Below are positions 1 to 64,000 of a stretch of DNA of 64,000 nucleotides, one piece after another. Origin of the DNA: Ferrovibrio sp. (lineage in GTDB: Bacteria > Pseudomonadota > Alphaproteobacteria > Ferrovibrionales > Ferrovibrionaceae); NCBI RefSeq assembly GCF_029255545.1, contig NZ_JANLJJ010000091.1, forward strand, positions 58,965 to 122,964, given 5' to 3'. Position numbers and translations under genes: made by a program. The notes below the pieces were generated by a model. It did no database searches. It had not been told where the DNA came from and worked only from the letters and a program-made list of their open reading frames with translations. The stretch's first letter is position 1. Each line of letters starts with the position of its first letter.

Positions 1-815
1 GGCCAGACTTCCGGCTCCACGCCACCGGCCGCCGCGACTGCCTGCTGCAGGTCAGTCATGGTGTCGAAGCGTGCCGCGTCGAACCGCGCTTCCGGCAGCA
101 GGGCCTGCAGTACGCCGCTCTGCTCCATGAGTCTAAGCGCAGCGGCGGCATTCGGTAGCGCCAGGATCTTCAGCAACTCGTCGCGGACTCGTTCGCCCGA
201 CAGGCGGCCGAGCCGATCTTTTGCCGCTGCGCAGGCAGCCAGAGAAGCCGAATCCGGCTCACCTTTGGCGAAACGGGCATGAAAGCGGAAAAACCGCAGC
301 ACCCGCAGGTAATCCTCGGCCACGCGGCGTCCGGGGTCACCGATGAACCGCACGATTCCGGCGGCCAGATCGGCTCGCCCGCCGGTGAAATCATGCAACC
401 GCCCGTCGACATCGGCGTACAGTGCATTGATGGTGAAATCGCGCCTTTGGGCATCCTCGGCCCAGTCGGTGCCGAAGAGCACTTCGGCATGACGGCCATC
501 GGTAGCAATGTCGCGGCGCAACGTGGTGACCTGGAAAGTCCCCGGTGGTGCCACGGCGGTCACCGTGCCATGGGCCATACCGGTCGGTACGGCTTTCAGC
601 TTGGCCTTCTGCAATCGTTTGATGACCACATCCGGTGTTTCCGGCGTGGCCAGATCGATATCATCCGGTCTAAGACCAAGGATCGCATCCCGTACACAGC
701 CCCCGACGAATCGTACTGTCGCGCCACCGGCGCCCAGTGCGGCCATTACCCGCCGGGTAGGCTCCGCCACCATCCATTCGGTGGGAGGGATGTGATCAGG
801 CAGACTATCGGTCAT
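1..815 (-). CDS. cca: CCA tRNA nucleotidyltransferase, N-terminal part (cut by left edge)
   Basis: Adds or repairs the 3' CCA of tRNAs using CTP and ATP in the cytoplasm. About 271 residues are visible, with the C-terminus beyond the window. The class II nucleotidyltransferase head shows the GG..RD signature near residues 38-43 (FVGGCVRD) and a metal-binding DxD near 52-54 (LRPDDIDLA). The RRDFTINAL motif typical of poly(A)/CCA polymerases follows, then a neck region rich in Arg. The ATG overlaps the stop of the upstream DUF6111 gene as ATGA, so the two are translationally coupled at the end of a four-gene operon. Poly(A) polymerase is the alternative, but this neighbourhood is typical of alphaproteobacterial CCA enzymes. 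Confidence 0.93.
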   Translation of the reverse strand, partial: MTDSLPDHIPPTEWMVAEPTRRVMAALGAGGATVRFVGGCVRDAILGLRPDDIDLATPETPDVVIKRLQKAKLKAVPTGMAHGTVTAVAPPGTFQVTTLRRDIATDGRHAEVLFGTDWAEDAQRRDFTINALYADVDGRLHDFTGGRADLAAGIVRFIGDPGRRVAEDYLRVLRFFRFHARFAKGEPDSASLAACAAAKDRLGRLSGERVRDELLKILALPNAAAALRLMEQSGVLQALLPEARFDAARFDTMTDLQQAVAAAGGVEPEVW

Positions 816-1066
816 TGGTCGATGCGACCCGGCACGATACGGCCTTCCTCAATCCGTGCGGGTACATAATCGCCCAGGGTTTCCTCAAAAAACGCGCCCC
901 AGACGACAAAGCTGACAATCACCAGAAGCAGGCCGATGGCGGCCAGCCAGAACCACGGCGTGGCTTCCGGGCCATCCCTGCCGCTGCGTTTCACATGCCA
1001 GATATAGAGACCATACAGCAGGAAGGGCAGCAGCAGCGGCAGCAGGTGGACGATAAGGCGGCTCAT
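812..1066 (-). CDS. DUF6111 family small membrane protein
   Basis: 84-residue protein with two hydrophobic segments, at about residues 3-24 and 39-60, separated by a short basic loop. The C-terminus is soluble and acidic and carries PARIEEGRIVPGRID. This pattern is what I know as DUF6111, a family of unknown function that in alphaproteobacteria sits between a NUDIX gene and cca. Both ends overlap neighbours by four bases (ATGA), so it is very likely cotranscribed and translationally coupled with them. No catalytic motif is visible; an inner-membrane location is inferred from the helices only. Confidence 0.82.
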   Translation of the reverse strand: MSRLIVHLLPLLLPFLLYGLYIWHVKRSGRDGPEATPWFWLAAIGLLLVIVSFVVWGAFFEETLGDYVPARIEEGRIVPGRIDQ

Positions 1067-1743
1067 GCCAGATCTCCCGCGACGGCGCCATGCAGCATCT
1101 CATGCAGGTTGCGCAGCATGCCGGCGGTGGCACCCCAGATGTAATAGTCGTTGTACGGCATGGCCCACCATTGCCGCTCCACGCCATTGAACACGCCCTT
1201 GTGGCGCTGGTGGTTGCGGCGGTCCATCAGGAAGCTCAGCGGCACCTCGAACACCTCGGCCACCTCATGCTGGGCCAGTTGCAGGCTGAAGCCGGGCTGC
1301 ACCTGGCCGACCACGGGCACCACCACGAATCCGGTGCCGGTAACATAGGGGTCGAGCGCGCCGAGGACGGTGATATGGCTGCGGTCGAGGCCGATCTCCT
1401 CTTCCGTTTCACGCAGGGCGGTAGCAATCACATCGGGATCTTCGTGATCGACCCGGCCGCCGGGAAAGCTGATTTGTCCGGCATGGTTGCTTAAATGCGC
1501 CGTACGTTTGGTCAGGATCACCCTTTCGCTGTCGTCATACGACACCACCGGCACCAGCACGGCCGCCGGCATCAGCGGTCCGGAGCGCAGCGGCGTGAAA
1601 CCGGGATTAAGCTGAAAGTCACCCTTGGCGGCAGCCTGGTATTCCCGCGGCAGGTCGGCAAAGGTCGGCACCGGCTGCAGACGCTGGCGCAACTCCTCCA
1701 GCATCAGCGTAGCCTGGGTGATCAACTTGGGTTCGGCATTCAT
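1063..1743 (-). CDS. NUDIX hydrolase, CoA pyrophosphatase (NudL/YeaB type)
   Basis: 226 residues. The NUDIX box spans about residues 95-119, with GG...RETEEEIGL supplying the metal-binding glutamates. Just before it lies the LTKR...HAGQISFPGG stretch characteristic of the NudL/UPF0035 group, which splits CoA and acyl-CoA derivatives into phosphopantetheine and 3',5'-ADP. The chosen ATG at 1743 overlaps the DUF1285 stop as ATGA. An ATG eight codons upstream would give a longer overlap and has no clear ribosome site. Its 3' end overlaps DUF6111. The CoA substrate is inferred from the family motif. Confidence 0.92.
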   Translation of the reverse strand: MNAEPKLITQATLMLEELRQRLQPVPTFADLPREYQAAAKGDFQLNPGFTPLRSGPLMPAAVLVPVVSYDDSERVILTKRTAHLSNHAGQISFPGGRVDHEDPDVIATALRETEEEIGLDRSHITVLGALDPYVTGTGFVVVPVVGQVQPGFSLQLAQHEVAEVFEVPLSFLMDRRNHQRHKGVFNGVERQWWAMPYNDYYIWGATAGMLRNLHEMLHGAVAGDLA

Positions 1744-2333
1744 GCCGCATCCCCCAATGAAAACCACCGCCCCGCACTGCGGGCGGCCACAACCCGCCGT
1801 CCGTCCAGTTCCGTTTCTTCGGCCATGTCTGCTAACTCATAATACACCGCCCGGCCAATCAGCGCCTCCAGCCGGTCACGGACCAGGATGTAGGGCGACG
1901 GCTCGCCGGTGGCAGGGTTGACCGCCACGCGCAGGGGATGTTCGGCATCCAGCGGCACGATATCGTCCACATTGGTGCGGAAGGCGATCAGCCGCCCTTC
2001 CCCCTCGCCCGCCACCGTCAGTTCAACTGCCATGAACGGCGCATCGTCGACCCTGATGCGGCATTTCTCCGCCGGGGTCACCAGCACGTAGGTATCATCG
2101 GGTTCACGGCGCAGAATACTGGCAAACAGCTTCACCATGGCCGGCCGGGAAATGGGTGTGCCCATGTAATACCAGGCCCCGTTGCGTGCGATCCGCATGT
2201 CAATTTCGCCGCAAAATGGCGGATTCCACAAATGGACCGGGGGTTTCTTGCGCAGATTCGCCTCGCCGCCGAACCGGGCGATCACATCTTGGAGACTGGG
2301 GGCTTTGGTCGTGGGTATGGTCATCTGAGACAT
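1740..2333 (-). CDS. DUF1285 domain-containing protein
   Basis: 197 residues, soluble, no signal peptide. The conserved DUF1285 features are visible: a PPVHLWNPPFCGEIDMRIA-like segment near the start, then WYYMGTPISRPAMVKLFASIL and a YVLVTPAEKCRI strand. The family is common in proteobacteria and has no established function. It is first gene of the leftward operon into NUDIX, DUF6111 and cca, and diverges from moxR across 38 bases. A TATAGT box on this strand (revcomp of 2355-2360) would give a leader of roughly 15 bases. A second in-frame ATG three codons in is possible. Confidence 0.88.
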   Translation of the reverse strand: MSQMTIPTTKAPSLQDVIARFGGEANLRKKPPVHLWNPPFCGEIDMRIARNGAWYYMGTPISRPAMVKLFASILRREPDDTYVLVTPAEKCRIRVDDAPFMAVELTVAGEGEGRLIAFRTNVDDIVPLDAEHPLRVAVNPATGEPSPYILVRDRLEALIGRAVYYELADMAEETELDGRRVVAARSAGRWFSLGDAA

Positions 2334-2354
2334 ATGGGCTTTCGTTTCGCTTCT

Positions 2355-2364
2355 ACTATATACT
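2355..2364. promoter_or_regulatory. Overlapping divergent -10 boxes (DUF1285 / moxR)
   Basis: The ten bases actatatact read TATACT on the plus strand (2359-2364) and TATAGT on the minus strand (2360-2355). On the plus side only seven bases (2365-2371) separate the box from the moxR ATG, and no Shine-Dalgarno is present, so the moxR mRNA may be leaderless. Neither strand shows a convincing -35 at 16-18 bases. Confidence 0.45.
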
Positions 2365-2371
2365 CATTTCC

Positions 2372-3370
2372 ATGCACAATTTGAGCGATACCGCCGAACA
2401 TATCCTCCCCGAGATCGAGCGGATCGGTGGCCGCCTCGCCACCGCTCGCGATGCGATCGGCCGGGTGATCTTTGGCCAGGACGAGGTGGTCGAGGAAACG
2501 CTCATCACCCTGTTGGCGGGTGGCCATGCCCTGCTGGTTGGCGTGCCGGGTTTGGCCAAGACCAAGTTGGTGGAAACCCTGGCCCGGGTTCTGGGGCTGG
2601 ATGCCCGCCGGGTCCAGTTCACCCCCGACCTGATGCCGGCCGATATCATCGGCTCGGAAGTGTTGGAGGAAAGCGAAACCGGCCGCCGTGCCTTCCGCTT
2701 CCTGCCTGGCCCGGTCTTCTGCCAGTTGCTGATGGCCGACGAAATCAACCGCGCCAGCCCGCGCACCCAGTCCGCCCTGCTGCAGGCCATGCAAGAGCGC
2801 CAGGTTTCGGTGGCCGGCCAGCGCCACGAACTGCCATCGCCATTCCATGTACTGGCGACGCAGAACCCGCTGGAGCAGGAAGGCACCTATCCGCTGCCCG
2901 AAGCCCAGCTTGACCGCTTCCTGCTGCAGATCGACGTGCGCTACCCCGACCGCGAGGCCGAACGGCGCATGCTGTTCGCCACTACCGGCGCCGCCGAGGA
3001 AGCCATCCCCACCGTGCTGAACGCGCCCGACCTGATCGCGGCGCAGCGGCTGGTGCGGCGTATTCCAGTCGGCGAGAGCGTGGTGGAAGCCATTCTCAAT
3101 CTGGTCCGCGCCGGACGGCCGCAGGACAGCGATATTGCCGGACTGGAAGACCTTGTTGCCTGGGGTCCCGGTCCGCGCGCCAGCCAGGCCCTGATGCTGG
3201 CCGTGCGCGCCCGCGCCCTGCTGCAGGGCCGCCTGGCGCCTTCCATAGAGGATGTGCTGGCGCTGGCCGGCCCTATCCTGCGCCACCGCATGGCATTGAC
3301 CTTCGCTGCCCGCGCCGAAGGCGTCACCGTCACCGACGTCATCGCCAAGCTGACCGAACCGTTGCGATGA
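2372..3370 (+). CDS. MoxR-family AAA+ ATPase
   Basis: 332 residues from the ATG at 2372; the open frame runs further upstream but only into the divergent gene. Walker A is GVPGLAKT (57-64), Walker B is LLMADE (119-124) followed by INRASPRTQSALLQAM, and the sensor/arginine-finger segment LATQNPLEQEGTYPLPEAQLDRF follows. These are the hallmarks of MoxR ATPases, chaperone-like enzymes that assemble or activate metallo- or membrane complexes together with von Willebrand A partners. Its stop overlaps the DUF58 start (ATGA). The next three genes (DUF58, BatA/DUF4159, VWA-like) form the classic MoxR-Bat layout. The client complex is not identifiable here. Confidence 0.96.
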   Translation: MHNLSDTAEHILPEIERIGGRLATARDAIGRVIFGQDEVVEETLITLLAGGHALLVGVPGLAKTKLVETLARVLGLDARRVQFTPDLMPADIIGSEVLEESETGRRAFRFLPGPVFCQLLMADEINRASPRTQSALLQAMQERQVSVAGQRHELPSPFHVLATQNPLEQEGTYPLPEAQLDRFLLQIDVRYPDREAERRMLFATTGAAEEAIPTVLNAPDLIAAQRLVRRIPVGESVVEAILNLVRAGRPQDSDIAGLEDLVAWGPGPRASQALMLAVRARALLQGRLAPSIEDVLALAGPILRHRMALTFAARAEGVTVTDVIAKLTEPLR

Positions 3371-4293
3371 ACAAAACGGCAGCGGCCGGGGCAGCAAAAG
3401 CGAATGCCCGGCGCCAGCGCGCCGAACACTTCGCCGCATTCCTGCCGCCGCTGCTGGTCGCCGCCGAACGGGTCGCCGCCACCATCGAACAGGGTGTACA
3501 TGGCCGCCGCCGCGTCGGCCCTGGCGATGCCTTCTGGCAGTTCCGTCGCTACAGCCCCGGCGACGCCATCACCCGCATCGACTGGCGCCAGACCGCCAAG
3601 CGCAGCCACGCCTTCATCCGCGAGAATGAGTGGGAAGCCGCTGAAAGCGTCTGGCTGTGGCGCGATCCTTCGCCCTCGATGCGCTGGAAATCCAGTCTCG
3701 GCACAGAACAGAAAGACGAGCGCGGCGACCTGCTGCTGCTGGCTCTGGCCAGCCTGCTGCTGCGTGGCGGCGAGCGCATCGCTCTGCTCGGCCATCCACA
3801 GCGTCCCTCGTCCGGACGGCTGGTGCTGGAGCGGATCGCCGAACGTCTGATTCGCTCACGGTTCGAAACCGCCGAAACCAGCCTGCCGCCGGTGCAACCC
3901 CTGCCGCGGTATGCCCATGTGGTGCTGATCGGCGATTTCCTCTATCCGGTGCCCGAGATCGCCGCCCGCCTGCGCGCCATCGCCGATATGGGCGTGCGCG
4001 GCACTTTGCTGCGCCTGGTCGATCCGGCCGAAGAGGATTTCCCCTATAACGGGCGCACGCGTTTCCTAGGGCTGGAGGGAGAGAGCCCGATGCTGGCCCC
4101 GCGCGCCGAGTCGCTAGCCGAGGAATGGCGCAGCAGTTTCGCCGCGCACCAGCATGAATTGGCCGAGGTATGCCGCCGACTCGGCTGGCGGCATCTGAAG
4201 CATCGCACCGACAAGCCCCCACAGACTGCCCTGCTGGCGCTGTATCAGGCCCTGCAGGGCGAACGCGCCCTTGGACCCGCGGGAGGCCGCTGA
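3367..4293 (+). CDS. DUF58 domain-containing protein
   Basis: 308 residues. The DUF58 core is visible near residues 35-85: HGRRRVGPGDAFWQFRRYSPGD, then RIDWRQTAKRSHAFIRE and WLWRDPSPSM. The last resembles the first MIDAS strand of a VWA fold, but with DPSPS instead of the canonical DxSxS. No strong transmembrane helix is seen, unlike many DUF58 proteins, so it is probably cytoplasmic or peripheral. The ATG overlaps the moxR stop, implying coupled expression; DUF58 proteins are common partners of MoxR ATPases. Molecular role is unproven. Confidence 0.93.
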   Translation: MNKTAAAGAAKANARRQRAEHFAAFLPPLLVAAERVAATIEQGVHGRRRVGPGDAFWQFRRYSPGDAITRIDWRQTAKRSHAFIRENEWEAAESVWLWRDPSPSMRWKSSLGTEQKDERGDLLLLALASLLLRGGERIALLGHPQRPSSGRLVLERIAERLIRSRFETAETSLPPVQPLPRYAHVVLIGDFLYPVPEIAARLRAIADMGVRGTLLRLVDPAEEDFPYNGRTRFLGLEGESPMLAPRAESLAEEWRSSFAAHQHELAEVCRRLGWRHLKHRTDKPPQTALLALYQALQGERALGPAGGR

Positions 4294-4295
4294 GC

Positions 4296-7058
4296 ATGCT
4301 GACGCTGGGCAGCCTCGCCTTTGCCACACCGCTGGCGCTGATTGCACTGCTCAGCCTGCCGATTCTGTGGTGGCTGCTGCGCATAACGCCGCCGACGCCC
4401 AAGCAGGTCACCTTCCCGCCGCTGCGTCTGCTGCTTCTGCTGAGGCCGAAGGAGGAAACCCCAGCCCATACCCCGCTCTGGCTGCTGCTGCTGCGGCTGC
4501 TGATTGCGGCGCTGGTTATCATCGCCCTCGCCGAGCCGGTGCTGAACCCGCAGACCAGCCAGAGCAACAACGCCGCTCTGGTGCTGGTGATCGACGATGG
4601 CTGGACAGCGACACCGCGCTGGCGCGAGCGGCTCAACCGTGCCGACGCCGTGCTGGAAAGCGCCCAGCGAGATGGTCGCCCGGCCCTGCTGATCACCACT
4701 GCAGCGCCGGCCAGCGGCGAGGCAGTCCAGCCCGGGCCATTGATGCCAGCCGGAGATCTGCGCCCCGTCGTAGCCGCCCTGCAGCCCAAAGCCTGGTCCA
4801 GCGACCGCGCCGCCGTCGTGCAGGCCCTGATCCAGGCCCGCCTGCCCGAAAGTGCGGAAACCATCTGGCTGAGCGATGGCCTGCAGGACGACGCATCCGG
4901 CGAGGCCGCCTACACCCTGGCGGAATGGCTGCTGCGGCTCGGGCCGCTCAGCGTCATCACGGCCGGGCGGGATGATCTCTCCCTGGCCCTGCTGCCGCCG
5001 TCCGTCAGCGCCCAGAGCGACATCATCACCCTGCGTCGCCCTGCCGGCGCCAATGATACCCGCAGCCTGACCCTGCGCGCCGCGACCGACCAGGGCCGTA
5101 TCCTGGCACGCGAGACGATGTCTTTTGCCGCTGGCGCCGAAACGGCAACGCTGAAACTCGACCTGCCGAGCGAATTGCGCAACCAGCTGTCACGGCTCGA
5201 GATCGAGGAACAGCCGGCCGCCGGTACCGTTCAGCTTCTGGATGACCGCTGGCGCCGCCGGCCGGTCGGGCTGGTTTCGGGTGGCGCGGTGGAAACGCGG
5301 CAGCCCCTGCTGGGTGACCTGTTCTATCTTGAGCGTGCGCTGAATCCCTATGCCGAGTTGCGTAACGCACCGGTGGCCGAACTGCTGCAGCGTGAAATCG
5401 CCGTAATCATTATGGCCGATGTGGCGCAGTTGGTCGGCGGCGAAGGCCACCAGTTGGAAGACTGGGTCGAACGCGGCGGCGTATTGCTGCGCTTCGCCGG
5501 TCCGCGCATGGCGGAGACGACCGACAATCTGCTGCCTGTGAGGCTGCGCCAGGGCGCCCGCCAGCTCGGTGGCGCGTTGTCGTGGTCGCAGCCGCAGCGC
5601 CTGGGTCCTACGCCAGAAACCAGCCCGTTCTACGGTCTGGGGGGCGCCAGTGAGGTGAGTGTCAGCCGCCAGGTGCTGGCCGAACCAGAACCGCAACTCG
5701 GCGACAAGACCTGGCTGCGCCTGGAAGACGGCACGCCACTGGTCACCGCCACCCAGCGCGGCAAGGGCTGGGTGATCCTGGTGCATACTTCGGCCAATAC
5801 GCTGTGGTCGGATCTTGCGCTGAGCGGCTTCTATGTCGAGATGCTGCGCAAGGTGATCGATCTGTCGCATGGCGTCGGCGGTAACGGCGAAGCGGCCGAC
5901 TTGCCCCTGCCGCCACTGACCGTGCTGGATGGCTTTGGCCGCGCGGTCGAACCCGGGCCGGCCGTACAGCCGCTGCCGGCCCGCGCGCTGGCTACCACGC
6001 AACCCGGCCCGCGTCATCCGCCGGGCTGGTATGGCCGGCTCGATAGCCGTCAGGCGTTGAATGCCGTGACCGCCGATACCGTTTTGCGTGCCGTTGACCG
6101 CTGGCCCGCCGACGTCGTGCTGTTGAATCTCGACCAGACCAGCCGCGAAACCCGCCTGCTGCCCTGGCTGCTCACGGCCGCTCTGCTGTTGTTCCTGGCC
6201 GACTGGCTGATTGGCCTGGCCCTGCGTGGCCTGCTGCCGCGCCTGCGCCGACCGGCGACCGCCGCCGCCCTGCTGCTGGCATTGCTGTTCGCCGCCAGCG
6301 TCGGAGCCCAGCCACGCCGCAATACGCTGTCGGCCGGAGATGAATTCGCGCTGAAAGCCTCGCTTGACCTGCGGCTGGCCTATGTCGTCACCGGCCAGGC
6401 CGATATCGACCAGATGAGCCGCGCCGGCCTCTATGGCCTGACCGAGGTGATGTATCGCCGCACCTCGATCGAGGCGGCCGAACCGCTCGGCGTCAATCTC
6501 GAAGCCGACGACATCTCGCTGCTGCCTTTCCTCTACTGGCCGATCAGTCCGGCCCAGCCACAGCTTTCCGATGCCGCACTGCGTCGGCTCGATCAGTTCA
6601 TGAAGACCGGCGGCATGATCCTGTTCGATACCCGCGATCAGGCGATGGGCCTGAGCGGCACGGCGGCCAGTCCGAACACTGACAAGCTGCGCCAACTGCT
6701 GGCCAAGCTCGACATTCCGCCGCTGATGCCGGTGCCGGATGATCATGTGCTGACCAAGGCGTTTTACCTGATGCAGGATTTCCCGGGCCGTTACAGCGGC
6801 GGCACTTTATGGGTGGAGCGCAACCCCGGCGGGGACAAGGATGGCGTTACCTCCATCGTGATCGGCAGCCACGACTATGCCGCCGCCTGGGCGATGGATG
6901 CCAATGGCCGGCCGCTCGCCGTCACCGTGCCAAACAATCCGCGCCAGCGCGAATTCGCCTACCGCTTTGGCATCAACCTGATGATGTACACGCTCACCGG
7001 CAACTATAAGGCCGACCAGGTTCATGTCCCGGCCCTGCTCGAACGGCTGGGCAACTGA
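4296..7058 (+). CDS. BatA-type N-terminus / DUF4159 large membrane protein
   Basis: 920 residues. The start at 4296 lies two bases after the DUF58 stop and is followed at once by the BatA-like membrane anchor (residues about 6-28, PILWWLL, then a PP.P..VTFPPLRLL linker and a second helix at 60-82). A VWA-like region follows, beginning ALVLVIDDGW. Two helices near residues 628-680 precede a C-terminal DUF4159 domain (LRLAYVVTGQADIDQMSRAG, LLPFLYWPI, GGMILFDTRDQ), which has a class I amidotransferase-like fold in the family. The catalytic Cys of real amidotransferases is not evident, so it is probably a non-enzymatic sensor or scaffold in the envelope. Confidence 0.92.
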   Translation: MLTLGSLAFATPLALIALLSLPILWWLLRITPPTPKQVTFPPLRLLLLLRPKEETPAHTPLWLLLLRLLIAALVIIALAEPVLNPQTSQSNNAALVLVIDDGWTATPRWRERLNRADAVLESAQRDGRPALLITTAAPASGEAVQPGPLMPAGDLRPVVAALQPKAWSSDRAAVVQALIQARLPESAETIWLSDGLQDDASGEAAYTLAEWLLRLGPLSVITAGRDDLSLALLPPSVSAQSDIITLRRPAGANDTRSLTLRAATDQGRILARETMSFAAGAETATLKLDLPSELRNQLSRLEIEEQPAAGTVQLLDDRWRRRPVGLVSGGAVETRQPLLGDLFYLERALNPYAELRNAPVAELLQREIAVIIMADVAQLVGGEGHQLEDWVERGGVLLRFAGPRMAETTDNLLPVRLRQGARQLGGALSWSQPQRLGPTPETSPFYGLGGASEVSVSRQVLAEPEPQLGDKTWLRLEDGTPLVTATQRGKGWVILVHTSANTLWSDLALSGFYVEMLRKVIDLSHGVGGNGEAADLPLPPLTVLDGFGRAVEPGPAVQPLPARALATTQPGPRHPPGWYGRLDSRQALNAVTADTVLRAVDRWPADVVLLNLDQTSRETRLLPWLLTAALLLFLADWLIGLALRGLLPRLRRPATAAALLLALLFAASVGAQPRRNTLSAGDEFALKASLDLRLAYVVTGQADIDQMSRAGLYGLTEVMYRRTSIEAAEPLGVNLEADDISLLPFLYWPISPAQPQLSDAALRRLDQFMKTGGMILFDTRDQAMGLSGTAASPNTDKLRQLLAKLDIPPLMPVPDDHVLTKAFYLMQDFPGRYSGGTLWVERNPGGDKDGVTSIVIGSHDYAAAWAMDANGRPLAVTVPNNPRQREFAYRFGINLMMYTLTGNYKADQVHVPALLERLGN

Positions 7059-9157
7059 TGACCAGTGCCTTCACCTTCGATTTCGCCCCATTGGTGCCCT
7101 GGCCGCTGCTGCTGGCCTGTGCGGCGCTGGCGGTCCTGCTGACCGGCTTCGGTCTGTGGCGCGGCGCCCGCGGCACCCTGCTGCGTTGCCTGGTGGCCCT
7201 GCTGGTGGTCGGTGCGCTGGCCAATCCGGTGGCGCGCCGCGAAGAGCGCGCCACCCTGCCTGACATCGCCGTGGTGGTGGTGGACGAAAGCCTGAGCCAG
7301 GGCATCGGCGACCGCCGCCAACAGGCTGAACAGGCCGAAGTGGCTTTGCGCGAGAAGCTCGGCGCCATCGAGAATCTGGAAGTGCGCTATGTGCGCGGCG
7401 GCAAGCCGGCTGCTGAAAATGCCGAACGCGACGAAGGCACGCGACTGTTCTCCGCCCTTACTCTGGCGCTCAGCGATCTGCCGCGCCACCGCCTGGCCGG
7501 CAGCATCCTGGTCACCGATGGCCAGGTGCATGACCTGCCCGAGATCGCCGCCGCGCAGGATGCGACCGGCGCGCCGGTGCACGTGCTGCTGACTGGCCGA
7601 CCGGATGAACGCGACCGCCGGCTGGTAGTGAAGAACGCCCCCACCTTCGGCATGGTGAACCAGGACCTGAACGTCACCCTGCGCGTGGACGATACCGGCG
7701 CGGCGTCCGGCGAAATGGCCGAGCTGCGTTTCCGCCAGCAGGAAGCCGGTGAACGGACTCTTTCAGTGCCGGTCGGGCGCGACATCACGGTGCCGTTCAA
7801 ACTGCCGCGTGCCGGCCGCAGCCTGCTGGAATTCGAGGTTCTGCCAGTCCCGGGCGAATTGACGCCGCTGAACAACCGGGTGGCCCTGTCGGTCAATGGC
7901 GTACGCGACCGCCTGCGCGTTTTGCTGGTGACCGGCGAGGCGCATGCCGGCGAACGCGTCTGGCGCAACCTGCTGAAGGCCGACCCCAATGTCGACCTGG
8001 TGCATTTCACGATTCTCAGGCCGCCCGACAAGCAGGACGGCACGCCGATCCGCGAGCTGTCGCTGATCGCCTTCCCGATCCGTGAGCTGTTCGAGCTCAA
8101 ACTGAGCGAGTTCGACCTGATCATATTCGACCGCTATCGCCGGCGTGGCATCCTGCCGACCTCGTATTTCGAAAACATCGCCAATTATGTGGCGCGCGGC
8201 GGCGCTTTCCTCGAGGTCTCGGGTCCGGCCTATGCCACGCCGCTGAGTCTGTACCGCACGCCGCTGGCCGACATCTTTCCCGGCCGCCCGACCGGCACCG
8301 TGCGCACCGAACCGTTCCAGGCACGCCTGAGCGATCTGGGGCGCCGCCATCCAGTTACGGCCGGCCTGCCCGGTTCGGTGGGCGAAAACGGCAATCCGAC
8401 CTGGAGCCGCTGGTTCCGTGCCGTCAATGTCGACGTCATGCGCGGCAACAGCGTGATGGAGACGCCAAACCGCGAGGCGCTGCTGGTGCTGGACCGCATC
8501 GAGAAGGGCCGCGTGGCGCAGTTCTATTCCGACCATGTCTGGCTGTGGTCGCGCGGCTTCGAAGGCGGCGGGCCACAGGGCGAACTGCTGCGCCGGCTGG
8601 CACACTGGCTGATGAAGGAACCCGACCTGGAGGAAGAGGCCCTGCGTGCCGAGGCACGCGGCAACCGCATCGAGGTGGAGCGCCGCAGCCTGAAGGAAAG
8701 CCGCGAACCGGTGACGGTGACGCGCCCCGATGGCAGCGAAACCAGCCTGACGCTGGAAGAACGCGGCGGCGGCCTCGCCAGCAACATGCTGAGCATCGAC
8801 CAGCCCGGCATCTATCGCGTGCGTGACGGTGACAAGGAAACCGTTGCCACCGTGGGAGCGATCAATCCACGCGAATTCGCCGATCCGCGCGCCACGCCGG
8901 CCGTGCTCAAACCCCTGGTCGACGCCAGCAACGGCACCGTGCGCTGGCTGCGCGACGGCCTGTCCGATATCCGCATGATCGATAAACCGACCCGCACCGC
9001 CGCACGCGAGGCCGGCGGCCGCAACTGGATCGGGCTGTATCGCCAGAATGATTATGTGGTGACCGGGCTGAGCATCACGCCGCTGGTACTGCCGCTGGCT
9101 GTGCTCGCCGCCATTCTGGCAGCGCTGATGCTGATGTGGCGGCGCGAAAGCCGCTAG
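7058..9157 (+). CDS. VWA/amidotransferase-like membrane protein, last gene of MoxR cluster
   Basis: 699 residues. Two N-terminal helices (about 8-27 and 32-50) precede a VWA-like segment (IAVVVVDESLSQGIGD, later GSILVTDGQVHD). A central region around residues 280-480 has amidotransferase-like fold signatures (RVLLVTGEAHAGERVWRNLL, FDLIIFDRYRRRGILP, YVARGGAFLEVSGP). A single C-terminal helix (VLPLAVLAAILAALMLMW) ends in positive charges. The ATG overlaps the DUF4159 stop. It probably acts in the envelope with the MoxR ATPase. Its stop shares the tetramer CTAG with the convergent gene downstream. Function unknown. Confidence 0.9.
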   Translation: MTSAFTFDFAPLVPWPLLLACAALAVLLTGFGLWRGARGTLLRCLVALLVVGALANPVARREERATLPDIAVVVVDESLSQGIGDRRQQAEQAEVALREKLGAIENLEVRYVRGGKPAAENAERDEGTRLFSALTLALSDLPRHRLAGSILVTDGQVHDLPEIAAAQDATGAPVHVLLTGRPDERDRRLVVKNAPTFGMVNQDLNVTLRVDDTGAASGEMAELRFRQQEAGERTLSVPVGRDITVPFKLPRAGRSLLEFEVLPVPGELTPLNNRVALSVNGVRDRLRVLLVTGEAHAGERVWRNLLKADPNVDLVHFTILRPPDKQDGTPIRELSLIAFPIRELFELKLSEFDLIIFDRYRRRGILPTSYFENIANYVARGGAFLEVSGPAYATPLSLYRTPLADIFPGRPTGTVRTEPFQARLSDLGRRHPVTAGLPGSVGENGNPTWSRWFRAVNVDVMRGNSVMETPNREALLVLDRIEKGRVAQFYSDHVWLWSRGFEGGGPQGELLRRLAHWLMKEPDLEEEALRAEARGNRIEVERRSLKESREPVTVTRPDGSETSLTLEERGGGLASNMLSIDQPGIYRVRDGDKETVATVGAINPREFADPRATPAVLKPLVDASNGTVRWLRDGLSDIRMIDKPTRTAAREAGGRNWIGLYRQNDYVVTGLSITPLVLPLAVLAAILAALMLMWRRESR

Positions 9158-9537
9158 CGGCGCAACAACGCCCGCGCGGCGGCCTGAACGGTCATTCCTG
9201 CCTGCAATCCCGCGGAGACAGCGGCCGGATTCAGCGCCGTGACGACGCCGTTCTGCCAACCATCGGCCGCATCGCCGATTCGCGCGCTGGCGTGGCTGTA
9301 GGCCAGCGTCGGGCAGGCCAGCAGCGTCAGGCCGGTGATGCCGGCCTGATCCTTGCCGATGCCGGCATCGTTAAAGAAGCAGCCGGCCAGCGGAACGCCC
9401 AGGGCATAGCGCACGGCGCTGCTGCCGCCATGACTGGCAGCGACCACGACATGACCCGCATCCTCGGGGCGGATCTCGGTAACGCTATCGAGCAGCAGGA
9501 CGGTGCGGTCATCGCAGGCGACAACGGCACGGGCCAT
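9154..9537 (-). CDS. Conserved hypothetical protein (127 aa)
   Basis: 127 residues rich in Ala and Gly, with alternating short beta strands and helices. Visible features are an early DSVTEI turn, a VVVAASHGGSSAVRYAL segment resembling a glycine-rich loop, and a FFNDAGIGKDQAGITGL stretch. I do not recognise the family with confidence. The regular hydrophobic pattern and low-gap placement support a real gene: its start lies two bases from the GNAT stop, and its own stop overlaps the convergent operon's stop. No signal peptide or membrane segment. A small alpha/beta domain acting with the acetyltransferase is a guess from position only. Confidence 0.7.
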   Translation of the reverse strand: MARAVVACDDRTVLLLDSVTEIRPEDAGHVVVAASHGGSSAVRYALGVPLAGCFFNDAGIGKDQAGITGLTLLACPTLAYSHASARIGDAADGWQNGVVTALNPAAVSAGLQAGMTVQAAARALLRR

Positions 9538-9539
9538 TG

Positions 9540-10058
9540 TCAGGCCGCCTTGCGCTTGCCGCGCGGCGGCTTGCCGACCACGCCTGACACGCCCTTTAGC
9601 GCGCCGGCGGCCAGTTCCATCACCTGGAATCGCTCGCGCTCGACCCAGCCCGGCATTTCCATGCCGCGATCGGCCGCATTCACGAAACCAAAGGGTTCGT
9701 AATAGGGCTTGTCGCCGACCAGAATGCAGAGCCGGTGGCCCAGCCGGGTCGCGGCATAGAGGCTATGCCGGATCAGCGCGCGGCCGATACCCTGGCCCTG
9801 GTAATCGGGATGCACGGCCACGGGCCCGAGCATGATCGCCGGCGCGGCCTGTTCGCCTATGGCGACCGGCCAGTAGCGGATCGAGCCGAGCACGACGCCG
9901 TCCTCGTCGCGCACGACGAAGGCCAGCGGCTTGAGATGCGCGACATTCTCGCGCAACCGGTAGACGGTTTTCTTGGTCCGCTCGGAACCGAAGGTGAGGT
10001 CGAGCAGGGTATCGATCTGGGCGGCGTCAGTCGGCCGCTCTGGCAGAATGGGGAACAT
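9540..10058 (-). CDS. GNAT family N-acetyltransferase
   Basis: 172 residues from the ATG at 10058, preceded by GGAAG seven bases upstream. An ATG at 10145 would add 29 low-complexity residues and has no ribosome site. The GNAT fold is clear: acetyl-CoA loop LGPVAVHPDYQGQGIGRALI, followed by LCILVGDKPYYEPFGF, which is typical of the YhbS-like group. Substrate is not predictable. Probably cotranscribed with the small hypothetical gene two bases downstream. The C-terminus is a basic tail (KPPRGKRKAA) beyond the core fold. Confidence 0.88.
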   Translation of the reverse strand: MFPILPERPTDAAQIDTLLDLTFGSERTKKTVYRLRENVAHLKPLAFVVRDEDGVVLGSIRYWPVAIGEQAAPAIMLGPVAVHPDYQGQGIGRALIRHSLYAATRLGHRLCILVGDKPYYEPFGFVNAADRGMEMPGWVERERFQVMELAAGALKGVSGVVGKPPRGKRKAA

Positions 10059-10180
10059 CAGCTTGCTTCCGGCAACAAGTTCGGAGACCACAGGCGGACG
10101 GGTGGCCTGAGCCTTCCGTCCGTTCGGCCGGCGGTTCGCGCTCATCGGGGAAGCTGATATCGGTCGGATTGTAGGAGACG

Positions 10181-10342
10181 ATGACCCTGCTTCAGGAGGC
10201 GCAAACAGCCGCCGCGCACCGCTTTCGCGATTGCAGATGCATTTGCATCTGTCGTCGCTGGGCCGGTGCGCCGGTACGAGCTCGTCGATGTCGCCACTGG
10301 CGGGTCATGAGACTGCGTCCTCTTGTCGCGTTCGTTCGATAG
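10181..10342 (+). CDS. Candidate small Cys/Arg-rich ORF (53 aa), doubtful
   Basis: Frame of 53 codons starting at an ATG with AGGAG (10173-10177) three bases upstream, closer than ideal. The product is basic and contains CRCICIC followed by RRW. The dyad at 10234-10251 lies inside it and encodes part of the Cys run, so the unusual composition may simply reflect the palindrome. No homolog is recognised. Kept as a candidate only. Confidence 0.18.
   Translation: MTLLQEAQTAAAHRFRDCRCICICRRWAGAPVRARRCRHWRVMRLRPLVAFVR
10234..10251. repeat. Perfect 8-bp inverted repeat, candidate operator
   Basis: CAGATGCA, two T bases, then TGCATCTG. The flanks (gcga before, tcgc after) extend the symmetry imperfectly to about 30 bases. 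It lies in the gap between the LysR and GNAT genes, upstream of the latter, and could bind a dimeric regulator or fold as a small hairpin in RNA. There is no T-run on either side, so it is not an intrinsic terminator. Confidence 0.45.
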
Positions 10343-10370
10343 CATAGCCGTTGGGGGTCGTAAACCGGGT

Positions 10371-11315
10371 TCATGCGGTTCCGCGATCGGCGGGCTTGGC
10401 TGTGTCCGCCAGGACACACTCCCAGGGCGGCCGGGGACCAAAGCGTTCGGCTAGGAAATCGATGAAGGCGCGCACCTTGGGTGTCAGGAACCGCTGCGCC
10501 GGATAGACGGCATAGATGCCCAGCGGCGCCGGCTCGTAAGCCTCCAGCAGCGGGACCAGCCGGCCGGCGGCGATGTCAGGCCCGGCGATGAAGCTGGGCG
10601 ACCGCACGATGCCATGCCCCGCCACGGCCGCTGCACGCAGCACATCGCCGTTATTGGCCTGCAGCCGGCCGCCGACTTTCACCGCCCAGGGACCGCCCGG
10701 CCCCTCGTAACGCCAGATGTCTGGCTCGGGCAGGTATTTGTAGAGCAGGCATTCATGCTGACGCAGGTCTTCCGGCTTCAATGGGACACCGGCTTTGCGC
10801 AGATACGATTCGGACGCGCAGGTGATTGGCCGCACCGGCGCCAGACGCCGCGCGGTCAGGCTGGAATCGGCCAGATGTCCGATGCGGATCGCCACATCGA
10901 CCTCCTCTTCCATCAGGTCGATCAGCCGGTCATTGAAAGTAAGGTCGATGCGCAACTCGGGATACAGCGCCAGCAGGTCGGGCAGCAGCGGCGAGACATA
11001 GGCCAGGCCGAAGCTCATCGGCAGGTTCACCCGCAGCAGGCCACGCGGCATCGCCTGCAGGTTCTGCACGGCGGCCTCGGCCGCCTCGGCCTCGATCAGC
11101 ACGCGCTGGGCATGCTCCAGCACGATGCGGCCGGTTTCGGTGAGCGACAGGCGCCGGGTGGTCCGCTGGAGCAATTGGGCGCCCAGTCGTTGTTCCAGTC
11201 GGGCGATCTGTTTCGACACGGCCGATTTGGACAGCCGGAGGGTTGTCGCGGCAGCGCTGAAGCCGCCCGTTTCCACCACACGGGCAAAGACGGCCAGATC
11301 GGCTAAATGATCCAT
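10371..11315 (-). CDS. LysR-family transcriptional regulator
   Basis: 314 residues starting at ATG 11315, preceded by AGGGA. Residues 1-60 form the winged helix-turn-helix (FARVVETGGFSAAATTLRLSKSAVSKQIARLE in overlapping blocks, then LLQRTTRRLSLTETG). The substrate-binding domain follows (LRVNLPMSFG, IDLTFNDRLIDLMEEEVDVAIRIG). That wording matches the CrgA/AaeR-like LysR subgroup, which often controls quinone or aromatic stress genes. It diverges from wrbA across 120 AT-rich bases with an inverted repeat, so it probably regulates wrbA and itself. The inducer is unknown. Confidence 0.94.
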   Translation of the reverse strand: MDHLADLAVFARVVETGGFSAAATTLRLSKSAVSKQIARLEQRLGAQLLQRTTRRLSLTETGRIVLEHAQRVLIEAEAAEAAVQNLQAMPRGLLRVNLPMSFGLAYVSPLLPDLLALYPELRIDLTFNDRLIDLMEEEVDVAIRIGHLADSSLTARRLAPVRPITCASESYLRKAGVPLKPEDLRQHECLLYKYLPEPDIWRYEGPGGPWAVKVGGRLQANNGDVLRAAAVAGHGIVRSPSFIAGPDIAAGRLVPLLEAYEPAPLGIYAVYPAQRFLTPKVRAFIDFLAERFGPRPPWECVLADTAKPADRGTA

Positions 11316-11334
11316 GTCCCTGTATTCGTTTCTT

Positions 11335-11357
11335 TTTGGAAACAATAATGTTCCAAA
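11335..11357. promoter_or_regulatory. LysR/wrbA intergenic inverted repeat
   Basis: TTTGGAA (11335-11341) and TTCCAAA (11351-11357) are perfect inverted arms separated by nine bases, in the strikingly AT-rich region between the divergent LysR and wrbA genes. A weak promoter for wrbA can be read further right: TTGTTT (11365-11370), 16 bases, TAAATT (11387-11392). A LysR binding site here would both autoregulate lysR and control wrbA. Confidence 0.5.
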
Positions 11358-11435
11358 TATAAGATTGTTTCTAAATTTTGGATACCTAAATTTCGTAGCG
11401 AGACCAAACCACCCCCAGACGTCAAGGAGACAGCA

Positions 11436-12035
11436 ATGACCAAGGTTCTCGTTCTCTATCATTCAATGTACGGCCATGTGGAAAAGATGGCCGAGGCCGT
11501 TGCCGCTGGCGCCCGCGAGGTCCCCGGCACCCAAGTGACGGTGAAACGTGTTCCCGAGACCATGCCGGAAGAGGCCTTCAGGAAAGCCGGCGGAAAATGG
11601 GATCAGGCGGCGCCGGTGGCAGATCCGGCCGAACTGGCCGACTACGACGCCATCATCTTCGGCACCGGCACCCGTTTCGGCAACATGAGCGGCCAGATGC
11701 GCACCTTCCTCGACCAGACCGGCGGTCTGTGGGTAAAGGGCGCGCTGGTCGGCAAGGTCGGCAGCGTGTTCGTGTCCACCGGCACCGGCGGCGGCAATGA
11801 AACCACCGCCAGCAGCTTCCACACCACCCTGCTGCATCATGGTCTGGTGATTGTCGGCCTGCCCTATGCCATTCCCGAGACGATGGATGTTAGCGTGGTG
11901 AAGGGTGGTTCGCCGCTCGGCGCTGGGACCATCGCCGGCCCGGATGGCAGCCGCCAGCCGACCGAGGTTGAACTGAAAACCGCCCGTTTCCAGGGCAAGC
12001 ATGTGGCGAGTATTGCCGCCAAGTTGAAGGCGTAG
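11436..12035 (+). CDS. wrbA: NAD(P)H:quinone oxidoreductase, WrbA type
   Basis: 199 residues, the usual length of WrbA. The flavodoxin-like FMN phosphate loop is [15 protein letters not shown] (residues 7-21), and WrbA motifs follow: [20 protein letters not shown], then [19 protein letters not shown] and [15 protein letters not shown]. It reduces quinones by two electrons with NAD(P)H, avoiding semiquinone radicals; WrbA proteins are soluble tetramers. Start has GGAG eight bases upstream. It diverges from a LysR gene, its likely regulator, and precedes a pirin gene after a strong hairpin. The pair suits a response to electrophilic or quinone stress. Confidence 0.97.
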
Positions 12036-12049
12036 CATTTATCTCCGGG

Positions 12050-12071
12050 GCGACGGCCTGCGGGCCGTCGC
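12050..12071 (+). terminator. Strong 9-bp hairpin between wrbA and pirin
   Basis: GCGACGGCC and GGCCGTCGC pair perfectly around a TGCG loop. No T-run follows, so it is not a standard intrinsic terminator. It may be a 3'-end stabiliser of wrbA mRNA or a partial attenuator of the pirin gene, whose ribosome site starts eight bases later. Confidence 0.45.
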
Positions 12072-12088
12072 ATCCGATGGAGGATACC

Positions 12089-12808
12089 GTGATCCATGTC
12101 ATTCCCTTCGACCGTCTCGGTCGCATGCAGATCGACTGGCTGAACAGTCGGTTCCATTTCAACTTCTCGGGCGTTGCCGCGCCGATGGGCTTCGGTTTCG
12201 GCCCCCTGCGGGTGTGGAACGATGACGAGATCCAGCCGCAATCGGGCTTCCCGATGCATGGCCACCGCGACATGGAAATCATCACCTATGTCACCAGGGG
12301 CGCCATCAGCCATGAGGACTCGCTTGGCAACAAGGGGCGCACACCCGCCGGCGACGTGCAGGTGATGTCTGCCGGTACCGGCATCATGCACTCGGAATGG
12401 AATGCCGAGGACGAACTGACGCATCTGTTCCAGATCTGGATCGAACCCCGTCAGGCCCGGCTGAAGCCGCGCTGGGACCAGGCCCAGTTCCCCAAGGGCG
12501 ACCGCGCCAATCGCCTGGTGCCGCTGGCCTCGGGGGAACAACCGGTGCTGGACGCCAATCCCGGCACATTGCTGATCCACCAGGATGCCACGCTGTATGG
12601 CGCCCTGATCGACAAAGGCGCCACGGCCAGCTTCGACATGCCGGAAAACCGCATGGGCTATCTGGTGGTTGCCGATGGCAAGGTTACAGTGAATGGCCAG
12701 GAGGTGCAGACGCGGGCCGGCGTCGCGCTGGTCGGCGAAGGCAAGCTCGAGATCGCCGCGGCGAATGGCGCCGAAATCCTGCTGTTCGACCTGCCCCGAC
12801 CGAACTAA
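12089..12808 (+). CDS. Pirin family protein (YhaK-like)
   Basis: 239 residues from GTG 12089. The start is chosen because GGAGG lies at 12079-12083 with ideal spacing, whereas an ATG at 12077 has no ribosome site and begins upstream of that GGAGG. Product begins VIHVIPFDRLG like other pirins. The bicupin metal site shows MHGHRDMEIITYVTRG and SAGTGIMHSEWN, with histidines and glutamate in place. Some pirins are quercetin 2,3-dioxygenases, others transcription cofactors or redox sensors; the role here is unknown. It follows wrbA, so a quinone or flavonoid stress link is inferred. A strong terminator follows. Confidence 0.93.
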   Translation: MIHVIPFDRLGRMQIDWLNSRFHFNFSGVAAPMGFGFGPLRVWNDDEIQPQSGFPMHGHRDMEIITYVTRGAISHEDSLGNKGRTPAGDVQVMSAGTGIMHSEWNAEDELTHLFQIWIEPRQARLKPRWDQAQFPKGDRANRLVPLASGEQPVLDANPGTLLIHQDATLYGALIDKGATASFDMPENRMGYLVVADGKVTVNGQEVQTRAGVALVGEGKLEIAAANGAEILLFDLPRPN

Positions 12809-12831
12809 CCCGGCAAGCGAACCCGTCTCTG

Positions 12832-12862
12832 CCGGCTGTGGCTAGTCCGCAGCCGGTTTTTT
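12832..12862 (+). terminator. Intrinsic terminator after pirin
   Basis: A ten-base stem (CCGGCTGTGG with CCGCAGCCGG, one G-U pair) encloses a five-base loop and is followed by six T bases. The loop contains the stop codon of the convergent mechanosensitive channel gene, and the 3' arm and T-run lie inside that gene's last codons. Confidence 0.9.
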
Positions 12863-15289
12863 ATTGCCCGCTAGGGCTAGCACCATTTTCTCCAGGCGAT
12901 CGATATCTGCCAGGTGCACATCGCTCTGGGCATAGGGAATCTCGATGCCGTTGGCGCTGCAGGCCTTATAGATGGCAAAACGCAAATCGCTTTCGATGCT
13001 CATGCGCCGCTCGACATCGGCGATGAAGCCGCGCAAGGCAAACATCAGTGCGCTGTCACCGAAATCGCGGAATACCACCATCGGCTCAGGGATAGCCAGA
13101 ATATCGCGATGCCGCTTCAGGCAATCCAGCAGCACATCGCGCGCCTTGTCGACATCGGTTCCGTAAGCCAGGCCGATATTGATGTCTATGCGCCCCAGGC
13201 GATTGCGGTGCGTCCAGTTCATCACCGGGCTGGAGATCAGGTCGGAATTAGGAATGATCACCGAAGCGCGCGGGAAGGTCTCGATCTCCGTCGAGCGCAC
13301 GTTGATGCGCCGGACATAGCCTTCGCGATCACCGACCACGACCCAGTCGCCGACCTTGACCGGACGCTCGATCAGCAGGATCAGACCGGACACGAAATTG
13401 TTGACGATATTCTGCAGGCCGAAACCGATGCCGACTGACAGGGCGCCAGCGATGATCGCCAGATTTGAAAGATCGAGGCCGACCGCACCGATGGATGCGA
13501 CACCAGCCAGCAGGTAGCCGGCATAGGTCAGACCGGTAACCATCGAATTGCGCACGCCCGGATCGATGCCACTCTGCTGTTCCAGTCGCGAATTGAGCCC
13601 GCCGCTGAGCAGCCGCGTCACGCCGATACCGATCACCAGAACAACAATGGCGCCGAGGATGTTGCCCAAGGATATGGTCACCGGACCGATGGTGACGCCG
13701 TAGAACAGTTCCAACGCATAAGCGACCAGGGTTGCGCCACTCATCCCCCAAGCCAGCGCCAGGGCAATCAGCAGAAGGAAAAACAGGATGATGTCGACCA
13801 GCAGCCCCAGGAAAAGCTGCGTCGTTGTGCTCATCGGTCCGGTTAAACCCAGTGTCTTGCGCAGAACCCGGAACCGGCTCTCCGGACTGTCGGCCAGATT
13901 GTTCAGACCATCGCGGATGGCCGTACGCACCACGGAATAAGCGGCCAGCGCCAGCGCCGATCCCAGCAACGCATACGACAGGAAGGCGGCAAAGCTGTAA
14001 TAACCAAGCAGGATCGCAGCCAGCGCCACCAGATTCAGCGTGAAGATCACGCCAGTGAGCAGGCGCAACGGGCGCAGATCGTCGCCCAGCTGACGCCAGA
14101 GACGCGGATCGGCAAAGGCGAGATTGGCGATGGCGAGAAACAAGGCGACCGCGGCGATGACCAGATCACGGCCTGCCGAGCCGAAATCCGGCGTGCGTGA
14201 CGGCGCCACCAGCACAGCCACCAGCACGATGCCGACAGCGAAAACGGCAACCCGCCACAACAGGCTGTCGCGCTGCAGCTGGTGCAACTGGATCACCGCC
14301 CAGGCTGGATTGCGCGGCGCCAGAATGGCGTAAACCAGACCATGGGCGAGCAGCGCCATGCTCAGCGCCAGCATCAGGGCATGCAGGAGGGCGCCAGCCA
14401 GCCCGGAAGCCCAGCCATTGCCGGCCACAACACCGTAAGCTGCCCACAATACCGCCAGGGGCATGGCCGTGCGGTTCATCAGTTCGGTGAAAGCTGCCAC
14501 CGTGCGCCGCGCAGGCGATGGACTTTCGATATCCGAACGGGTGCCATAATGCCGATGCAGCCAGCGCTGCATCGGGAATACCAGCACGATCGCCAGCAGG
14601 GCAACGACAGCCATCTGCATCAGCGTGGTGGTTCCGGAGCGCCGTTCGCCCGTCGCCTCCCACCATTCCTGCGGCGCCGCCATGACCTGCTCGGCAGCGG
14701 CGGCAATATCGGCAATGCCGTCGCGCCAGAATGCCGGACTGATCGGCGAGACGCCGCGATAGATCAGCTGCCGGGTGAACTGCCGGCGAGCCTCGGCGCC
14801 CACATCGTCCTGCATGGCAATGATTCTGGCCAGCGCCAGTTCGGATTGCTTCACGCCGTCTTGCAGCGCCTGCAAACGGGCAGAAAGCTGGCGGCGCGAT
14901 TCGGCGACCGCCGCGGATTCGCGAGGCTGTCCCGCGGCCGGCGCCGGGCCGAGTGCGTCAAGCTGGGTTTGCGCCGCGGTGGCGGCCTGCTTGAACTGAT
15001 CGCGTTCCTGGCTGGCCGCCACACGCAACCGGTCAAGCTCGGCCCGCAATCTGGTGAAACCCTCATCATCCATGCGCGGGTCACGCAACTGACGGGCGAC
15101 GGCGCCAAGCGCTGCATCCCAGTTGGTTGGCTTGCGCAGCTCCGTCATACCACTGGCAGCAGTTCCGGCGGGCTGCGCCAGTGATGGCGCCGTCCCCGCT
15201 GCGGGGACGAACAGGATCGCCAGGGCAAGGCAGAGTATGCGGCAGAAACTGCCGGTCGGCCGAATGATGGTTTTTGCTTGGTTCAACAT
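12842..15289 (-). CDS. DUF3772 mechanosensitive ion channel (MscS/MscK-like)
   Basis: 815 residues. The ATG at 15289 opens a signal peptide (residues 1-42, hydrophobic core CLALAILFVPAAG). A periplasmic alpha-helical DUF3772 region follows (to about 185), then roughly ten membrane helices (215-560). The MscS pore and beta domain come last: LAIIAGALSVGIGFGLQNIVNNFVSG, VGDWVVVGDREGYVRRINVRSTEIET. The protein gates ion efflux on hypo-osmotic shock; large forms of this kind often tune the threshold. The coding end runs through the pirin terminator. An in-frame TTG nine codons upstream is an unlikely alternative start. Confidence 0.94.
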   Translation of the reverse strand: MLNQAKTIIRPTGSFCRILCLALAILFVPAAGTAPSLAQPAGTAASGMTELRKPTNWDAALGAVARQLRDPRMDDEGFTRLRAELDRLRVAASQERDQFKQAATAAQTQLDALGPAPAAGQPRESAAVAESRRQLSARLQALQDGVKQSELALARIIAMQDDVGAEARRQFTRQLIYRGVSPISPAFWRDGIADIAAAAEQVMAAPQEWWEATGERRSGTTTLMQMAVVALLAIVLVFPMQRWLHRHYGTRSDIESPSPARRTVAAFTELMNRTAMPLAVLWAAYGVVAGNGWASGLAGALLHALMLALSMALLAHGLVYAILAPRNPAWAVIQLHQLQRDSLLWRVAVFAVGIVLVAVLVAPSRTPDFGSAGRDLVIAAVALFLAIANLAFADPRLWRQLGDDLRPLRLLTGVIFTLNLVALAAILLGYYSFAAFLSYALLGSALALAAYSVVRTAIRDGLNNLADSPESRFRVLRKTLGLTGPMSTTTQLFLGLLVDIILFFLLLIALALAWGMSGATLVAYALELFYGVTIGPVTISLGNILGAIVVLVIGIGVTRLLSGGLNSRLEQQSGIDPGVRNSMVTGLTYAGYLLAGVASIGAVGLDLSNLAIIAGALSVGIGFGLQNIVNNFVSGLILLIERPVKVGDWVVVGDREGYVRRINVRSTEIETFPRASVIIPNSDLISSPVMNWTHRNRLGRIDINIGLAYGTDVDKARDVLLDCLKRHRDILAIPEPMVVFRDFGDSALMFALRGFIADVERRMSIESDLRFAIYKACSANGIEIPYAQSDVHLADIDRLEKMVLALAGNKKPAAD

Positions 15290-15490
15290 GGATGATGCAC
15301 AGGCGGATAGTGGCAACCGGAGACAGGGTCACGTTTCAGTGAGTCATACCGGTCTGACAGCCCGGCCCCGGTGCAATTTACTCCCTTTGCTGCCAGATTG
15401 GGGCAAAAACAAGGCTCCGGTGAGCCGGTGAGAGCCGTCTGCAGGGGTAATCCCAGCTGGCTAGAGAATGCGGCGAGACCCAGAACCCAC

Positions 15491-16201
15491 ATGCGCATCA
15501 TGCGTTTTCTTCCCCTTCTGCTGCTTGGCTTCGGGCTAGCGCTGTTTCTGGCCCTGGATCTGGGCCGCATCTCAGAACTTGCCGGCCCGCATGAACAACA
15601 GGTGGCGCTGCGTCACTGGGTGACCATTCATCCCGTGCAGGCCGTTCTGGGCTATGTGGCTTTCTACACCCTGCTGGTCGCTTTTTCCCTGCCGGTTGCC
15701 AGCCTTGTCACGCTGGCCGGCGGCTTTCTGTTCGGGCCCTGGCTCGGCACTCTGTGGACCGCAACCGGCGCAACCCTGGGCGCCATTCTGGTTTTTCTCA
15801 CCGCCCGCGCGGCTCTGGGCGACGGCCTGGCCAGCCTGCTGCAACGCAAGGCCGGGACGCGGCTTGCCGCCTTGGAGCATGAGTTGCGGCAGAACGGATT
15901 CCATTATCTTTTGTTCCTGCGCCTGGTGCCGGCCTTCCCATTCTGGCTGGTCAATATCGCCCCCGCCTTCTTTGGCATGCCGCTTGGCACTTTCGTGACC
16001 GTCACCGCCATCGGCATCCTGCCCGGCACCTTTGTCTTAACCTATCTGGGCCATGGCCTCGATATGACGCTGCAACAGGCCGGCGGAACCGGCCTCGGTG
16101 GCCTGATCGGTTTCGAAACCATGATTGCCTTGACACTTCTCGCCCTGCTGTCTTTGCTGCCGATATGGCTGAAGCGACGCCGCCGTCCCAGACAGGAATG
16201 A
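15491..16201 (+). CDS. TVP38/TMEM64 (VTT domain) membrane protein
   Basis: 236 residues with about six hydrophobic segments. VTT/DedA-like signatures are LPVASLVTLAGGFLFGPWLG (about 68-88) and FLRLVPAFPFWLVNIAPAFFG (about 143-163), matching the re-entrant loops of this superfamily. Members are implicated in lipid scrambling or membrane homeostasis. Ends in a basic tail (KRRRRPRQE). Twenty-one bases separate it from a MerA-like flavoprotein; this pairing recurs in bacteria, sometimes as a fusion, so the two likely share a function. The upstream gap 15290-15490 holds only a weak GGCTC/GAGCC hairpin and no riboswitch I recognise. Confidence 0.92.
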   Translation: MRIMRFLPLLLLGFGLALFLALDLGRISELAGPHEQQVALRHWVTIHPVQAVLGYVAFYTLLVAFSLPVASLVTLAGGFLFGPWLGTLWTATGATLGAILVFLTARAALGDGLASLLQRKAGTRLAALEHELRQNGFHYLLFLRLVPAFPFWLVNIAPAFFGMPLGTFVTVTAIGILPGTFVLTYLGHGLDMTLQQAGGTGLGGLIGFETMIALTLLALLSLLPIWLKRRRRPRQE

Positions 16202-16222
16202 AGGCTGGGCAGGAGTGAAGAC

Positions 16223-17650
16223 ATGAGCGAGCAGATCGATTGCGACATCGCCGTAATTGGCGGTGGCTCCGGTGGATTATCGGTTGCCGCTGGCGCAGCG
16301 CTGATGGGTGCCCGCACCGTGCTGGTCGAGCGCGGTCGCATGGGCGGCGATTGCCTGAATTACGGCTGCATCCCCTCGAAAGCGCTGATCGCAGCCGCCG
16401 GCCATGCCACAGCCTGGCGCCACACCACTCATCTCGGCATCCGTTACGATGAACCGGAAGTCGATTTCGCCGCGGTGATGCGGCATGTCAAAAATACCAT
16501 TGCCGGTATTGCCCCCCATGATTCGGCGGAGCGATTCGCCGCGCTCGGGGTCCGCATCCTGCAGAATGAAGCGCGGTTCACAGGCCCGGACCAGTTGGTT
16601 GCCGGCAATGCGACGATCCGGGCACGGCGCATCGTGATCGCCACCGGTTCCAGCCCGGCCATTCCGCCAATCCCAGGGCTGGATGGGATTCCATATCTGA
16701 CCAATGAAACAGTCTTCGATCTCACCGAGCGACCACTGCATCTCATGATCCTGGGGGGAGGACCGATCGGCGTCGAACTGGCCCAGGCCTTCCGCCGGCT
16801 TGGCGTCAGAGTAACGCTGATCGACCGCCTGACCTGTCTGGCGCGTGAAGATGCCGAACTCAGCAATCTGCTGATTGATGCCCTGCGCGATGACGGCGTT
16901 GTGTTGCATGAAAATACCGAGGTCACGCAGGCCGAGAGCTCCGTATCCGGCATTGTGCTTACTTTGCGCCACAGCGATGGCAGCGTGGACCGCATTGCCG
17001 GTTCGCATCTGCTGGTCGCGACCGGCCGCAAGCCAAATCTCGACTCTCTCGATCTGGCAAAGGCCGGAATCGCCGCCGACGCGCGCGGCATCACCGTCGA
17101 CCGCCGGCTGCGCAGCACGAACCGGCGCGTTTTCGCCATTGGCGACGTCACCGGGCTCAGCCCCTTCACTCATACCGCTGGCTATCATGCTGGCGTCGTG
17201 CTGAAGAACACCCTGTTCCGCCTGCCGGCAGCCGCCGATCACGGCATGATCCCGCGGGTCACCTATGGCGATCCTGAACTGGCGGCCGTGGGCCTGAGCG
17301 AAGCAGAGGCCCGGGCCAACCATGGCCGCATTACCATCCTGCGCTGGCCTTTCGCCGAGAATGACCGCGCCCGTACCGAGGGCCGCCCTGAAGGCTTGGT
17401 CAAGGCCATCGTAACGCCGCGTGGCCGCATCCTGGGGGCCACCATCGTCGGCCCGGAGGCTGGCGAACTGATCCAGCCCTGGGTCATGGCCATGCAAAAG
17501 AGGCTGGGCATTGGCGCCATGCAGGCTTTGCTGGTTCCCTATCCGAATCGTGGCGAGGCCAGCAAAAGGGCCGCGGGGGATTTCTACCGTCCGAAACTGC
17601 TCAGCCCCCTGACCCGCCGGGTCGTGCAGTTTCTCGCGCGTTTCGACTGA
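16223..17650 (+). CDS. FAD-dependent pyridine nucleotide-disulfide oxidoreductase, MerA-like
   Basis: 475 residues with AGGAG before the ATG. FAD loop GGGSGGLS (13-20), redox-active disulfide C44 and C49 (GGDCLNYGCIPSKAL), NAD(P) loop LGGGPIGVELAQAF (about 176-189), and FAD second site RVFAIGDVTG. The C-terminal interface normally carries a catalytic His-Pro..Glu; here it reads VPYPNRGEASKRA, with Tyr in place of His. It lacks the N-terminal heavy-metal domain and the C-terminal Cys pair of mercuric reductase, so mercury detoxification is unlikely. Close after a VTT membrane protein, it probably works at the membrane on an unknown disulfide or quinone. Confidence 0.93.
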   Translation: MSEQIDCDIAVIGGGSGGLSVAAGAALMGARTVLVERGRMGGDCLNYGCIPSKALIAAAGHATAWRHTTHLGIRYDEPEVDFAAVMRHVKNTIAGIAPHDSAERFAALGVRILQNEARFTGPDQLVAGNATIRARRIVIATGSSPAIPPIPGLDGIPYLTNETVFDLTERPLHLMILGGGPIGVELAQAFRRLGVRVTLIDRLTCLAREDAELSNLLIDALRDDGVVLHENTEVTQAESSVSGIVLTLRHSDGSVDRIAGSHLLVATGRKPNLDSLDLAKAGIAADARGITVDRRLRSTNRRVFAIGDVTGLSPFTHTAGYHAGVVLKNTLFRLPAAADHGMIPRVTYGDPELAAVGLSEAEARANHGRITILRWPFAENDRARTEGRPEGLVKAIVTPRGRILGATIVGPEAGELIQPWVMAMQKRLGIGAMQALLVPYPNRGEASKRAAGDFYRPKLLSPLTRRVVQFLARFD

Positions 17651-17659
17651 CTGACGGCC

Positions 17660-17665
17660 TATAAT
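17660..17665 (+). promoter_or_regulatory. Consensus -10 box seven bases before the kinase ATG
   Basis: TATAAT at 17660-17665 is followed by ACCGACC and the ATG at 17673. No Shine-Dalgarno precedes the ATG. A promoter here would give a leaderless mRNA. The -35 region is poor (CGCGTT at 17 bases). Confidence 0.45.
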
Positions 17666-17672
17666 ACCGACC

Positions 17673-19100
17673 ATGGATGCACAGCCCTCGCATGACGGAT
17701 CGGCTTCGTCGCCGCCGGCCCGGCCGGCCGGCGCCGCCAGCCTGTCGAGCCGCCTTCTGCTGCTGACCATCTTGTTCGTCATGTTGGCCGAAGTGCTGAT
17801 CTACCTGCCGTCGATGGCGCGCTTCCGCATCAGCTATCTGGAGGCCCGCATCGAGCTGGCCGACCAGGCCGCGCTGGCTCTGCTGGCCGCCCCCAACGGC
17901 ATGGTCAGCGCCGACTTGGAAGATGAGCTGCTGCGCAATGTCGGCGGCAAGCTGGTGGCGATGCGGCGACAGGAATCGAATGCCCTGATCCTCAGCGACA
18001 GGCAGGAACTGCCGATGCTCGGACAGCCGGTGGACCTCTCCAGATGGATGTGGTGGGAAGCCATCGTCGATGCCGTCGTCACCCTGAGCGGCAATGCCGA
18101 CCGTTACATCCGCGTGCTGGGACCTTCGCCGCGCGACCCGCAGACTCGCATCGAGCTGGTGCTGCCCACGGCACCGCTGGCCGAGGCCCTGCGCGAGTTT
18201 TCCTGGCGGATTTTTTCCCTGTCGCTGCTGATTTCCCTAGTCACCGCCGGCCTTGTCTACCTCAGTCTGCAATGGCTTCTGGTGCGGCCGATGCAGCGCC
18301 TGATTGGCAGCATCGTCGGTTTCCGCGACGCGCCGGAAGATGCGCGCCAGATCATCCGGCCATCGTTGCGCCGCGACGAGCTTGGTTTGGCCGAACGCGA
18401 ATTGCAGGTGATGCAGCAGGAGCTGCGCCAGGCCCTGACCCAGCGCGCCCGGCTGGCGCAACTTGGTATTGCCGTCAGCAAGATCAGCCACGATCTGCGC
18501 AACATGCTGGCTTCGGCGCAACTGGTTTCCGATCGCCTCGCCGCCTCCGACGACCCCACCGTGCGTCAGGTTGCCCCGCGCCTGGTCAGCGCCGTCGATC
18601 GCGCTATTGCGCTCTGCGCCCAGACCCTGCGCTATGGCAAGGCCGAGGAACGCGCGCCGGAACCGGAAGCCCTTGCCTTGCACAGCTTCGTCGAGGACGT
18701 GGCCGCCGGCCTCGGCCTGACCGATGGCAGTGGCCTTCGCTGGCACAATGCCGTGCCCGAAGCCCTCAGCCTGCTGGCCGATGCCGAACATCTCTATCGC
18801 GTTCTGAACAATCTGATGCGGAATGCCGTTCAGGCAATGCCGGAAGGTGGCGACCTCCGGGTTGCGGCAGCGATCAGCGGCAACGACATCGTGATCGAGA
18901 TTGCCGATACCGGTTTGGGCCTGAGCGAAACCGCGCAGAGCCACCTGTTCGAACCCTTCCGTGGCGGTCGCAACGGCGGCACCGGGCTGGGACTGGCAAT
19001 TGCGCGCGAGTTGATCCGTGCCCATGGCGGAGAACTGGAACTGGCGCGCACCGGTCCGCTGGGCACCACATTCCGGATTCGGCTGCCAATCTCCGGTTAA
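17673..19100 (+). CDS. Sensor histidine kinase (orphan)
   Basis: 475 residues. A first helix (about 26-48) and a second (about 180-205) flank a periplasmic sensor loop, followed by a HAMP-like stretch. The H box is VSKISHDLRNML with the phosphorylated His at 273. N, G1 and G2 boxes are LNNLMRNAVQAMP, IADTGLGLSE and GGTGLGLAIAREL. It phosphorylates a response regulator in the inner membrane, but none is encoded nearby, so the partner is elsewhere. It starts 22 bases after the flavoprotein with its own TATAAT box. The following lipoprotein gene could be functionally linked. Signal unknown. Confidence 0.95.
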   Translation: MDAQPSHDGSASSPPARPAGAASLSSRLLLLTILFVMLAEVLIYLPSMARFRISYLEARIELADQAALALLAAPNGMVSADLEDELLRNVGGKLVAMRRQESNALILSDRQELPMLGQPVDLSRWMWWEAIVDAVVTLSGNADRYIRVLGPSPRDPQTRIELVLPTAPLAEALREFSWRIFSLSLLISLVTAGLVYLSLQWLLVRPMQRLIGSIVGFRDAPEDARQIIRPSLRRDELGLAERELQVMQQELRQALTQRARLAQLGIAVSKISHDLRNMLASAQLVSDRLAASDDPTVRQVAPRLVSAVDRAIALCAQTLRYGKAEERAPEPEALALHSFVEDVAAGLGLTDGSGLRWHNAVPEALSLLADAEHLYRVLNNLMRNAVQAMPEGGDLRVAAAISGNDIVIEIADTGLGLSETAQSHLFEPFRGGRNGGTGLGLAIARELIRAHGGELELARTGPLGTTFRIRLPISG

Positions 19101-19198
19101 CCATATCGTTTAACTGTATGTTGACTGCGGATCGGGCAATAATACCGCAGCTAGAAAAGCCGACAGGCGTCCAGAGGATGCCGCGCAGGAGAAAGACC

Positions 19199-19699
19199 AT
19201 GCGTATCACGCTCCGCAAACTGTTCATGCTGCCGCTGCTGGCCGGCCTGCTGGCCGCCTGTTCGGCCGACCGGGAAGTAATGACGCCGGCAACCCAGGCC
19301 CTGGCGCTTGGCGTCGGCATCGAACTGGTCAAGACCAGGATCGAGCGACGCCTGGAGATGACCTGCAATCCACTGAACATGATCAGCGACGGCACTTACT
19401 GCGTCAGCAACTACAAGCCGACCGATCGCCAGGAAGTCTGGTGCTTCAAAACGCTGGCTGGCGTCGACTGCTACGCCGAACCCGACCCCTATTCCCTGGA
19501 GGGCCGCGCCCTGCCCGCCGCGCCGCGCCCCCTGGCCGATCCCCGCATGCCGATGACGCCGCCCGGCCGGCGCAACCCGCCGCAGGTGGCCGTCGCGCCG
19601 GTTGGCAGCCCGAGCGAGCCTGACCAGCCGATGGCGGCCGAGCCCGTCCAGATCATCTTGACCGAGCCGCCGCCGGCGACTGCCCCAAAACCGATGTAA
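19199..19699 (+). CDS. Proline-rich outer lipoprotein
   Basis: 166 residues from ATG 19199, with AGGAG nine bases upstream. The signal ends in a lipobox LLAAC with Cys21, so it is a predicted lipoprotein. A helical segment (ATQALALGVGIELVKTRIERRLEM) is followed by a small Cys-containing domain (MTCNPL, GTYCVSN, VWCFKTLAGVDCYAEPDP) whose four cysteines could form two disulfides. The tail from about residue 105 is long, disordered and Pro/Ala-rich. I recognise no family. It lies between the sensor kinase and the cyclase; residence in the envelope is inferred from the signal. Confidence 0.82.
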   Translation: MRITLRKLFMLPLLAGLLAACSADREVMTPATQALALGVGIELVKTRIERRLEMTCNPLNMISDGTYCVSNYKPTDRQEVWCFKTLAGVDCYAEPDPYSLEGRALPAAPRPLADPRMPMTPPGRRNPPQVAVAPVGSPSEPDQPMAAEPVQIILTEPPPATAPKPM

Positions 19700-19771
19700 A
19701 TAGCAACAGGCGAATAGCCTTACCCTTGCCATCGCGGCTACAGCGCTAGTTTGTTGGCGGAGATTCCGCCA

Positions 19772-21613
19772 ATGCCACACCACCACGAACGCGTCTGGAT
19801 CTGGGACGTTCCGGCATCGCCTGCCGCGATCTGGCCCTATCTTTCTGACACTGCGCGCCTCAACGAGGCGGCGGGCACGCCGCGTTATGCCGTCGAGGAA
19901 ATCGCCCAGCCTGATGGCTCGGTGATCCGAAGGGCCAGCGCCAGCTTCAAGGGTATTGCCGTCGAATGGGACGACCCGCCCTATGAATGGGTAGCGGAGC
20001 GTGAATTCCGCCAGAAGCGCGTATTCCGGCGTGGTCCGCTGGAATATCTGGCCCCGGCCCTCAAACTCGAGGCCATCGCCGATGGCGGCAGCCGTATTAC
20101 CTATCGCCTGAGCGGCGCCCCGCGCGGCCTGGTTGGCCATCTGCTGTTTGCCGCCGGCATGCTGGACAGGATCGGCAAGGGCCTGGAGGAGATGGTCAGC
20201 CATGCAGGGGCTTACGCGCGGGGCGAAACGGCCATGCCGTTCGCCTACACGCCGCCTCCGGCCAGCCCCGAGCAACAGCGGCGTCTGGCCACCCTGACCC
20301 AACAGATCGCCGGGGCCCCCTTTGCCCATGGCCTGGGCGAACGGCTGGCCAGCCATATCCGGACGGCGCAGGAAGTCGATCTGGTGCGCATTCGCCCGCG
20401 CAAGCTGGCGCGGGAATGGCAAGTGCCTCTGCGGCATACCGTCGAGCTCTGCCTCGAAGCGACACGCGCCGGCATGCTCAACCTGTCATGGAACCTGCTC
20501 TGCCCGCGCTGCGGTGGCGCCAAGGCCGGAGCGGCCAGCCTGGATCAACTGCCCCGGCAGGCCCATTGCCCATCCTGCAACATCAGCTATGACGGCGATT
20601 TCACGAAAAACGTCGAGATCAGCTTCAGCCCAATACCAAGCATCCGCACCATCACCGAGGGCGAATTCTGCATGGGTGGCCCGCATGTCTCGCGCCATAT
20701 CCTGGTGCAGCAGATTGTCCAGCCAGGGGAACAGCGTATGGTCGCAGCGACCCTGCAACCCGGCGAATATCGTCTGCGCGCCCTCGAGCCTGGCGGCGAA
20801 TGCCTGCTGCAGTATGACGGCGGCGCCTTTCCCACCGTGGTTGCCGAAACCGACACAGCCCCGGGCTTCACCATCCATTCCGAACCCGGCCAGGTGATCG
20901 GCGGCATCGCCATTCACAATCGCACCGGCCGGGACCTGACCCTGGTGATCGAAACCCGCGACTGGCGGCGCGACGCCCTGACTGCCCACGAAGTGACCAC
21001 GATGCAGGCCTTCCGCGATCTGCTGCCGGACCAGGTGCTGCGGCCGGGCGAAGATGTCGGCATCGACAATGTAACCTTGATCTTCACCGATCTGGAGGGC
21101 TCGACCGCGCTGTATGAGCGGCTGGGCGATGGTGCCGCCTATCGTCTGGTGCGGCGACATTTCGGTTTCCTGGCTACCACCATCCGCGACCATGACGGCG
21201 CCCTGGTGAAAACCATCGGCGATGCCGTGATGGCCGCCTTCGCCACGCCGGAACAGGCGGTGCGCGCCGCATTGGAAATCCGCGACCGGATCGGCAGCTT
21301 CAATGCCGAATATCGCGCCGAAACCGCCAGCGAAGGCCAGACGATCGATGCAGCCATCGTGCTGAAAATGGGCCTGCATGGCGGTCGCTGCATCGCCGTG
21401 AACCTGAACGACCGGCTGGATTATTTCGGCAGCACGGTCAATCTGGCGGCGCGGCTGCAGGGCCGCTGCCGCGGTGGCGAGGTGATCCTGTCGCAGCCGC
21501 TGGCGACAGATCCCGCCGTCGCGCCGCTGCTGCAGGGCTGTGGCCTGCGCCATGAAGCGGCCGAGTTGAAAGGCTTCGACCAGCCGGTGCCGTTCGTCCG
21601 GCTGGTCGCCTGA
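19772..21613 (+). CDS. SRPBCC + zinc ribbon/DUF5939 + class III adenylate cyclase
   Basis: 613 residues in three parts. Residues 1-150 look like an SRPBCC (START-like) ligand pocket (WDVPASPAAIWPYLSDTARLNE). A middle region matching DUF5939 carries a zinc ribbon with CPRC and CPSC about 25 residues apart (244-271). The C-terminal catalytic domain (about 430-600) shows FTDLEGSTALYERL and KTIGDAVMAAF, supplying the two metal-binding Asp. It should make cAMP (possibly cGMP) in response to a ligand in the pocket. No membrane helix, so cytosolic. The ATG follows CGGAG; a TTG seven codons upstream is less likely. Product nucleotide is not proven. Confidence 0.93.
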   Translation: MPHHHERVWIWDVPASPAAIWPYLSDTARLNEAAGTPRYAVEEIAQPDGSVIRRASASFKGIAVEWDDPPYEWVAEREFRQKRVFRRGPLEYLAPALKLEAIADGGSRITYRLSGAPRGLVGHLLFAAGMLDRIGKGLEEMVSHAGAYARGETAMPFAYTPPPASPEQQRRLATLTQQIAGAPFAHGLGERLASHIRTAQEVDLVRIRPRKLAREWQVPLRHTVELCLEATRAGMLNLSWNLLCPRCGGAKAGAASLDQLPRQAHCPSCNISYDGDFTKNVEISFSPIPSIRTITEGEFCMGGPHVSRHILVQQIVQPGEQRMVAATLQPGEYRLRALEPGGECLLQYDGGAFPTVVAETDTAPGFTIHSEPGQVIGGIAIHNRTGRDLTLVIETRDWRRDALTAHEVTTMQAFRDLLPDQVLRPGEDVGIDNVTLIFTDLEGSTALYERLGDGAAYRLVRRHFGFLATTIRDHDGALVKTIGDAVMAAFATPEQAVRAALEIRDRIGSFNAEYRAETASEGQTIDAAIVLKMGLHGGRCIAVNLNDRLDYFGSTVNLAARLQGRCRGGEVILSQPLATDPAVAPLLQGCGLRHEAAELKGFDQPVPFVRLVA

Positions 21614-21621
21614 AAACCGGC

Positions 21622-23130
21622 TCAGTCTTCGGTCAGGGCCGAAAGCCCAAGCAGCGCGCGGCGGCGCAGCCACAGGCTGGGCCGGTAGCGGTCGTCGCCG
21701 GTGATCGCCTGCAACTGGCTCAGCACCGTATGCACGGCCTCCACCCCCATTGCATCGGCCAGCGCCAGCGGGCCAAAGGGATAGTTCAGGCCCATGGTCA
21801 TCGCCTTGTCGATATCGCCCGGGCTGGCCACGCCGATCTGCGCCATCTCGCAACCCAGATTGGCCACCATGGCGGCGATGCGCTGGCCGATGAAGCCAGG
21901 GCTGTCATGGATCGCGGTAACGGCGCGGCCGGCGGCATGAAAGCACGCCACCAGCCCATCGAGCAGATCGCGGCGCGCGCCGGGCGGCCGCATCAGGGTC
22001 AGCCGCCGGTCCAGCTTGCCGGCGATATCGAGACCAAATAACCGGCGGTGATCCAGTTGCAACCGCGCGGCATAGGTCGCGCAGTCCTCGCCGAGCGGGG
22101 CGCACAGGATGGCGCTTTCGCCATCATCAAAACCGCTGACCTCCAATCCAAGACCACGCAGCAATTCACCCAGTGCCTCATCCTCCTGTGCCAGCACAAC
22201 CCGGCTGGCCGGCGCGGCGGCACTGGTGGCGTCGGCGGGCGACGCCAGCGCCTTGCCATCCTCGCCATAGGTGAAAAAACCCTGCTTCGTCTTGCGGCCG
22301 AGCTGGCCGCTTTCGCGCAAGGACTGGTGCAACGGCGTGGTCGCCAGGCGGCGGTCGTAGAAATAACCTTCGTGGATGATCTGGCTGACCGGGAAGTTCA
22401 CGTCGATCCCGGTCAGGTCCATCAATTCGAACGGCCCCATGCGGAAACCCCAGTTGTCGCGCATCACCGCATCGACCTGGGCCGGCGTCGCGACGCCCTC
22501 AGAGACAATGCGCAGGGCCTCCTGGGTGTAGGCGCGACCGCCGAGATTGACCAGGAAACCCGGGCTGTCCTGCACCACCACCGGCACGCGGCCCATCCGT
22601 TCCCCAACCATGACCAGGTCCGCGACGGTGGCATCGCTGGTGGCCGGCGCGCGGATCACCTCGACCAGTTTCATCAGCGGCACGGGATTGAAGAAATGCA
22701 GGCCGGCAATCCGGCCACGATGCTGGCAGGCGCTGGCGATACTGGCGATGCGCAACGACGAGGTATTCGAGGCCAACAGGCAATCCGGCCGCACGATGGC
22801 CTCAAGCTGGCGGAACACCTCCTGTTTCACGGCCAGGTTTTCGACAATCGCCTCGACCACCAGATCGGCCGGCGCAAAGGCTTTCAGATCGTCGACCACG
22901 GCCAGACGCCGTTTGGCCGCTTCGGCCGCGGCCGGATCAAGCCGTCCCTTGGCTGCCATCTGGTCGAGCTGGGCCAGGATGGCGTCCCTGGCCTTGGCAG
23001 CGGCGCCAGGCGCCGCATCGTACAGCATGACCGCCATGCCGCCGGTCATGCCAACCTGGGCGATGCCCCGCCCCATCGCTCCGGCGCCTATTACGGCTAA
23101 GGTATTAATCTCACGTCCTGATTTCGCCAC
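21622..23130 (-). CDS. 3-hydroxyacyl-CoA dehydrogenase, PaaH-like
   Basis: 502 residues. GTG 23130 is chosen because GGGAGG lies seven bases upstream; a longer frame would begin at an upstream start without such a site. NAD loop GAGAMGRG at 15-22, then substrate motifs SNTSSLRIASIA and GLHFFNPVPLMKLVEV. The C-terminal 3HCDH domain is duplicated, giving the 500-residue size of PaaH/PaaC, which oxidises 3-hydroxyadipyl-CoA in phenylacetate breakdown. Without other paa genes here, the substrate may be another 3-hydroxyacyl-CoA such as 3-hydroxybutyryl-CoA. It is monocistronic, convergent with the cyclase gene (8-base gap) and divergent from hsp20. Confidence 0.93.
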   Translation of the reverse strand: MAKSGREINTLAVIGAGAMGRGIAQVGMTGGMAVMLYDAAPGAAAKARDAILAQLDQMAAKGRLDPAAAEAAKRRLAVVDDLKAFAPADLVVEAIVENLAVKQEVFRQLEAIVRPDCLLASNTSSLRIASIASACQHRGRIAGLHFFNPVPLMKLVEVIRAPATSDATVADLVMVGERMGRVPVVVQDSPGFLVNLGGRAYTQEALRIVSEGVATPAQVDAVMRDNWGFRMGPFELMDLTGIDVNFPVSQIIHEGYFYDRRLATTPLHQSLRESGQLGRKTKQGFFTYGEDGKALASPADATSAAAPASRVVLAQEDEALGELLRGLGLEVSGFDDGESAILCAPLGEDCATYAARLQLDHRRLFGLDIAGKLDRRLTLMRPPGARRDLLDGLVACFHAAGRAVTAIHDSPGFIGQRIAAMVANLGCEMAQIGVASPGDIDKAMTMGLNYPFGPLALADAMGVEAVHTVLSQLQAITGDDRYRPSLWLRRRALLGLSALTED

Positions 23131-23172
23131 AATACGCCTCCCTTTCCGGCGGCGTATCCTGCCGGTCCAGGT

Positions 23173-23201
23173 CTTGATCTGCAAGCCATCCCTCCCCACA
23201 T
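23173..23201 (+). promoter_or_regulatory. Sigma-32-like heat-shock promoter for hsp20
   Basis: CTTGAT (23173-23178), 15 bases, CCCCACAT (23194-23201), close to the RpoH consensus CTTGAA-N13-17-CCCCATNT. Transcription would start near 23209, leaving a leader of about 57 bases before hsp20. Confidence 0.6.
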
Positions 23202-23265
23202 CATAACCGTTCAGGCGCCGATCAGGGCCTCAACGGCACTCGCTTGATTAAGGAGTCCGACGACA

Positions 23266-23730
23266 ATGACACGCGTATCAGTGTTTTCCAGCCCGCTCCT
23301 GCTGGGCTTCGATCATGTCGAACGCATGATCGAGCGGGCCACCAAGGCCGGCTCGGAAGGCTATCCGCCCTATAATATCGAACAGATCGGTGAAGATGGC
23401 CTGCGCATCACGTTGGCCGTTGCCGGTTTCAGCGCTACCGACCTCACGATCACTATCGAGGACAACCAGCTGGTGATCCGCGGCAAGCAGGCCGACGAGA
23501 AAGATCGGGTTTATCTGCATCGTGGCATTGCCGCCCGGCAATTCCAGCGCAGCTTCGTGCTGGCCGACGGCATCGAGGTCATCGGGGCAGAACTGGTCAA
23601 CGGCCTGCTGCATGTCGATCTGCGCCGGCCGAAACCCGAACCACAGATCCGCTCGATTACGATCAGGACCGGAAATGGCGATGGCGGCAGTCAGATTGGC
23701 GTAAGCGGAAAATCAGGTGGCAGCGTCTGA
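23266..23730 (+). CDS. Small heat shock protein, Hsp20/IbpA type
   Basis: 154 residues, typical for alphaproteobacterial class A small heat shock proteins. The alpha-crystallin domain runs from about YPPYNIEQIGEDGLRITLAVAGF (36-58) through VIRGKQ, RVYLHRGIAARQFQRSF and GAELVNGLLHVDLRRP. The last is the conserved strand before the C-terminal IxI-like IRSITI anchor. It is an ATP-independent holdase that binds unfolding proteins in the cytoplasm. A sigma-32-like promoter sits 65-93 bases upstream, and the ATG follows AAGGAG. DUF1150 follows after 25 bases, the usual order in this class. Confidence 0.96.
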   Translation: MTRVSVFSSPLLLGFDHVERMIERATKAGSEGYPPYNIEQIGEDGLRITLAVAGFSATDLTITIEDNQLVIRGKQADEKDRVYLHRGIAARQFQRSFVLADGIEVIGAELVNGLLHVDLRRPKPEPQIRSITIRTGNGDGGSQIGVSGKSGGSV

Positions 23731-23755
23731 GACGGGCCACGGAAGGAGTAAGATT

Positions 23756-24004
23756 ATGAGCACCCCCAGCAACCACGATAATGCCTACTACAACAACAAC
23801 CCGCTTTATCCGGCGATGACCGCCGAAGGCTTTGCCAATCTTGGCGCACCGGATCTGGCCTATGTGCGACCGGTGCATATGCCGGAAGGCGATGGATGGG
23901 GCATCTTTTCCGCCAATGGCACCCAGCTGGGCTGGGCGCCAGAACGCGACCTTGCCTTCGCCGCCGCGCTGCAGAACGATCTGCTTCCGGTCAGCCTGCA
24001 TTGA
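23756..24004 (+). CDS. DUF1150 family protein
   Basis: 82 residues, start after GGAAGGAG. The conserved DUF1150 core is visible: MTAEGFANLGAPDLAYVRPV and WGIFSANGTQLGWAPERDLAFAAA. These small soluble proteins of unknown function commonly follow an Hsp20 gene in alphaproteobacteria, as here, suggesting heat-shock induction and perhaps assistance to the chaperone. No membrane segment or signal. The N-terminus is Asn-rich (NHDNAYYNNN). The 112-base gap to ptsN holds weak GC-rich hairpins but no T-run. Confidence 0.92.
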   Translation: MSTPSNHDNAYYNNNPLYPAMTAEGFANLGAPDLAYVRPVHMPEGDGWGIFSANGTQLGWAPERDLAFAAALQNDLLPVSLH

Positions 24005-24116
24005 GCGACACGCCACCGCCTGCCAGCTGCCTGCGGGCAGGTGACAGGCGACGCGGCAGCCAAACCGATGCCGCATCGTCAGGATATGCAAAGACGCCGT
24101 TAAACGGGGCCGCCGT

Positions 24117-24581
24117 TCAGGCGGCGTGGCTGGCCGGGCTGTCGGTCAGCAGGGCGTAGATCGCGTCGGCGCTCTCGGCGCCGCGCAGCTTCTCGCAGAC
24201 CGCCTTGTCGCGCAGCAGGCGCGATACGCGGGCAAGCGCCTTGAGGTGGTCCGCGCCGGCCGATTCCGGGGCCAGCAGCAGAAAAACCAGGTCGACCGGC
24301 ATCTCATCGATCGAGTCGAAATCGACCGGACGCTCGACCCGCGCGAATAGGCCATAAAGCCGGTCCAGGCCGGCAAGCCGGCCATGCGGAATGGCGATGC
24401 CATTGCCAACACCGGTGGTGCCGAGGCGCTCGCGCTCCAGCAGCGTGTCGAAAATGGCCCGCTCATGCTGGCCGGTGATTTTCGCTGCGCGCGCGGAAAG
24501 TTCCTGCAACGCCTGCTTCTTGCTGTTGGCCTTGAGGTTGGCGATGACGCCGTCAGGGCTCAAGAGCTGAAAGATTTCCAT
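24117..24581 (-). CDS. ptsN: PTS IIA-like nitrogen regulatory protein PtsN
   Basis: 154 residues, standard size. The phosphorylated histidine is H66 in GIAIPHGRL, with the preceding GTTGVGNGIAIP loop and a VFLLLAPESAGADHLKALARVSRLLR segment, both diagnostic of EIIA-Ntr. It is the terminal acceptor of the nitrogen phosphotransferase chain (PtsP, NPr) and regulates potassium uptake and other processes. ATG 24581 is preceded by GGAGG at 11 bases; an upstream ATG at 24620 would add 13 atypical residues. It follows hpf by 58 bases, the usual rpoN-hpf-ptsN order except that a carbonic anhydrase is interposed. Confidence 0.96.
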   Translation of the reverse strand: MEIFQLLSPDGVIANLKANSKKQALQELSARAAKITGQHERAIFDTLLERERLGTTGVGNGIAIPHGRLAGLDRLYGLFARVERPVDFDSIDEMPVDLVFLLLAPESAGADHLKALARVSRLLRDKAVCEKLRGAESADAIYALLTDSPASHAA

Positions 24582-24639
24582 CGGGAAAAATGCCTCCGCG
24601 GCTTTAATGCCGTATCGCATCTGTCATCCTTGCGGATGA

Positions 24640-24966
24640 TCAGGCGACGTCTCCGGCATCGGGTAGCCGCGCATGATGGTTGCGCCGCTTGCGCTTGTCG
24701 CGCCGAATTTGCTTGGCCAGTCTTTCGAGCGCCTGGTCGAAGCTGAGGTAAATTTCAGCTCCCTCCGCCTCGGCCTGCGCGTCGATGCCGGTGCCAACAT
24801 GCACCGAGCAATGGCAATGGTACATCCCCCTTTCGCGGCGGAAGACCACCTGTGCCTCAATGGCATTGTCCATGTATTTGGACACTGCGGCAGAGAGATG
24901 TTCCTCGACATAGGCGCGGAGTGAGTCACCGAGGTCGAGCTGCTGTCCGGAAGTCAGGATTTTCAT
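24640..24966 (-). CDS. hpf: Ribosome hibernation promoting factor, short form
   Basis: 108 residues. The HPF/RaiA domain fills nearly the whole protein: MKILTSGQQLDLGDSLRAYV, then a KYMDNAIEAQVVFRRERGMYHCHCSVHVG strand pair, and SFDQALERLAKQIRRDKRKRR. It binds the 30S subunit and silences or pairs ribosomes in stationary phase. Most alphaproteobacterial HPFs I know are long forms of about 190 residues with a C-terminal dimerisation domain; here only 11 residues follow the basic helix. The 58-base gap to ptsN leaves no room for that domain, so this is a true short form or an ancient truncation. A good sigma-70 promoter lies upstream. Confidence 0.93.
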   Translation of the reverse strand: MKILTSGQQLDLGDSLRAYVEEHLSAAVSKYMDNAIEAQVVFRRERGMYHCHCSVHVGTGIDAQAEAEGAEIYLSFDQALERLAKQIRRDKRKRRNHHARLPDAGDVA

Positions 24967-24993
24967 GATGTCTCGAAACCCGAGTTCGATCGG

Positions 24994-25077
24994 TCAGGGC
25001 ATGATTGTAGTACGGCGCCCAGCGCCCGTCATGCGGTCGCGGACCATAGAGAAGCACTCTCTCACTGTCAACCGCAT
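24994..25077 (-). CDS. Candidate 27-codon leader ORF upstream of hpf
   Basis: ATG at 25077 is preceded by AGGAGG with five bases of spacing, the best Shine-Dalgarno in this region. It encodes 27 residues, basic, ending in TIMP. The hpf sigma-70 promoter overlaps its first codons, so it could only be translated from a transcript starting further upstream, for example read-through from can. It ends 27 bases before hpf. No homolog is recognised. Confidence 0.25.
   Translation of the reverse strand: MRLTVRECFSMVRDRMTGAGRRTTIMP
25043..25071 (-). promoter_or_regulatory. Near-consensus sigma-70 promoter for hpf-ptsN
   Basis: On the minus strand, TTGACA (25071-25066), a 17-base spacer, then TATGGT (25048-25043). 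Start of transcription would be near 25036, giving a leader of about 70 bases to hpf. This lets hpf-ptsN be expressed separately from the lpt-rpoN operon. Confidence 0.75.
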
Positions 25078-25149
25078 AACCACCTCCTAACTCTTTGATT
25101 CCCTTAATATCCACAACCTTGTGGCCGTATTAACGAGTTAACCACAGGC

Positions 25150-25797
25150 TTAACCCTGCTCCGGATTCAGCTCGGTGCGGAAAATCCCGGCCAGCGTTTG
25201 CGGATTCGATATGGTGACGCCAAGATCGCGGATCAAGCCGTTGGAAATACCATAAACCCAGCCATGCAAGCTGAGCTCCTGGCCACGATGCCAGGCGTTC
25301 TGCACGATGGTCGTTTTGGCCAGGTTGAGCACCTGCTCACGCACATTCATCTCGCATAACGCGTTGAGACGTTTGTACTCATCGATGATATCGGCCAGCT
25401 CGGCGTGATTTTTTTCGTACACGTCACGGATTGGCCGCAGCCAATGATCGATCAGCCCGAGCTGCTGCGGTTGCATCGCGGCGCGCACGCCGCCGCAGCC
25501 GTAATGCCCGGTCACGATCACATGCTTCACCTGCAGGAACTCAATGGCGTATTGCAGGACGGCCAGACAGTTCATATCGGCCGGATGCACCAGGTTGGCG
25601 ACATTGCGGTGCACGAACAGCTCACCGGGATCGAGGCCAACGATTTCATTGGCCGGCACCCGGCTGTCGGCGCAGCCAATCCACAGATAGGCGGGATTCT
25701 GCTGATGGGTCAGCCGATCGAAGAAGCCGGGATCGGCCCGCAGCTTCGACATCGCCCAGGCACGGTTGCTTTCAAAAAGCGGTTCAATGTCGGTCAT
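25150..25797 (-). CDS. can: Beta-class carbonic anhydrase
   Basis: 215 residues. Zinc ligands are C42 (CADSRVP, with the D44/R46 dyad), H98 and C101 (GHYGCGGV). HRNVANLV completes the family signature. It interconverts carbon dioxide and bicarbonate in the cytosol, feeding carboxylases such as those starting lipid synthesis. The start lies four bases from the rpoN stop, so it is cotranscribed with lptB-rpoN. This placement between rpoN and hpf breaks an otherwise widely conserved order and may be an insertion specific to this lineage. The 183 bases to hpf contain the hpf promoter. Confidence 0.97.
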   Translation of the reverse strand: MTDIEPLFESNRAWAMSKLRADPGFFDRLTHQQNPAYLWIGCADSRVPANEIVGLDPGELFVHRNVANLVHPADMNCLAVLQYAIEFLQVKHVIVTGHYGCGGVRAAMQPQQLGLIDHWLRPIRDVYEKNHAELADIIDEYKRLNALCEMNVREQVLNLAKTTIVQNAWHRGQELSLHGWVYGISNGLIRDLGVTISNPQTLAGIFRTELNPEQG

Positions 25798-25801
25798 GGC
25801 C

Positions 25802-27355
25802 TCAACCGGTTTTCAGCAGCCCGGCCTTTTTCAGCCGCCGGCGCTCCACGGAGGATGGAATATTCATGGCTTCACGATATTTCGCCACCGTGCGCCGGGC
25901 GATATCGACGCCCTTGCCGGCAAGGACCTCGACGATCTTGTCATCCGACAGCACATCCTCGGCCGCCTCCCCGTCGATCAGCGATTTAATGCGATGCCGG
26001 ATCGATTCAGCTGAAAAAGCCTCGCCACCGTCAGTCGCGGCGATGCTGGCGGTGAAGAAATACTTCATCTCGAAGATGCCGCGCGGCGTCGCCATCGTCT
26101 TGTTCGAGGTCACGCGGCTGACCGTGCTTTCATGCATCTCGATCGCCTCGGCCACCGCGCGCAGGTTCAGCGGCTTGAGATGCGCCACGCCATGGCGCAG
26201 GAAGGCATCCTGCTGGCGCACGATCTCGCTGGCGACCTTCAGGATCGTCTGTGCCCGCTGGTCCAGCGACTTGACCAGCCAGTTGGCGGAATTGAGACAA
26301 TCGGACATGTAGCTTTTGGTCTGCTTGTCCTTGTCCTTGCCGTTGGCGTTTTTCTCGCCTCTGGTCACCTTGGCGTAATAGCGGCTGTTGACCAGCACGC
26401 GCGGCAACGTGTCGCTGTTCAACTCGACCAGCCAGCTGCCGTCATTGCCACGCCGCACATAGACATCGGGCACCAGCGTCTGCACCGGCTCGCCGCCGAA
26501 CAGCAGCCCCGGCTTAGGGTTCAGCGCGCGGATTTCCTGTACCATGTCGGCAATGTCTTCCTGGTCGACACCGCAGATGCGCATCAGGCCGGCAATATCC
26601 CGCTTGGCCAGCAATTCGAGATTGTCCAGCATGGCCTGCATGGCCGGATCGAGGCGGTCACGTTCGCGCAATTGCAGGGCAAGGCATTCCTTCAGGCTGC
26701 GAGCGAACAGGCCGGCCGGCTCGATGGTCTGCAAATCCAGCAGCACGGCCTCGACATCATCGGCACCGACGCCCAGCCGCTCGGCAATCTCCTCCAATGG
26801 CTCGGTGATGTAACCCGCTTCATCGAGGGAATCGATCAGCGCCTGGCCGATCAACCGATCGCCGGCATTCGCCGGCATCAACAGCCAATGATCCTGTACA
26901 TGTTCGCGCAGACTGCGGGTTTCGGTCAGGCTGTTTTCCAGCCCGCCACCCTCGTCCTCGAAACGGGAATCGCCGCCGCGACCGCTGATGTAATTGCTGC
27001 CCAGGCCGCTTTCCGGGCCCATGGCATCATAGCCGCTGTCGTTGTTGAAGGTGCTGTCGGACTCGCTGTCAACATCCAGCGATTCACGGGCCTTCTCGGT
27101 AATAGTGTCAGACGCCAGGTCAAGGCGCTCGACCGCGGCATTGGCCTCGGCCACTTCGAAGGGGTCCTTGGTGTCATCGCCCGAGGGGTTCTCGCCATCG
27201 ACGCGCTCGAGCAGCGGGTTGCGTTCCAGTTCCTGCTCGACATAGGCCATCAATTCGAGATTGGACAGTTGCAGCAGCTTGATCGCCTGCTGCAACTGCG
27301 GTGTCATAACAAGGGCTTGGCCCTGCCTAAGCTCAAGACGGGGACCGAGCGCCAT
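25802..27355 (-). CDS. rpoN: RNA polymerase sigma-54 factor RpoN
   Basis: 517 residues, full length. Region I begins with LRQGQALVMTPQLQQAIKLL, the Gln/Leu-rich activator-responsive segment. An acidic region II (about 50-140) follows, then the core-binding region. The C-terminal RpoN box is ARRTVAKYREAM (about 492-503), the motif that reads the -24 element. It directs core polymerase to -24/-12 promoters needing AAA+ activators, classically for nitrogen and flagellar genes. It lies 12 bases after lptB, as in most proteobacteria, and four bases before can. Confidence 0.98.
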   Translation of the reverse strand: MALGPRLELRQGQALVMTPQLQQAIKLLQLSNLELMAYVEQELERNPLLERVDGENPSGDDTKDPFEVAEANAAVERLDLASDTITEKARESLDVDSESDSTFNNDSGYDAMGPESGLGSNYISGRGGDSRFEDEGGGLENSLTETRSLREHVQDHWLLMPANAGDRLIGQALIDSLDEAGYITEPLEEIAERLGVGADDVEAVLLDLQTIEPAGLFARSLKECLALQLRERDRLDPAMQAMLDNLELLAKRDIAGLMRICGVDQEDIADMVQEIRALNPKPGLLFGGEPVQTLVPDVYVRRGNDGSWLVELNSDTLPRVLVNSRYYAKVTRGEKNANGKDKDKQTKSYMSDCLNSANWLVKSLDQRAQTILKVASEIVRQQDAFLRHGVAHLKPLNLRAVAEAIEMHESTVSRVTSNKTMATPRGIFEMKYFFTASIAATDGGEAFSAESIRHRIKSLIDGEAAEDVLSDDKIVEVLAGKGVDIARRTVAKYREAMNIPSSVERRRLKKAGLLKTG

Positions 27356-27367
27356 GCTAGAGCTCCG

Positions 27368-28150
27368 TCACCAGCTGAACCGCTCGCCCAGATAGACGCG
27401 CCGGACATTCTCGTCGGCGACGATCTCGCTCGGGCTGCCTTCCATCAGAACCTTGCCATCATGCAGGATATAGGCGCGGTCAATGATATCGAGCGTTTCA
27501 CGCACATTGTGATCGGTGATCAGCACGCCGATGCCGCGATCCTTCAGATGCGAAACCAGCTGGCGGATTTCACCCACCGCGATCGGATCGATGCCGGCCA
27601 GCGGTTCGTCCAGCAGCATGAAGGATGGCTGGGTGGCCAGCGCCCGGGCGATCTCGCAGCGGCGCCGTTCGCCGCCCGAAAGCGCCAGCGCCGGCGTGCG
27701 CCGCAGATGGGTGATCGAGAACTCGGCCAGCAGGTCATCCAGCATCGCCTCGCGCCGGTCGGTTTCCGGCTCGACCAGCTCCAGCACGGCGCGGATATTC
27801 TGCTCCACCGTCAGGCCTCGGAAAATCGAGGCTTCCTGCGGCAGGTAGCCCATGCCGAGACGGGCGCGCCGATACATCGGCAGGCCGGTGATGTCGTGAC
27901 CATCCAGCGTGATACTGCCGTGATCGGGGCGGATCAGACCGGTCATGATGTAAAAAGTGGTGGTCTTGCCGGCGCCGTTCGGGCCCAGCAACCCAACCGC
28001 CTCGCCGCGCTGGACATAGAGCGATACGTCGCGTAGCACCGGGCGCTTCTTGAAGCTCTTGCCCAGCCGATGGGCCGCCAGGCCGGGGAATTCGTTTTCT
28101 GCCACCAGCCGCAGGCCGTCGCCGCCAAGCTTTTCGCCACCGATATTCAT
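27368..28150 (-). CDS. lptB: LPS export ABC transporter ATPase LptB
   Basis: 260 residues. Walker [10 protein letters not shown] (56-64), Q-loop YLPQEASIF, signature [15 protein letters not shown], Walker [13 protein letters not shown], switch His in TDHNVRETL. It powers lipopolysaccharide extraction from the inner membrane as the LptB2FG dimer. The first 25 residues precede the ABC core and are longer than in many LptBs. The ATG overlaps the lptA stop as ATGA, and rpoN follows after 12 bases. LptF and LptG are not in this window. Confidence 0.98.
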
Positions 28151-28779
28151 CAGCGCTTTTCCCCGGTCTTGGGGGATGCACCCTCGGCTGGCTTGTCGTC
28201 GCCCTTCGGCACGAACACGCCGCGCACACGGCCGCCGGTCACCGGATCGCAGGTGCTGCGGCCGGTATCCTGGTACATCACCGCGCGGGCACAGCGCACC
28301 GTACCCTGGTCATTGCTCAGCACCACGTTGCCGGTCAGCGTGATGGTTTTCTTGTCCACATCGTAGACGCCGAAATCGCCCTGGCCGCGCTCCTGCGGCG
28401 TGGAGACGAAAACAGCCCCCTTGGCCTCGATCTTGGTGATCGAGCTGGCATCCGGACCCGCCGATGTCGCCGGCGTAGCCGGGCGTGGCGGCGCCGGCTT
28501 TGCCGCGCCGGCCTGGCCCGGCTGGCTGCGCTCACGGTAATAAACAAAGAGTTCCGCCGAACGCAGACGGGTATCACCCTGCACGGCATCAACATTGCCG
28601 CGGAAAATCGCGAGCTGCTTGTCCTGCTGCACTTCCAGCGTATCAGAGGCGATCTCGATCGGCTGATCGCTGTTCTTGCGCCCGTTCAGTCCGATCTGAC
28701 CGAAAGCCGGAGACAAGGCCAGCAGCGCACTGCCGGCCAGCATGACGAGGAAAAGCGCAGACTGACGCATTCCAATCAT
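28150..28779 (-). CDS. lptA: LPS transport periplasmic protein LptA
   Basis: 209 residues. Signal peptide to about residue 27 ([21 protein letters not shown]). The OstA/LptA beta-jellyroll begins [35 protein letters not shown] in consecutive strands and continues [23 protein letters not shown]. It forms the periplasmic bridge between LptC and LptD. An insert of about 30 Pro/Ala-rich residues (near 88-118) splits the jellyroll, a variation seen in some alphaproteobacteria. It overlaps both lptC and lptB by four bases. A second ATG three codons in is also possible. Confidence 0.95.
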
Positions 28780-29462
28780 CCCCGTTGTTCGCGCGGGAAG
28801 ATGGTGGTCTTCACGCCATTGATAAACACGACACGCTGGCCCTTGTCATAGATCCGCATGCCATTGGCATTGATCTTGCCCAGCGCCGAATGCCCCCAGA
28901 CTTTCTCGTCGCTGGAGACCACCTTGGTCTCCAGGTTGATCTCGGCGGAATGGCCGTGCATCTCGTAGCCCTTGTCGCCGAACACCGCAATGTTGCCAAA
29001 CAGGTCAAGCAGCTGCGCATTGCCCTGATAAAGCCCGGTATCCGCCGTCAGCGACCACCATTCTCCGTTATGCATGGTGAGATCGGCCTGCACGCGATCC
29101 AGCGTCACCTGCTTGTCGTCCTGCGGATCCTGCACGGCGCGGTCGGCCGTAACGATGTAAGGCTGGCCGTTGGCATCGGTGCCGCGATAGCGCGGATTGT
29201 TCATCACCAGGGCGGCATTCGCGCTGTCGACATTGCTGAATGTCAGCGGCAGCATGTGATGCTTCCTGGAAAGCTGCGGCCAGGCGATCACCACCGCAAT
29301 GGTACCCAGCGCGATCAGCGGCAGGATGAATTTCATGAATTGCACGAACCGGCGCCGACGGGTGAGCGTCGACAGCGCATCGGCAGCACTGCGCGGAGTA
29401 AAGCCCGCCGCAGGCTTGCTCGGCGAAGCACTCGCGCTGATGCGATCGCTGTTGGCGGTCAT
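28776..29462 (-). CDS. lptC: LPS export protein LptC
   Basis: 228 residues from ATG 29462. A cytosolic N-terminal tail, then one membrane helix (about 43-62, FILPLIALGTIAVVIAWPQL), then a periplasmic jellyroll with NPRYRGTDANGQPYIVTADRA and WSLTADTGLYQGNAQLLDLFGNIAVF, typical of LptC. It links LptB2FG to LptA. It is 16 bases after kdsD and overlaps lptA. The frame continues 26 codons upstream but that stretch overlaps the 3' end of kdsD and lacks the LptC pattern. Confidence 0.94.
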   Translation of the reverse strand: MTANSDRISASASPSKPAAGFTPRSAADALSTLTRRRRFVQFMKFILPLIALGTIAVVIAWPQLSRKHHMLPLTFSNVDSANAALVMNNPRYRGTDANGQPYIVTADRAVQDPQDDKQVTLDRVQADLTMHNGEWWSLTADTGLYQGNAQLLDLFGNIAVFGDKGYEMHGHSAEINLETKVVSSDEKVWGHSALGKINANGMRIYDKGQRVVFINGVKTTIFPREQRG

Positions 29463-29478
29463 GCGAGGCCCTGCTGCA

Positions 29479-30615
29479 TCAGGTAATACCGGCGCGTACG
29501 CAATCATGCATATGCAGGATTCCGACCGGGTGGTTGCCATCGACCACGAAGAACGCCGTAATACGACGGCTGTTCATCAGGCGCAGGGCCTCGACGGCCA
29601 GTTGATGCGGCCCGATTGTAATCGGCGATTTCGTCATCACCGCGTCCACTGTCTGCGACAGCAGGTCGCCTTCGATATGGCGGCGCAGGTCACCGTCGGT
29701 AACGATGCCGACCAGCCGGCCCTTTTCCCGTCCCTTGGTTCCGACGATGCCAATGCAGCCGAAGCTGCGACCGGCCATGGTGACCAGCGCCTGACGCATC
29801 GGCGTACCGGCGGCGACCAGCGGCATCTCCGGACCGCCATGCATCAGATCACTCACCTTGATGAGCTGCTTGCCGAGTCGGCCGCCCGGATGGAAGACCC
29901 GGTAATGGTCGTGGTTGAACCCCTTGCGCTCCATCAGCGCGACAGCCAGCGCGTCGCCCAGCGCCAGCGTCATGGTGGTCGAGGTGGTCGGCGCCAGCCC
30001 CATCGGGCAGGCTTCCTCAACCGGCGGCAGGATCAGTGCCACATCGGAGGCCAGGCCCAGCGCGGAACGCGATTTCGACGTGATGCCAATCAGCGGAATG
30101 CCGAACCGCTTGGCATGGGCGATCAGGTCGGCCATTTCCGGCACGTCGCCGGAATTGGACAGGCAGAGCAGCACATCGCCCTGCATCACCATGCCGAGAT
30201 CACCATGGCTGGCCTCGGCCGGATGCACGAAGAATGCCGGCGTGCCGGTCGATGCCAGAGTGGCGGCGATCTTGCGGCCGACATGGCCGCTTTTGCCCAT
30301 GCCCGAAACGATCACCCGGCCACGCACCCCGCTCGACAGGCCGGGATTGCTGCCGCTGACGCCGAGCAGCAGGTCGATGGCGCGGTCGAAGCTGTCGGTC
30401 AGGCCGGCGGCCAGGGCCGCCAGACCATTGGCTTCCATCAGCAGCACGCGGCGGGCGGCGGCGATATCAGGACCTGCCGACGACTGCCGGCCGGTCACCT
30501 GGACCACTTTCGGCCGGACAGTCCCGGACCGGTCGTCCTTGGAAACGGCTTTCGCACGTTTCTTTCCGGTCTTTCCGGCGCGCTTAACACGCGCGGCGGA
30601 TGGTGCGGATGTCAT
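29479..30615 (-). CDS. kdsD: Arabinose-5-phosphate isomerase KdsD (KpsF/GutQ family)
   Basis: 378 residues. A basic low-complexity N-terminal extension of about 45 residues is followed by the SIS domain (VIVSGMGKSGHVGRKIAATLASTGTPA in parts, then CLSNSGDVPEM), and two CBS domains at about 250-378 (HGGPEMPLVAAGTPMR, VTDGDLRRH, HMHDCVRAG). It converts ribulose-5-phosphate to arabinose-5-phosphate, the first step of Kdo synthesis for the LPS core. It heads the lptC-lptA-lptB-rpoN operon. The N-terminal extension is unusual compared with the roughly 328-residue E. coli enzyme. Confidence 0.96.
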   Translation of the reverse strand: MTSAPSAARVKRAGKTGKKRAKAVSKDDRSGTVRPKVVQVTGRQSSAGPDIAAARRVLLMEANGLAALAAGLTDSFDRAIDLLLGVSGSNPGLSSGVRGRVIVSGMGKSGHVGRKIAATLASTGTPAFFVHPAEASHGDLGMVMQGDVLLCLSNSGDVPEMADLIAHAKRFGIPLIGITSKSRSALGLASDVALILPPVEEACPMGLAPTTSTTMTLALGDALAVALMERKGFNHDHYRVFHPGGRLGKQLIKVSDLMHGGPEMPLVAAGTPMRQALVTMAGRSFGCIGIVGTKGREKGRLVGIVTDGDLRRHIEGDLLSQTVDAVMTKSPITIGPHQLAVEALRLMNSRRITAFFVVDGNHPVGILHMHDCVRAGIT

Positions 30616-30640
30616 GGGTTACCCACCGCTTGCGAGACAT

Positions 30641-30658
30641 AAACAAGAATCGTGCCAA
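30641..30658 (-). promoter_or_regulatory. Sigma-54-like -24/-12 element upstream of kdsD
   Basis: On the minus strand: TTGGCACG (30658-30651), four bases, then TTGTTT (30646-30641). The -24 half matches the RpoN consensus perfectly; the -12 half has TTGT instead of TTGC. It would start transcription about 15 bases before the kdsD ATG. If functional, sigma-54 would feed back on its own operon. Confidence 0.35.
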
Positions 30659-30731
30659 ATATGGAGAATCGGCTGCCAAATTGCAAACCCGGCGCCGCGC
30701 CCAAGGCGAAATTCACCAATAGACGAAAGAA

Positions 30732-31346
30732 TTAATGGGCGAAAATATCGTCTTCAGGCCAACCGGCGAGATCCAGCGCCGCCCGCGCCGGCAGAAAGGC
30801 AAAACAGGCTTCCGCCAACCCCATACGTCCTTCACGGGTCAACATGCCGTCCAGCACTACTTTAAGCTGGTGAAGATGCAGCACGTCCGAGGCGGCATAG
30901 CGCTGCTGCGCCTCGGTCAGGTTTTGCGCGCCCCAGTCGGAGGATTGTTCCTGCTTGGAGATTTCCACACCGATCAGGTCGCGGCAGAGATCCTTCAGGC
31001 CATGTCGGTCGGTGAAGGTGCGCACCAGCTTGGAGGCCGTGCGGGTGCAGTAAACCGGCGAGGTCTCGGCGCCGAGATACTGCTTCAGGGCCGCAAGATC
31101 GAAGCGGGCAAAGTGAAACAGCTTGAGGATGCCGGGATTTTCCAGCAGCCGCTTGAGATTGGGCGCATTATAACCACTGCCGGCGCGGAACTGGACCAGA
31201 TGGGCATTGCCATCGCCCGAGGAAAGCTGCACGACGCAGAGGCGGTCACGCAGGGTGCGCAGCCCCATCGTCTCGGTGTCGATGGCCACCGACGAGCCAA
31301 GATCGAGGCCGTCGGGCAGGTCGTTCTGATATACGGTGATCGCCAT
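30732..31346 (-). CDS. rnd: Ribonuclease D-type 3'-5' exonuclease
   Basis: 204 residues, a DEDD exonuclease domain without HRDC domains. Exo I is AIDTETMGL, Exo II is LFHFARFDLAAL, and Exo III is YAASDVLHLHQL, giving the DEDDy set with Tyr. RNase D trims tRNA and other RNA 3' ends. Single-domain forms of this length are common in alphaproteobacteria. The gene sits 72 bases downstream of tRNA-Leu on the same strand, so the nuclease might process its own upstream tRNA transcript. A 17-base-spaced direct repeat lies just before its start. Confidence 0.94.
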   Translation of the reverse strand: MAITVYQNDLPDGLDLGSSVAIDTETMGLRTLRDRLCVVQLSSGDGNAHLVQFRAGSGYNAPNLKRLLENPGILKLFHFARFDLAALKQYLGAETSPVYCTRTASKLVRTFTDRHGLKDLCRDLIGVEISKQEQSSDWGAQNLTEAQQRYAASDVLHLHQLKVVLDGMLTREGRMGLAEACFAFLPARAALDLAGWPEDDIFAH

Positions 31347-31352
31347 TTGCGG

Positions 31353-31379
31353 TGCACTCTCTCGGGTGCTGCACTCTCT
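31353..31379 (-). repeat. Direct repeat just upstream of rnd
   Basis: TGCACTCTCT occurs at 31353-31362 and again at 31370-31379 (period 17). On the coding strand each copy reads AGAGAGTGCA, and the copy nearer the ATG may supply a weak ribosome-binding site. A tandem duplication or a paired regulator site is possible. Confidence 0.5.
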
Positions 31380-31417
31380 TGCGCAGACGCCGGGAAACGG
31401 CGCGGCAATCGAGGAAT

Positions 31418-31504
31418 TGGTGCCCAGGATAAGACTCGAACTTACACGACCTTTCGGTCACTAGCACCTGAAGCTAGCGCGTCTACCAATTCCGCCACCT
31501 GGGC
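31418..31504 (-). tRNA. tRNA-Leu (anticodon CAG)
   Basis: 87 bases including an encoded 3' CCA. Acceptor stem GCCCAGG pairs with CCTGGGC. The D-loop region TGGCGGAATTGGTAGACGC is typical of tRNA-Leu. The anticodon stem CTAGC/GCTAG holds the loop TTCAGGT with CAG in the centre. A long variable arm (TGACCGAAAGGTCG) marks a type II tRNA, and GTTCGAGTC forms the T-loop. It reads CUG codons, which dominate in this GC-rich sequence. It lies upstream of rnd on the same strand. Confidence 0.97.
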
Positions 31505-31686
31505 AGGCGGTGCGGGGTCCAAAGCGTGACCGTCGCGACCGAGGCGTGTCTTTACGGCCCCGGCCGGGAGAAGTCAAGCGCCGCCCCGGCTTATCCGGCG
31601 GGGATTCTGCTGGTATCCGGACAGGGCTTGCCATGGCCCGCCACCCTGCCGATAAGGGAAAGTATCGAGCGGGAGAATGGCGGCAG

Positions 31687-32799
31687 ATGGATACGGTCGA
31701 GTGTCTGGTGATCGGGGCCGGCGTGGTGGGTTTAAGCGTGGCCCGTGCCCTGGCCCGGCGTGGCCGCGAGGTCGTGATTGCCGAGGCCGCCGACCTGATC
31801 GGCAGCGAGACCAGTTCCCGCAATTCCGAAGTGATCCATGCCGGCATCTATTATCCGGCCGGCAGCCTGAAAGCCCGCTTCTGCGTGGCCGGCAAGCAGG
31901 CGCTGTACGCCTATTGCGCCGAGCGCGGCATTGCCCATCGGCGCTGTGGCAAGCTGATTGTCGCTGCAGACGATGCACAGATCGCCGACCTGGAGGTGTT
32001 GAAACAGAAAGCTGTGGCCAATGGCGTGGCTGACCTGCAGTGGCTCAGCCGCGACCAAGCCCTGGCGCTGGAGCCCCAGCTTCATTGCGTCGCCGCCCTG
32101 CTCTCGCCCTCCACCGGGATCATCGACAGTCATGGCCTGATGCTGGCCTTCCAGGGCGAGGCGGAAGACCATGGCGCCATGCTGGCACTGAGTTCGCCCG
32201 TGCTGCGCGGCGCGGCGGCGAATGATGGCATTGTGATCGAAACCGGCGGGCGTGAGCCGATGCGGCTGAAGGCCCGGCTGGTCATCAATGCCGCCGGCCT
32301 CTCGGCGCAGCGCATCGCGGCATCCATCGAGGGCATCCGGGCCGAGAGCGTGCCAGGTTGCCATTATGCCAAGGGCAATTACTTCATCCTCTCGGGAATG
32401 AAGCCGCCGTTTTCGCGGCTGATCTACCCGGTGCCCGAACCCGGCGGATTGGGTACCCATGTCACCATAGACCTGGGCGGCCAGATGCGTTTCGGGCCAG
32501 ATGTGGAATGGGTGAAGAGCATCGACTACGCAGTCGATCCGGCCCGGGGTGAAAAATTCTACGCCGCCGTGCGGCGCTACTGGCCCGGCCTGCCCGATGG
32601 CGCGATCCAGCCCGGCTATGCCGGTATCCGCCCGAAGTTGTCCCCGTCCGGCGGCAAGGCCGATGACTTCGTCATCCATGGCCCCGAGCAGACCGGCCTG
32701 CCCGGCCTGATCAACCTGTTCGGCATCGAAAGCCCCGGACTCACGGCATCGCTGGCGCTCGGGGACTATGTCGCCGACCTGGCCGAGGCAGCGGGATGA
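31687..32799 (+). CDS. FAD-dependent oxidoreductase, L-2-hydroxyglutarate oxidase-like
   Basis: 370 residues from ATG 31687 with GGGAGA upstream. The FAD loop is [19 protein letters not shown] (8-26). LhgO-type motifs follow: [29 protein letters not shown], and near the end [10 protein letters not shown] and [14 protein letters not shown]. LhgO oxidises L-2-hydroxyglutarate and passes electrons to quinone. The group includes oxidases of other 2-hydroxy acids, so the true substrate is open. Its stop overlaps the next gene (ATGA), and the pair opens the catabolic island. The 182 bases before it (after the tRNA) hold no clear promoter. Confidence 0.92.
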
Positions 32800-33668
32800 C
32801 AGCGGCCTGCATCCTCGATGGCGGCTTCGACCTGGCGGAATCGCCGGTCTGGTCGGTCGCGGAGCAGGCCCTGTGGTTCGTCGACATCAACGCGCGCGCC
32901 CTGCATCGCTTCGATCCCGTCACCCTGTCACACGAACACTGGGCAATGCCGGCCGCCATCGGCTGCATCGCACTGGCCCGCGACGGCGGCATGGTCGCCG
33001 CGCTGCGCGACGGTCTCTACCGGTTCGATCCTGCCAACGGCCGGCATCAGTTGCTGGCCGCTGCGCCATACGATCGCACGCTGATGCGCTTCAACGACGG
33101 CCGCTGCGACCGTCAGGGCCGCTTCTGGGCCGGCACCATGACGGATGATCGGCGGCCGAATGGCGCGCTCTATCGCCTCATTGGCACCCGCTTCCATGAG
33201 GAAAAACTGCCTGGCCCGATCGCCACATCAAACGGACTGGCCTGGAGCCCGGATGGCCGCGTGATGTATCACGCCGACACCCCGGCCATGCAGGTGCATG
33301 CCTACGACTACGACATCGCCACGGCAGGACTGTCGAACAAACGGCTGTTTCTCGACCTGCGCGCCAAGGGCGAGCGGCCCGATGGCGCCACGGTGGACGG
33401 CGCAGGGAATTACTGGCTGGCGCTCTATGGCGCCGGCAAGGTGGCGCAGTTCTCAGCTTCAGGCGAACGTCTGCGCGAGATTCAGCTGCCGGTGAAGGCG
33501 CCAACCATGCCCTGCTTCGGCGGGCCCGATCTGCGCACCCTGTTCATCACCACCGCACGGCAGAAACACACGGACGAGGAATTGGCGCAGATGCCGCTGG
33601 CCGGCGGCATCTTCAGTATCCGTGTCGATGTGCCGGGATTGCCCGAGGCCCTGTTTACTTCTGCCTGA
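32796..33668 (+). CDS. SMP-30/gluconolactonase family protein (first copy)
   Basis: 290 residues with the six-blade SMP-30 signature: [19 protein letters not shown] (metal-binding Glu near residue 11), [18 protein letters not shown], and [18 protein letters not shown], whose Asn and Asp complete the metal site. Enzymes of this family open sugar or other lactones with a divalent metal. No signal peptide, so cytosolic. Translationally coupled to the FAD oxidoreductase, suggesting oxidation to a lactone followed by hydrolysis. The last 14 bases overlap the convergent hydrolase gene. Confidence 0.93.
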
Positions 33669-34590
33669 CCACGCGGTTGCGCAGGATGCCGATCTTCTCG
33701 ACTTCCAGCTCCACCACGTCGCCATCCTTCAGATAGCGGCCATGCTCCAGGCCGCAGCCATCGCCCACCGTGCCCGAGCCGAAGAATTCGCCCGGATACA
33801 CCGTCTCGTCAGCCGAGACGCGGGCCAGCAGGTCCTCGAAGGTGTGGTGGATGGTGCTGGAATTGCTGTCGCACCAGGTCTCGCCATTCACGCGGGCCTG
33901 CATGCGTAAGCTGTAGGGATCGCCGATCTCGTCCAGCGTCACTAGGAATGGCCCCATGCTGTTGCCGGTATCGAAATCCTTGCCCTTGCAGGGGCCCAGC
34001 ATGCTCTGCATCTCGATGCTCTGGGCATCGCGCGCCGAGAAGTCGTTGAAGATGGTGAAGCCGAAGATATGGTCGCGCGCTTCCGACGGTTTGATGTTCT
34101 TGCCGCCCTTGCCAAGGAAAAAGCCGAATTCCAGCTCGAAATCCATCACCTGGCTGTAGCGCGGCCAGATCACGTCGCCATCCGGCCCGTTCACCGAGAA
34201 GCGGTTGGATTTGTAGTAGATCGGAATCTGGTACCAGGTCGGCGCCACCTTGATCATACCCAGCTTGACCAGCAGCGGCCCCAGCAGCGGCTTGCGCATG
34301 ATGGCGATGCGCTCCATCGCCTGCTGCACATGCTTCTCGAACAGCATGGAATCGCGGATCTGCTCGGGCACCGGCACCGGCGCATGCAGCTTGGCCTCGT
34401 TCAGCGGCATGCGGATTTCCGCCTTCTCCTGCAGGACGCGGGCTTTGGCCTTGGCCTCGTCGCCACCCTTGATGATGGAGAGGATGTCCGGAAAGGCATC
34501 GCCCAGGTCGACGATACTGGCGCCGTCGCTGGTGAGCACGCCGGGACGCATGGAACCGCGCGCCGGATGGCTGAAAGTGCAGAATTTCAT
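33655..34590 (-). CDS. Fumarylacetoacetate hydrolase family protein
   Basis: 311 residues. The FAH C-terminal fold is clear: metal-binding acidic residues in FELEFGFFLGKGG (about 151-163), GFTIFNDFSARDAQ, KGKDFDTGNSMGPFL and the GSGTVGDGCGLEHGRYL loop. Family members hydrolyse C-C bonds of beta-diketones or decarboxylate oxaloacetate-like acids. The full length with an N-terminal domain and the FNDFSARD motif resembles fumarylacetoacetase-like enzymes rather than the short decarboxylases. The next leftward gene upstream is the cyclase-family hydrolase (6 bases apart). Acetoacetate as a product would fit the acetoacetyl-CoA synthetase encoded nearby. Confidence 0.93.
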   Translation of the reverse strand: MKFCTFSHPARGSMRPGVLTSDGASIVDLGDAFPDILSIIKGGDEAKAKARVLQEKAEIRMPLNEAKLHAPVPVPEQIRDSMLFEKHVQQAMERIAIMRKPLLGPLLVKLGMIKVAPTWYQIPIYYKSNRFSVNGPDGDVIWPRYSQVMDFELEFGFFLGKGGKNIKPSEARDHIFGFTIFNDFSARDAQSIEMQSMLGPCKGKDFDTGNSMGPFLVTLDEIGDPYSLRMQARVNGETWCDSNSSTIHHTFEDLLARVSADETVYPGEFFGSGTVGDGCGLEHGRYLKDGDVVELEVEKIGILRNRVVRQK

Positions 34591-34596
34591 GTCTGG

Positions 34597-35373
34597 TTAT
34601 TCCTCAAAAATCGCGACGGCGCGGGTCCAGCCGGCGGAGGCGCCGCGGATCTTGTGCGGGAAGCAGGAGATGGTGAAGCCAAACGGTGGCAGCACTTCAA
34701 GGTTATGCAGCTTCTCCAGATGGCAATAGCCGATATGGCGGCCAGCCTTGTGGCCTTCCCAGATCAGCGACGCATCGTGGCTGTCCTTGAATTTCTCGGC
34801 GGTATGCACGAAGGGGGCGTCCCAGCTCCAGGCATCCGTGCCGGTGACGCGCACGCCACGCTCCAGCAGGTACATCGTGGCTTTATAGCCCATGCCGCAG
34901 CCGGTGCTGACATAGCTGGGCTGGCCATAGGCCTTGCCGGCCGCGGTGTTGACCACGACGATGTCGTGTTCCTTCAACTCATACCCGATGCGCTTCAGTT
35001 CTGCCTCGACATCCTTGTCCGTGACGACATAACCATCGGGAAACCGCGTGAAATCGAGCTTCACGCCATCGCCGAAGCACCAGTCCAGCGGCACCTCGTC
35101 GATGGTCCAGGCCCGTTCGCCATGGTTCATGGTCGAATGGAAATGATACGGCGCATCCAGATGCGTACCATTGTGGGTGTTCAGCGTGACATTCTCGACC
35201 GCCCAGCCTTCCGCGTCGGGCAGGTCTTCTTCCTTCAGGCCGGGGAAGAACTTCACCACATCGGCCGCGCTCTGCTGGTGGCGGATATACTCGATCCTGG
35301 GACTGAAGCCCGGCGGATCGGACTGCACGTCGTTTTCAAGGTAGATGGAGAGGTCGACAAAACGCCGGGGCAT
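34597..35373 (-). CDS. Cyclase family protein (metal-dependent hydrolase)
   Basis: 258 residues from ATG 35373 with AGGAGG six bases upstream. The defining motif HNGTHLDAPYHFHS (about 73-86) provides the histidines and aspartate that bind metal in kynurenine formamidase, isatin hydrolase and related enzymes. TGTDAWSWDAP and HKAGR also match this family. It opens an amide, imide or lactone-like ring; the substrate is unknown. Six bases separate it from the FAH gene, so the two form an operon. It diverges from the GntR gene across 125 bases containing a T-rich tract and a partial palindrome. Confidence 0.94.
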   Translation of the reverse strand: MPRRFVDLSIYLENDVQSDPPGFSPRIEYIRHQQSAADVVKFFPGLKEEDLPDAEGWAVENVTLNTHNGTHLDAPYHFHSTMNHGERAWTIDEVPLDWCFGDGVKLDFTRFPDGYVVTDKDVEAELKRIGYELKEHDIVVVNTAAGKAYGQPSYVSTGCGMGYKATMYLLERGVRVTGTDAWSWDAPFVHTAEKFKDSHDASLIWEGHKAGRHIGYCHLEKLHNLEVLPPFGFTISCFPHKIRGASAGWTRAVAIFEE

Positions 35374-35438
35374 GGTTCCTCCTTGGCCGGTTCTGACTGG
35401 CGGCTTGTACAGCCCATAATAACGACGAGAATCTATTT

Positions 35439-35492
35439 TGTCGATTTTTTTTCTTTTTATCGTTGACAGCCTGCCCTTCAGCCTTCCAGATT
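35439..35492 (+). promoter_or_regulatory. GntR/cyclase divergent control region
   Basis: TGTCGAT (35439-35445) and ATCGTTGACA (35459-35468) form an imperfect inverted repeat around a T-rich tract. The right half contains a perfect -35 TTGACA (35463-35468). Eighteen bases later CAGATT (35487-35492) can act as -10, six bases before the gntR ATG, which has no Shine-Dalgarno. The overlap of dyad and -35 would suit autorepression by GntR. Confidence 0.45.
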
Positions 35493-35498
35493 GACCAC

Positions 35499-36233
35499 AT
35501 GACCGACGGGAGGACAAAGGCGGATATCCGCGATCTGGCAGCCGAAGCCGGCAGCCTGACCGAATTTGCATACCGCAATATTCGCTCCGACATCATTGCC
35601 GGCCTCTTCCCGCCCGGTGCCAAGCTGCAGATCGACGAACTGAAAACCCGCTACGGCCTGAGCGCCAGCCCGCTGCGCGAGGCGTTGGCCCGCCTGATCA
35701 GCCAGGGCTTTGTGTCCGTGGAAAGCCAGCGCGGCTTCCGCGTCGCCGCCATGAGCCCGGAAGACCTGGCGGATATCACCATTGCCCGCCAGGTAATCGA
35801 GACCGCGGCGCTGAAGCGCGCCATCGAACGCGGCAACGATGAATGGGAAGCCGCCATCCTGGCTGCCTATCATCGCCTTGACCGCTATGTCGCCCGCCTG
35901 GGCGGCCGGCCGGTAGAGAACCTGACCGAATTCGGCGAGCTGCACAAAGCCTTTCACAACGCCCTGATCGCCGCCTGCGGCTCGCCACGGCTGCTGGACG
36001 AACAGGGCCGGCTCTACGACCAGGCCGAGCGCTACCGCCACGGCATGATGCAGAATTTCCTGGTCGAGCAGGGCCGCGGCATCATGGACGAGCACCACCA
36101 GCTGATGGATCTCGTACTGGCGCGCAATGCCGAGGCCGCCTGCGCCATGCTGCACCATCACTTAAGCCATACTTACGATTTCTGTTTCGGCGACGGCCGA
36201 ACCAACAGCACGGAGAAAGCCGTCAAAGCATAA
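35499..36233 (+). CDS. GntR-family transcriptional regulator (FadR/FCD type)
   Basis: 244 residues. Winged helix at about 18-85: AYRNIRSDIIAGLFPPGAKL, then LSASPLREALARLISQGFV, and VSVESQRGFRVAAMS. The FCD ligand domain follows, with metal-binding candidates in HKAFHNAL and DEHHQLMDLVLARNAEAACAMLHHHL. Such regulators repress catabolic operons until an organic acid binds. It sits between the cyclase/FAH operon and the TRAP genes, so it probably controls both directions. The TRAP binding protein starts 28 bases downstream. Confidence 0.94.
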   Translation: MTDGRTKADIRDLAAEAGSLTEFAYRNIRSDIIAGLFPPGAKLQIDELKTRYGLSASPLREALARLISQGFVSVESQRGFRVAAMSPEDLADITIARQVIETAALKRAIERGNDEWEAAILAAYHRLDRYVARLGGRPVENLTEFGELHKAFHNALIAACGSPRLLDEQGRLYDQAERYRHGMMQNFLVEQGRGIMDEHHQLMDLVLARNAEAACAMLHHHLSHTYDFCFGDGRTNSTEKAVKA

Positions 36234-36261
36234 CCGCGGATAACTTTCGGGAGGAAACCAA

Positions 36262-37332
36262 ATGACCGCGATCAAAACCATCGCCTGCACCCTTGGAGCC
36301 ACGGCTGCCATTCTGCTGACCGGCGCCGCGCAGGCGCAAACTGTCAAGATGACGGCGATCGCCGGCCATCCGCCCGCCCTGCCCTGGGTGAAGCTGGCCG
36401 ACGAATTCTTCATCCCCGAGGTCGACAAGCGCCTCGCCGCCGCCGGCAGCAAAACCAAATTCGAATGGACCAAGGCCTGGGGCGGCACCGCCGTCAAACT
36501 GGGCAGCGAATCCGGCGCGGTCAAGGATGGCCTGGCCGAACTGGCTTTCGTCTCAACCATTTTCGAAGCGCCGAAATTCCCGCTGCAGAACGTGTCTTAC
36601 GTCGCTCCGTTCATGACCGATGACATCGCCGTGATTGCCAAGGTGATCAAGACCATGCAGGCCAAGATTCCGGCGATGTCGGATGCCTGGACCAAGAACA
36701 ACATGGTCTTCCTCGGCGGCACCGGCCTGGACAGCTATCATCTGTTCACCAAAACACCGATCAACAAGCTGGAAGACCTCAACGGCAAGAAGATCAACGC
36801 CCCCGGCCCCTCGGCCAACTGGGTCAAAGGCACCGGCGCCGTCGCCGTCGCCGGCTCGCTGCAGACCTATTACAACGACATCCAGACCGGCGTGACCGAA
36901 GGTGCGCTGACCTTTGCCACCGGCGCCTTCCCGATCAAGCTGACCGAGGTGGCGCCGCATATCACCAAGGTGAATTACGGCGCCCAGTTCGCCGGCGCCC
37001 TGGCGATGAGCAAGCGCGTCTATGACAAGCTGCCGGCCGACGCGAAGAAGATCGTCATGGAAGTCGGCGCCGAATACGATGCCAAGCTCTCCGCCCTGCT
37101 GACGGCCACGTCGGTGTCCCTGATGCAAAAGATGGTGGAAGGCGGCGCCAAGGTGCGCGAACTCTCGCCGGCGGAGCGCAAGCAGTGGGCCGCGGTGCTG
37201 CCCAATGTCGCCCTGCCCTGGGCCAAGGATCTGGACGCCAAGGGCCTGCCCGGCACCCAGGTCCTGAATGAGTTTGTCGCCCAGATCCGCGCCGCCGGGG
37301 TGCAGTTCCCGCGCGACTGGTCGAAAGAATAA
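36262..37332 (+). CDS. TRAP transporter solute-binding protein, DctP type
   Basis: 356 residues. Cleavable signal peptide, probably cut after AAQAQ near residue 24. Mature part shows the DctP fold: AGHPPALPWVKLADEFFIPEVDK, the GTGLDSYHLFTKTPINKLEDLNGKKI region, and NDIQTGVTEGALTF. DctP proteins typically bind carboxylates through a conserved Arg; it cannot be assigned with certainty from reading alone. GGAGGAAA precedes the ATG. It is the first gene of the DctPQM set. The cargo is an organic acid, inferred from the neighbours. Confidence 0.95.
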   Translation: MTAIKTIACTLGATAAILLTGAAQAQTVKMTAIAGHPPALPWVKLADEFFIPEVDKRLAAAGSKTKFEWTKAWGGTAVKLGSESGAVKDGLAELAFVSTIFEAPKFPLQNVSYVAPFMTDDIAVIAKVIKTMQAKIPAMSDAWTKNNMVFLGGTGLDSYHLFTKTPINKLEDLNGKKINAPGPSANWVKGTGAVAVAGSLQTYYNDIQTGVTEGALTFATGAFPIKLTEVAPHITKVNYGAQFAGALAMSKRVYDKLPADAKKIVMEVGAEYDAKLSALLTATSVSLMQKMVEGGAKVRELSPAERKQWAAVLPNVALPWAKDLDAKGLPGTQVLNEFVAQIRAAGVQFPRDWSKE

Positions 37333-37367
37333 TAAAACCGACACGAAATCAATCGGTGGTGCCGTCG

Positions 37368-37862
37368 ATGTTTTCCCGTCTGCTGGGGGCGATGAACGCC
37401 CTCGGCACCGTGTGGATTTTCCTCCTCATGGTGTTGATCAATAGCGACATCCTTGGACGCGAGCTGTTTTCCAGCCCGGTCCGCGGCACCACCGAATTGC
37501 TGTCGCTCTCCATTGTCGGCATCGTCTTCCTGCAGCTTGGCCATACCCTGATGGTTGGCCGCATGACGCGTTCCGACATGGTGATCGAAACCCTGCTGAT
37601 TAAGCGACCGCGCGCTGGCCATGCCCTGCAGGGCCTGTTCGCCCTGCTCGGCGTTATTTTTCTCGCCATCATTTTCTGGGGCAGCATCGCGCCGTTCCAG
37701 GAAGCCATCGAGATCGGTGAATATGTCGGCGCCGCCGGCGATTTCACCGCGCCGACCTGGCCGATCCGGCTGCTGATCCTGATCGGTTCGGCTGCCACCG
37801 GGCTGCAATATCTGATCATGGCCTGGCAGGATTTCCGTTTCGTTTTTGCAGGTGGCAAATGA
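37368..37862 (+). CDS. TRAP transporter small permease, DctQ type
   Basis: 164 residues with four hydrophobic helices (about 12-32, 46-66, 86-106, 128-150), the DctQ layout. ATG 37368 is preferred because GGTGG lies seven bases upstream; a GTG at 37356 would add four residues but has no ribosome site. The motif GRELFSSPVRGTTELLSLSIVG is characteristic of the family. It forms the small membrane subunit of the Na+-coupled importer with the large permease, whose ATG overlaps its stop. Confidence 0.94.
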   Translation: MFSRLLGAMNALGTVWIFLLMVLINSDILGRELFSSPVRGTTELLSLSIVGIVFLQLGHTLMVGRMTRSDMVIETLLIKRPRAGHALQGLFALLGVIFLAIIFWGSIAPFQEAIEIGEYVGAAGDFTAPTWPIRLLILIGSAATGLQYLIMAWQDFRFVFAGGK

Positions 37863-39172
37863 CCGGCCTTGAGATTGGTTTCCTTACCCTGGCCGGCATG
37901 ATGCTGCTGATCTGGCTCGGCCTGCATGTCGCCGTCGCCCTTGGCCTCACGTCCTTCGTCGGCGTCTGGCTGATCAAGGATAGCCCCGAGGTCGCCACCT
38001 CCATGCTGGCCCAGGGCGCGTCGGACGCGGTCGCCAGCCATATCTTCGGCGTCGTGCCGCTGTTCGTGCTGATGGGTTTCCTGGTTTCGATCGCCGATAT
38101 CGGCAAGGATGCCTTCGAGGTCGCCAACCAGGGCCTGCGCCGCCTGCGTGGCGGACTGGGCATCGCCACCGTCGCGGCCAACGCGGTGTTTGCCGCCATC
38201 ACCGGCATCTCGATCGCCTCGGCCGCCGTGTTCACCCGCGTCGCCGTGCCCGAGATGCTGCGCTACGGCTACAAACCCGGTTTCGCCACCGGCGTGGTGG
38301 CCGGCTCCTCCGTGCTGGGCATGCTGATCCCGCCCAGCCTGCTGATGATCCTGTATGGCTTCCTCGCCGAGGTCTCGGTCGGCAGCATGTTCATGGCCGG
38401 CGTCGTGCCCGGCCTGCTGCTGGCGCTCACTTATGCCATCGGCATCATGCTGATGGCACGCTTCTGGCCGTCTTATGTCGGCGGACGACCCGAAGGCGAT
38501 GCCGGTCACGAAACCCTGATGGGCGGTCGCGAGATGGCCGCCAAGCTGCTGCCGATCATGGCATTGATTGCTGCCGTTCTGGGTGGCATCTATGCCGGCT
38601 TCTTCACCGCCACCGATGCCGGCGCCGTGGGCGCCGCCGGGGCGCTGCTGATCGCGCTGTGGAAGCGCAAGCTGGACAACAGGAAATTCTGGCAGGTTCT
38701 GGTCGAAACCGGCCACGTCACCGTCGCCGTCTCTTTCCTGATCGTCGGCGCCAGCCTTTATACCCGCATGCTGGCGCTTTCCGGCGTGCCGCAATTCCTG
38801 GTTTCCGAGATCAGCGCCGCCGGCCTCGGCCCCTTCGCCTTCCTCGCCGTCTATATCCTGCTGATCGTCATCCTCGGCTGCTTCATCGACTCCAGCTCGA
38901 TCCTGCTGATCGTGCTGCCGCTGATGCTGCCCATCGCCAGCGGTTTCGACATGAACCTGATCTGGTTCGGCATCATCACCATCGTCGCCGTCGAGATCGG
39001 CCTGCTCACCCCGCCCTTCGGCCTCAGCGTCTTTGTCATCAAGAGTACGCTGAACGACTCACGCATCACGTTGCGCGCGATCTTCGTTGGCACGCTGCCC
39101 TTTGCCGCGATCATGCTGCTGACCCTGATCATCCTGGTACTGTTCCCCAAACTCACCCTGGCCCTGGTGTGA
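37859..39172 (+). CDS. TRAP transporter large permease, DctM type
   Basis: 437 residues with about 12 hydrophobic segments. DctM signatures include FGVVPLFVLMGFLVSIADIG, AAITGISIASAAVFTRVAVPEM and SVLGMLIPPSLLMILYGFLAE. It carries out Na+-driven uptake in the inner membrane, fed by the DctP protein. It overlaps the small permease by four bases. One base separates its stop from the next SMP-30 gene, so transport and lactone hydrolysis are on one transcript. Confidence 0.96.
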   Translation: MTGLEIGFLTLAGMMLLIWLGLHVAVALGLTSFVGVWLIKDSPEVATSMLAQGASDAVASHIFGVVPLFVLMGFLVSIADIGKDAFEVANQGLRRLRGGLGIATVAANAVFAAITGISIASAAVFTRVAVPEMLRYGYKPGFATGVVAGSSVLGMLIPPSLLMILYGFLAEVSVGSMFMAGVVPGLLLALTYAIGIMLMARFWPSYVGGRPEGDAGHETLMGGREMAAKLLPIMALIAAVLGGIYAGFFTATDAGAVGAAGALLIALWKRKLDNRKFWQVLVETGHVTVAVSFLIVGASLYTRMLALSGVPQFLVSEISAAGLGPFAFLAVYILLIVILGCFIDSSSILLIVLPLMLPIASGFDMNLIWFGIITIVAVEIGLLTPPFGLSVFVIKSTLNDSRITLRAIFVGTLPFAAIMLLTLIILVLFPKLTLALV

Positions 39173-39173
39173 C

Positions 39174-40205
39174 ATGCCCGCCGCCAATCCGCTGCATGGC
39201 TTTCGCCTCACCCGCGATGACCTGAACTTCGTCGGCCGCGACCTGCAGCGGCCGGAATGCATCCTGGCCGAACCCGACGGCACGCTGTGGTCGGCCGATG
39301 CCCGTGGTGGCGTGATGTGGATTTCGCCTGATGGCAGCCAGCGCCTGATCGCCCAGCAGGCCGACAGCCACTTTGCCGGCACCACCGACCTGGCCAAACG
39401 CTTCACCGAGGGCACCCTGCCCAATGGCCTGGCCTTTGCCCGCAACGGCGACATCCTGATCTCGAATTTCGGCACCGACCGGCTGGAGGTGATGGATCGC
39501 GAAGGCCGCAGCCGCGTGCTGTATGACAGCATCGACGGCCGGCCAATCGGCAAGGTCAATTTCGTGCTGCGCGACTCGAAAGACCGCGTCTGGCTTACCG
39601 TCTCCACCCGCATCAAGAACTGGATGGAAGCGATCCGCCCCGGCATAGATGACGGTTTCATTGCGCTGGCCGACGAGCGTGGCCTGCGCATCGTGGCCGA
39701 TGGCCTGCATTTCACCAACGAGATCCGTTTCGACGCCCGCGAGGAATATCTCTACGCGGTGGAAACCTGCGGCCGCCGCATCACCCGCTTCCGCGCCAAC
39801 GCGGACGGCAGCCTGGGCAACCGCGAGATTTTTGGCCCCGGCGATTTCGGCCCGGCCGGCTTCCCCGATGGCTGCGCCTTCGATTCTTTCGGCAATCTCT
39901 GGGTCACCCTGGTGATGGCCGAGAAGCTGATCGCGCTCACGCCCGAGGGCGAGATGCTGACTCTGTTCGACGATGGCAACCCGCAGGCCATCGCAGCCCT
40001 TGAGGCCGCCTATCAGGCCGGCGCGACCACGCCCGAGCTGATGATGGCCACCCGCAGCAGCGTCACGCCCTGGATCGCCAGTGTCACCTTCGGCGGCCCC
40101 GACCTGCGCAATGCCTATATCGGCACCCTGTTTGGCACCAATATCCCGTGGTTCCGCAGCCCGGTTGCCGGCCTGCCCATGGTGCACTGGAAGGACCGCC
40201 CATGA
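39174..40205 (+). CDS. SMP-30/gluconolactonase family protein (second copy)
   Basis: 343 residues. The beta-propeller has RPECILAEPDGTLWSADARGG, GTLPNGLAFARNGDILISNFGTDRL, and FPDGCAFDSFGNLWVT. It is longer and clearly divergent from the copy at 32796, with an insert before the C-terminus (ALEAAYQAGATTPEL). Probably a lactonase or a related hydrolase with a different substrate. It begins one base after the TRAP permease and overlaps the cupin gene (ATGA), so it is on the transporter transcript. No signal peptide seen. Confidence 0.92.
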   Translation: MPAANPLHGFRLTRDDLNFVGRDLQRPECILAEPDGTLWSADARGGVMWISPDGSQRLIAQQADSHFAGTTDLAKRFTEGTLPNGLAFARNGDILISNFGTDRLEVMDREGRSRVLYDSIDGRPIGKVNFVLRDSKDRVWLTVSTRIKNWMEAIRPGIDDGFIALADERGLRIVADGLHFTNEIRFDAREEYLYAVETCGRRITRFRANADGSLGNREIFGPGDFGPAGFPDGCAFDSFGNLWVTLVMAEKLIALTPEGEMLTLFDDGNPQAIAALEAAYQAGATTPELMMATRSSVTPWIASVTFGGPDLRNAYIGTLFGTNIPWFRSPVAGLPMVHWKDRP

Positions 40206-40780
40206 ACCGCACGCCCCGCCGCATCGTCACCGGCCATGATGCCAACGGCAAATCCGTCGTCGCCATGGATACCGCCATGCAGCCGACGCTGGAAAAACCC
40301 GAGATCGGCGTCGCCTTCTACGAAATCTGGAACACCAGTGGCAGCCCGGTGCGCGTCGACAACGGCGCCGATCCGACTGCTCGCCCGCTGCAGATCGAAC
40401 CGCCGCAACAGGGCAGCATCATCCGCTTCGTCGATTTCGGCCCGAAACAGGCCGCCCGCCCGCCCATGACGCGCGAGATGGCAGAGGCTGCCTTCGCCAT
40501 GGTTGGTTCGGCCCATGCCTCGACCTGGAAGCCCGACAGCCCGCATCCGATGATGCACCGCACGGAATCGGTGGATTACGGCATCGTGGTGTTCGGCGAG
40601 ATCGTGCTGGTGCTGGACGATGGCTCGCGCACGCATCTGCAGGCCGGCGATGTGGTGGTGCAGCGCGGCACCGACCATGCCTGGGAAAATCCGTCAGAGA
40701 CCAATCCCGCCCGCATGGCTTTCATCCTGCTGGATGGTGCATTTTCGCCCGAGATCGCTAAGCTGATCGAGAAGGCCTAG
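40202..40780 (+). CDS. Cupin domain-containing protein
   Basis: 192 residues. The cupin core is at the C-terminal half: MMHRTESVDYGIVVFGEIVLVL and LQAGDVVVQRGTDHAWENPS. The usual metal ligands are recognisable as His and Glu of the first motif and the His of the second. Single-domain cupins of this size include isomerases, dioxygenases and ligand binders. Coupled to the SMP-30 gene by ATGA and followed by acetoacetyl-CoA synthetase after 18 bases. Role in the pathway unknown. Confidence 0.92.
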   Translation: MNRTPRRIVTGHDANGKSVVAMDTAMQPTLEKPEIGVAFYEIWNTSGSPVRVDNGADPTARPLQIEPPQQGSIIRFVDFGPKQAARPPMTREMAEAAFAMVGSAHASTWKPDSPHPMMHRTESVDYGIVVFGEIVLVLDDGSRTHLQAGDVVVQRGTDHAWENPSETNPARMAFILLDGAFSPEIAKLIEKA

Positions 40781-40798
40781 ACGTTCTCCGGAGGAAAC

Positions 40799-42799
40799 AT
40801 GAGCGCGAGTGACGCCCCAGCCCTGTTATGGTCCCCCTCGGCCGATCGGATCGGCCGCAGCCGGCTGCGCCATTACATGGACTGGCTGAAGCGCGAGCGT
40901 GGCCGCGATTTCGCTGATTACGATACGTTGTGGCGCTGGTCGGTCAGCGATCTGGAAGGCTTCTGGGCCTCGCTGTGGGATTACTTCGAGATCAGGGCCC
41001 ATAAGCCCTATACGAAAGTTCTGGGCAAACGCGAGATGCCCGGCGCGGAATGGTTCACCGGCGCCGAGGTGAATTTCGTCGACCAGGTGCTGCGGCACGA
41101 AACCGATGCGCGGCCGGCCATTCTTTTTGCTTCGGAAGCCCAGCCGCTGCGCCAGATGTCGTGGCGCGAGATGCATGAAAAAGTCGGCAGCATGGCCGCC
41201 TATCTGCGCGGCAAAGGCATCCGGCGCGGCGACCGCGTGGTGGCCTATGCGCCGAACACGCCGGAAACCATCATCGCCTTCCTCGCCACCGCCAGCCTCG
41301 GCGCGATCTGGTCGGTCTGCTCGCCCGATATGGGCCTGAACGCGGTGCTCGACCGTTTCCGCCAGATCGAACCCAAGGCGCTGTTTGCCGTGCCGTCCTG
41401 CGACTACAACGGCAAACACCACGACAAAGGCGAGGTGCTGGCCGAGATGGTCGCCGCCCTGCCCAGCCTGGCCGACCTGATCCTGATGCCGGGGCAGGAA
41501 AGTACATTCCTGGGCAGCCACGCCATGCCGACGAATGTCCGCATCGGCAACTGGGCCGACATCGTTGCCAGGCCCGCCGAATTAAAAGTCGAACCGGTGC
41601 CGTTCGACCATCCGCTCTGGGTGGTCTATTCATCCGGCACCACCGGCCTGCCCAAGCCGATCGTGCACGGTCATGGCGGCATCCTGATGGTCATCATGGC
41701 GATGATGGCCCTGCATAACGACATCGGGCCTGACGATGTCTATCACTGGTATTCCAGCACTGGCTGGATCATGTGGAACGCCCAGGTTTCGGGCCTGCTG
41801 GTCGGCGCCACCATCGCCATCTACGACGGCGCGCCGAGCCATCCAGACTGGACAACTCTCTGGCGCTTCGCCGGCGAAACGAAGGCCACCTTCTTTGGCG
41901 CCGGCGCGGCCTTCTATGCCAATTGCCAGAAGGCGGGCGTGCAGCCGCGCCAGATCGCCGACCTGTCGCATCTGCGTAGCGTCGGCTCGACCGGATCGCC
42001 GCTGTCGGAAGAGTCTTACGCCTGGATTTACGGCGAGCTCGGCCAGGATGTCTGGCTGACCTCGATTTCCGGCGGCACCGACTTTGCCGGCGCTTTCGTG
42101 GCCGGCTGCGTCATGCTGCCGGTCTATGCCGGCGAGATGCAGGTGCGTTGCCTCGGCGCCGACATCCAGGCTTATGACGATCAGGGCAAACCACTCGACA
42201 ACGAGGTGGGTGAACTGGTCTGCGTCTCGCCGATCCCGTCCATGCCGCTGTTCCTGTGGAACGACAAGGACGGCCAGCGTTATCGCGACAGCTATTTTGA
42301 CATGTATCCCGGCGTCTGGCGCCATGGCGACTGGATCAGGATCACGCCGCGCGGTGGCGCGGTGATCTACGGTCGGTCGGATGCCACCATCAACCGCTAT
42401 GGCCTGCGGCTGGGCACGGCGGAAATCTACCGCGCGGTGGAGGAACTGCCCGAGGTGCTCGACAGCCTGGTGATCGATCTCGAATACCTGGGCCGTGAAT
42501 CCTACATGCCATTGTTCGTGGTACTGCGGCCCGGCATCGCGCTGGATGCCGCCCTGAAGGACCGCATCAACCAGGCAATCCGCAAGGCGGTCTCTGCACG
42601 CTTCGTGCCCAACGACATCTTCCAGGTGACCGAGGTTCCGCGCACCCTGTCGGGCAAGAAGCTGGAAGTGCCGGTGAAGAAGATCCTGCTCGGCCAGCCG
42701 GCCGAGAAGGTTTCCAATCCCGGCACCATGGTCAATCCAGGCAGCCTGGTCTGGTTCGTCGATTTCGCAGCGAAGCGCGCCGCCAGTTCGGCGGCCTAG
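40799..42799 (+). CDS. Acetoacetate-CoA ligase (acetoacetyl-CoA synthetase)
   Basis: 666 residues with GGAGGAAAC before the ATG. The AMP-binding P-loop is VYSSGTTGLPKPIVHGHGG (about 276-294). YGRSDATINRYGLRLGTAEIY marks the hinge, and a catalytic Lys lies in TLSGKKLEVPVKK near the end. The length and N-terminal region (FWASLWDYFEI, LWSPSADRI) match AacS rather than acetyl-CoA synthetase. It activates acetoacetate with ATP and CoA. As the last gene of the TRAP operon it suggests the pathway releases acetoacetate. Its stop shares CTAG with the convergent DMT gene. Confidence 0.95.
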   Translation: MSASDAPALLWSPSADRIGRSRLRHYMDWLKRERGRDFADYDTLWRWSVSDLEGFWASLWDYFEIRAHKPYTKVLGKREMPGAEWFTGAEVNFVDQVLRHETDARPAILFASEAQPLRQMSWREMHEKVGSMAAYLRGKGIRRGDRVVAYAPNTPETIIAFLATASLGAIWSVCSPDMGLNAVLDRFRQIEPKALFAVPSCDYNGKHHDKGEVLAEMVAALPSLADLILMPGQESTFLGSHAMPTNVRIGNWADIVARPAELKVEPVPFDHPLWVVYSSGTTGLPKPIVHGHGGILMVIMAMMALHNDIGPDDVYHWYSSTGWIMWNAQVSGLLVGATIAIYDGAPSHPDWTTLWRFAGETKATFFGAGAAFYANCQKAGVQPRQIADLSHLRSVGSTGSPLSEESYAWIYGELGQDVWLTSISGGTDFAGAFVAGCVMLPVYAGEMQVRCLGADIQAYDDQGKPLDNEVGELVCVSPIPSMPLFLWNDKDGQRYRDSYFDMYPGVWRHGDWIRITPRGGAVIYGRSDATINRYGLRLGTAEIYRAVEELPEVLDSLVIDLEYLGRESYMPLFVVLRPGIALDAALKDRINQAIRKAVSARFVPNDIFQVTEVPRTLSGKKLEVPVKKILLGQPAEKVSNPGTMVNPGSLVWFVDFAAKRAASSAA

Positions 42800-43704
42800 C
42801 CGGCCTTGAGCTGCGCGCGGCGCGCCAGCAGGATGCCGCCCAGCACCACGACGCCACCCGCCATCTGCAGCGGCTGCAGCCCCTCGCCCAGCCAGAGCCA
42901 GCCGAAGAAGGCGGCCGCCACCGGCTGGATCAGCACCACCAGCGAGGAAAACGATGCCGGCAGGTGGCCTAACGCATAGGCGATCAGGCTCTGGCCCAGC
43001 GCATGACTCAGCCAGGCCAGGCCAAACAGCGTCGCCCAGCCGGTCAGCGTCGGCGGCAGCAGGCCCTCGCCCATCACCCACACCACCGGCAGCAGGGCCA
43101 GGCCGCTGACCAGGCTGGACCACAGCATCAGCTGCTGCGTGCTGTGCCGGCCGCGCAGCTTGGCCACCGCGATCATGTAGGCGCCGTAGAAGATCGCCGT
43201 GGTGAAAGCCAGCATGTCGCCGAACACATAATCGCCGCCAAGCTGGAAACTGGCTCCCACCAGCATCAGCGCGCCGCAGATCGACACCAGTAAGGCGACC
43301 AGGAAGGATGGCGTGATCTTCTCGCGCAGCACCAGCCAGGCGCCCAGCGTGACGATCACCGGCGCGAAATTGCTCAGCAGCGTGGCATTGGCCACGGTGG
43401 TGTACTGGATCGACAGGTGCCAGAAGAACAGGTCGCCGGCGAACAGCAGGCCGGGAATCAGGATCAGGCCCAGCGGCGGCAGGCCCGGCGCATCCATGCT
43501 TTTCGCGCTGGCCGGGCGGAACTGCCAGAACAGCCACAAAGGCGGCACGGCCAGGATCGTGCGGTAGAAGCCGGTCGCGGTCGGCCCCACTTCCGACAGG
43601 CGCACGAAGATCGGCGAAAAGGCGATGGCAAGCGCGCCGATCACCAGGCCGGCCAGGGCAAGGCGCTGGCCGCGGGTGGCGGCGGTGACAGACGGGGAGG
43701 ACAT
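42796..43704 (-). CDS. DMT family (EamA) transporter
   Basis: 302 residues with about ten membrane helices and two EamA repeats. The first repeat includes SPIFVRLSEVGPTATGFYRT, and the second FGLAWLSHALGQSLIAYALG and LVVLIQPVAAAFFGWLWLGEGL, a typical EamA end motif. Such proteins export or import small metabolites; the substrate cannot be predicted. It is convergent with the acetoacetyl-CoA synthetase and divergent from the molybdenum hydroxylase gene. An alternative is membership in the catabolic island, but the opposite strand argues against it. Confidence 0.92.
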   Translation of the reverse strand: MSSPSVTAATRGQRLALAGLVIGALAIAFSPIFVRLSEVGPTATGFYRTILAVPPLWLFWQFRPASAKSMDAPGLPPLGLILIPGLLFAGDLFFWHLSIQYTTVANATLLSNFAPVIVTLGAWLVLREKITPSFLVALLVSICGALMLVGASFQLGGDYVFGDMLAFTTAIFYGAYMIAVAKLRGRHSTQQLMLWSSLVSGLALLPVVWVMGEGLLPPTLTGWATLFGLAWLSHALGQSLIAYALGHLPASFSSLVVLIQPVAAAFFGWLWLGEGLQPLQMAGGVVVLGGILLARRAQLKAG

Positions 43705-43868
43705 GGCGAACGGCGTTGTTATGGTTGATGTACCGGCTTAGCCCTGCCGCGCCGGAAACTCAACCGCGACATTGTCACCCGATTGCCTCTTTCGTCTTGC
43801 CATTGCCGGCTTGGAGCCGGCCGGTCCGGCCTGTATCCTGCCATGGTCCGCAGCTTCGGGAGACGCCA

Positions 43869-46115
43869 ATGCCTTCCGCCCGCCCCATTCGCCGTGCCGG
43901 CGCTTTTTCGCCCACCCGTCGCAGCCTGCTGCGTGCCGCAGGACTCACGGCCGGCGGGCTGCTGATCGGTATCGCCCTGCCGGCGCCAGCGCGCGGCCAG
44001 ACCACGGTATCCGTGCCACTGGTCGCCCGGCTCAATGCCTGGCTGCATATCGGCCGGGACGACCGTATCACGTTTCTGATCGACCGCTCCGAGATGGGCC
44101 AGGGCGCCCATACCGGGCTGGCCACCCTGCTGGCCGAGGAGCTCGGGATCGATCCCCTGAAAGTCATCATCCGCAACGCGCCGGCCGACAAGGCCTACCG
44201 CAATGTCTATATGATCAAGAGCATGCTCAGCGGCGGCAAGGCAGAAAGCTTAAGCGGCCTGCCGCTCTGGGGCCTGGAGCAGCTTGGCCGCCTGATCGGC
44301 CAGCAGGTGACCGGCGGTTCGACCTCGATCCGCGGCGGCTTCGACAGTCTGCGCCGGGCCGGGGCCGAAGCCAGACTGCGCCTGGTGCAGGCCGCCGCCG
44401 AACGCTGGAAAGTTCCGGCGCCGGAATGCGACGCGGCCGACGGCATGGTGCTGCACAAACCGAGCAATCGCAGCCTGAGTTACGGAGCATTGGCGGACGC
44501 GGCTGCGGCCCTGGATGCGCCGGACAACCCGCCGCTGAAACCACGCGGCCTCTGGCGGCTGATCGGCCAGCATGACAAGCGCGTCGATACCGCCGCCAAA
44601 ATCGACGGCAGCGCCGATTTCGGCCTCGACATACGCGAGCCTGACCTGTTGTTCGCCGCCATCCGCTGGGCGCCGGCCTTCGGCGCCATGCTGAAATCGC
44701 TCGACGATAAAGCCGCCCTCGCCCGCCCCGGCATCAAGGCGGTGGTGCGCCTGCCGGATGGCTTCGCCGTGGTGGCCGACAATACCTGGCGCGCCATGCA
44801 GGCCTGCGATGCCGTGACGGCGGAATGGACGCGGCCGGAGGTTGATGGCGGCTTCGACGACGCGATGCTGTGGCGCCGGCTAAACGCTCTCGTCGACACC
44901 GAAGGCAAGGAGGCGCACAAAGCCGGCGATGCCGACCGGGCGCTCGGCGCGGCGGCCACCGTGATCAGCGCCGATTATCAGTTGCCGTTCCTGGCCCATG
45001 CCACCATGGAGCCGATGAATGCCACGGTGCGGATCGGCCCCGATGGCGTCGATGTCTGGGCGCCGACCCAGGCCCAGACCATGGCGCAGAAGGCTGCCGC
45101 CTCGGTTACCGGCGTGTCGGAAGATCGCGTGCGCATCCACACCACCTATCTGGGCGGCGGGTTCGGCCGGCGCGCCGAGGCCGATTTCGTCGCCGTGGCC
45201 GCCACCGTGGCCAAGGCGGTCACCGGCAAGCCGGTGCAGGTGATGTGGCCCCGCGAACAGGACATGCGGCGCGATTTCTACCGGCCCGCCGCCCTGCATC
45301 GCGTCAAGCTGGGCCTCGATGGCCAGGGCCGGCTGGTGGCCTGGAAGCATGCGCTGGCCTCGCCCTCGATCATGAAACGCATCCTTGCCGCCGCCACCTG
45401 GCTGGGACCGGACGAGACCGCCATCGAGGGCTGCCTGGATGGCACCTATGCGATTCCCAACACGGCGCTGAAATACGTTGCCGTCGATACCCCGGTGCCG
45501 GTCGGCTTCTGGCGTTCGGTCGGCCATTCCCATTCCGCCTTCGTCAAGGAAAGCCTGGTCGACGAGGCCGCCCATGCGGCGAAGCAGGGCCCGCTTGAGT
45601 ATCGCCTGCAGATGCTCGCCGCCCGGCCGCGCCATCGCCGCGTGCTGGAGCTGGCGGCCGGGAAAGCCGGCTGGGGCACGGCTTTGGGCGAAGGCCAGGG
45701 TCGCGGCATCGCCCTGCATGAAAGCTTTGGCAGCATCGTCGCCATGGTGGCGCAGGTGACAATGCGCGATGGCAACCTGGCGATCGACCACATCACCATC
45801 GCCGCCGATGCCGGTACGGTGGTCAACCCGGCCATCGTGAAGGCGCAGTTGTCCGGCGGTGCGGTCTTCGGCCTCACCGCCGCGTTGCACGGCAAGGTCT
45901 CCCTGAAGGATGCCGCCGTGCAGGAAGGCAATTTCGATTCTTACCGCATGCTGCAAATGGCCAACACGCCGCCCATCGAGGTGCATCTGGTGGAGAGCGA
46001 CGCCCCGCCCGGCGGCATCGGCGAGCCCGGCGTGCCGCCGGTGGCGCCGGCGCTGACCAACGCGATCTTCGCCGCCAGCGGCAAGCGCCTGCGCGCGCTG
46101 CCGGTCGTCCTTTAA
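43869..46115 (+). CDS. Molybdopterin-binding hydroxylase large subunit, IorB-like, Tat-exported
   Basis: 748 residues from ATG 43869, with GGGAGA upstream. A twin-arginine signal (TRRSLLRAAGL near 20-30, then a hydrophobic stretch ending ARGQ) predicts export of a folded cofactor enzyme. The xanthine dehydrogenase-family motifs are EMGQGAHTGLATLLAEELG, GGGFGRRAEADF and the C-terminal GGIGEPGVPPVAPALTNAIF with the catalytic Glu. This matches the isoquinoline 1-oxidoreductase/aldehyde oxidase beta-subunit group. The usual small [2Fe-2S] subunit (IorA) and a cytochrome partner are not adjacent, so the electron route is unknown. Confidence 0.93.
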   Translation: MPSARPIRRAGAFSPTRRSLLRAAGLTAGGLLIGIALPAPARGQTTVSVPLVARLNAWLHIGRDDRITFLIDRSEMGQGAHTGLATLLAEELGIDPLKVIIRNAPADKAYRNVYMIKSMLSGGKAESLSGLPLWGLEQLGRLIGQQVTGGSTSIRGGFDSLRRAGAEARLRLVQAAAERWKVPAPECDAADGMVLHKPSNRSLSYGALADAAAALDAPDNPPLKPRGLWRLIGQHDKRVDTAAKIDGSADFGLDIREPDLLFAAIRWAPAFGAMLKSLDDKAALARPGIKAVVRLPDGFAVVADNTWRAMQACDAVTAEWTRPEVDGGFDDAMLWRRLNALVDTEGKEAHKAGDADRALGAAATVISADYQLPFLAHATMEPMNATVRIGPDGVDVWAPTQAQTMAQKAAASVTGVSEDRVRIHTTYLGGGFGRRAEADFVAVAATVAKAVTGKPVQVMWPREQDMRRDFYRPAALHRVKLGLDGQGRLVAWKHALASPSIMKRILAAATWLGPDETAIEGCLDGTYAIPNTALKYVAVDTPVPVGFWRSVGHSHSAFVKESLVDEAAHAAKQGPLEYRLQMLAARPRHRRVLELAAGKAGWGTALGEGQGRGIALHESFGSIVAMVAQVTMRDGNLAIDHITIAADAGTVVNPAIVKAQLSGGAVFGLTAALHGKVSLKDAAVQEGNFDSYRMLQMANTPPIEVHLVESDAPPGGIGEPGVPPVAPALTNAIFAASGKRLRALPVVL

Positions 46116-46489
46116 GGACAGGGTTTCAGGATCGCGTCCTGGTCAGGCGCGCTGCCGGGGAAGTAACTGCCGACATCGCGGCAGCTTCCCTTGATGCAGA
46201 TCTGCCAGTCGGCGCCGGTGTAACCCGAGCGCGTCAGGATCAGCTCAGGCTGTGGCGGGCGCTGCGGGCGCCAAGCCCAGAAGCCGTTTTCGAGTCTCGC
46301 GCCTTCGCCCGGTTCCATGCCGGCGCCGCTGCCCTGCACGGCGGCGCGTTCAAGCTGCAGGCCGGCCGATGTGGCGCGCCAGCTCTCGCGCCACTCGGTT
46401 TTCTGCACGCTGTGGGTCCAGCGCAGCTCGGTTGCATCGACGCCAAGCGCGACCATCGCCGCGCCCAGCACGAGGCAGAGGCCAGGCAT
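46112..46489 (-). CDS. DUF1850 domain-containing protein
   Basis: 125 residues. A short hydrophobic N-terminus (LCLVLGAAMVALG) could anchor or export it. The DUF1850 core has LRWTHSVQKTEWRESW, and the glycine-rich ARLENGFWAW near the middle. Three cysteines, two of them close together (ICIKGSC), are present. DUF1850 proteins regularly follow the fused permease of TAXI-type TRAP transporters, as here; the function is unknown, perhaps an assembly or accessory factor. ATG overlaps the permease stop. The stop shares TTAA with the convergent hydroxylase gene. Confidence 0.9.
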   Translation of the reverse strand: MPGLCLVLGAAMVALGVDATELRWTHSVQKTEWRESWRATSAGLQLERAAVQGSGAGMEPGEGARLENGFWAWRPQRPPQPELILTRSGYTGADWQICIKGSCRDVGSYFPGSAPDQDAILKPCP

Positions 46490-48582
46490 CAGGCCGCCGT
46501 GGTTTTGGCCCGCCGGATCTTCCACCAGTGGAAGACAAGGAAGCTGACGGTGAGCGCCGCCGCGATCTCGTCGGTAACCGGCAGGGCCACCACGAACAGG
46601 AAGGCTGCCGCCGTCGCCCAGATGCGTTCCGGCCAGCTCATCGGGCCAAGCAGCCAGGCGCTGGCGGCGCCGCCCCACAGGCCAACCGCGATCACCGCCT
46701 TGAACAGCACATAGGCGGTATCGAACCAGGTGCCGCCCTGCAGCATCAGCGCCGGCGTATAGACCGCCATGAACGGCACGACATAACCGGCAATGCCGAT
46801 CTTGGTCGCCGTCACCGCGATTTTCATATGGCTTTCCTTGGCGATCGACGAGGCGGCGAGCGCGGCGAGCGCCACCGGCGGCGTCAGATCGGCCATGATG
46901 CCGAAGTAGAACACGAACATGTGGCTGACGATCAGCGGCACGCCCATTTCCAGCAGCACCGGCGCAGCCATCGAGCTGGTGATGATGTAGTTCGGGATGG
47001 TCGGCAGGCCGGTGCCGAGGATCAGGCAGGCCACCATGGTCATGATCAGGGCCAGCAGCAGGTTGTCGCCGGCCACCGCCAGGATGCCGCGCGCGATGGC
47101 ATTGGCCAGGCCGGTCATCTGCATGATGCCGATCAGGATGCCGACCAGCGCGCAGGCCATGCCCACGCCGAGCGCGCCCTTGGCCGCGTCGGCGAAGCTG
47201 TGCAGCAACAGCCGCTGCGCCTCCAGGCCGCCCTTGACGAACCAGGTGGTGACGATCAGCACGGCAATCAGCGTGACAGCCGCCACCTCGATGCGCAGGC
47301 CGATCACCTGATAGAGCATCGCCGCGGCCAGGCCGAGCACGATCCAGAAGACGAAGCGCAGCAGGATGCTGCGGGTCGTGACCGTGGCCTGCTGGCCGAG
47401 GATCAGGATGGCGGTCAGCGCCATGCCGATGGTGCCGGCGAACAGCGGCGTGAAGCCGGTGAACAGCAGATAGACCAGCACGCCGAGCGGCAGCAGCAGA
47501 TACCATTGCTTGCGGATCGCCGTCAGTGCGTTCGGGCATTCCGATTTCGGCATGCCGGTCAGGTTGCGGCGGCCGGCCTCCAGATGCACCATCCAGAAGG
47601 CGGAGCCGAAGTACAGCAGCGCCGGGATCACCGCGGCCAGCGCGATATCGGAATATGGCACGCCGATCGTCTCGGCCATGATGAAGGCCACCGCGCCCAT
47701 CACCGGCGGCATGATCTGGCCGCCCATCGAAGCGGTCGCCTCGACCGCGCCGGCGAAACGTGGCGTATAGCCGAAACGCTGCATCAGCTTGATGGTGAAC
47801 TGGCCGGTGGTCAGCACGTTGGCGACGCCCGAGCCGTTGATGGTGCCCATCAGGCCCGACGAGATCACCGCCACCTTGGCCGGACCGCCCTTCTGGTGAC
47901 CCACGGTGCCGAGCGCGATGTCGTTGAACAGCTGGATCATGCCGGCGCGCTCGAGCAGGGCACCGAACAGGATGAACAGGAAGATGAAGGTCGCCGAGAC
48001 GAAAGTCGGCGTGCCATAGATGCCTTCGGTGCCGAGGAACAGCGTGTCGATCACCTGCTCGATGTCGAAGCCACGATGCACCAGGAAGCCCGGCAGCTCA
48101 CGACCGAACAGGGCATAGGGAATGAAGATGGCGCAGATCAGGGGCAGCTCCCAGCCCATGATGCGGCGCGCGCCTTCGACCACCAGCGCCACCACGATGG
48201 CGCCGACAATCAGGTCGACCAGGATCGGATCGCCGGCGCGCAGGATCAGGTCGGCTTCGAACACCCAGTGGTAAAAGGCCAGCGCGAACCCGAGCAGGCC
48301 AAGCGCCCAGTCATACCAGGGCACGCGGTCGCTGCTTTTGCCGTGGCGATAGCGGAACAACACGAAGGTGAGCAGCAGCAGAAAGCCGACATGCAGGCTG
48401 CGCAGCACCTGGGAGGAGAGCGGGCTGAACGCCGCGGTGATGATCTGGAAGAAGGTGAATACGACGGCAATGTAGAACACCGCCTTGCCGTGCCAGCCGA
48501 CCAGCTGGGTCAGGCCATGCGTCGGATTCTCGCGATCGATGATGGCCGGGGTCTCTTTATCGGCGGCGTTGCTGGCGGTCAT
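46489..48582 (-). CDS. TRAP transporter fused permease (4TM/12TM), TAXI type
   Basis: 697 residues with about 18 hydrophobic segments, combining the small and large TRAP subunits. Signatures include GGLMGTINGSGVANVLTTGQ-like text (SSGLMGTINGSGVANVLTTG), GQIMPPVMGAVAFIMAE and CLILGTGLPTIPNYIITSS. It imports a solute with Na+, fed by the TAXI binding protein 84 bases upstream. The 3' end overlaps the DUF1850 gene. Characterised TAXI systems carry glutamate or other carboxylates, but the substrate here is unknown. Confidence 0.96.
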   Translation of the reverse strand: MTASNAADKETPAIIDRENPTHGLTQLVGWHGKAVFYIAVVFTFFQIITAAFSPLSSQVLRSLHVGFLLLLTFVLFRYRHGKSSDRVPWYDWALGLLGFALAFYHWVFEADLILRAGDPILVDLIVGAIVVALVVEGARRIMGWELPLICAIFIPYALFGRELPGFLVHRGFDIEQVIDTLFLGTEGIYGTPTFVSATFIFLFILFGALLERAGMIQLFNDIALGTVGHQKGGPAKVAVISSGLMGTINGSGVANVLTTGQFTIKLMQRFGYTPRFAGAVEATASMGGQIMPPVMGAVAFIMAETIGVPYSDIALAAVIPALLYFGSAFWMVHLEAGRRNLTGMPKSECPNALTAIRKQWYLLLPLGVLVYLLFTGFTPLFAGTIGMALTAILILGQQATVTTRSILLRFVFWIVLGLAAAMLYQVIGLRIEVAAVTLIAVLIVTTWFVKGGLEAQRLLLHSFADAAKGALGVGMACALVGILIGIMQMTGLANAIARGILAVAGDNLLLALIMTMVACLILGTGLPTIPNYIITSSMAAPVLLEMGVPLIVSHMFVFYFGIMADLTPPVALAALAASSIAKESHMKIAVTATKIGIAGYVVPFMAVYTPALMLQGGTWFDTAYVLFKAVIAVGLWGGAASAWLLGPMSWPERIWATAAAFLFVVALPVTDEIAAALTVSFLVFHWWKIRRAKTTAA

Positions 48583-48666
48583 GGTACGCTTCCCCTCTTG
48601 GATACTGAAACGCCGGCGCCCTGGCTTTCGCCTCGGCGCCGGCGCTGTAATCAGGCAGCCGATCGC

Positions 48667-49629
48667 TTACTTGATCATGCCCTTTTCCTTGTAATACTTC
48701 TCGGCGCCCGGATGCAGCGGCACCGGCGGGTTCGCCGCCATGGCTTCCTTCTTGATGCCCTTGGCCGCGGAATGCGCGGCATAAAGCTGATCAAGACCCT
48801 CGACCATCGCCTTGGTCATCTTGTAGGCGAGGTCATTGCTGACCTTGTCGGTGGAGACGAAGTAATTGCCGACCGCGGCGGCCGGCACGGCGGCGTCCTG
48901 GCCCTTGTAGGTCCCGGCCGGGATCGTGTCGGTGAGGTAGGCCGGATCGCCGATCTTCTTCACCACGTCGGCCGGAACCGGCACGATGACGATATCGACC
49001 GAGTTGGCGAGGTCGCGGATCGAGGCGACGCCCAGGCCCGCCGACTGCAGGGTGACGTCGAGCTGGCGGTTCTTCATCAGGTCGACCGACTCGCCGAAGC
49101 CGAGATACTCGACCTTGGAGAAATCCTTGTAGGTCAGGCCGGCGGCGCCCAGCACGGCGCGGGCATTGATCTCGGTCCCCGATTTCGGGGCGCCGACGGA
49201 AATGCGCTTGCCCTTCAGGTCAGCCAGGGTCTTGATGCCCGAATCCTTGCTGGCGACGATCTGGATGTAGTTGTTGTAGGCGGCGGCGATCACCCGCAGC
49301 GAGGTCAGCTTCTGCGGGAAACCCGTTTCGGCATCGCCCTTCCAGGCATTCGAAAGCGTGTCGCCGAGCGTCAGCGCGATCTCGCCCTTGCGGGTATTGA
49401 GCAGATTCAGGTTCTCAACGCTGGCCTTGGTCGGCTGTACCTGGATTTTCGCACCCGGCATGGCCTTGGTGTAGACGTTCGACAGCGCAACGCCGATCGG
49501 ATAATAGGCGCCCGAGGTACCACCAGTCAGAATGTTGACGAAATCCTGCGCCTTGGCCGCACCTGCAGTGACGGCAAGGGACAGGGACAGCGCCGCGGCA
49601 GCGACAAATCTCCGGCGGGTATGGCTCAT
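48667..49629 (-). CDS. TAXI family TRAP solute-binding protein
   Basis: 320 residues. Signal peptide of about 28 residues (RRRFVAAAALSLSLAVTAGAAKA). Mature part begins with the TAXI motif NILTGGTSGAYYPIGVALSN, followed by TKASVENLNLL, LKGKRISVGAPKSGTEINARAVLGAAG and a C-terminal HPGAEKYYKEKG, all typical. It delivers solute to the fused permease downstream. Ends with the short KYYKEKGMIK seen in many TAXI proteins. The GGGAGGAACC before the ATG is a good ribosome site. Confidence 0.96.
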   Translation of the reverse strand: MSHTRRRFVAAAALSLSLAVTAGAAKAQDFVNILTGGTSGAYYPIGVALSNVYTKAMPGAKIQVQPTKASVENLNLLNTRKGEIALTLGDTLSNAWKGDAETGFPQKLTSLRVIAAAYNNYIQIVASKDSGIKTLADLKGKRISVGAPKSGTEINARAVLGAAGLTYKDFSKVEYLGFGESVDLMKNRQLDVTLQSAGLGVASIRDLANSVDIVIVPVPADVVKKIGDPAYLTDTIPAGTYKGQDAAVPAAAVGNYFVSTDKVSNDLAYKMTKAMVEGLDQLYAAHSAAKGIKKEAMAANPPVPLHPGAEKYYKEKGMIK

Positions 49630-49677
49630 AAGGTTCCTCCCAGAACTTACGTTGCGTCAAACAGGTGAGCGTCGGTT

Positions 49678-51510
49678 TTACCGGCTGGGGGAGGATTGGG
49701 CAATTGCTTTGTCCGCCAGTCCGGCCCCGGCCGAGGCGGCCGCCCGCGCGGTCAGCAGGTTGCCCAGCAAGGGCAGCGCATAGAGGGCCATGATCGCGCA
49801 CCAGTAGATTGCCTCGCGGTTGTGCAGGGTCTCGATCAGCAGCACCAGCACCGGCAGGCAAAGCAGCAGGAAGCCCAGCACGGCCTCCCAGCCGAAACGG
49901 GGATTGCTCCCGGCCTGCGCGGCCGGGCGAACGAAGCCGGCCGCCAGGGCAAAGCGCGCCGCACCGGTCTCCCGCCTGCTGGTTAGCAGACGCAAAACGA
50001 TGAAGCCGGTGATCGGCAGCAGAAAATAGTCGATCGGAAAATCGCGATAGCGGCCGGCCACCACCAGCATGACGCCGTGATAGACGGCCCACAATGCCAG
50101 CAGGCCATAGATCCATTCGGCAAGCCGCGCGCGTTGCAGGGTGGCGTGGCTGGCCAGCGTCGCAGCCGGAACGCGGGCGCGGCCGGCTCCGAGATACAGC
50201 GGCGCGAAGCGACGGACCTCGGCAAGGCCGGCACCCAGCGGACGCAATGGCCCCGCTGGCCGATCGCTCCCGCCCAGGCGATCGAGCAGTTCGGCGAACA
50301 GCAGCGCGGCGAACACGCCCTGCACCGAGGCCAGCACGGCGAATTCGATCAGATGCCGGGGCGAATAATTGTATTCCAGGCCGTGTTCGATGGCGGCCGC
50401 CAGCAGCACGGCGAGCGCCTGCGCGAACAGCACGGCGGTGAGCATGGCGCGCGGCGGCAGGGCCGCCAGCTGCTGCGCCCGCACCACCATCAGGATAAGC
50501 CCCAGCAGCAGCGACAGGCCGGCGAATAGCGGCCATTCCGGCAGGTCGGAGACCATGCCGCCGACGTCGAATTTCGGCTGCCGGACTTCGTCGAGCACGC
50601 CCCAGGCGGCGCCGACGGTGCCTTCCAGCCGCTCCTTCCAGGGTTGGTCGAAGGCCTCGACCAGGTTGTAGGAGAGCTTCTCGCGTTCGGCCAGTTGCAG
50701 GAAATCGGTGATGAAGCCGGCGGCCTCGATGGTCGAGGGAATCGCCTCGCGGCGCGAACGACCCTGGCTCGGCCAGCCGACTTCGCCAATCACCACCGGC
50801 TTGCCCGGCAGCTTGGCCTGCACCGTGCGATAGACCTCCATGATATGCGGCATGGAATGCGCGACGCTGATCGGCATATCCTCCCAGTAGGGCAGGAAAT
50901 GCACGGTGACGAAATCGACCTCATCAAGCAGTTGCGGGAAGCGCAGCCAGAATTCCCATACATCGGCATAGGTCACCGGCTGCTTCACCGCCGCCTTGAC
51001 CCGGCGGATCTGGGCAATCAGCTGATCGACCGTGAGATCCTTGCGCAGCAGCACCTCGTTGCCGACGATCACCGACTTGATGGTGCCGGGATAGCGGTTG
51101 GCCAGCCGGATGCCGGCGTCCACTTCGGCATCGTTGATTGCCGGCTCGCGGCCAAGCCAGATGCCCTGCATCACCTGCAGGCCGTATTTACCGGCTTTTT
51201 CCGGCACGACCTCCAGGCCCTCGCGGGCCGTGTAGGTGCGCACGCCTCTGGTGATGCCTTGCAGGCTGGCCAGATCCTCTTCCACCTGGGCCGCGCTGGG
51301 ATAGATCTTGTCCAGCGGCCCCTGCCCGCGCCGGAACGGCGCGAAGGACAGGCTTTCGATCATGCCGACCTTGGGCCCGCCAGGATCATGCCCCACCTGC
51401 ACCGGACGGTTCGGCCACCACCAGATCAGGATGGTAAGCGCCGCGCCCAGCGCGAGGCAGAGCAGCAACAGCAGGAAGCGGGTGGCCGTGTTCGGCCTCG
51501 GCGCATGCAT
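49678..51510 (-). CDS. GH17-domain membrane protein, NdvC-like beta-glucan enzyme
   Basis: About 610 residues. A signal-anchor helix (14-33) leads into a periplasmic GH17 domain (about 50-330) with both catalytic glutamates: E155 in VGNEVLLR and E246 in VIGEVGWPS (numbered from the ATG at 51519). About eight membrane helices follow to residue 600. The layout resembles Bradyrhizobium NdvC, which works with NdvB to make cyclic beta-(1,3),(1,6)-glucans; the GH17 enzyme may act as a transglycosylase creating branches or rings. It lies 65 bases downstream of a GH17-GT2 synthase. ATG 51510 is used for its weak GGAT site; 51519 is possible. Confidence 0.9.
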   Translation of the reverse strand: MHAPRPNTATRFLLLLLCLALGAALTILIWWWPNRPVQVGHDPGGPKVGMIESLSFAPFRRGQGPLDKIYPSAAQVEEDLASLQGITRGVRTYTAREGLEVVPEKAGKYGLQVMQGIWLGREPAINDAEVDAGIRLANRYPGTIKSVIVGNEVLLRKDLTVDQLIAQIRRVKAAVKQPVTYADVWEFWLRFPQLLDEVDFVTVHFLPYWEDMPISVAHSMPHIMEVYRTVQAKLPGKPVVIGEVGWPSQGRSRREAIPSTIEAAGFITDFLQLAEREKLSYNLVEAFDQPWKERLEGTVGAAWGVLDEVRQPKFDVGGMVSDLPEWPLFAGLSLLLGLILMVVRAQQLAALPPRAMLTAVLFAQALAVLLAAAIEHGLEYNYSPRHLIEFAVLASVQGVFAALLFAELLDRLGGSDRPAGPLRPLGAGLAEVRRFAPLYLGAGRARVPAATLASHATLQRARLAEWIYGLLALWAVYHGVMLVVAGRYRDFPIDYFLLPITGFIVLRLLTSRRETGAARFALAAGFVRPAAQAGSNPRFGWEAVLGFLLLCLPVLVLLIETLHNREAIYWCAIMALYALPLLGNLLTARAAASAGAGLADKAIAQSSPSR

Positions 51511-51575
51511 GACTATCATCCGTTGGGCTTGGAGCTGGCGGCCGCCGTCACAGGAATCCGATCACCGTGATGCGA

Positions 51576-54227
51576 TCATTGGGCCGGCGTACCCTGTGCG
51601 GGCGCCGAGGTGACGACTGGCGCGACGACCGGGGTCGCCTGGGCCGGCGCGGCCTCCTTGCTGGGCGGCTTGGGGGCCGTGCTGATCGCGGCCAGCACCA
51701 GCGAGGCCCAGTATGGCACCGACTGCGCCCACATCACGATGGCCCAGAGTCGCGCCTCCGGATCCTCGCCACCCTGGAAATTCCACATGCCGATGCCGGC
51801 CAGCACCAGCAGAGCCGCCAGCAGCACTTCTTCCTGCGCCATGATCAGGGCCTGCACGAAGGCGGCCTGGTCTTCATGCTTCGGCGTGCGAATGAAGGGC
51901 AGCTTGGAGGTGAACAGGCCAAACAGCATCGCCTTGGCGATGGTGTAGGTCAGCGCCAGGCCGGCGAGGCCGGCGCCCAGCCGCTGCCGCAGCGTGCAGG
52001 GCACGCGGATTTTGTAGAGCCAGAGGAACTGCGCCAGCTTGGCGCCGAACACCGCCACCACCGGCAGCAGGAACAGGGCCAGCGGCAGCTCGAAATATTT
52101 CGGCATCACCAGCACGCCAACCGTCCAGGCCAGCGAGGCGATGGCGAAGACCAGGCCCAGCGCATCGGCAAACCACGGCATCCAGCCGGTGACGAAATGG
52201 TAGCGCTGCATCGGATCGAGCTTGCGCTCGTCGCCCGGCAGCATGTCGCGCCAGTGCCGCTTGATGATCTGCACCGCGCCATAGGCCCAGCGGAAGCGCT
52301 GGCTCTTGTAGCCCGAGAAGGTGTCCGGCGTCAGGCCGTAGCCGAAGCGACGGTCGGTATAGATCGAATGCCAGCCGCCGGCCAGCAGGCGCAGGCCCAT
52401 CTCGGCATCCTCGCAGATGCACCATTCGGCCCAGGGGCCGACATGCTCGATGGCGCTGCGGCGCACCAGCGTCATGGTGCCGTGCTGGATGATGGCGTCG
52501 CGCTCGTTGCGCTGAACCATGCCGATCTGGAAGAAGCCGGCATATTCCCAGTTGATGAATTCCTTGAAGGTGTCGTTCTTCCAGTCGTAATGATCCTGCG
52601 GCGCCTGCACGAAGCCGATGTCGGCGCGGTCGAAATACGGCACCAGCGATTTCAGCCAGTCGGGTTCGACCAGGTAATCGGCATCGATCACGCCGATGAT
52701 CTCGACATCCTTCGCCGTGTTGCGCAGGGCGAAATTCAGCGCGCCGGCCTTGAAGCCCTGCAGCGGCGCGACATGGAAGAAGCGGAATTTGTCGCCGAGC
52801 TGGCGGCAGTATTCCTCGACCGGCCGCCACACCGCTTCGTCCTTGGTATTGTTGTCGATCACCAGCACTTCGTAATTCTGGTAATCCAGCCGCGCCAGCG
52901 CATCGAGCGTCTTCTTCAGCATTTCCGGCGGCTCGTTATAGGCCGGAATATGGATCGAGATCTTCGGCCAGGCGCGCTCGATATCGGTCTTGAACGGCAG
53001 GAAATGCCGCTGGCGCCGGCTGGCCCAGATCACTTCCGAAAGCTCCAGGCCTTCCGCCAGCACCACCATGAACAGCAGCAGCAGCAGCGGCAGCAGCATC
53101 GCCCACATCAGCGCGATGCCCGGACTCATGTAGGTGCGCAGGCCGGAATCGACCACCATGACCAGCGCGCTGGTCACGATCTGGATCAGCGCGATGAAGA
53201 AGAAGCGGCCGGAGAACCGCAGGTCGGACCAGCGCGCCAGGAACCACGCCATCAGCGGCAAGGCCAGCAGGATCGAGGCGGCCGCCAGCTGCGGCCAGTG
53301 CGGCCGGTCGCTGACCGGGCCGACCATGGGGAATTTCGGCGTGCGGTCGGCATTGTAGACGCCCCAGTAGGCGCCAACCGAGCCCTCGATGTTGCGCTTC
53401 CACGGCTGGTCAAAGGCTTCCTGGATGAAATAGTCGAGGCCACGCTGGTTGGCGATGTTGAGGAAGCCGCGCAGGAAGGCGGCCTGGGTGGTCGGACTCG
53501 GCAAGGCGTCGCGGCGGATGCGACCTTCCGACGGCCAGCCGATCTCGGTGATCACCACCTTCTTGGTCGGATAGGCGTCCTTGACCTGCTGGTAGCGCGA
53601 CAATGCGTATTCAACGGCCTTGTCCGGCGCCTGGCCTTCCCAGTAAGGCAGCAGGTGGATGGCGATGAAATCGACTTCGCGGCCTAGCTGCGGATAGCGC
53701 AGCCAGATATCCCAGGTCTCGGCGGTGGAAACCTCGATATGCCTGTCGGCCAGTTCGGTGCGGACGCGGCGGATATACTGCACCAGATCCTGGATCGGCA
53801 TGTCGGCGCGCAGCAGGGTTTCGTTGCCGACCAGCACGCGGCGGATGTTGCCGTGCGTGCGCGCGGCCTGCACCAGCGCCTCGATTTCCTGCTCGTTGCG
53901 CTCCAGCCGGCCATCCAGCCAGGTGCCCTGCATCACATCAAGGCCATAGCGGCCGGCGATCTTGGCGATCTCGCTCTGGCCATCCAGCATCGAATAGGTG
54001 CGGATCTGCTTCACCTGGCCGGCGAGCAGCTGCATGTCCTGCTCGATCTCGGCCTCGGAGGGGAATTTGTTGTTGCGCGGGTCCTGGTCGCCGCGGAACG
54101 GCGTGTAGTCGACGCCGTTCATCACCTCGCCCCAGGGACGCGGCTCGATCGGACGGTTCATGTAGGCCCAGCCGGCCAGATTGAGCACGGCAACGAGGAA
54201 GAGGACGAGAAGTCCCGAATAGCGCAT
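51576..54227 (-). CDS. GH17-GT2 fused beta-glucan synthase, NdvB-like
   Basis: 883 residues. N-terminal helix (5-20), then GH17 with E136 (VGNETLLR) and E228 (VITEIGWPS), a block of helices (about 314-395), and a GT2 domain with D458 (VIDNN), D515/D517 (VIDADY), E606-D607 (CEDAE) and QRFRW (643-647), all the processive synthase residues. More helices follow, then a Pro/Ala tail. It should polymerise UDP-glucose into a beta-glucan across the inner membrane, with the GH17 part modifying the product outside. Homology to Bradyrhizobium NdvB suggests osmoregulated periplasmic cyclic glucan. Linkage and product size cannot be read. Confidence 0.93.
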   Translation of the reverse strand: MRYSGLLVLFLVAVLNLAGWAYMNRPIEPRPWGEVMNGVDYTPFRGDQDPRNNKFPSEAEIEQDMQLLAGQVKQIRTYSMLDGQSEIAKIAGRYGLDVMQGTWLDGRLERNEQEIEALVQAARTHGNIRRVLVGNETLLRADMPIQDLVQYIRRVRTELADRHIEVSTAETWDIWLRYPQLGREVDFIAIHLLPYWEGQAPDKAVEYALSRYQQVKDAYPTKKVVITEIGWPSEGRIRRDALPSPTTQAAFLRGFLNIANQRGLDYFIQEAFDQPWKRNIEGSVGAYWGVYNADRTPKFPMVGPVSDRPHWPQLAAASILLALPLMAWFLARWSDLRFSGRFFFIALIQIVTSALVMVVDSGLRTYMSPGIALMWAMLLPLLLLLFMVVLAEGLELSEVIWASRRQRHFLPFKTDIERAWPKISIHIPAYNEPPEMLKKTLDALARLDYQNYEVLVIDNNTKDEAVWRPVEEYCRQLGDKFRFFHVAPLQGFKAGALNFALRNTAKDVEIIGVIDADYLVEPDWLKSLVPYFDRADIGFVQAPQDHYDWKNDTFKEFINWEYAGFFQIGMVQRNERDAIIQHGTMTLVRRSAIEHVGPWAEWCICEDAEMGLRLLAGGWHSIYTDRRFGYGLTPDTFSGYKSQRFRWAYGAVQIIKRHWRDMLPGDERKLDPMQRYHFVTGWMPWFADALGLVFAIASLAWTVGVLVMPKYFELPLALFLLPVVAVFGAKLAQFLWLYKIRVPCTLRQRLGAGLAGLALTYTIAKAMLFGLFTSKLPFIRTPKHEDQAAFVQALIMAQEEVLLAALLVLAGIGMWNFQGGEDPEARLWAIVMWAQSVPYWASLVLAAISTAPKPPSKEAAPAQATPVVAPVVTSAPAQGTPAQ

Positions 54228-54423
54228 GGCAGCCTGACAGCTAGAAACCCAACCCGATGACCCGCCTGGCAGCGCTCCGTATCGTTCCGGCCCGCCCCTG
54301 CCGGCGTTCCGGCGGGGCAGTGATTAGGCAGGCAATATGGCGGCTTTGCGGCGGTCGCCGGACTATACGGTGACGCCCGAAAAGAGTCGAGGGGACGGCG
54401 GTTTACCGGCCGCGCTGGACAGC

Positions 54424-54909
54424 TCAGTCCCGGCTCAGGTGGCCAAGCGGCAGGGCGGCGTCGGTTTTGACCGGGCGGATGACGAAATTCGACCGGACAT
54501 CCTTCACCATCGGCAGGCTCAGCAGCCGCTCGGTCAACAGTTCCTCATAGGCCGCCAGGTCGGGCACCACCACCTCGGCGACGAAATCCGCCTCGCCCGA
54601 CACCATATGGGCTGCCACCACTTCCGGAATTGCCTCCAGCAGGCGCTGGTGCATGGCGGCATTCTCGGTGGAATGCTTCTCAACCTTGATATCGACATAG
54701 ACGGTCAGGCCAAGGCCGACCTTGCGGCGATCCAGCACCGCACGATAGCCGCGGATATAGCCCTCCTGCTCCAGCCGCTTGACCCGGCGCAGGCAGGGCG
54801 ACGGCGACAGGCCGACTTCTGCCGCCAGGTCGACATTGCTCAGGCGGCCATCACGCTGCAGGGCGGCGAGAATCTTGTGGTCGAAGGCGTCCAGCGATGG
54901 ATTTGGCAT
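54424..54909 (-). CDS. Lrp/AsnC family transcriptional regulator
   Basis: 161 residues. Helix-turn-helix at about 9-55: LDAFDHKILAALQRDGRL, SNVDLAAEVGLSPSPCLRRV, KRLEQEGYI. The C-terminal RAM ligand domain follows (LTVYVDIKVEKHSTENA, SGEADFVAEVVVPDL). It probably responds to an amino acid. It diverges from a DMT transporter across 129 bases with long-spaced inverted arms, so it likely controls amino-acid export by that gene, a common arrangement. The C-terminal ten residues are not conserved in the family as I know it. Confidence 0.95.
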   Translation of the reverse strand: MPNPSLDAFDHKILAALQRDGRLSNVDLAAEVGLSPSPCLRRVKRLEQEGYIRGYRAVLDRRKVGLGLTVYVDIKVEKHSTENAAMHQRLLEAIPEVVAAHMVSGEADFVAEVVVPDLAAYEELLTERLLSLPMVKDVRSNFVIRPVKTDAALPLGHLSRD

Positions 54910-54911
54910 GA

Positions 54912-54972
54912 TCTGCCTGAAAATGAACTATCAATAACAAAAGATTGCCGAAATCATCGCATAACAGGCAGA
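54912..54972. promoter_or_regulatory. Long-spaced perfect inverted arms in the Lrp/DMT divergent region
   Basis: TCTGCCTG (54912-54919) and CAGGCAGA (54965-54972) are exact inverted copies separated by 45 bases of AT-rich DNA. The arms sit about 53 bases apart centre to centre, roughly five helical turns, so they lie on one face of the DNA. This would fit an Lrp octamer bridging two sites. Confidence 0.45.
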
Positions 54973-55038
54973 AATAGCAAGGACATGCCTGTACGCCCCG
55001 CGGCATTCTGCCGTCACCCCAGCTGAGAGATTCAGACC

Positions 55039-56016
55039 ATGTCTGCCGATAGCTGCCTCGCCGACCCCGCCGCCCAAACACTGGCCAAACCGGCCCGTGC
55101 CGAACCGACCCGCCTCTTCGGGGCAGCGGCGGCCCTCTTCACCGTCATGCTGTGGGCTGCCGGGCTGGTCGCCACCCGCTTCGGCGTCACCGGCACCCTG
55201 TCGCTGTGGGATGTCGTGTTCCTGCGCCTCGCCCTGCCCGCGCTGATCCTGCTGCCGGTGTTGCTTCGGCATCCGCCCCGGCGGCCGTCTTCGGCGGCGG
55301 AGCAGCCGCGCTATCCGCTGGTGCTCGCCGTGCTGGTCGCCGGCTCCGGCCTGCCCTTCCTGCTGACCAGTAGCGGCGGCATGGTCTTCGCCCCCGCCGC
55401 CCATGCCGGCGCCCTGATGCCCGGCAGCATGCCGCTTTTTGCCGCCCTGCTGGCGGTGCTGCTGCTGGGCGAGCGCTTCACGCCGTCGCGCCGGCTTGGC
55501 ATCCTGCTGATGCTGCTGGGCGCCATCGCCGTCGGCGGCTGGCAGATCCTGCACGATACCGGCAACACCTGGCGCGGCGACCTGATGTTCGTCGCCGCCG
55601 GCGCCATGTGGGCCTGCTACACCATCGCCATGAAAAAAAGCGGGCTGGGCGTCTGGCAGGCCGCCGCCGTGGTCTATGTCGCCTCCTTCCTGGCCTATGC
55701 GCCGGTCTATCTGCTGCTGGACAGCCGCCTGCTCGTGGCGCCGCTGTTCGAGGTCGGCGTGCAGGTGTTCCAGTCGGTTGCTTCCGGCCTGCTCAGCATG
55801 GCGGCCTATGGCTTCGCCGTGCGCCGGCTCGGCGCCGCCAGCGCCGCCGCCTTCGGCGCGCTGACCCCGGCGCTGACCGCCCTGCTGGCCATTCCGCTGC
55901 TCGGCGAATGGCCCGAGCTGGCCACCTGGGCCGGGATCGTCGCCGTCAGCCTTGGCGTCGCTCTGGCGAATGGCGCTGTCTCGGGTTATGCTCGATCTAA
56001 CCAACAAAAGGGTTAG
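55039..56016 (+). CDS. DMT family (EamA) transporter, Lrp-linked
   Basis: 325 residues with about ten helices in two EamA repeats. Helix 1 is AALFTVMLWAAGLVATRFG, and later PGSMPLFAALLAVLLLGERF and ALTPALTALLAIPLLGEWPEL are the two end-of-repeat motifs. The cytosolic N-terminus of about 30 residues precedes the first helix. Such proteins are often amino-acid or drug exporters. Divergent from an Lrp gene, so amino-acid efflux is the best guess. It is followed after five bases by a VOC protein gene. Confidence 0.93.
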   Translation: MSADSCLADPAAQTLAKPARAEPTRLFGAAAALFTVMLWAAGLVATRFGVTGTLSLWDVVFLRLALPALILLPVLLRHPPRRPSSAAEQPRYPLVLAVLVAGSGLPFLLTSSGGMVFAPAAHAGALMPGSMPLFAALLAVLLLGERFTPSRRLGILLMLLGAIAVGGWQILHDTGNTWRGDLMFVAAGAMWACYTIAMKKSGLGVWQAAAVVYVASFLAYAPVYLLLDSRLLVAPLFEVGVQVFQSVASGLLSMAAYGFAVRRLGAASAAAFGALTPALTALLAIPLLGEWPELATWAGIVAVSLGVALANGAVSGYARSNQQKG

Positions 56017-56021
56017 GCAAG

Positions 56022-56399
56022 ATGTTCGACCATGTTTCCATCGGCGTGCGCGATCTTGCCGCCGCCGGCCGCTTCTACGACGCCGCGCTGCAGCCGCTGG
56101 GCTATACGCGGCTTTATGACGGGCCGCATGGCCTGGGATATGGCCGCGCCCGGCCGCAATTCTGGCTCGGGCAAAGCCCAAGCCCGGTGCCGCCCGACCC
56201 GCAATCCGGCCTGCATCTGTGTTTCCGCGCCGACACGCGCGGCGCGGTCGACGCCTTCCATGCCATTGCGCTGGCGCGGGGCGGGCATGACAATGGCGCG
56301 CCGGGCCTGCGCCCGCAGTATACGCCGACCTACTATGCCGGCTTCGTGCTTGACCTTGACGGCTACCGCATCGAAGCCGTCACCTTCTCGGTGGATTGA
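56022..56399 (+). CDS. VOC family (glyoxalase-like) protein
   Basis: 125 residues, one VOC domain pair. It begins MFDHVSIGVRDLAAAGRFYDAALQPLG, with the metal-binding His near residue 4, and ends with DLDGYRIEAVTF, whose Glu is another expected ligand. Such proteins bind a divalent metal and act as isomerases, lyases or dioxygenases, or confer resistance by binding. The short form is common beside transporter and aminotransferase genes. Five bases downstream of the DMT gene and seven before the aminotransferase, probably one operon. Confidence 0.92.
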   Translation: MFDHVSIGVRDLAAAGRFYDAALQPLGYTRLYDGPHGLGYGRARPQFWLGQSPSPVPPDPQSGLHLCFRADTRGAVDAFHAIALARGGHDNGAPGLRPQYTPTYYAGFVLDLDGYRIEAVTFSVD

Positions 56400-56406
56400 C
56401 CCGGAC

Positions 56407-57600
56407 ATGCTTGCCCACGCCGACCGCGTTTTTGCCGCGCCCCAGCCCGCCCCACGCAGCGACGTGGAAATCTACCAGATGTGGGAGATCTTCAAGGCCG
56501 TGAATGCGCGGGTGAAGGCCGGCGGCCAGGTGGTCAACCTGCTGGTCGGCGAGCCGACCCTGCCGCCGCCGCAGGCCGCGATCGCCGCCGCCCAGCTGGC
56601 GCTGAGCAGCGGGCGGCAGCTCGGCTATACCGAAGCGCTCGGCATGCCGGCGCTGCGCGAGGGCATCGCCACGCTCTATCGCCGCCGCCACGGCCTGGCG
56701 ATCCCGGCGTCGCGCATTGCGCTGACCATCGGCACCTCCTCGGGCTTCATGCTCGCCTTCCTCGCCTGCTTCTCCGCGGGCGACACGGTAGCGGTGGTCG
56801 AGCCGAGCTATCCGGCCTATCGCGGCACCCTGAAGGCGCTCGACCTGATCCCGCATCGCGTCGGCACCGATGCCGCGACGCGGTTCCAGGTCACGCCGCA
56901 GATGATCGAGGCGCTGCCATCGCACGTGAAAGGCATCGTGGTGGCCAGCCCGGCCAATCCGACCGGCACCATGCTGTCGGCGGCCGAACTGCAGGCGGTC
57001 TACGAGGCCTGCCGCCGCCGCGGCCTGTGGCTGATCGTCGACGAGCTCTATCACGGCGTCACCTACGACCGCCCGGCGGACACGGTTCTCGCCGCTGGCG
57101 ACGAAGCCATCGTGATCAACGGCTTCTCGAAATACTGGGGCATGACCGGCTGGCGGCTCGGCTGGCTGGTGCTGCCCGAGCGCCTGGTGCCGCGCATCGA
57201 GGCTTTGCATGGCTCGTTGCAGATTTCAGCGCCGACCCTGTCGCAGCTCGCCGGCATCGCCGCGCTGGACTCCGACGCCGAATTGCAGGCCCGCGTGTTG
57301 GCCTACCAGCGCAATCGCGATGCCCTGCTGACGGCGCTGCCGCGTTTCGGCATCACGCGCTTCGCGCCGCCCGACGGCGCCTTCTACCTCTATGCCGATA
57401 TCGGCGATTTCAGCGACGACAGCGTGGCCTTCTGCAAACGCATGCTGGAGGAAACCGGCGTGGTGACGGCGCCCGGCGTCGATTTCGACACCAGGGACGG
57501 CCACCGCTTCATCCGGTTTTCCTTCTGCATGGATGCCAGCGTCGTCGACGAGGCGATCCGCCGGCTGGAGCCCTGGTTCAAAAGCCTGAACCGGCGCTAA
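56407..57600 (+). CDS. Class I/II pyridoxal phosphate aminotransferase
   Basis: 397 residues. Fold type I signatures: SPANPTGTML, DELYHGVTYD, and the Schiff-base Lys in NGFSKYWGMTGWRLGW. The C-terminal Arg motif is HRFIRFSFCMD. It transfers amino groups between an amino acid and a 2-oxo acid in the cytosol. The wording is close to aspartate/aromatic aminotransferase-like and to valine-pyruvate types; specificity is unclear. The ATG lies seven bases after the VOC stop, within the Lrp-controlled block, so a role in the amino acid sensed by Lrp is plausible. Confidence 0.94.
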   Translation: MLAHADRVFAAPQPAPRSDVEIYQMWEIFKAVNARVKAGGQVVNLLVGEPTLPPPQAAIAAAQLALSSGRQLGYTEALGMPALREGIATLYRRRHGLAIPASRIALTIGTSSGFMLAFLACFSAGDTVAVVEPSYPAYRGTLKALDLIPHRVGTDAATRFQVTPQMIEALPSHVKGIVVASPANPTGTMLSAAELQAVYEACRRRGLWLIVDELYHGVTYDRPADTVLAAGDEAIVINGFSKYWGMTGWRLGWLVLPERLVPRIEALHGSLQISAPTLSQLAGIAALDSDAELQARVLAYQRNRDALLTALPRFGITRFAPPDGAFYLYADIGDFSDDSVAFCKRMLEETGVVTAPGVDFDTRDGHRFIRFSFCMDASVVDEAIRRLEPWFKSLNRR

Positions 57601-57601
57601 T

Positions 57602-58795
57602 TCAGTCGAGCTGCAGGATCTGCCATTTCAGATAGGCGCTTTCCGGCAGGTGCGGATGCACCGGATGGTCGGGGCCGGCGCCGCCCTGATACAGGATGCG
57701 ACCGCTGCGGCCGGCATTGCCCAGCCCGATCGCGACTTCTTTGGCAAACAATTCGCCCGGCAGCAGATGGGCGCAACAGGCCACGAACCAGATCCCGCCC
57801 GGCGCCACCAGCGGCGCGGCCAGCTTGGCGAGTTTCCGGTAGGCCCGGCTGCCTGGCCCGAGATCCTTGCGGCTTTTGACGAAATTCGGCGGGTCGGTGA
57901 CCACGATGCCGAAACGCGCGCCGGACTGGTTCAGCTTCTCCAGCGCATCAAAGGCCTCGCCCTTCTCGAACCGCGCGATCCTGGCCAGGCCGTTCTGCCT
58001 GGCGGCTTCCGTTGCCTGCGCCAGCGCCAGGTCCGAGCGGTCGATGCCGACCACGCTCTTCGCCCCGGCCCTCGCCGCCGTCAGCGCGAAGGCGCCGGAA
58101 TTGCAGTAGCAGTCCAGCATCTCCTGCCCTTTCGCAAGAGAGGCCAGGATGGCGCGCGCGCCGGCCAGATCGAAATACCAGCCGGTCTTCTGCCCCTCCA
58201 GCAGATCGAGCGCGAAGCGCACGCCGCCCTCTTCCACCACGGCCGGCGTATCCAGCGCGCCGGCGGCCAGCCGAATCTCCTGCTCCAGGCCCTCCAGCTT
58301 GCGCACGGCTGAATCGTTGCGCAGCGCCACCGCGCGCGGTTTGAACAGGGCCTGCAGCGATTCGACCAGCAGCGGGGTGAGCAGCTCGGCGCCGGCGGTG
58401 TTGGCCTGCAGGCTGAACACGTCGCCATAGCGGTCGATCACCACGCCGGGCATGCCATCGGCCTCGGCATGCACCAGGCGGTAGTAAGGCGAGGAAAAGC
58501 AGCGCTCCCGGAGCAATTTGGCCGATTGCAGCCGGGCGCTGAGAAATTCCGCATTAATGCGCGCCTCGGTGTCGCGCGACCACAATCGTGCCGCAATCAG
58601 CGAGTGAGGATTGAAACTTGCCACGCCGATACCCGCGCCATGGGCGTCCAGCAGGCGTACCAGCGTGCCGGGTGGCAGTGCTTTCGCCGTGGCGTCGAGT
58701 TCCAGCTCATTGGAGTACACCCAGGGATGTCCACCCTTCACACGGCGTTCTTCGCGCGCTTTCACGCGCAATACGGGCAGCGTTTTCGCGGCCAT
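57602..58795 (-). CDS. Class I rRNA methyltransferase, RlmI-like
   Basis: 397 residues from ATG 58795. An N-terminal PUA-like domain opens KAREERRVKGGHPWVYSNEL. The Rossmann methyltransferase domain has LDCYCNSGAFALTAARAGA as the SAM loop and VVTDPPNF as the DPP[NF] motif. RlmI methylates a cytosine C5 in 23S rRNA; the exact target here is inferred from family. It is convergent with the aminotransferase gene and diverges from the HIT gene, whose ATG is 73 bases away. Upstream frames extend further but run into the divergent gene. Confidence 0.93.
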   Translation of the reverse strand: MAAKTLPVLRVKAREERRVKGGHPWVYSNELELDATAKALPPGTLVRLLDAHGAGIGVASFNPHSLIAARLWSRDTEARINAEFLSARLQSAKLLRERCFSSPYYRLVHAEADGMPGVVIDRYGDVFSLQANTAGAELLTPLLVESLQALFKPRAVALRNDSAVRKLEGLEQEIRLAAGALDTPAVVEEGGVRFALDLLEGQKTGWYFDLAGARAILASLAKGQEMLDCYCNSGAFALTAARAGAKSVVGIDRSDLALAQATEAARQNGLARIARFEKGEAFDALEKLNQSGARFGIVVTDPPNFVKSRKDLGPGSRAYRKLAKLAAPLVAPGGIWFVACCAHLLPGELFAKEVAIGLGNAGRSGRILYQGGAGPDHPVHPHLPESAYLKWQILQLD

Positions 58796-58868
58796 GGACA
58801 AATCCTCTGTGAATGGTTTATCAGCGCGATGCGCGACGCGTATCGCTCTTTGGAAAGCGAAGATACCG

Positions 58869-59279
58869 ATGTTCAGCCTGCATGACCAGTTACGCCGGGA
58901 TACTCTGCCGGTCTGCCGCATGAAGCTCTGCCTGGTGCAGCTCATGAACGACGCCCAGTATCCTTGGCTGGTGCTGATCCCGGCGGTGGAAAACATCACC
59001 GAGATCCACGAGTTGAACGAAAAGCAGCGCAAGCTGCTGATCAACGAGATCGCCCAGACCCAGCGCGTGCTGCAACATTGTTTCGAGCCGCACAAGCTGA
59101 ATGTCGGCGCGCTCGGCAACATGGTGCCGCAGTTGCATGTCCATGTCGTCGCCCGCTTCCGCGAGGACCCGGCCTGGCCCGCGCCGATCTGGGGCAAGTT
59201 GCCGGCCCGGCCCTATGAGGATGCCGCCCTGCGCATCGCCATCGCCCGGCTGCAGAACGCCTTCATCACCCGGGTCTGA
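58869..59279 (+). CDS. HIT domain protein
   Basis: 136 residues. The nucleotide-binding motif is QLHVHVVAR with the first histidine of the HxHxH triad replaced by Gln (Q88); H90 and H92 remain. The HIT core is otherwise recognisable (WLVLIPAVENITEIHELN, LNVGALGNMVPQLHVHVV). HIT proteins hydrolyse or transfer nucleoside phosphates; the QxHxH version is common in alphaproteobacteria. The start at 58869 is used because the frame before it overlaps the divergent methyltransferase. A SemiSWEET gene follows after 17 bases. Confidence 0.92.
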   Translation: MFSLHDQLRRDTLPVCRMKLCLVQLMNDAQYPWLVLIPAVENITEIHELNEKQRKLLINEIAQTQRVLQHCFEPHKLNVGALGNMVPQLHVHVVARFREDPAWPAPIWGKLPARPYEDAALRIAIARLQNAFITRV

Positions 59280-59284
59280 CCGCG

Positions 59285-59290
59285 TATAGT
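59285..59290 (+). promoter_or_regulatory. -10 box six bases before the SemiSWEET ATG
   Basis: TATAGT at 59285-59290 and then GCGGCC to the ATG at 59297, with no Shine-Dalgarno. A weak -35 (TTCATC) lies 17 bases upstream at 59262-59267. A leaderless start is possible. Confidence 0.35.
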
Positions 59291-59296
59291 GCGGCC

Positions 59297-59590
59297 ATGT
59301 CCGCTGAACTGATCGAATCGACCGGCCTGGTCGCCGGCTTCCTGACCACGCTCGCCTATGTGCCCCAGGTCCTGAAGGTGTGGCGTTCGCGCACGGCACG
59401 CGACATCTCGCTGGTCATGTTCCTGCTGATGAATATCGGCATCGCGCTGTGGCTGATCTACGGCCTGCTGATCGGCTCGCCCGGCCTGATCGCGGCCAAT
59501 CTGGTCACGCTCTGCCTGACCGCCGCCGTGCTGGCCGCCAAGCTGAAATTCGACCGTCCGTTTGATCGGCCGGGCCGCCCGCAGGACTAG
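59297..59590 (+). CDS. SemiSWEET sugar transporter (PQ-loop)
   Basis: 97 residues with three helices (about 9-27, 37-57, 62-80) and the PQ-loop motif LAYVPQVLKVWRSR (about 17-30). The bacterial half-transporters dimerise to move sugars down gradients in the inner membrane. It begins 17 bases after the HIT stop but has its own -10 box. No signal peptide is needed. Sugar identity is not predictable; glucose or sucrose have been proposed for homologs. Confidence 0.93.
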   Translation: MSAELIESTGLVAGFLTTLAYVPQVLKVWRSRTARDISLVMFLLMNIGIALWLIYGLLIGSPGLIAANLVTLCLTAAVLAAKLKFDRPFDRPGRPQD

Positions 59591-59624
59591 CCGCCGCCCC
59601 GCAGGCCGGTCATCAAAGCGTCGC

Positions 59625-59653
59625 TGGCCAGCCGCCGGCGACGGGCGTATAAA
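59625..59653 (+). promoter_or_regulatory. Promoter before the orphan TAXI protein, leaderless-type spacing
   Basis: TGGCCA (59625-59630), 17 bases, TATAAA (59648-59653), then AAACCG and the ATG at 59660. The -10 box ends six bases before the start codon and there is no Shine-Dalgarno. Confidence 0.45.
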
Positions 59654-59659
59654 AAACCG

Positions 59660-60718
59660 ATGCGCCGCCGCGATTTCCTCCGCACGTCCATTGCCTCTGG
59701 GGTAGCCGCCGGTCTGGCAACCAATCTGGGCGGCCTTCGCCAGGCGGCCGGCCAGACGCAGACGGCGCAGGCCCCGGACACGCCCGCCACCGCCGGCTTT
59801 TTCCGCATCCTGACCGGCTCGGCCCATACCACCGCCTTCCCGGTCGGCGTCACCATCGCCTCCGCCATTTCCAATCCGCCGGGCAGCCGGCCCTGCGACA
59901 AGGGCGGCTCCTGCGGCGTGCCCGGCCTGATCGCGGTGGCGCTGACCAGCCCGGGCTCGGTCGCCAATCTGGCCGCGGTAGGCAATGAAAGCATCGAATC
60001 CGGCTTCGCCCAGGCCGATCTGGTCGTCAGCGCCTGGCAGGGCGAGGGCCTGTATTTCCGCCGCGCCAAGCAGGCCAATCTGCGTGTGCTGGCCAGCCTG
60101 TATCCGGAAACCATCCATCTCGTGGTCCGCCGCGGCAGCGGCATCGCCGAACTGCGCGACCTGGTCGGCAAGCGCGTCTCGATCGACCGCAGCGGCTCGG
60201 GCACGCGATTCAATGCCGAGATCATCCTGACCGCCTATGGCGTGCGGCTGCAGCAGGTGAAGGTACTGGAAGTCGATCCGGGCGAGGCTGCCGACCTGAT
60301 GGCCCGGGACGAACTCGATGCCTTCTTCCTGATCTCGGGCCAGCCGGCCCCCACCGTCGGCGACCTGACCGACCGCAGGATCGCCGAACTGGTGCCGCTC
60401 GCCGGCAAGCAGATCGAGGGCGCGCTGCGCCGGCATCCCTTCTTCAGCCGCGATATCATCCCCGCCCGCACCTATACCGATGTGGCGGAGACCGAAACCC
60501 TGAGCATCGGCATGCAATGGGTGGTGCCGGAAAGCCTGAACGCCGACCTGGCCTATGAAATCCTGCGCGCCCTGTGGCATCCGCAGAACCGCCGCATTCT
60601 CGATGCCGGCCCCGCCATGGCCCAGAAAATCCGCCTCGGCACCGCCCTGCTTGGCGTCTCCGCGCCGCTGCATGCCGGCGCCGAGCGCTTCTATCGCGAG
60701 ATGAAGCTGATCACCTGA
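59660..60718 (+). CDS. Orphan TAXI family TRAP solute-binding protein, Tat signal
   Basis: 352 residues. A twin-arginine signal (MRRRDFLRTSIASGVAAG) predicts Tat export. TAXI fold motifs: FRILTGSAHTTAFPVGVTIASAIS, LVGKRVSIDRSGSGTRFNAEIIL, and the ending HAGAERFYREMKLI. An insert SRPCDKGGSCGVPG carries two cysteines that could form a disulfide and is not in the other TAXI protein of this window. No TRAP permease is adjacent, so it may serve a distant permease or act as an extracytoplasmic sensor. Convergent with GST at TGATCA. Confidence 0.92.
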   Translation: MRRRDFLRTSIASGVAAGLATNLGGLRQAAGQTQTAQAPDTPATAGFFRILTGSAHTTAFPVGVTIASAISNPPGSRPCDKGGSCGVPGLIAVALTSPGSVANLAAVGNESIESGFAQADLVVSAWQGEGLYFRRAKQANLRVLASLYPETIHLVVRRGSGIAELRDLVGKRVSIDRSGSGTRFNAEIILTAYGVRLQQVKVLEVDPGEAADLMARDELDAFFLISGQPAPTVGDLTDRRIAELVPLAGKQIEGALRRHPFFSRDIIPARTYTDVAETETLSIGMQWVVPESLNADLAYEILRALWHPQNRRILDAGPAMAQKIRLGTALLGVSAPLHAGAERFYREMKLIT

Positions 60719-61381
60719 TCAGTCTTCCGGCAGCGGCTGTTCCTTCGCCGAGGCGGCGATCCATTCCTGCATGATGGGCAGGGCATAGATCGCGTCGACA
60801 TAGGCCGCTGAAACGGCATCCAGTGGCACGCCGTAGCTGCGCAGCCGCGTCGCCACCGGCGCATACATGCAGTCGGCGAGGCTGAAACGGCCGAACAGGA
60901 AATCGCCGCCGCCATCGTCGGTATTGGCGCCGAAACGGCCACGACAATCCTGCCAGATCTGCTGGATGCGGGCGATATCGTGCCTGGCCTCTTCCGAGGG
61001 AATGCCCGGCGCCTTGCCCAGGCGGCAGATATCCATCGGCAGATCATGGCGCAGGGCGGCGAAACCGGCATGCATCTCGCTCATCACGCTGCGGGCCACT
61101 GCGCGGGCACGGCTGTCGTCCGGCAGCAGCTTCGCCTCCGGCCAGGTCTCGGCGATATATTCGCAGATCGCCAGGCTCTCCCAGACAAGCAGGTCGCCAT
61201 GCTTCAGCGCCGGCACCTTGCCGGCCGGCGAATGCAGCAGGATCGTGGTCTTGGTATCGGGCCGGCGCAGGGGGATCAGCACCTCCTTGAAGGGCTGCCC
61301 GGTGGCTTTCAGCGCCAGCCAGGGCCGCAGGCTCCAGCTCGAATAATTCTTGTTGCCGATAACGAGGGTAAGGTCGTTCAC
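60719..61381 (-). CDS. Glutathione S-transferase family protein
   Basis: 220 residues. GTG 61381 is preceded by AGGAG at about seven bases. The thioredoxin-like N-terminal half shows IGNKNYSSWSLRPWLALKA with a likely catalytic Ser, and the cis-Pro segment SPAGKVPALKHGDLLVWESLAICEY. The all-helical C-terminal half ends in FGRFSLADCMYAPVATRL, where the Asp caps the family N-capping box. It probably detoxifies electrophiles with glutathione; substrate unknown. The stop directly abuts the TAXI stop as TGATCA. Confidence 0.93.
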   Translation of the reverse strand: MNDLTLVIGNKNYSSWSLRPWLALKATGQPFKEVLIPLRRPDTKTTILLHSPAGKVPALKHGDLLVWESLAICEYIAETWPEAKLLPDDSRARAVARSVMSEMHAGFAALRHDLPMDICRLGKAPGIPSEEARHDIARIQQIWQDCRGRFGANTDDGGGDFLFGRFSLADCMYAPVATRLRSYGVPLDAVSAAYVDAIYALPIMQEWIAASAKEQPLPED

Positions 61382-61492
61382 GGGAGGCTCCTGATTAGCG
61401 CAGCGTATTTCGCTCCGGCTGCGGAGCCCTTATAAACGAGGCAGCGCCATTCGCCCAGACACCGCCATCCTTCCAGCTTTCCCGAGGCCATT

Positions 61493-62866
61493 GTGACTGC
61501 CACCCTCACCGCCAAGGCATCCGCCGCCATCCCCGTCGATACCTGCACGGCCAAACAATGGCCGGCGCGGCTGGCCCGCGAAAAAGGCCTGGTGGCCGGC
61601 TGGGCCGAAACCCAGGGTTTCAAGGCCAAACCCGGCCAGGTTCTGGTGCTGCCCGATGCGAAAACCGGCAAGCCGCTGCGCGTCATCGCCGGCCTGCCCG
61701 AGCAGCCCGACCTGTGGTCCTACGCCGCCATCGCCGCGGCCCTGCCCACGGGCGAATACCGCCTGACCGACGGCAAAGCCAGCGACGCCGCGGCACTGGG
61801 CTGGGCGCTCGCCGCCTATCGCTTCGACCGCTACAGGAAGATCGAAAAGAAGGCCGCGCGGCTGATCTGGCCGGCCAGGGCCAACAAGCAGCGCGTGGTG
61901 GCGCTGTATGACGGCATCGTGCTGGCGCGCGACCTGATCAATACGCCCGCCGGCGACATGGGCCCGGCCGAGCTGGCCGAAGCCGCCCGCGCCGTCGCCC
62001 TGATCGGCGGTGCCGAGTTCAACTGCATCATCGGCGAGGAGCTGCTGGAGCAGAATTATCCGATGATCCACGCGGTCGGCCGCGCCTCGCATCGCCTGCC
62101 GCGCCTGGTCGACATCCGCTGGGGCAATCCGAAACACCCCAAGCTCACCCTGGTGGGCAAGGGCGTGTGCTTCGATTCCGGCGGGCTCGACCTGAAACCC
62201 TCCGCCGGCATGCTGCTGATGAAAAAGGACATGGGCGGCGCCGCCGTCATGCTTGGCCTCGCCGCCGTGATCATGGCGATGAAACTTCCGGTGCGGCTGC
62301 GCGTGCTGATCGGCGCGGTGGAGAACAGCGTTTCGGGCAATGCCTTCCGCCCCGGCGACGTGTTGCACAGCCGCAAGGGGCTGACCGTCGAGATCGGCAA
62401 CACCGATGCCGAAGGCCGCCTGGTGCTGGGCGACGCGCTGGCCGAGGCCGACGCGGAAAAACCCGACTGGCTGATCGATGCCGCGACGCTGACCGGCGCG
62501 GCCCGCGTCGCCGTCGGCCCGGATCTGCCGGCGCTGTTCTCGACCGACGATGCGATGGCGCAGGCGCTGCTGGATGCGGGCCTCAGCGTCGGCGATCCGC
62601 TCTGGCGCCTGCCGCTGCACCAGCCTTATCGCGACTATATCGAGGGCAAGGTGGGCGACATCAGCAATTCGGGCGACACGCCCTTTGCCGGCTCGATCAC
62701 CGCCGCCCTGTTCCTGAAGGAATTCGTCAGCAGGACGAAATCCTACGCCCATCTCGACATGTTTGCCTGGAACCCGAAGGCGCGGCCGGGCCGGCCGCTT
62801 GGCGCCGAGGCCACCGGCCTGCGCGCGCTGTATGCGGCGATCGAGAAGCGCTACGGCAGGAAATAA
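61493..62866 (+). CDS. M17 family leucyl aminopeptidase
   Basis: 457 residues with a GTG start after GAGG. The catalytic domain has LVGKGVCFDSGGLDLKPS, with the metal-binding Lys and Asp, MKKDMGGAA, and the signature NTDAEGRLVLGDAL. It is a two-metal enzyme that removes N-terminal residues from peptides. The N-terminal domain is of the shorter PepB-like kind. A TATAAA box at about 61431 could be the -10 with a leader of about 50 bases. A REP-like hairpin follows the gene. Confidence 0.94.
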   Translation: MTATLTAKASAAIPVDTCTAKQWPARLAREKGLVAGWAETQGFKAKPGQVLVLPDAKTGKPLRVIAGLPEQPDLWSYAAIAAALPTGEYRLTDGKASDAAALGWALAAYRFDRYRKIEKKAARLIWPARANKQRVVALYDGIVLARDLINTPAGDMGPAELAEAARAVALIGGAEFNCIIGEELLEQNYPMIHAVGRASHRLPRLVDIRWGNPKHPKLTLVGKGVCFDSGGLDLKPSAGMLLMKKDMGGAAVMLGLAAVIMAMKLPVRLRVLIGAVENSVSGNAFRPGDVLHSRKGLTVEIGNTDAEGRLVLGDALAEADAEKPDWLIDAATLTGAARVAVGPDLPALFSTDDAMAQALLDAGLSVGDPLWRLPLHQPYRDYIEGKVGDISNSGDTPFAGSITAALFLKEFVSRTKSYAHLDMFAWNPKARPGRPLGAEATGLRALYAAIEKRYGRK

Positions 62867-62888
62867 AAAACAATCCGTATTGATGGAC

Positions 62889-62927
62889 CGTCATGCTCGG
62901 GCTTGGCCCGGGCAGGCCCGCGTTTTC
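62889..62927. repeat. REP-like palindrome after the aminopeptidase
   Basis: GCTCGGGC (62895-62902) pairs with GCCCGGGC (62906-62913) around a TTG loop, with one G-U pair. The sequence resembles the CATGCCCGGGCTTGTCCCGGGCAT type of extragenic palindrome frequent in alphaproteobacteria. TTTT follows at 62923-62926, so it may also help terminate transcription. Confidence 0.45.
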
Positions 62928-63059
62928 TGTTTTCAATGGCCAGGTCACAACACGGTCACAGGAGTCACACGCTTGTCGGGAGCAGAAGGCCGCCCTGTCC
63001 CATAGTCTCCAGCCATGCCGTCGCGAGACGCGAAATGACGATAGTAAACGGAGACGACC

Positions 63060-63269
63060 ATGTCCTTCCCCGGCGCCGCTTTTTTCCTGGTTCTCGCCAT
63101 CCTGCAATTCTTCATCGTCGCCGATGGCCTGGTGTCGTGGCTGCAGGCCGACTGGATGCTGGCGGCCAACGTCGCGGCCCTGCTCAGCGGGTTGCCCCTG
63201 CTGGCCATGCTGAAGGCAATCCGCGACGACCGGCGCGCCGCGCGCCATGTGCTGCGGCAGCGCGCCTGA
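63060..63269 (+). CDS. Small membrane protein (69 aa), unknown function
   Basis: 69 residues with two hydrophobic segments (about 6-26, FFLVLAILQFFIVADGLVSW, and 33-52, ANVAALLSGLPLLAML) and a basic C-terminal tail (RDDRRAARHVLRQRA). GGAGA precedes the ATG at about six bases. It is followed by an excellent intrinsic terminator about 90 bases later, which supports a genuine short transcription unit. I recognise no family. Location in the inner membrane is inferred from the helices, with the tail in the cytoplasm by the positive-inside rule. Confidence 0.72.
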   Translation: MSFPGAAFFLVLAILQFFIVADGLVSWLQADWMLAANVAALLSGLPLLAMLKAIRDDRRAARHVLRQRA

Positions 63270-63357
63270 CCGGTTTTCCATCCGCTTCATTCGGCGTCCG
63301 TCGCGGGCTGCGTTTCCAACCGGGGGGTTCGCCCGGCCTGTTTTGCAGCCTGTTCAT

Positions 63358-63404
63358 CGGCCCGGTCCTGGCGTCCTCCCTGCCCGGACCGGGCCGTTTT
63401 TTTT
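63358..63404 (+). terminator. Strong intrinsic terminator
   Basis: An 11-base perfect stem (CGGCCCGGTCC with GGACCGGGCCG) with a 17-base loop is followed by eight T bases. It ends the transcript of the small membrane protein (and any read-through from the aminopeptidase). The minus strand lacks the T-run, so it does not terminate the LysR gene. Confidence 0.92.
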
Positions 63405-63417
63405 GACCCTGGCGGCC

Positions 63418-64000
63418 TCAATTCGCCAGTCGCGCGATCACCAGATCCAGCAGGGCGCGCAGACGCGCCAGCCGCCGCAGATCGCGATGATAGCCCACCC
63501 AGGTGATCCGCCCCGGCGGCTCTTCTCCCAGATCGACGCGTTCGAGTTCCGCCATCCCGTCGCCCAGCGGCCGCGGCAATACCGCGAGGCCAACGCCCTG
63601 CGCGCACAGGCTGGCCTGCACGTCGCGATTGTTGCTGCGGAAGGCGGCCGTGGCCTGCGGCAGCATGCGTCGCAGCCAGGCCACATCGGGCATGCCATCG
63701 AACGCAGTGTCCATGGTCACGAGCGACGCGCCGCTGCCATCGCCGGCGCGCGGATGCGGCAGGCCGGCGCGGATATACAGGGCATAGCTGACATGCAGCA
63801 GGCGACGCGAAATCACCTCCGCCTCGTCGAAGGGCGCGATGCGGAACACCATGTCGGCTTCGCGGCGCGACAGGCTGTACAGCCGGCTGTCGGTGAGCAG
63901 CTCAACCGCGACGCCGGGATGCAGCCGTTTGAATTCCGCCAGCACCGGCGCCAGCATGTGCAGGCCGAACCAGTCCGAGGATGACAGGCGCAGGTCGCCA
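63418..64000 (-). CDS. LysR-family regulator, C-terminal part (cut by right edge)
   Basis: 194 codons of an open frame running off the right edge; the helix-turn-helix is outside the window. The visible part is the LysR substrate-binding domain: GDLRLSSSDWFG, APVLAEFKRLHPGVAVELLTD, the READMVFRIAPF strand, then ASLCAQGVGLAVLPRPLGD. An ATG at 63957 is internal. It should act as an effector-responsive activator, but its target is outside the window or divergent from it. The strong terminator of the convergent gene sits 14 bases beyond its stop. Confidence 0.9.
   Translation of the reverse strand, partial: GDLRLSSSDWFGLHMLAPVLAEFKRLHPGVAVELLTDSRLYSLSRREADMVFRIAPFDEAEVISRRLLHVSYALYIRAGLPHPRAGDGSGASLVTMDTAFDGMPDVAWLRRMLPQATAAFRSNNRDVQASLCAQGVGLAVLPRPLGDGMAELERVDLGEEPPGRITWVGYHRDLRRLARLRALLDLVIARLAN

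Follow-up and report, generated by a model that had tools for sequence, protein, structure and literature searches.

A tandem pair of GH17 membrane proteins in a Ferrovibrio genome

The window, a 64,000-nucleotide stretch of a Ferrovibrio sp. genome, contains two adjacent genes encoding GH17 membrane proteins, one of them fused to a GT2 synthase, as the original prediction had recognized and correctly located. The first in reading direction encodes the NdvB-type protein P0001 (51576-54227, minus strand; 883 aa), which comprises an N-terminal anchor, a periplasmic GH17 domain, membrane helices, a cytosolic GT2 domain, and a further set of membrane helices. The second encodes the NdvC-type protein P0002 (49678-51519, minus strand; 613 aa), composed of an anchor, a periplasmic GH17 domain, and a seven-helix membrane domain. 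The untranslated gap between them (51520-51575) measures 56 bp, not 65 as initially given, and a terminator scan of this interval found no terminator-like site, with counts at chance level. GC content by codon position is coding-like in both genes (GC3 0.88 and 0.84), and the two may be co-transcribed. The tandem arrangement recurs in 10/10 genomes of the same genus group, so the adjacency of the pair is not a product of chance; across the window genome's order, both genes are found in 17/18 genomes and are tandem neighbors in 13.

Upstream of the pair, on the same strand and 196 bp before the NdvB start, lies a gene for an Lrp/AsnC regulator (54424-54909, minus strand). The regulator gene also adjoins the pair in the closest named relatives, two Ferrovibrio loci (L003 and L005) and one from an alphaproteobacterial MAG (L002), where the P0001 counterpart matches at 88-89% and that of P0002 at 62-64%. 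A promoter scan picked up a single weak candidate promoter ahead of NdvB (54390-54362), with site counts at chance level. Downstream, 48 bp beyond P0002, are genes for a TAXI-type receptor (NMT1_3; 48667-49629, minus strand) and a DctM-type TRAP permease (46489-48582, minus strand), both of which are inconstant neighbors of the pair. A second TAXI-type (NMT1_3) receptor gene is present in the window at 59660-60718 on the plus strand, away from the glucan genes.

Both proteins retain their catalytic residues

The GT2 core of P0001 (residues 418-660; 52248-52976, minus strand) is recognized by Pfam PF13641 with an E value of 9.6e-29 and follows the GH17 domain within a single membrane protein. 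Its DxD, ED, and QxxRW motifs are all present, in the form of D515/D517, E606-D607, and Q643-x-x-R646-W647, and these seven residues are invariant in the 48/48 NdvB rows of our alignment; the first GT2 Asp, D458, is present in P0001 and in 35/48 rows. The full GT2 residue set that had been claimed for the fused protein is thus intact. The core is flanked by pre-GT2 membrane helices (residues 312-402; 53022-53294, minus strand), which are homologous to the P0002 helices that precede its cytosolic loop, and by post-GT2 helices (residues 685-843; 51699-52175, minus strand). Using phmmer, we aligned the cellulose synthase chain 7lby with residues 369-820 of P0001. Among the post-GT2 helices lies the sequence FIRTPK (residues 778-783; 51879-51896, minus strand), which resembles the gating loop of BcsA; the F, T, and K of the corresponding FxRTxK motif are present in 48/48 NdvB rows, and the motif is absent from P0002.

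In the remaining 13/48 NdvB rows, I, M, or V stands in place of the first GT2 Asp, that of the sequence DNNT. These rows include the NdvB proteins of Bradyrhizobium and Pseudolabrys (L066, L047, and L077), and given this replacement, donor binding by the namesake NdvB may be unusual.

The GH17 domains occupy residues 29-312 of P0001 (53292-54143, minus strand) and residues 41-330 of P0002 (50530-51399, minus strand). Their Pfam GH17 scores (PF00332; 24.2 and 21.4 bits, respectively) fall under the curated cut-off of 28.2; despite this, the assignment is certain because phmmer searches against solved structures matched both to RmBgt17A (PDB 4wtp), with E values of 1.1e-30 for P0001 and 1e-21 for P0002. 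Each protein presents a TIM barrel with paired catalytic glutamates (E136 and E228 in P0001; E155 and E246 in P0002), in agreement with the initial reading of the sequence; the 4wtr active-site mutant carries Ala at the position to which the nucleophile Glu aligns. The Glu pair is kept in 48/48 NdvB rows and 79/79 NdvC rows. Structure prediction led to the same assignment as the domain searches: the full P0002 model (pLDDT 92.1, pTM 0.90) has as its top fold match RmBgt17A (4wtr), with an E value of 2.3e-13 and a TM-score by target length of 0.86. The structure alignments covered 62/78 locus rows (A1) and 47 rows (A2).

Phylogeny places the pair in the NdvB and NdvC families

We built a tree from the GH17 domains of 69 proteins, retained after a 74% identity filter and rooted on short GH17s; five loci (L147-L151) were dropped as duplicates. 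P0001 falls in an NdvB-type clade of 22 rows (ultrafast bootstrap 97, SH-aLRT 96) and P0002 in its sister, an NdvC-type clade of 39 rows (89/93). The Bradyrhizobium pair is split over the same two clades as the window pair, pseudomonad-type NdvB lies inside the clade of P0001, and the outgroup GH17s stand outside both. With both lineages represented in both clades, the NdvB/NdvC duplication must be older than the split of the sampled lineages. P0002 also has the composition of an NdvC, namely a GH17 domain and a C-terminal membrane domain with no GT2. The original prediction had noted a likeness to NdvB/NdvC and proposed a phylogeny that might have grouped the proteins with non-glucan enzymes; neither groups in that way, each stands beside its Bradyrhizobium counterpart, and likeness gives way to family membership by reciprocal clades.

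On this evidence the window encodes a standard NdvB/NdvC system, arranged in tandem and lacking ndvD. Our ndvD query, a Bradyrhizobium gene named by position only, after the gene list in the accessible text of PMC3927601, had no match in the window genome or in a second Ferrovibrio genome (G417); the same query matched five Bradyrhizobium/Xanthobacteraceae-type genomes at E <= 1.5e-44. In Bradyrhizobium, ndvD is reportedly needed.

In group 4 of the osmoregulated periplasmic glucans, NdvB (GT2 plus GH17) and NdvC form beta-1,3 and beta-1,6 linkages, according to the portions of PMC10514313 available, and from this family chemistry a periplasmic beta-(1,3)/(1,6)-glucan is the probable product of the Ferrovibrio pair. 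Searches of the 97.6%-complete genome for OpgG, Glycoamylase (Cgs), and GH94 gave no family match, where the control searches for the three exceeded the cut-off in only one control genome each; the pair is accordingly the only recognized periplasmic-glucan system of this genome.

NdvC-type proteins accompany NdvB across Pseudomonadota

We searched 397 Pseudomonadota genomes with each protein. NdvC-type proteins were found in 45 genomes and NdvB-type proteins in 57; both were present in 45, NdvC alone in 0, and NdvB alone in 12. The 45 NdvC genomes represent 15 family groups, as tallied by eye from family assignments. A Fisher value computed for this co-occurrence takes no account of relatedness among the genomes, and we do not read it as a probability. 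These counts derive from 63 genomes matched by the NdvC query (45 counted as NdvC, 12 with NdvB only, 5 with only short GH17s of ~300 aa, and G072, with a weak C-terminal match) and from 59 matched by the NdvB query, 57 of which were counted after exclusion of G205 and G073 (GT2 without GH17). Two genomes in the set, G254 and G126, are fragmentary.

A further test addressed 22 NdvC loci in which no NdvB flanked the gene or the available sequence was too short for a verdict; 21 of them came from searchable genomes, some of which were also part of the order survey above. NdvB was encoded elsewhere in 20/21; a genome search found no NdvB in the exception, G438, a 2.6-Mb Methylococcaceae MAG in which NdvC is present. 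The constant company of NdvB across the 397 genomes, together with the clade assignments, supports the proposal, made at the outset from the sequence, of a synthase and a remodeling enzyme acting on a beta-glucan.

Physical linkage of the two genes is variable. They lie within 1.2 kb of each other in 18/45 genomes, being divergent in 13 genomes of one family (the Bradyrhizobium arrangement), divergent in 1 other, on the same strand in 3, and convergent in 1; elsewhere they are on different contigs (20 genomes) or >200 kb apart (7 genomes). Unlinked NdvC-like genes occur at L165 (4592-6151, minus strand), L166 (4494-6047, plus strand), and L167 (4227-5849, plus strand), in genomes that have a dapE-adjacent NdvB, the pseudomonad arrangement (3/3 tested), or belong to the same family group. 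Several Bradyrhizobium-type genomes or loci (G191, G202, G250, L059, and L070) carry another, unlinked NdvC-like gene in addition to the NdvB-adjacent copy. Reyranella-type NdvC proteins (L010, L014, and similar) are longer, at ~644 aa, with ~320 residues after the GH17 domain versus 205-280 in most others.

The absence of NdvC from 12/57 NdvB genomes indicates that NdvB can act alone. One could accordingly suppose that NdvB both makes and cyclizes the glucan and that the GH17 of the NdvC-type protein works as a hydrolase, for trimming or recycling, instead of as a branching transglycosylase; many GH17 members are hydrolases in the available text of PMC11005184. We regard this as unlikely, however, as the P0002 model is closer to a transglycosylase without the plant-hydrolase subdomain (RmBgt17A, 0.86) than to plant hydrolases (0.57, the TM-score by target length for the endoglucanase 1ghs), and a B. 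japonicum ndvC mutant is severely reduced in beta-(1,6) residues, as reported in the accessible sections of PMC4881576. GH17 domains from NdvB-like proteins are themselves characterized transglycosylases (PMC11005184, available text).

The NdvC membrane domain is related to the NdvB scaffold

Searches of P0002 against Pfam and NCBIfam named nothing beyond weak GH17 matches, so we compared profiles of its membrane domain (residues 326-609; 49693-50544, minus strand) with profiles of the NdvB helices. An NdvC C-terminal profile (79 rows) matched an NdvB profile (20 rows), in the part that follows GT2, with an E value of 1.1e-5; when the comparison was split, the pre-GT2 part gave 9.7e-4, the post-GT2 part 1.8e-6, and the two joined 7e-9. 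With the TM+GT2 profile the score was 48.1, versus a maximum of 24.8 in 100 block shuffles of that profile and 12.9 on reversal. Larger profiles (104 NdvC and 48 NdvB rows) strengthened the match to 1.3e-9 unspliced and to 3.9e-15 with the GT2 domain spliced out. The alignment is colinear through all helices, and three elements of NdvB are missing from NdvC: the GT2 core, the FxRTxK motif, and a segment that contains one further helix. The membrane domain of P0002 is thus a homologue of the NdvB scaffold minus GT2, and because it is without the GT2 domain, the helix, and the gating-loop motif, NdvC cannot synthesize glucan.

Resemblance between hydrophobic helices can arise by convergence, in which case the NdvC membrane domain would be an independent anchor. 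In keeping with this, the match was not significant in the 20 Bradyrhizobium-type NdvC rows taken alone (E 0.37; spliced, 0.26) or when the NdvC domain was compared directly with GH17-free GT2 synthases (E 0.6, the best individual sequence being L153 at E 0.023). The structural model of the domain (pLDDT 92.4, pTM 0.89) returned no Foldseek match at E <= 0.001 and, by VIA-align, only GPCR-like helical bundles whose best Z of 8.7 is within the stated background, an outcome that weighs neither for nor against a BcsA-like fold. Convergence is nevertheless quite unlikely in view of the colinearity over the whole domain at the E values above, the separate matches obtained with the Ferrovibrio-type and the Reyranella/Roseomonas-type subsets, and the spliced score of 107.2, versus at most 40.3 in 60 shuffles, 17.4 on reversal, and 18.0 and 11.5 for two unrelated polytopic decoy families.

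Homology to the NdvB scaffold bears on the origin of NdvC, which appears to be a paralogue of the synthase, with the GT2 domain lost and the membrane shell kept. The derivation from a synthase is drawn through NdvB, since the direct comparison with GT2-only synthases is not significant; the post-GT2 part of NdvB does match these synthases (E 7.9e-4). That value and the 7lby alignment suggest that the NdvB helices are the synthase's own, which would favor loss of GT2 from NdvC over its insertion into an NdvC-like ancestor. The GH17 tree, in which the clades are sisters and not nested, would fit either direction. We did not find the scaffold relation in print, in a literature survey that lacked most subscription papers.

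Outside GH17, NdvC is most strongly conserved in two loops. One contains the signature RYRDFP (residues 490-495; 50035-50052, minus strand), with R490 kept in 104/104 rows and P495 in 102; the other runs from E563 (103) to N567 (101) (49819-49833, minus strand). Both are predicted to be periplasmic, on account of the cytosolic N terminus and the succession of hydrophobic segments, and would face the GH17 domain. NdvB has the related residues KYFELP at the RYRDFP position, which suggests that this loop of NdvC is a piece of the same scaffold that has been re-specialized.

Neighboring transporter genes

The original prediction had drawn attention to a TAXI transporter beside the pair. The genes are indeed there, downstream and on the same strand, yet we leave them and the DctM gene out of the system because they are inconstant neighbors in relatives; their inclusion as part of a glucan system was considered and rejected on this ground. 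That the pair and the TAXI/TRAP genes form a glucan-uptake or scavenging operon instead of a synthesis system is most improbable: the receptor gene follows at 48 bp with no terminator-like site between, and the receptor-to-permease order downstream of the pair is repeated at L004 and L009, but the GT2 catalytic set is kept in the fusion, the glucan genes of L002, L003, and L005 have near them another TAXI pair, 31-38% identical and encoded on the opposite strand, the TAXI genes of L006 lie 4.3 kb from the pair, and in other families the pair is located elsewhere in the genome. At L006 an ORF of 309 aa (5013-5942, minus strand) is located between the NdvB and NdvC genes on the opposite strand, and its start is GT2 glycosyltransferase-like (VLVPCYNEE).

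Discussion

We favor, at a probability of roughly 80%, a reading in which NdvB polymerizes and remodels a beta-glucan and NdvC adds beta-(1,6) linkages to NdvB's product. The cytosolic GT2 domain of the NdvB-type protein would use a nucleotide sugar to polymerize the glucan, which is probably beta-(1,3), and the chain would cross the NdvB membrane helices to reach that protein's own periplasmic GH17 domain, which could cut and re-join it, resulting in elongation or cyclization. The second periplasmic GH17, that of the NdvC-type protein, would then act as a transglycosylase that, on family precedent, adds the beta-(1,6) linkages. NdvC would depend on the product of NdvB and possibly on NdvB itself, through physical contact as a partner.

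A more specific account of NdvC, which we offer tentatively and whose odds we place just short of even, is that of a gutted synthase. After an ancient duplication, one copy would have lost its polymerase domain, a channel helix, and the gating-loop motif and gained the RYRDFP and E-x3-N loops; it would function solely in the company of NdvB, as a partner devoted to receiving the beta-(1,3) chain as it emerges and introducing (1,6) branches or kinks, and the unlinked NdvC-like protein of pseudomonad-like genomes would be the same partner. If the scaffold reading is true, the NdvC membrane domain is a synthase-derived docking or chain-receiving device, its role becomes testable, and the two conserved loops are named targets for mutation.

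The NdvB/NdvC pair is already a known system, and the Ferrovibrio-like pair is a further member of it. With this pair, the beta-(1,3)/(1,6) periplasmic glucan pathway reaches Ferrovibrio-like bacteria, and NdvB and NdvC are seen to be the two halves of a single ancient system shared by alpha- and gammaproteobacteria. What may be new, and family-wide, is NdvC as a synthase paralogue without a synthase, accompanied by NdvB in 45/45 and 20/21 genomes. A further prediction is that pseudomonads, whose NdvB-dependent glucans have been linked to biofilm antibiotic tolerance in the available text of PMC10237404, have an NdvC partner that has been overlooked. That same text proposes the pseudomonad family with the P0001 architecture as the maker of a cyclic beta-(1,3)-glucan and, in its accessible portions, mentions NdvC 0 times.

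Among known systems, the Bradyrhizobium NdvB/NdvC(/NdvD) system, which makes the cyclic beta-(1,3),(1,6)-glucan of group 4, shares with the window pair a GH17-GT2 fusion and a GH17 protein that ends in a membrane part. There, however, the two genes are divergent with a third, ndvD, between them, whereas those of the window are in tandem on one strand, 56 bp apart, in a genome with no ndvD match; and Bradyrhizobium-type NdvB has its first GT2 Asp replaced, while the window protein keeps it. The Pseudomonas "Orphan"/NdvB (Glt1, Glt3, and Glt7) likewise joins a periplasmic GH17 and a cytosolic GT2 in one protein, and pseudomonad-like NdvB shares the clade of P0001; in pseudomonad-like genomes, unlike the window, NdvB adjoins dapE (3/3 tested) and the NdvC-like gene is unlinked. 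RmBgt17A, a GH17 beta-1,3-glucanosyltransferase of Rhizomucor miehei (4wtp/4wtr), has the same catalytic fold with both glutamates, as befits the top structural match, but is a single-module fungal enzyme that lacks both a synthase and a membrane domain. OpgGH and Cgs (ChvB, or rhizobial "NdvB") also make periplasmic glucans but are unrelated enzymes, and the rhizobial beta-(1,2) "ndvB" described in the accessible part of PMC11842490 has the name alone in common with the system described here.
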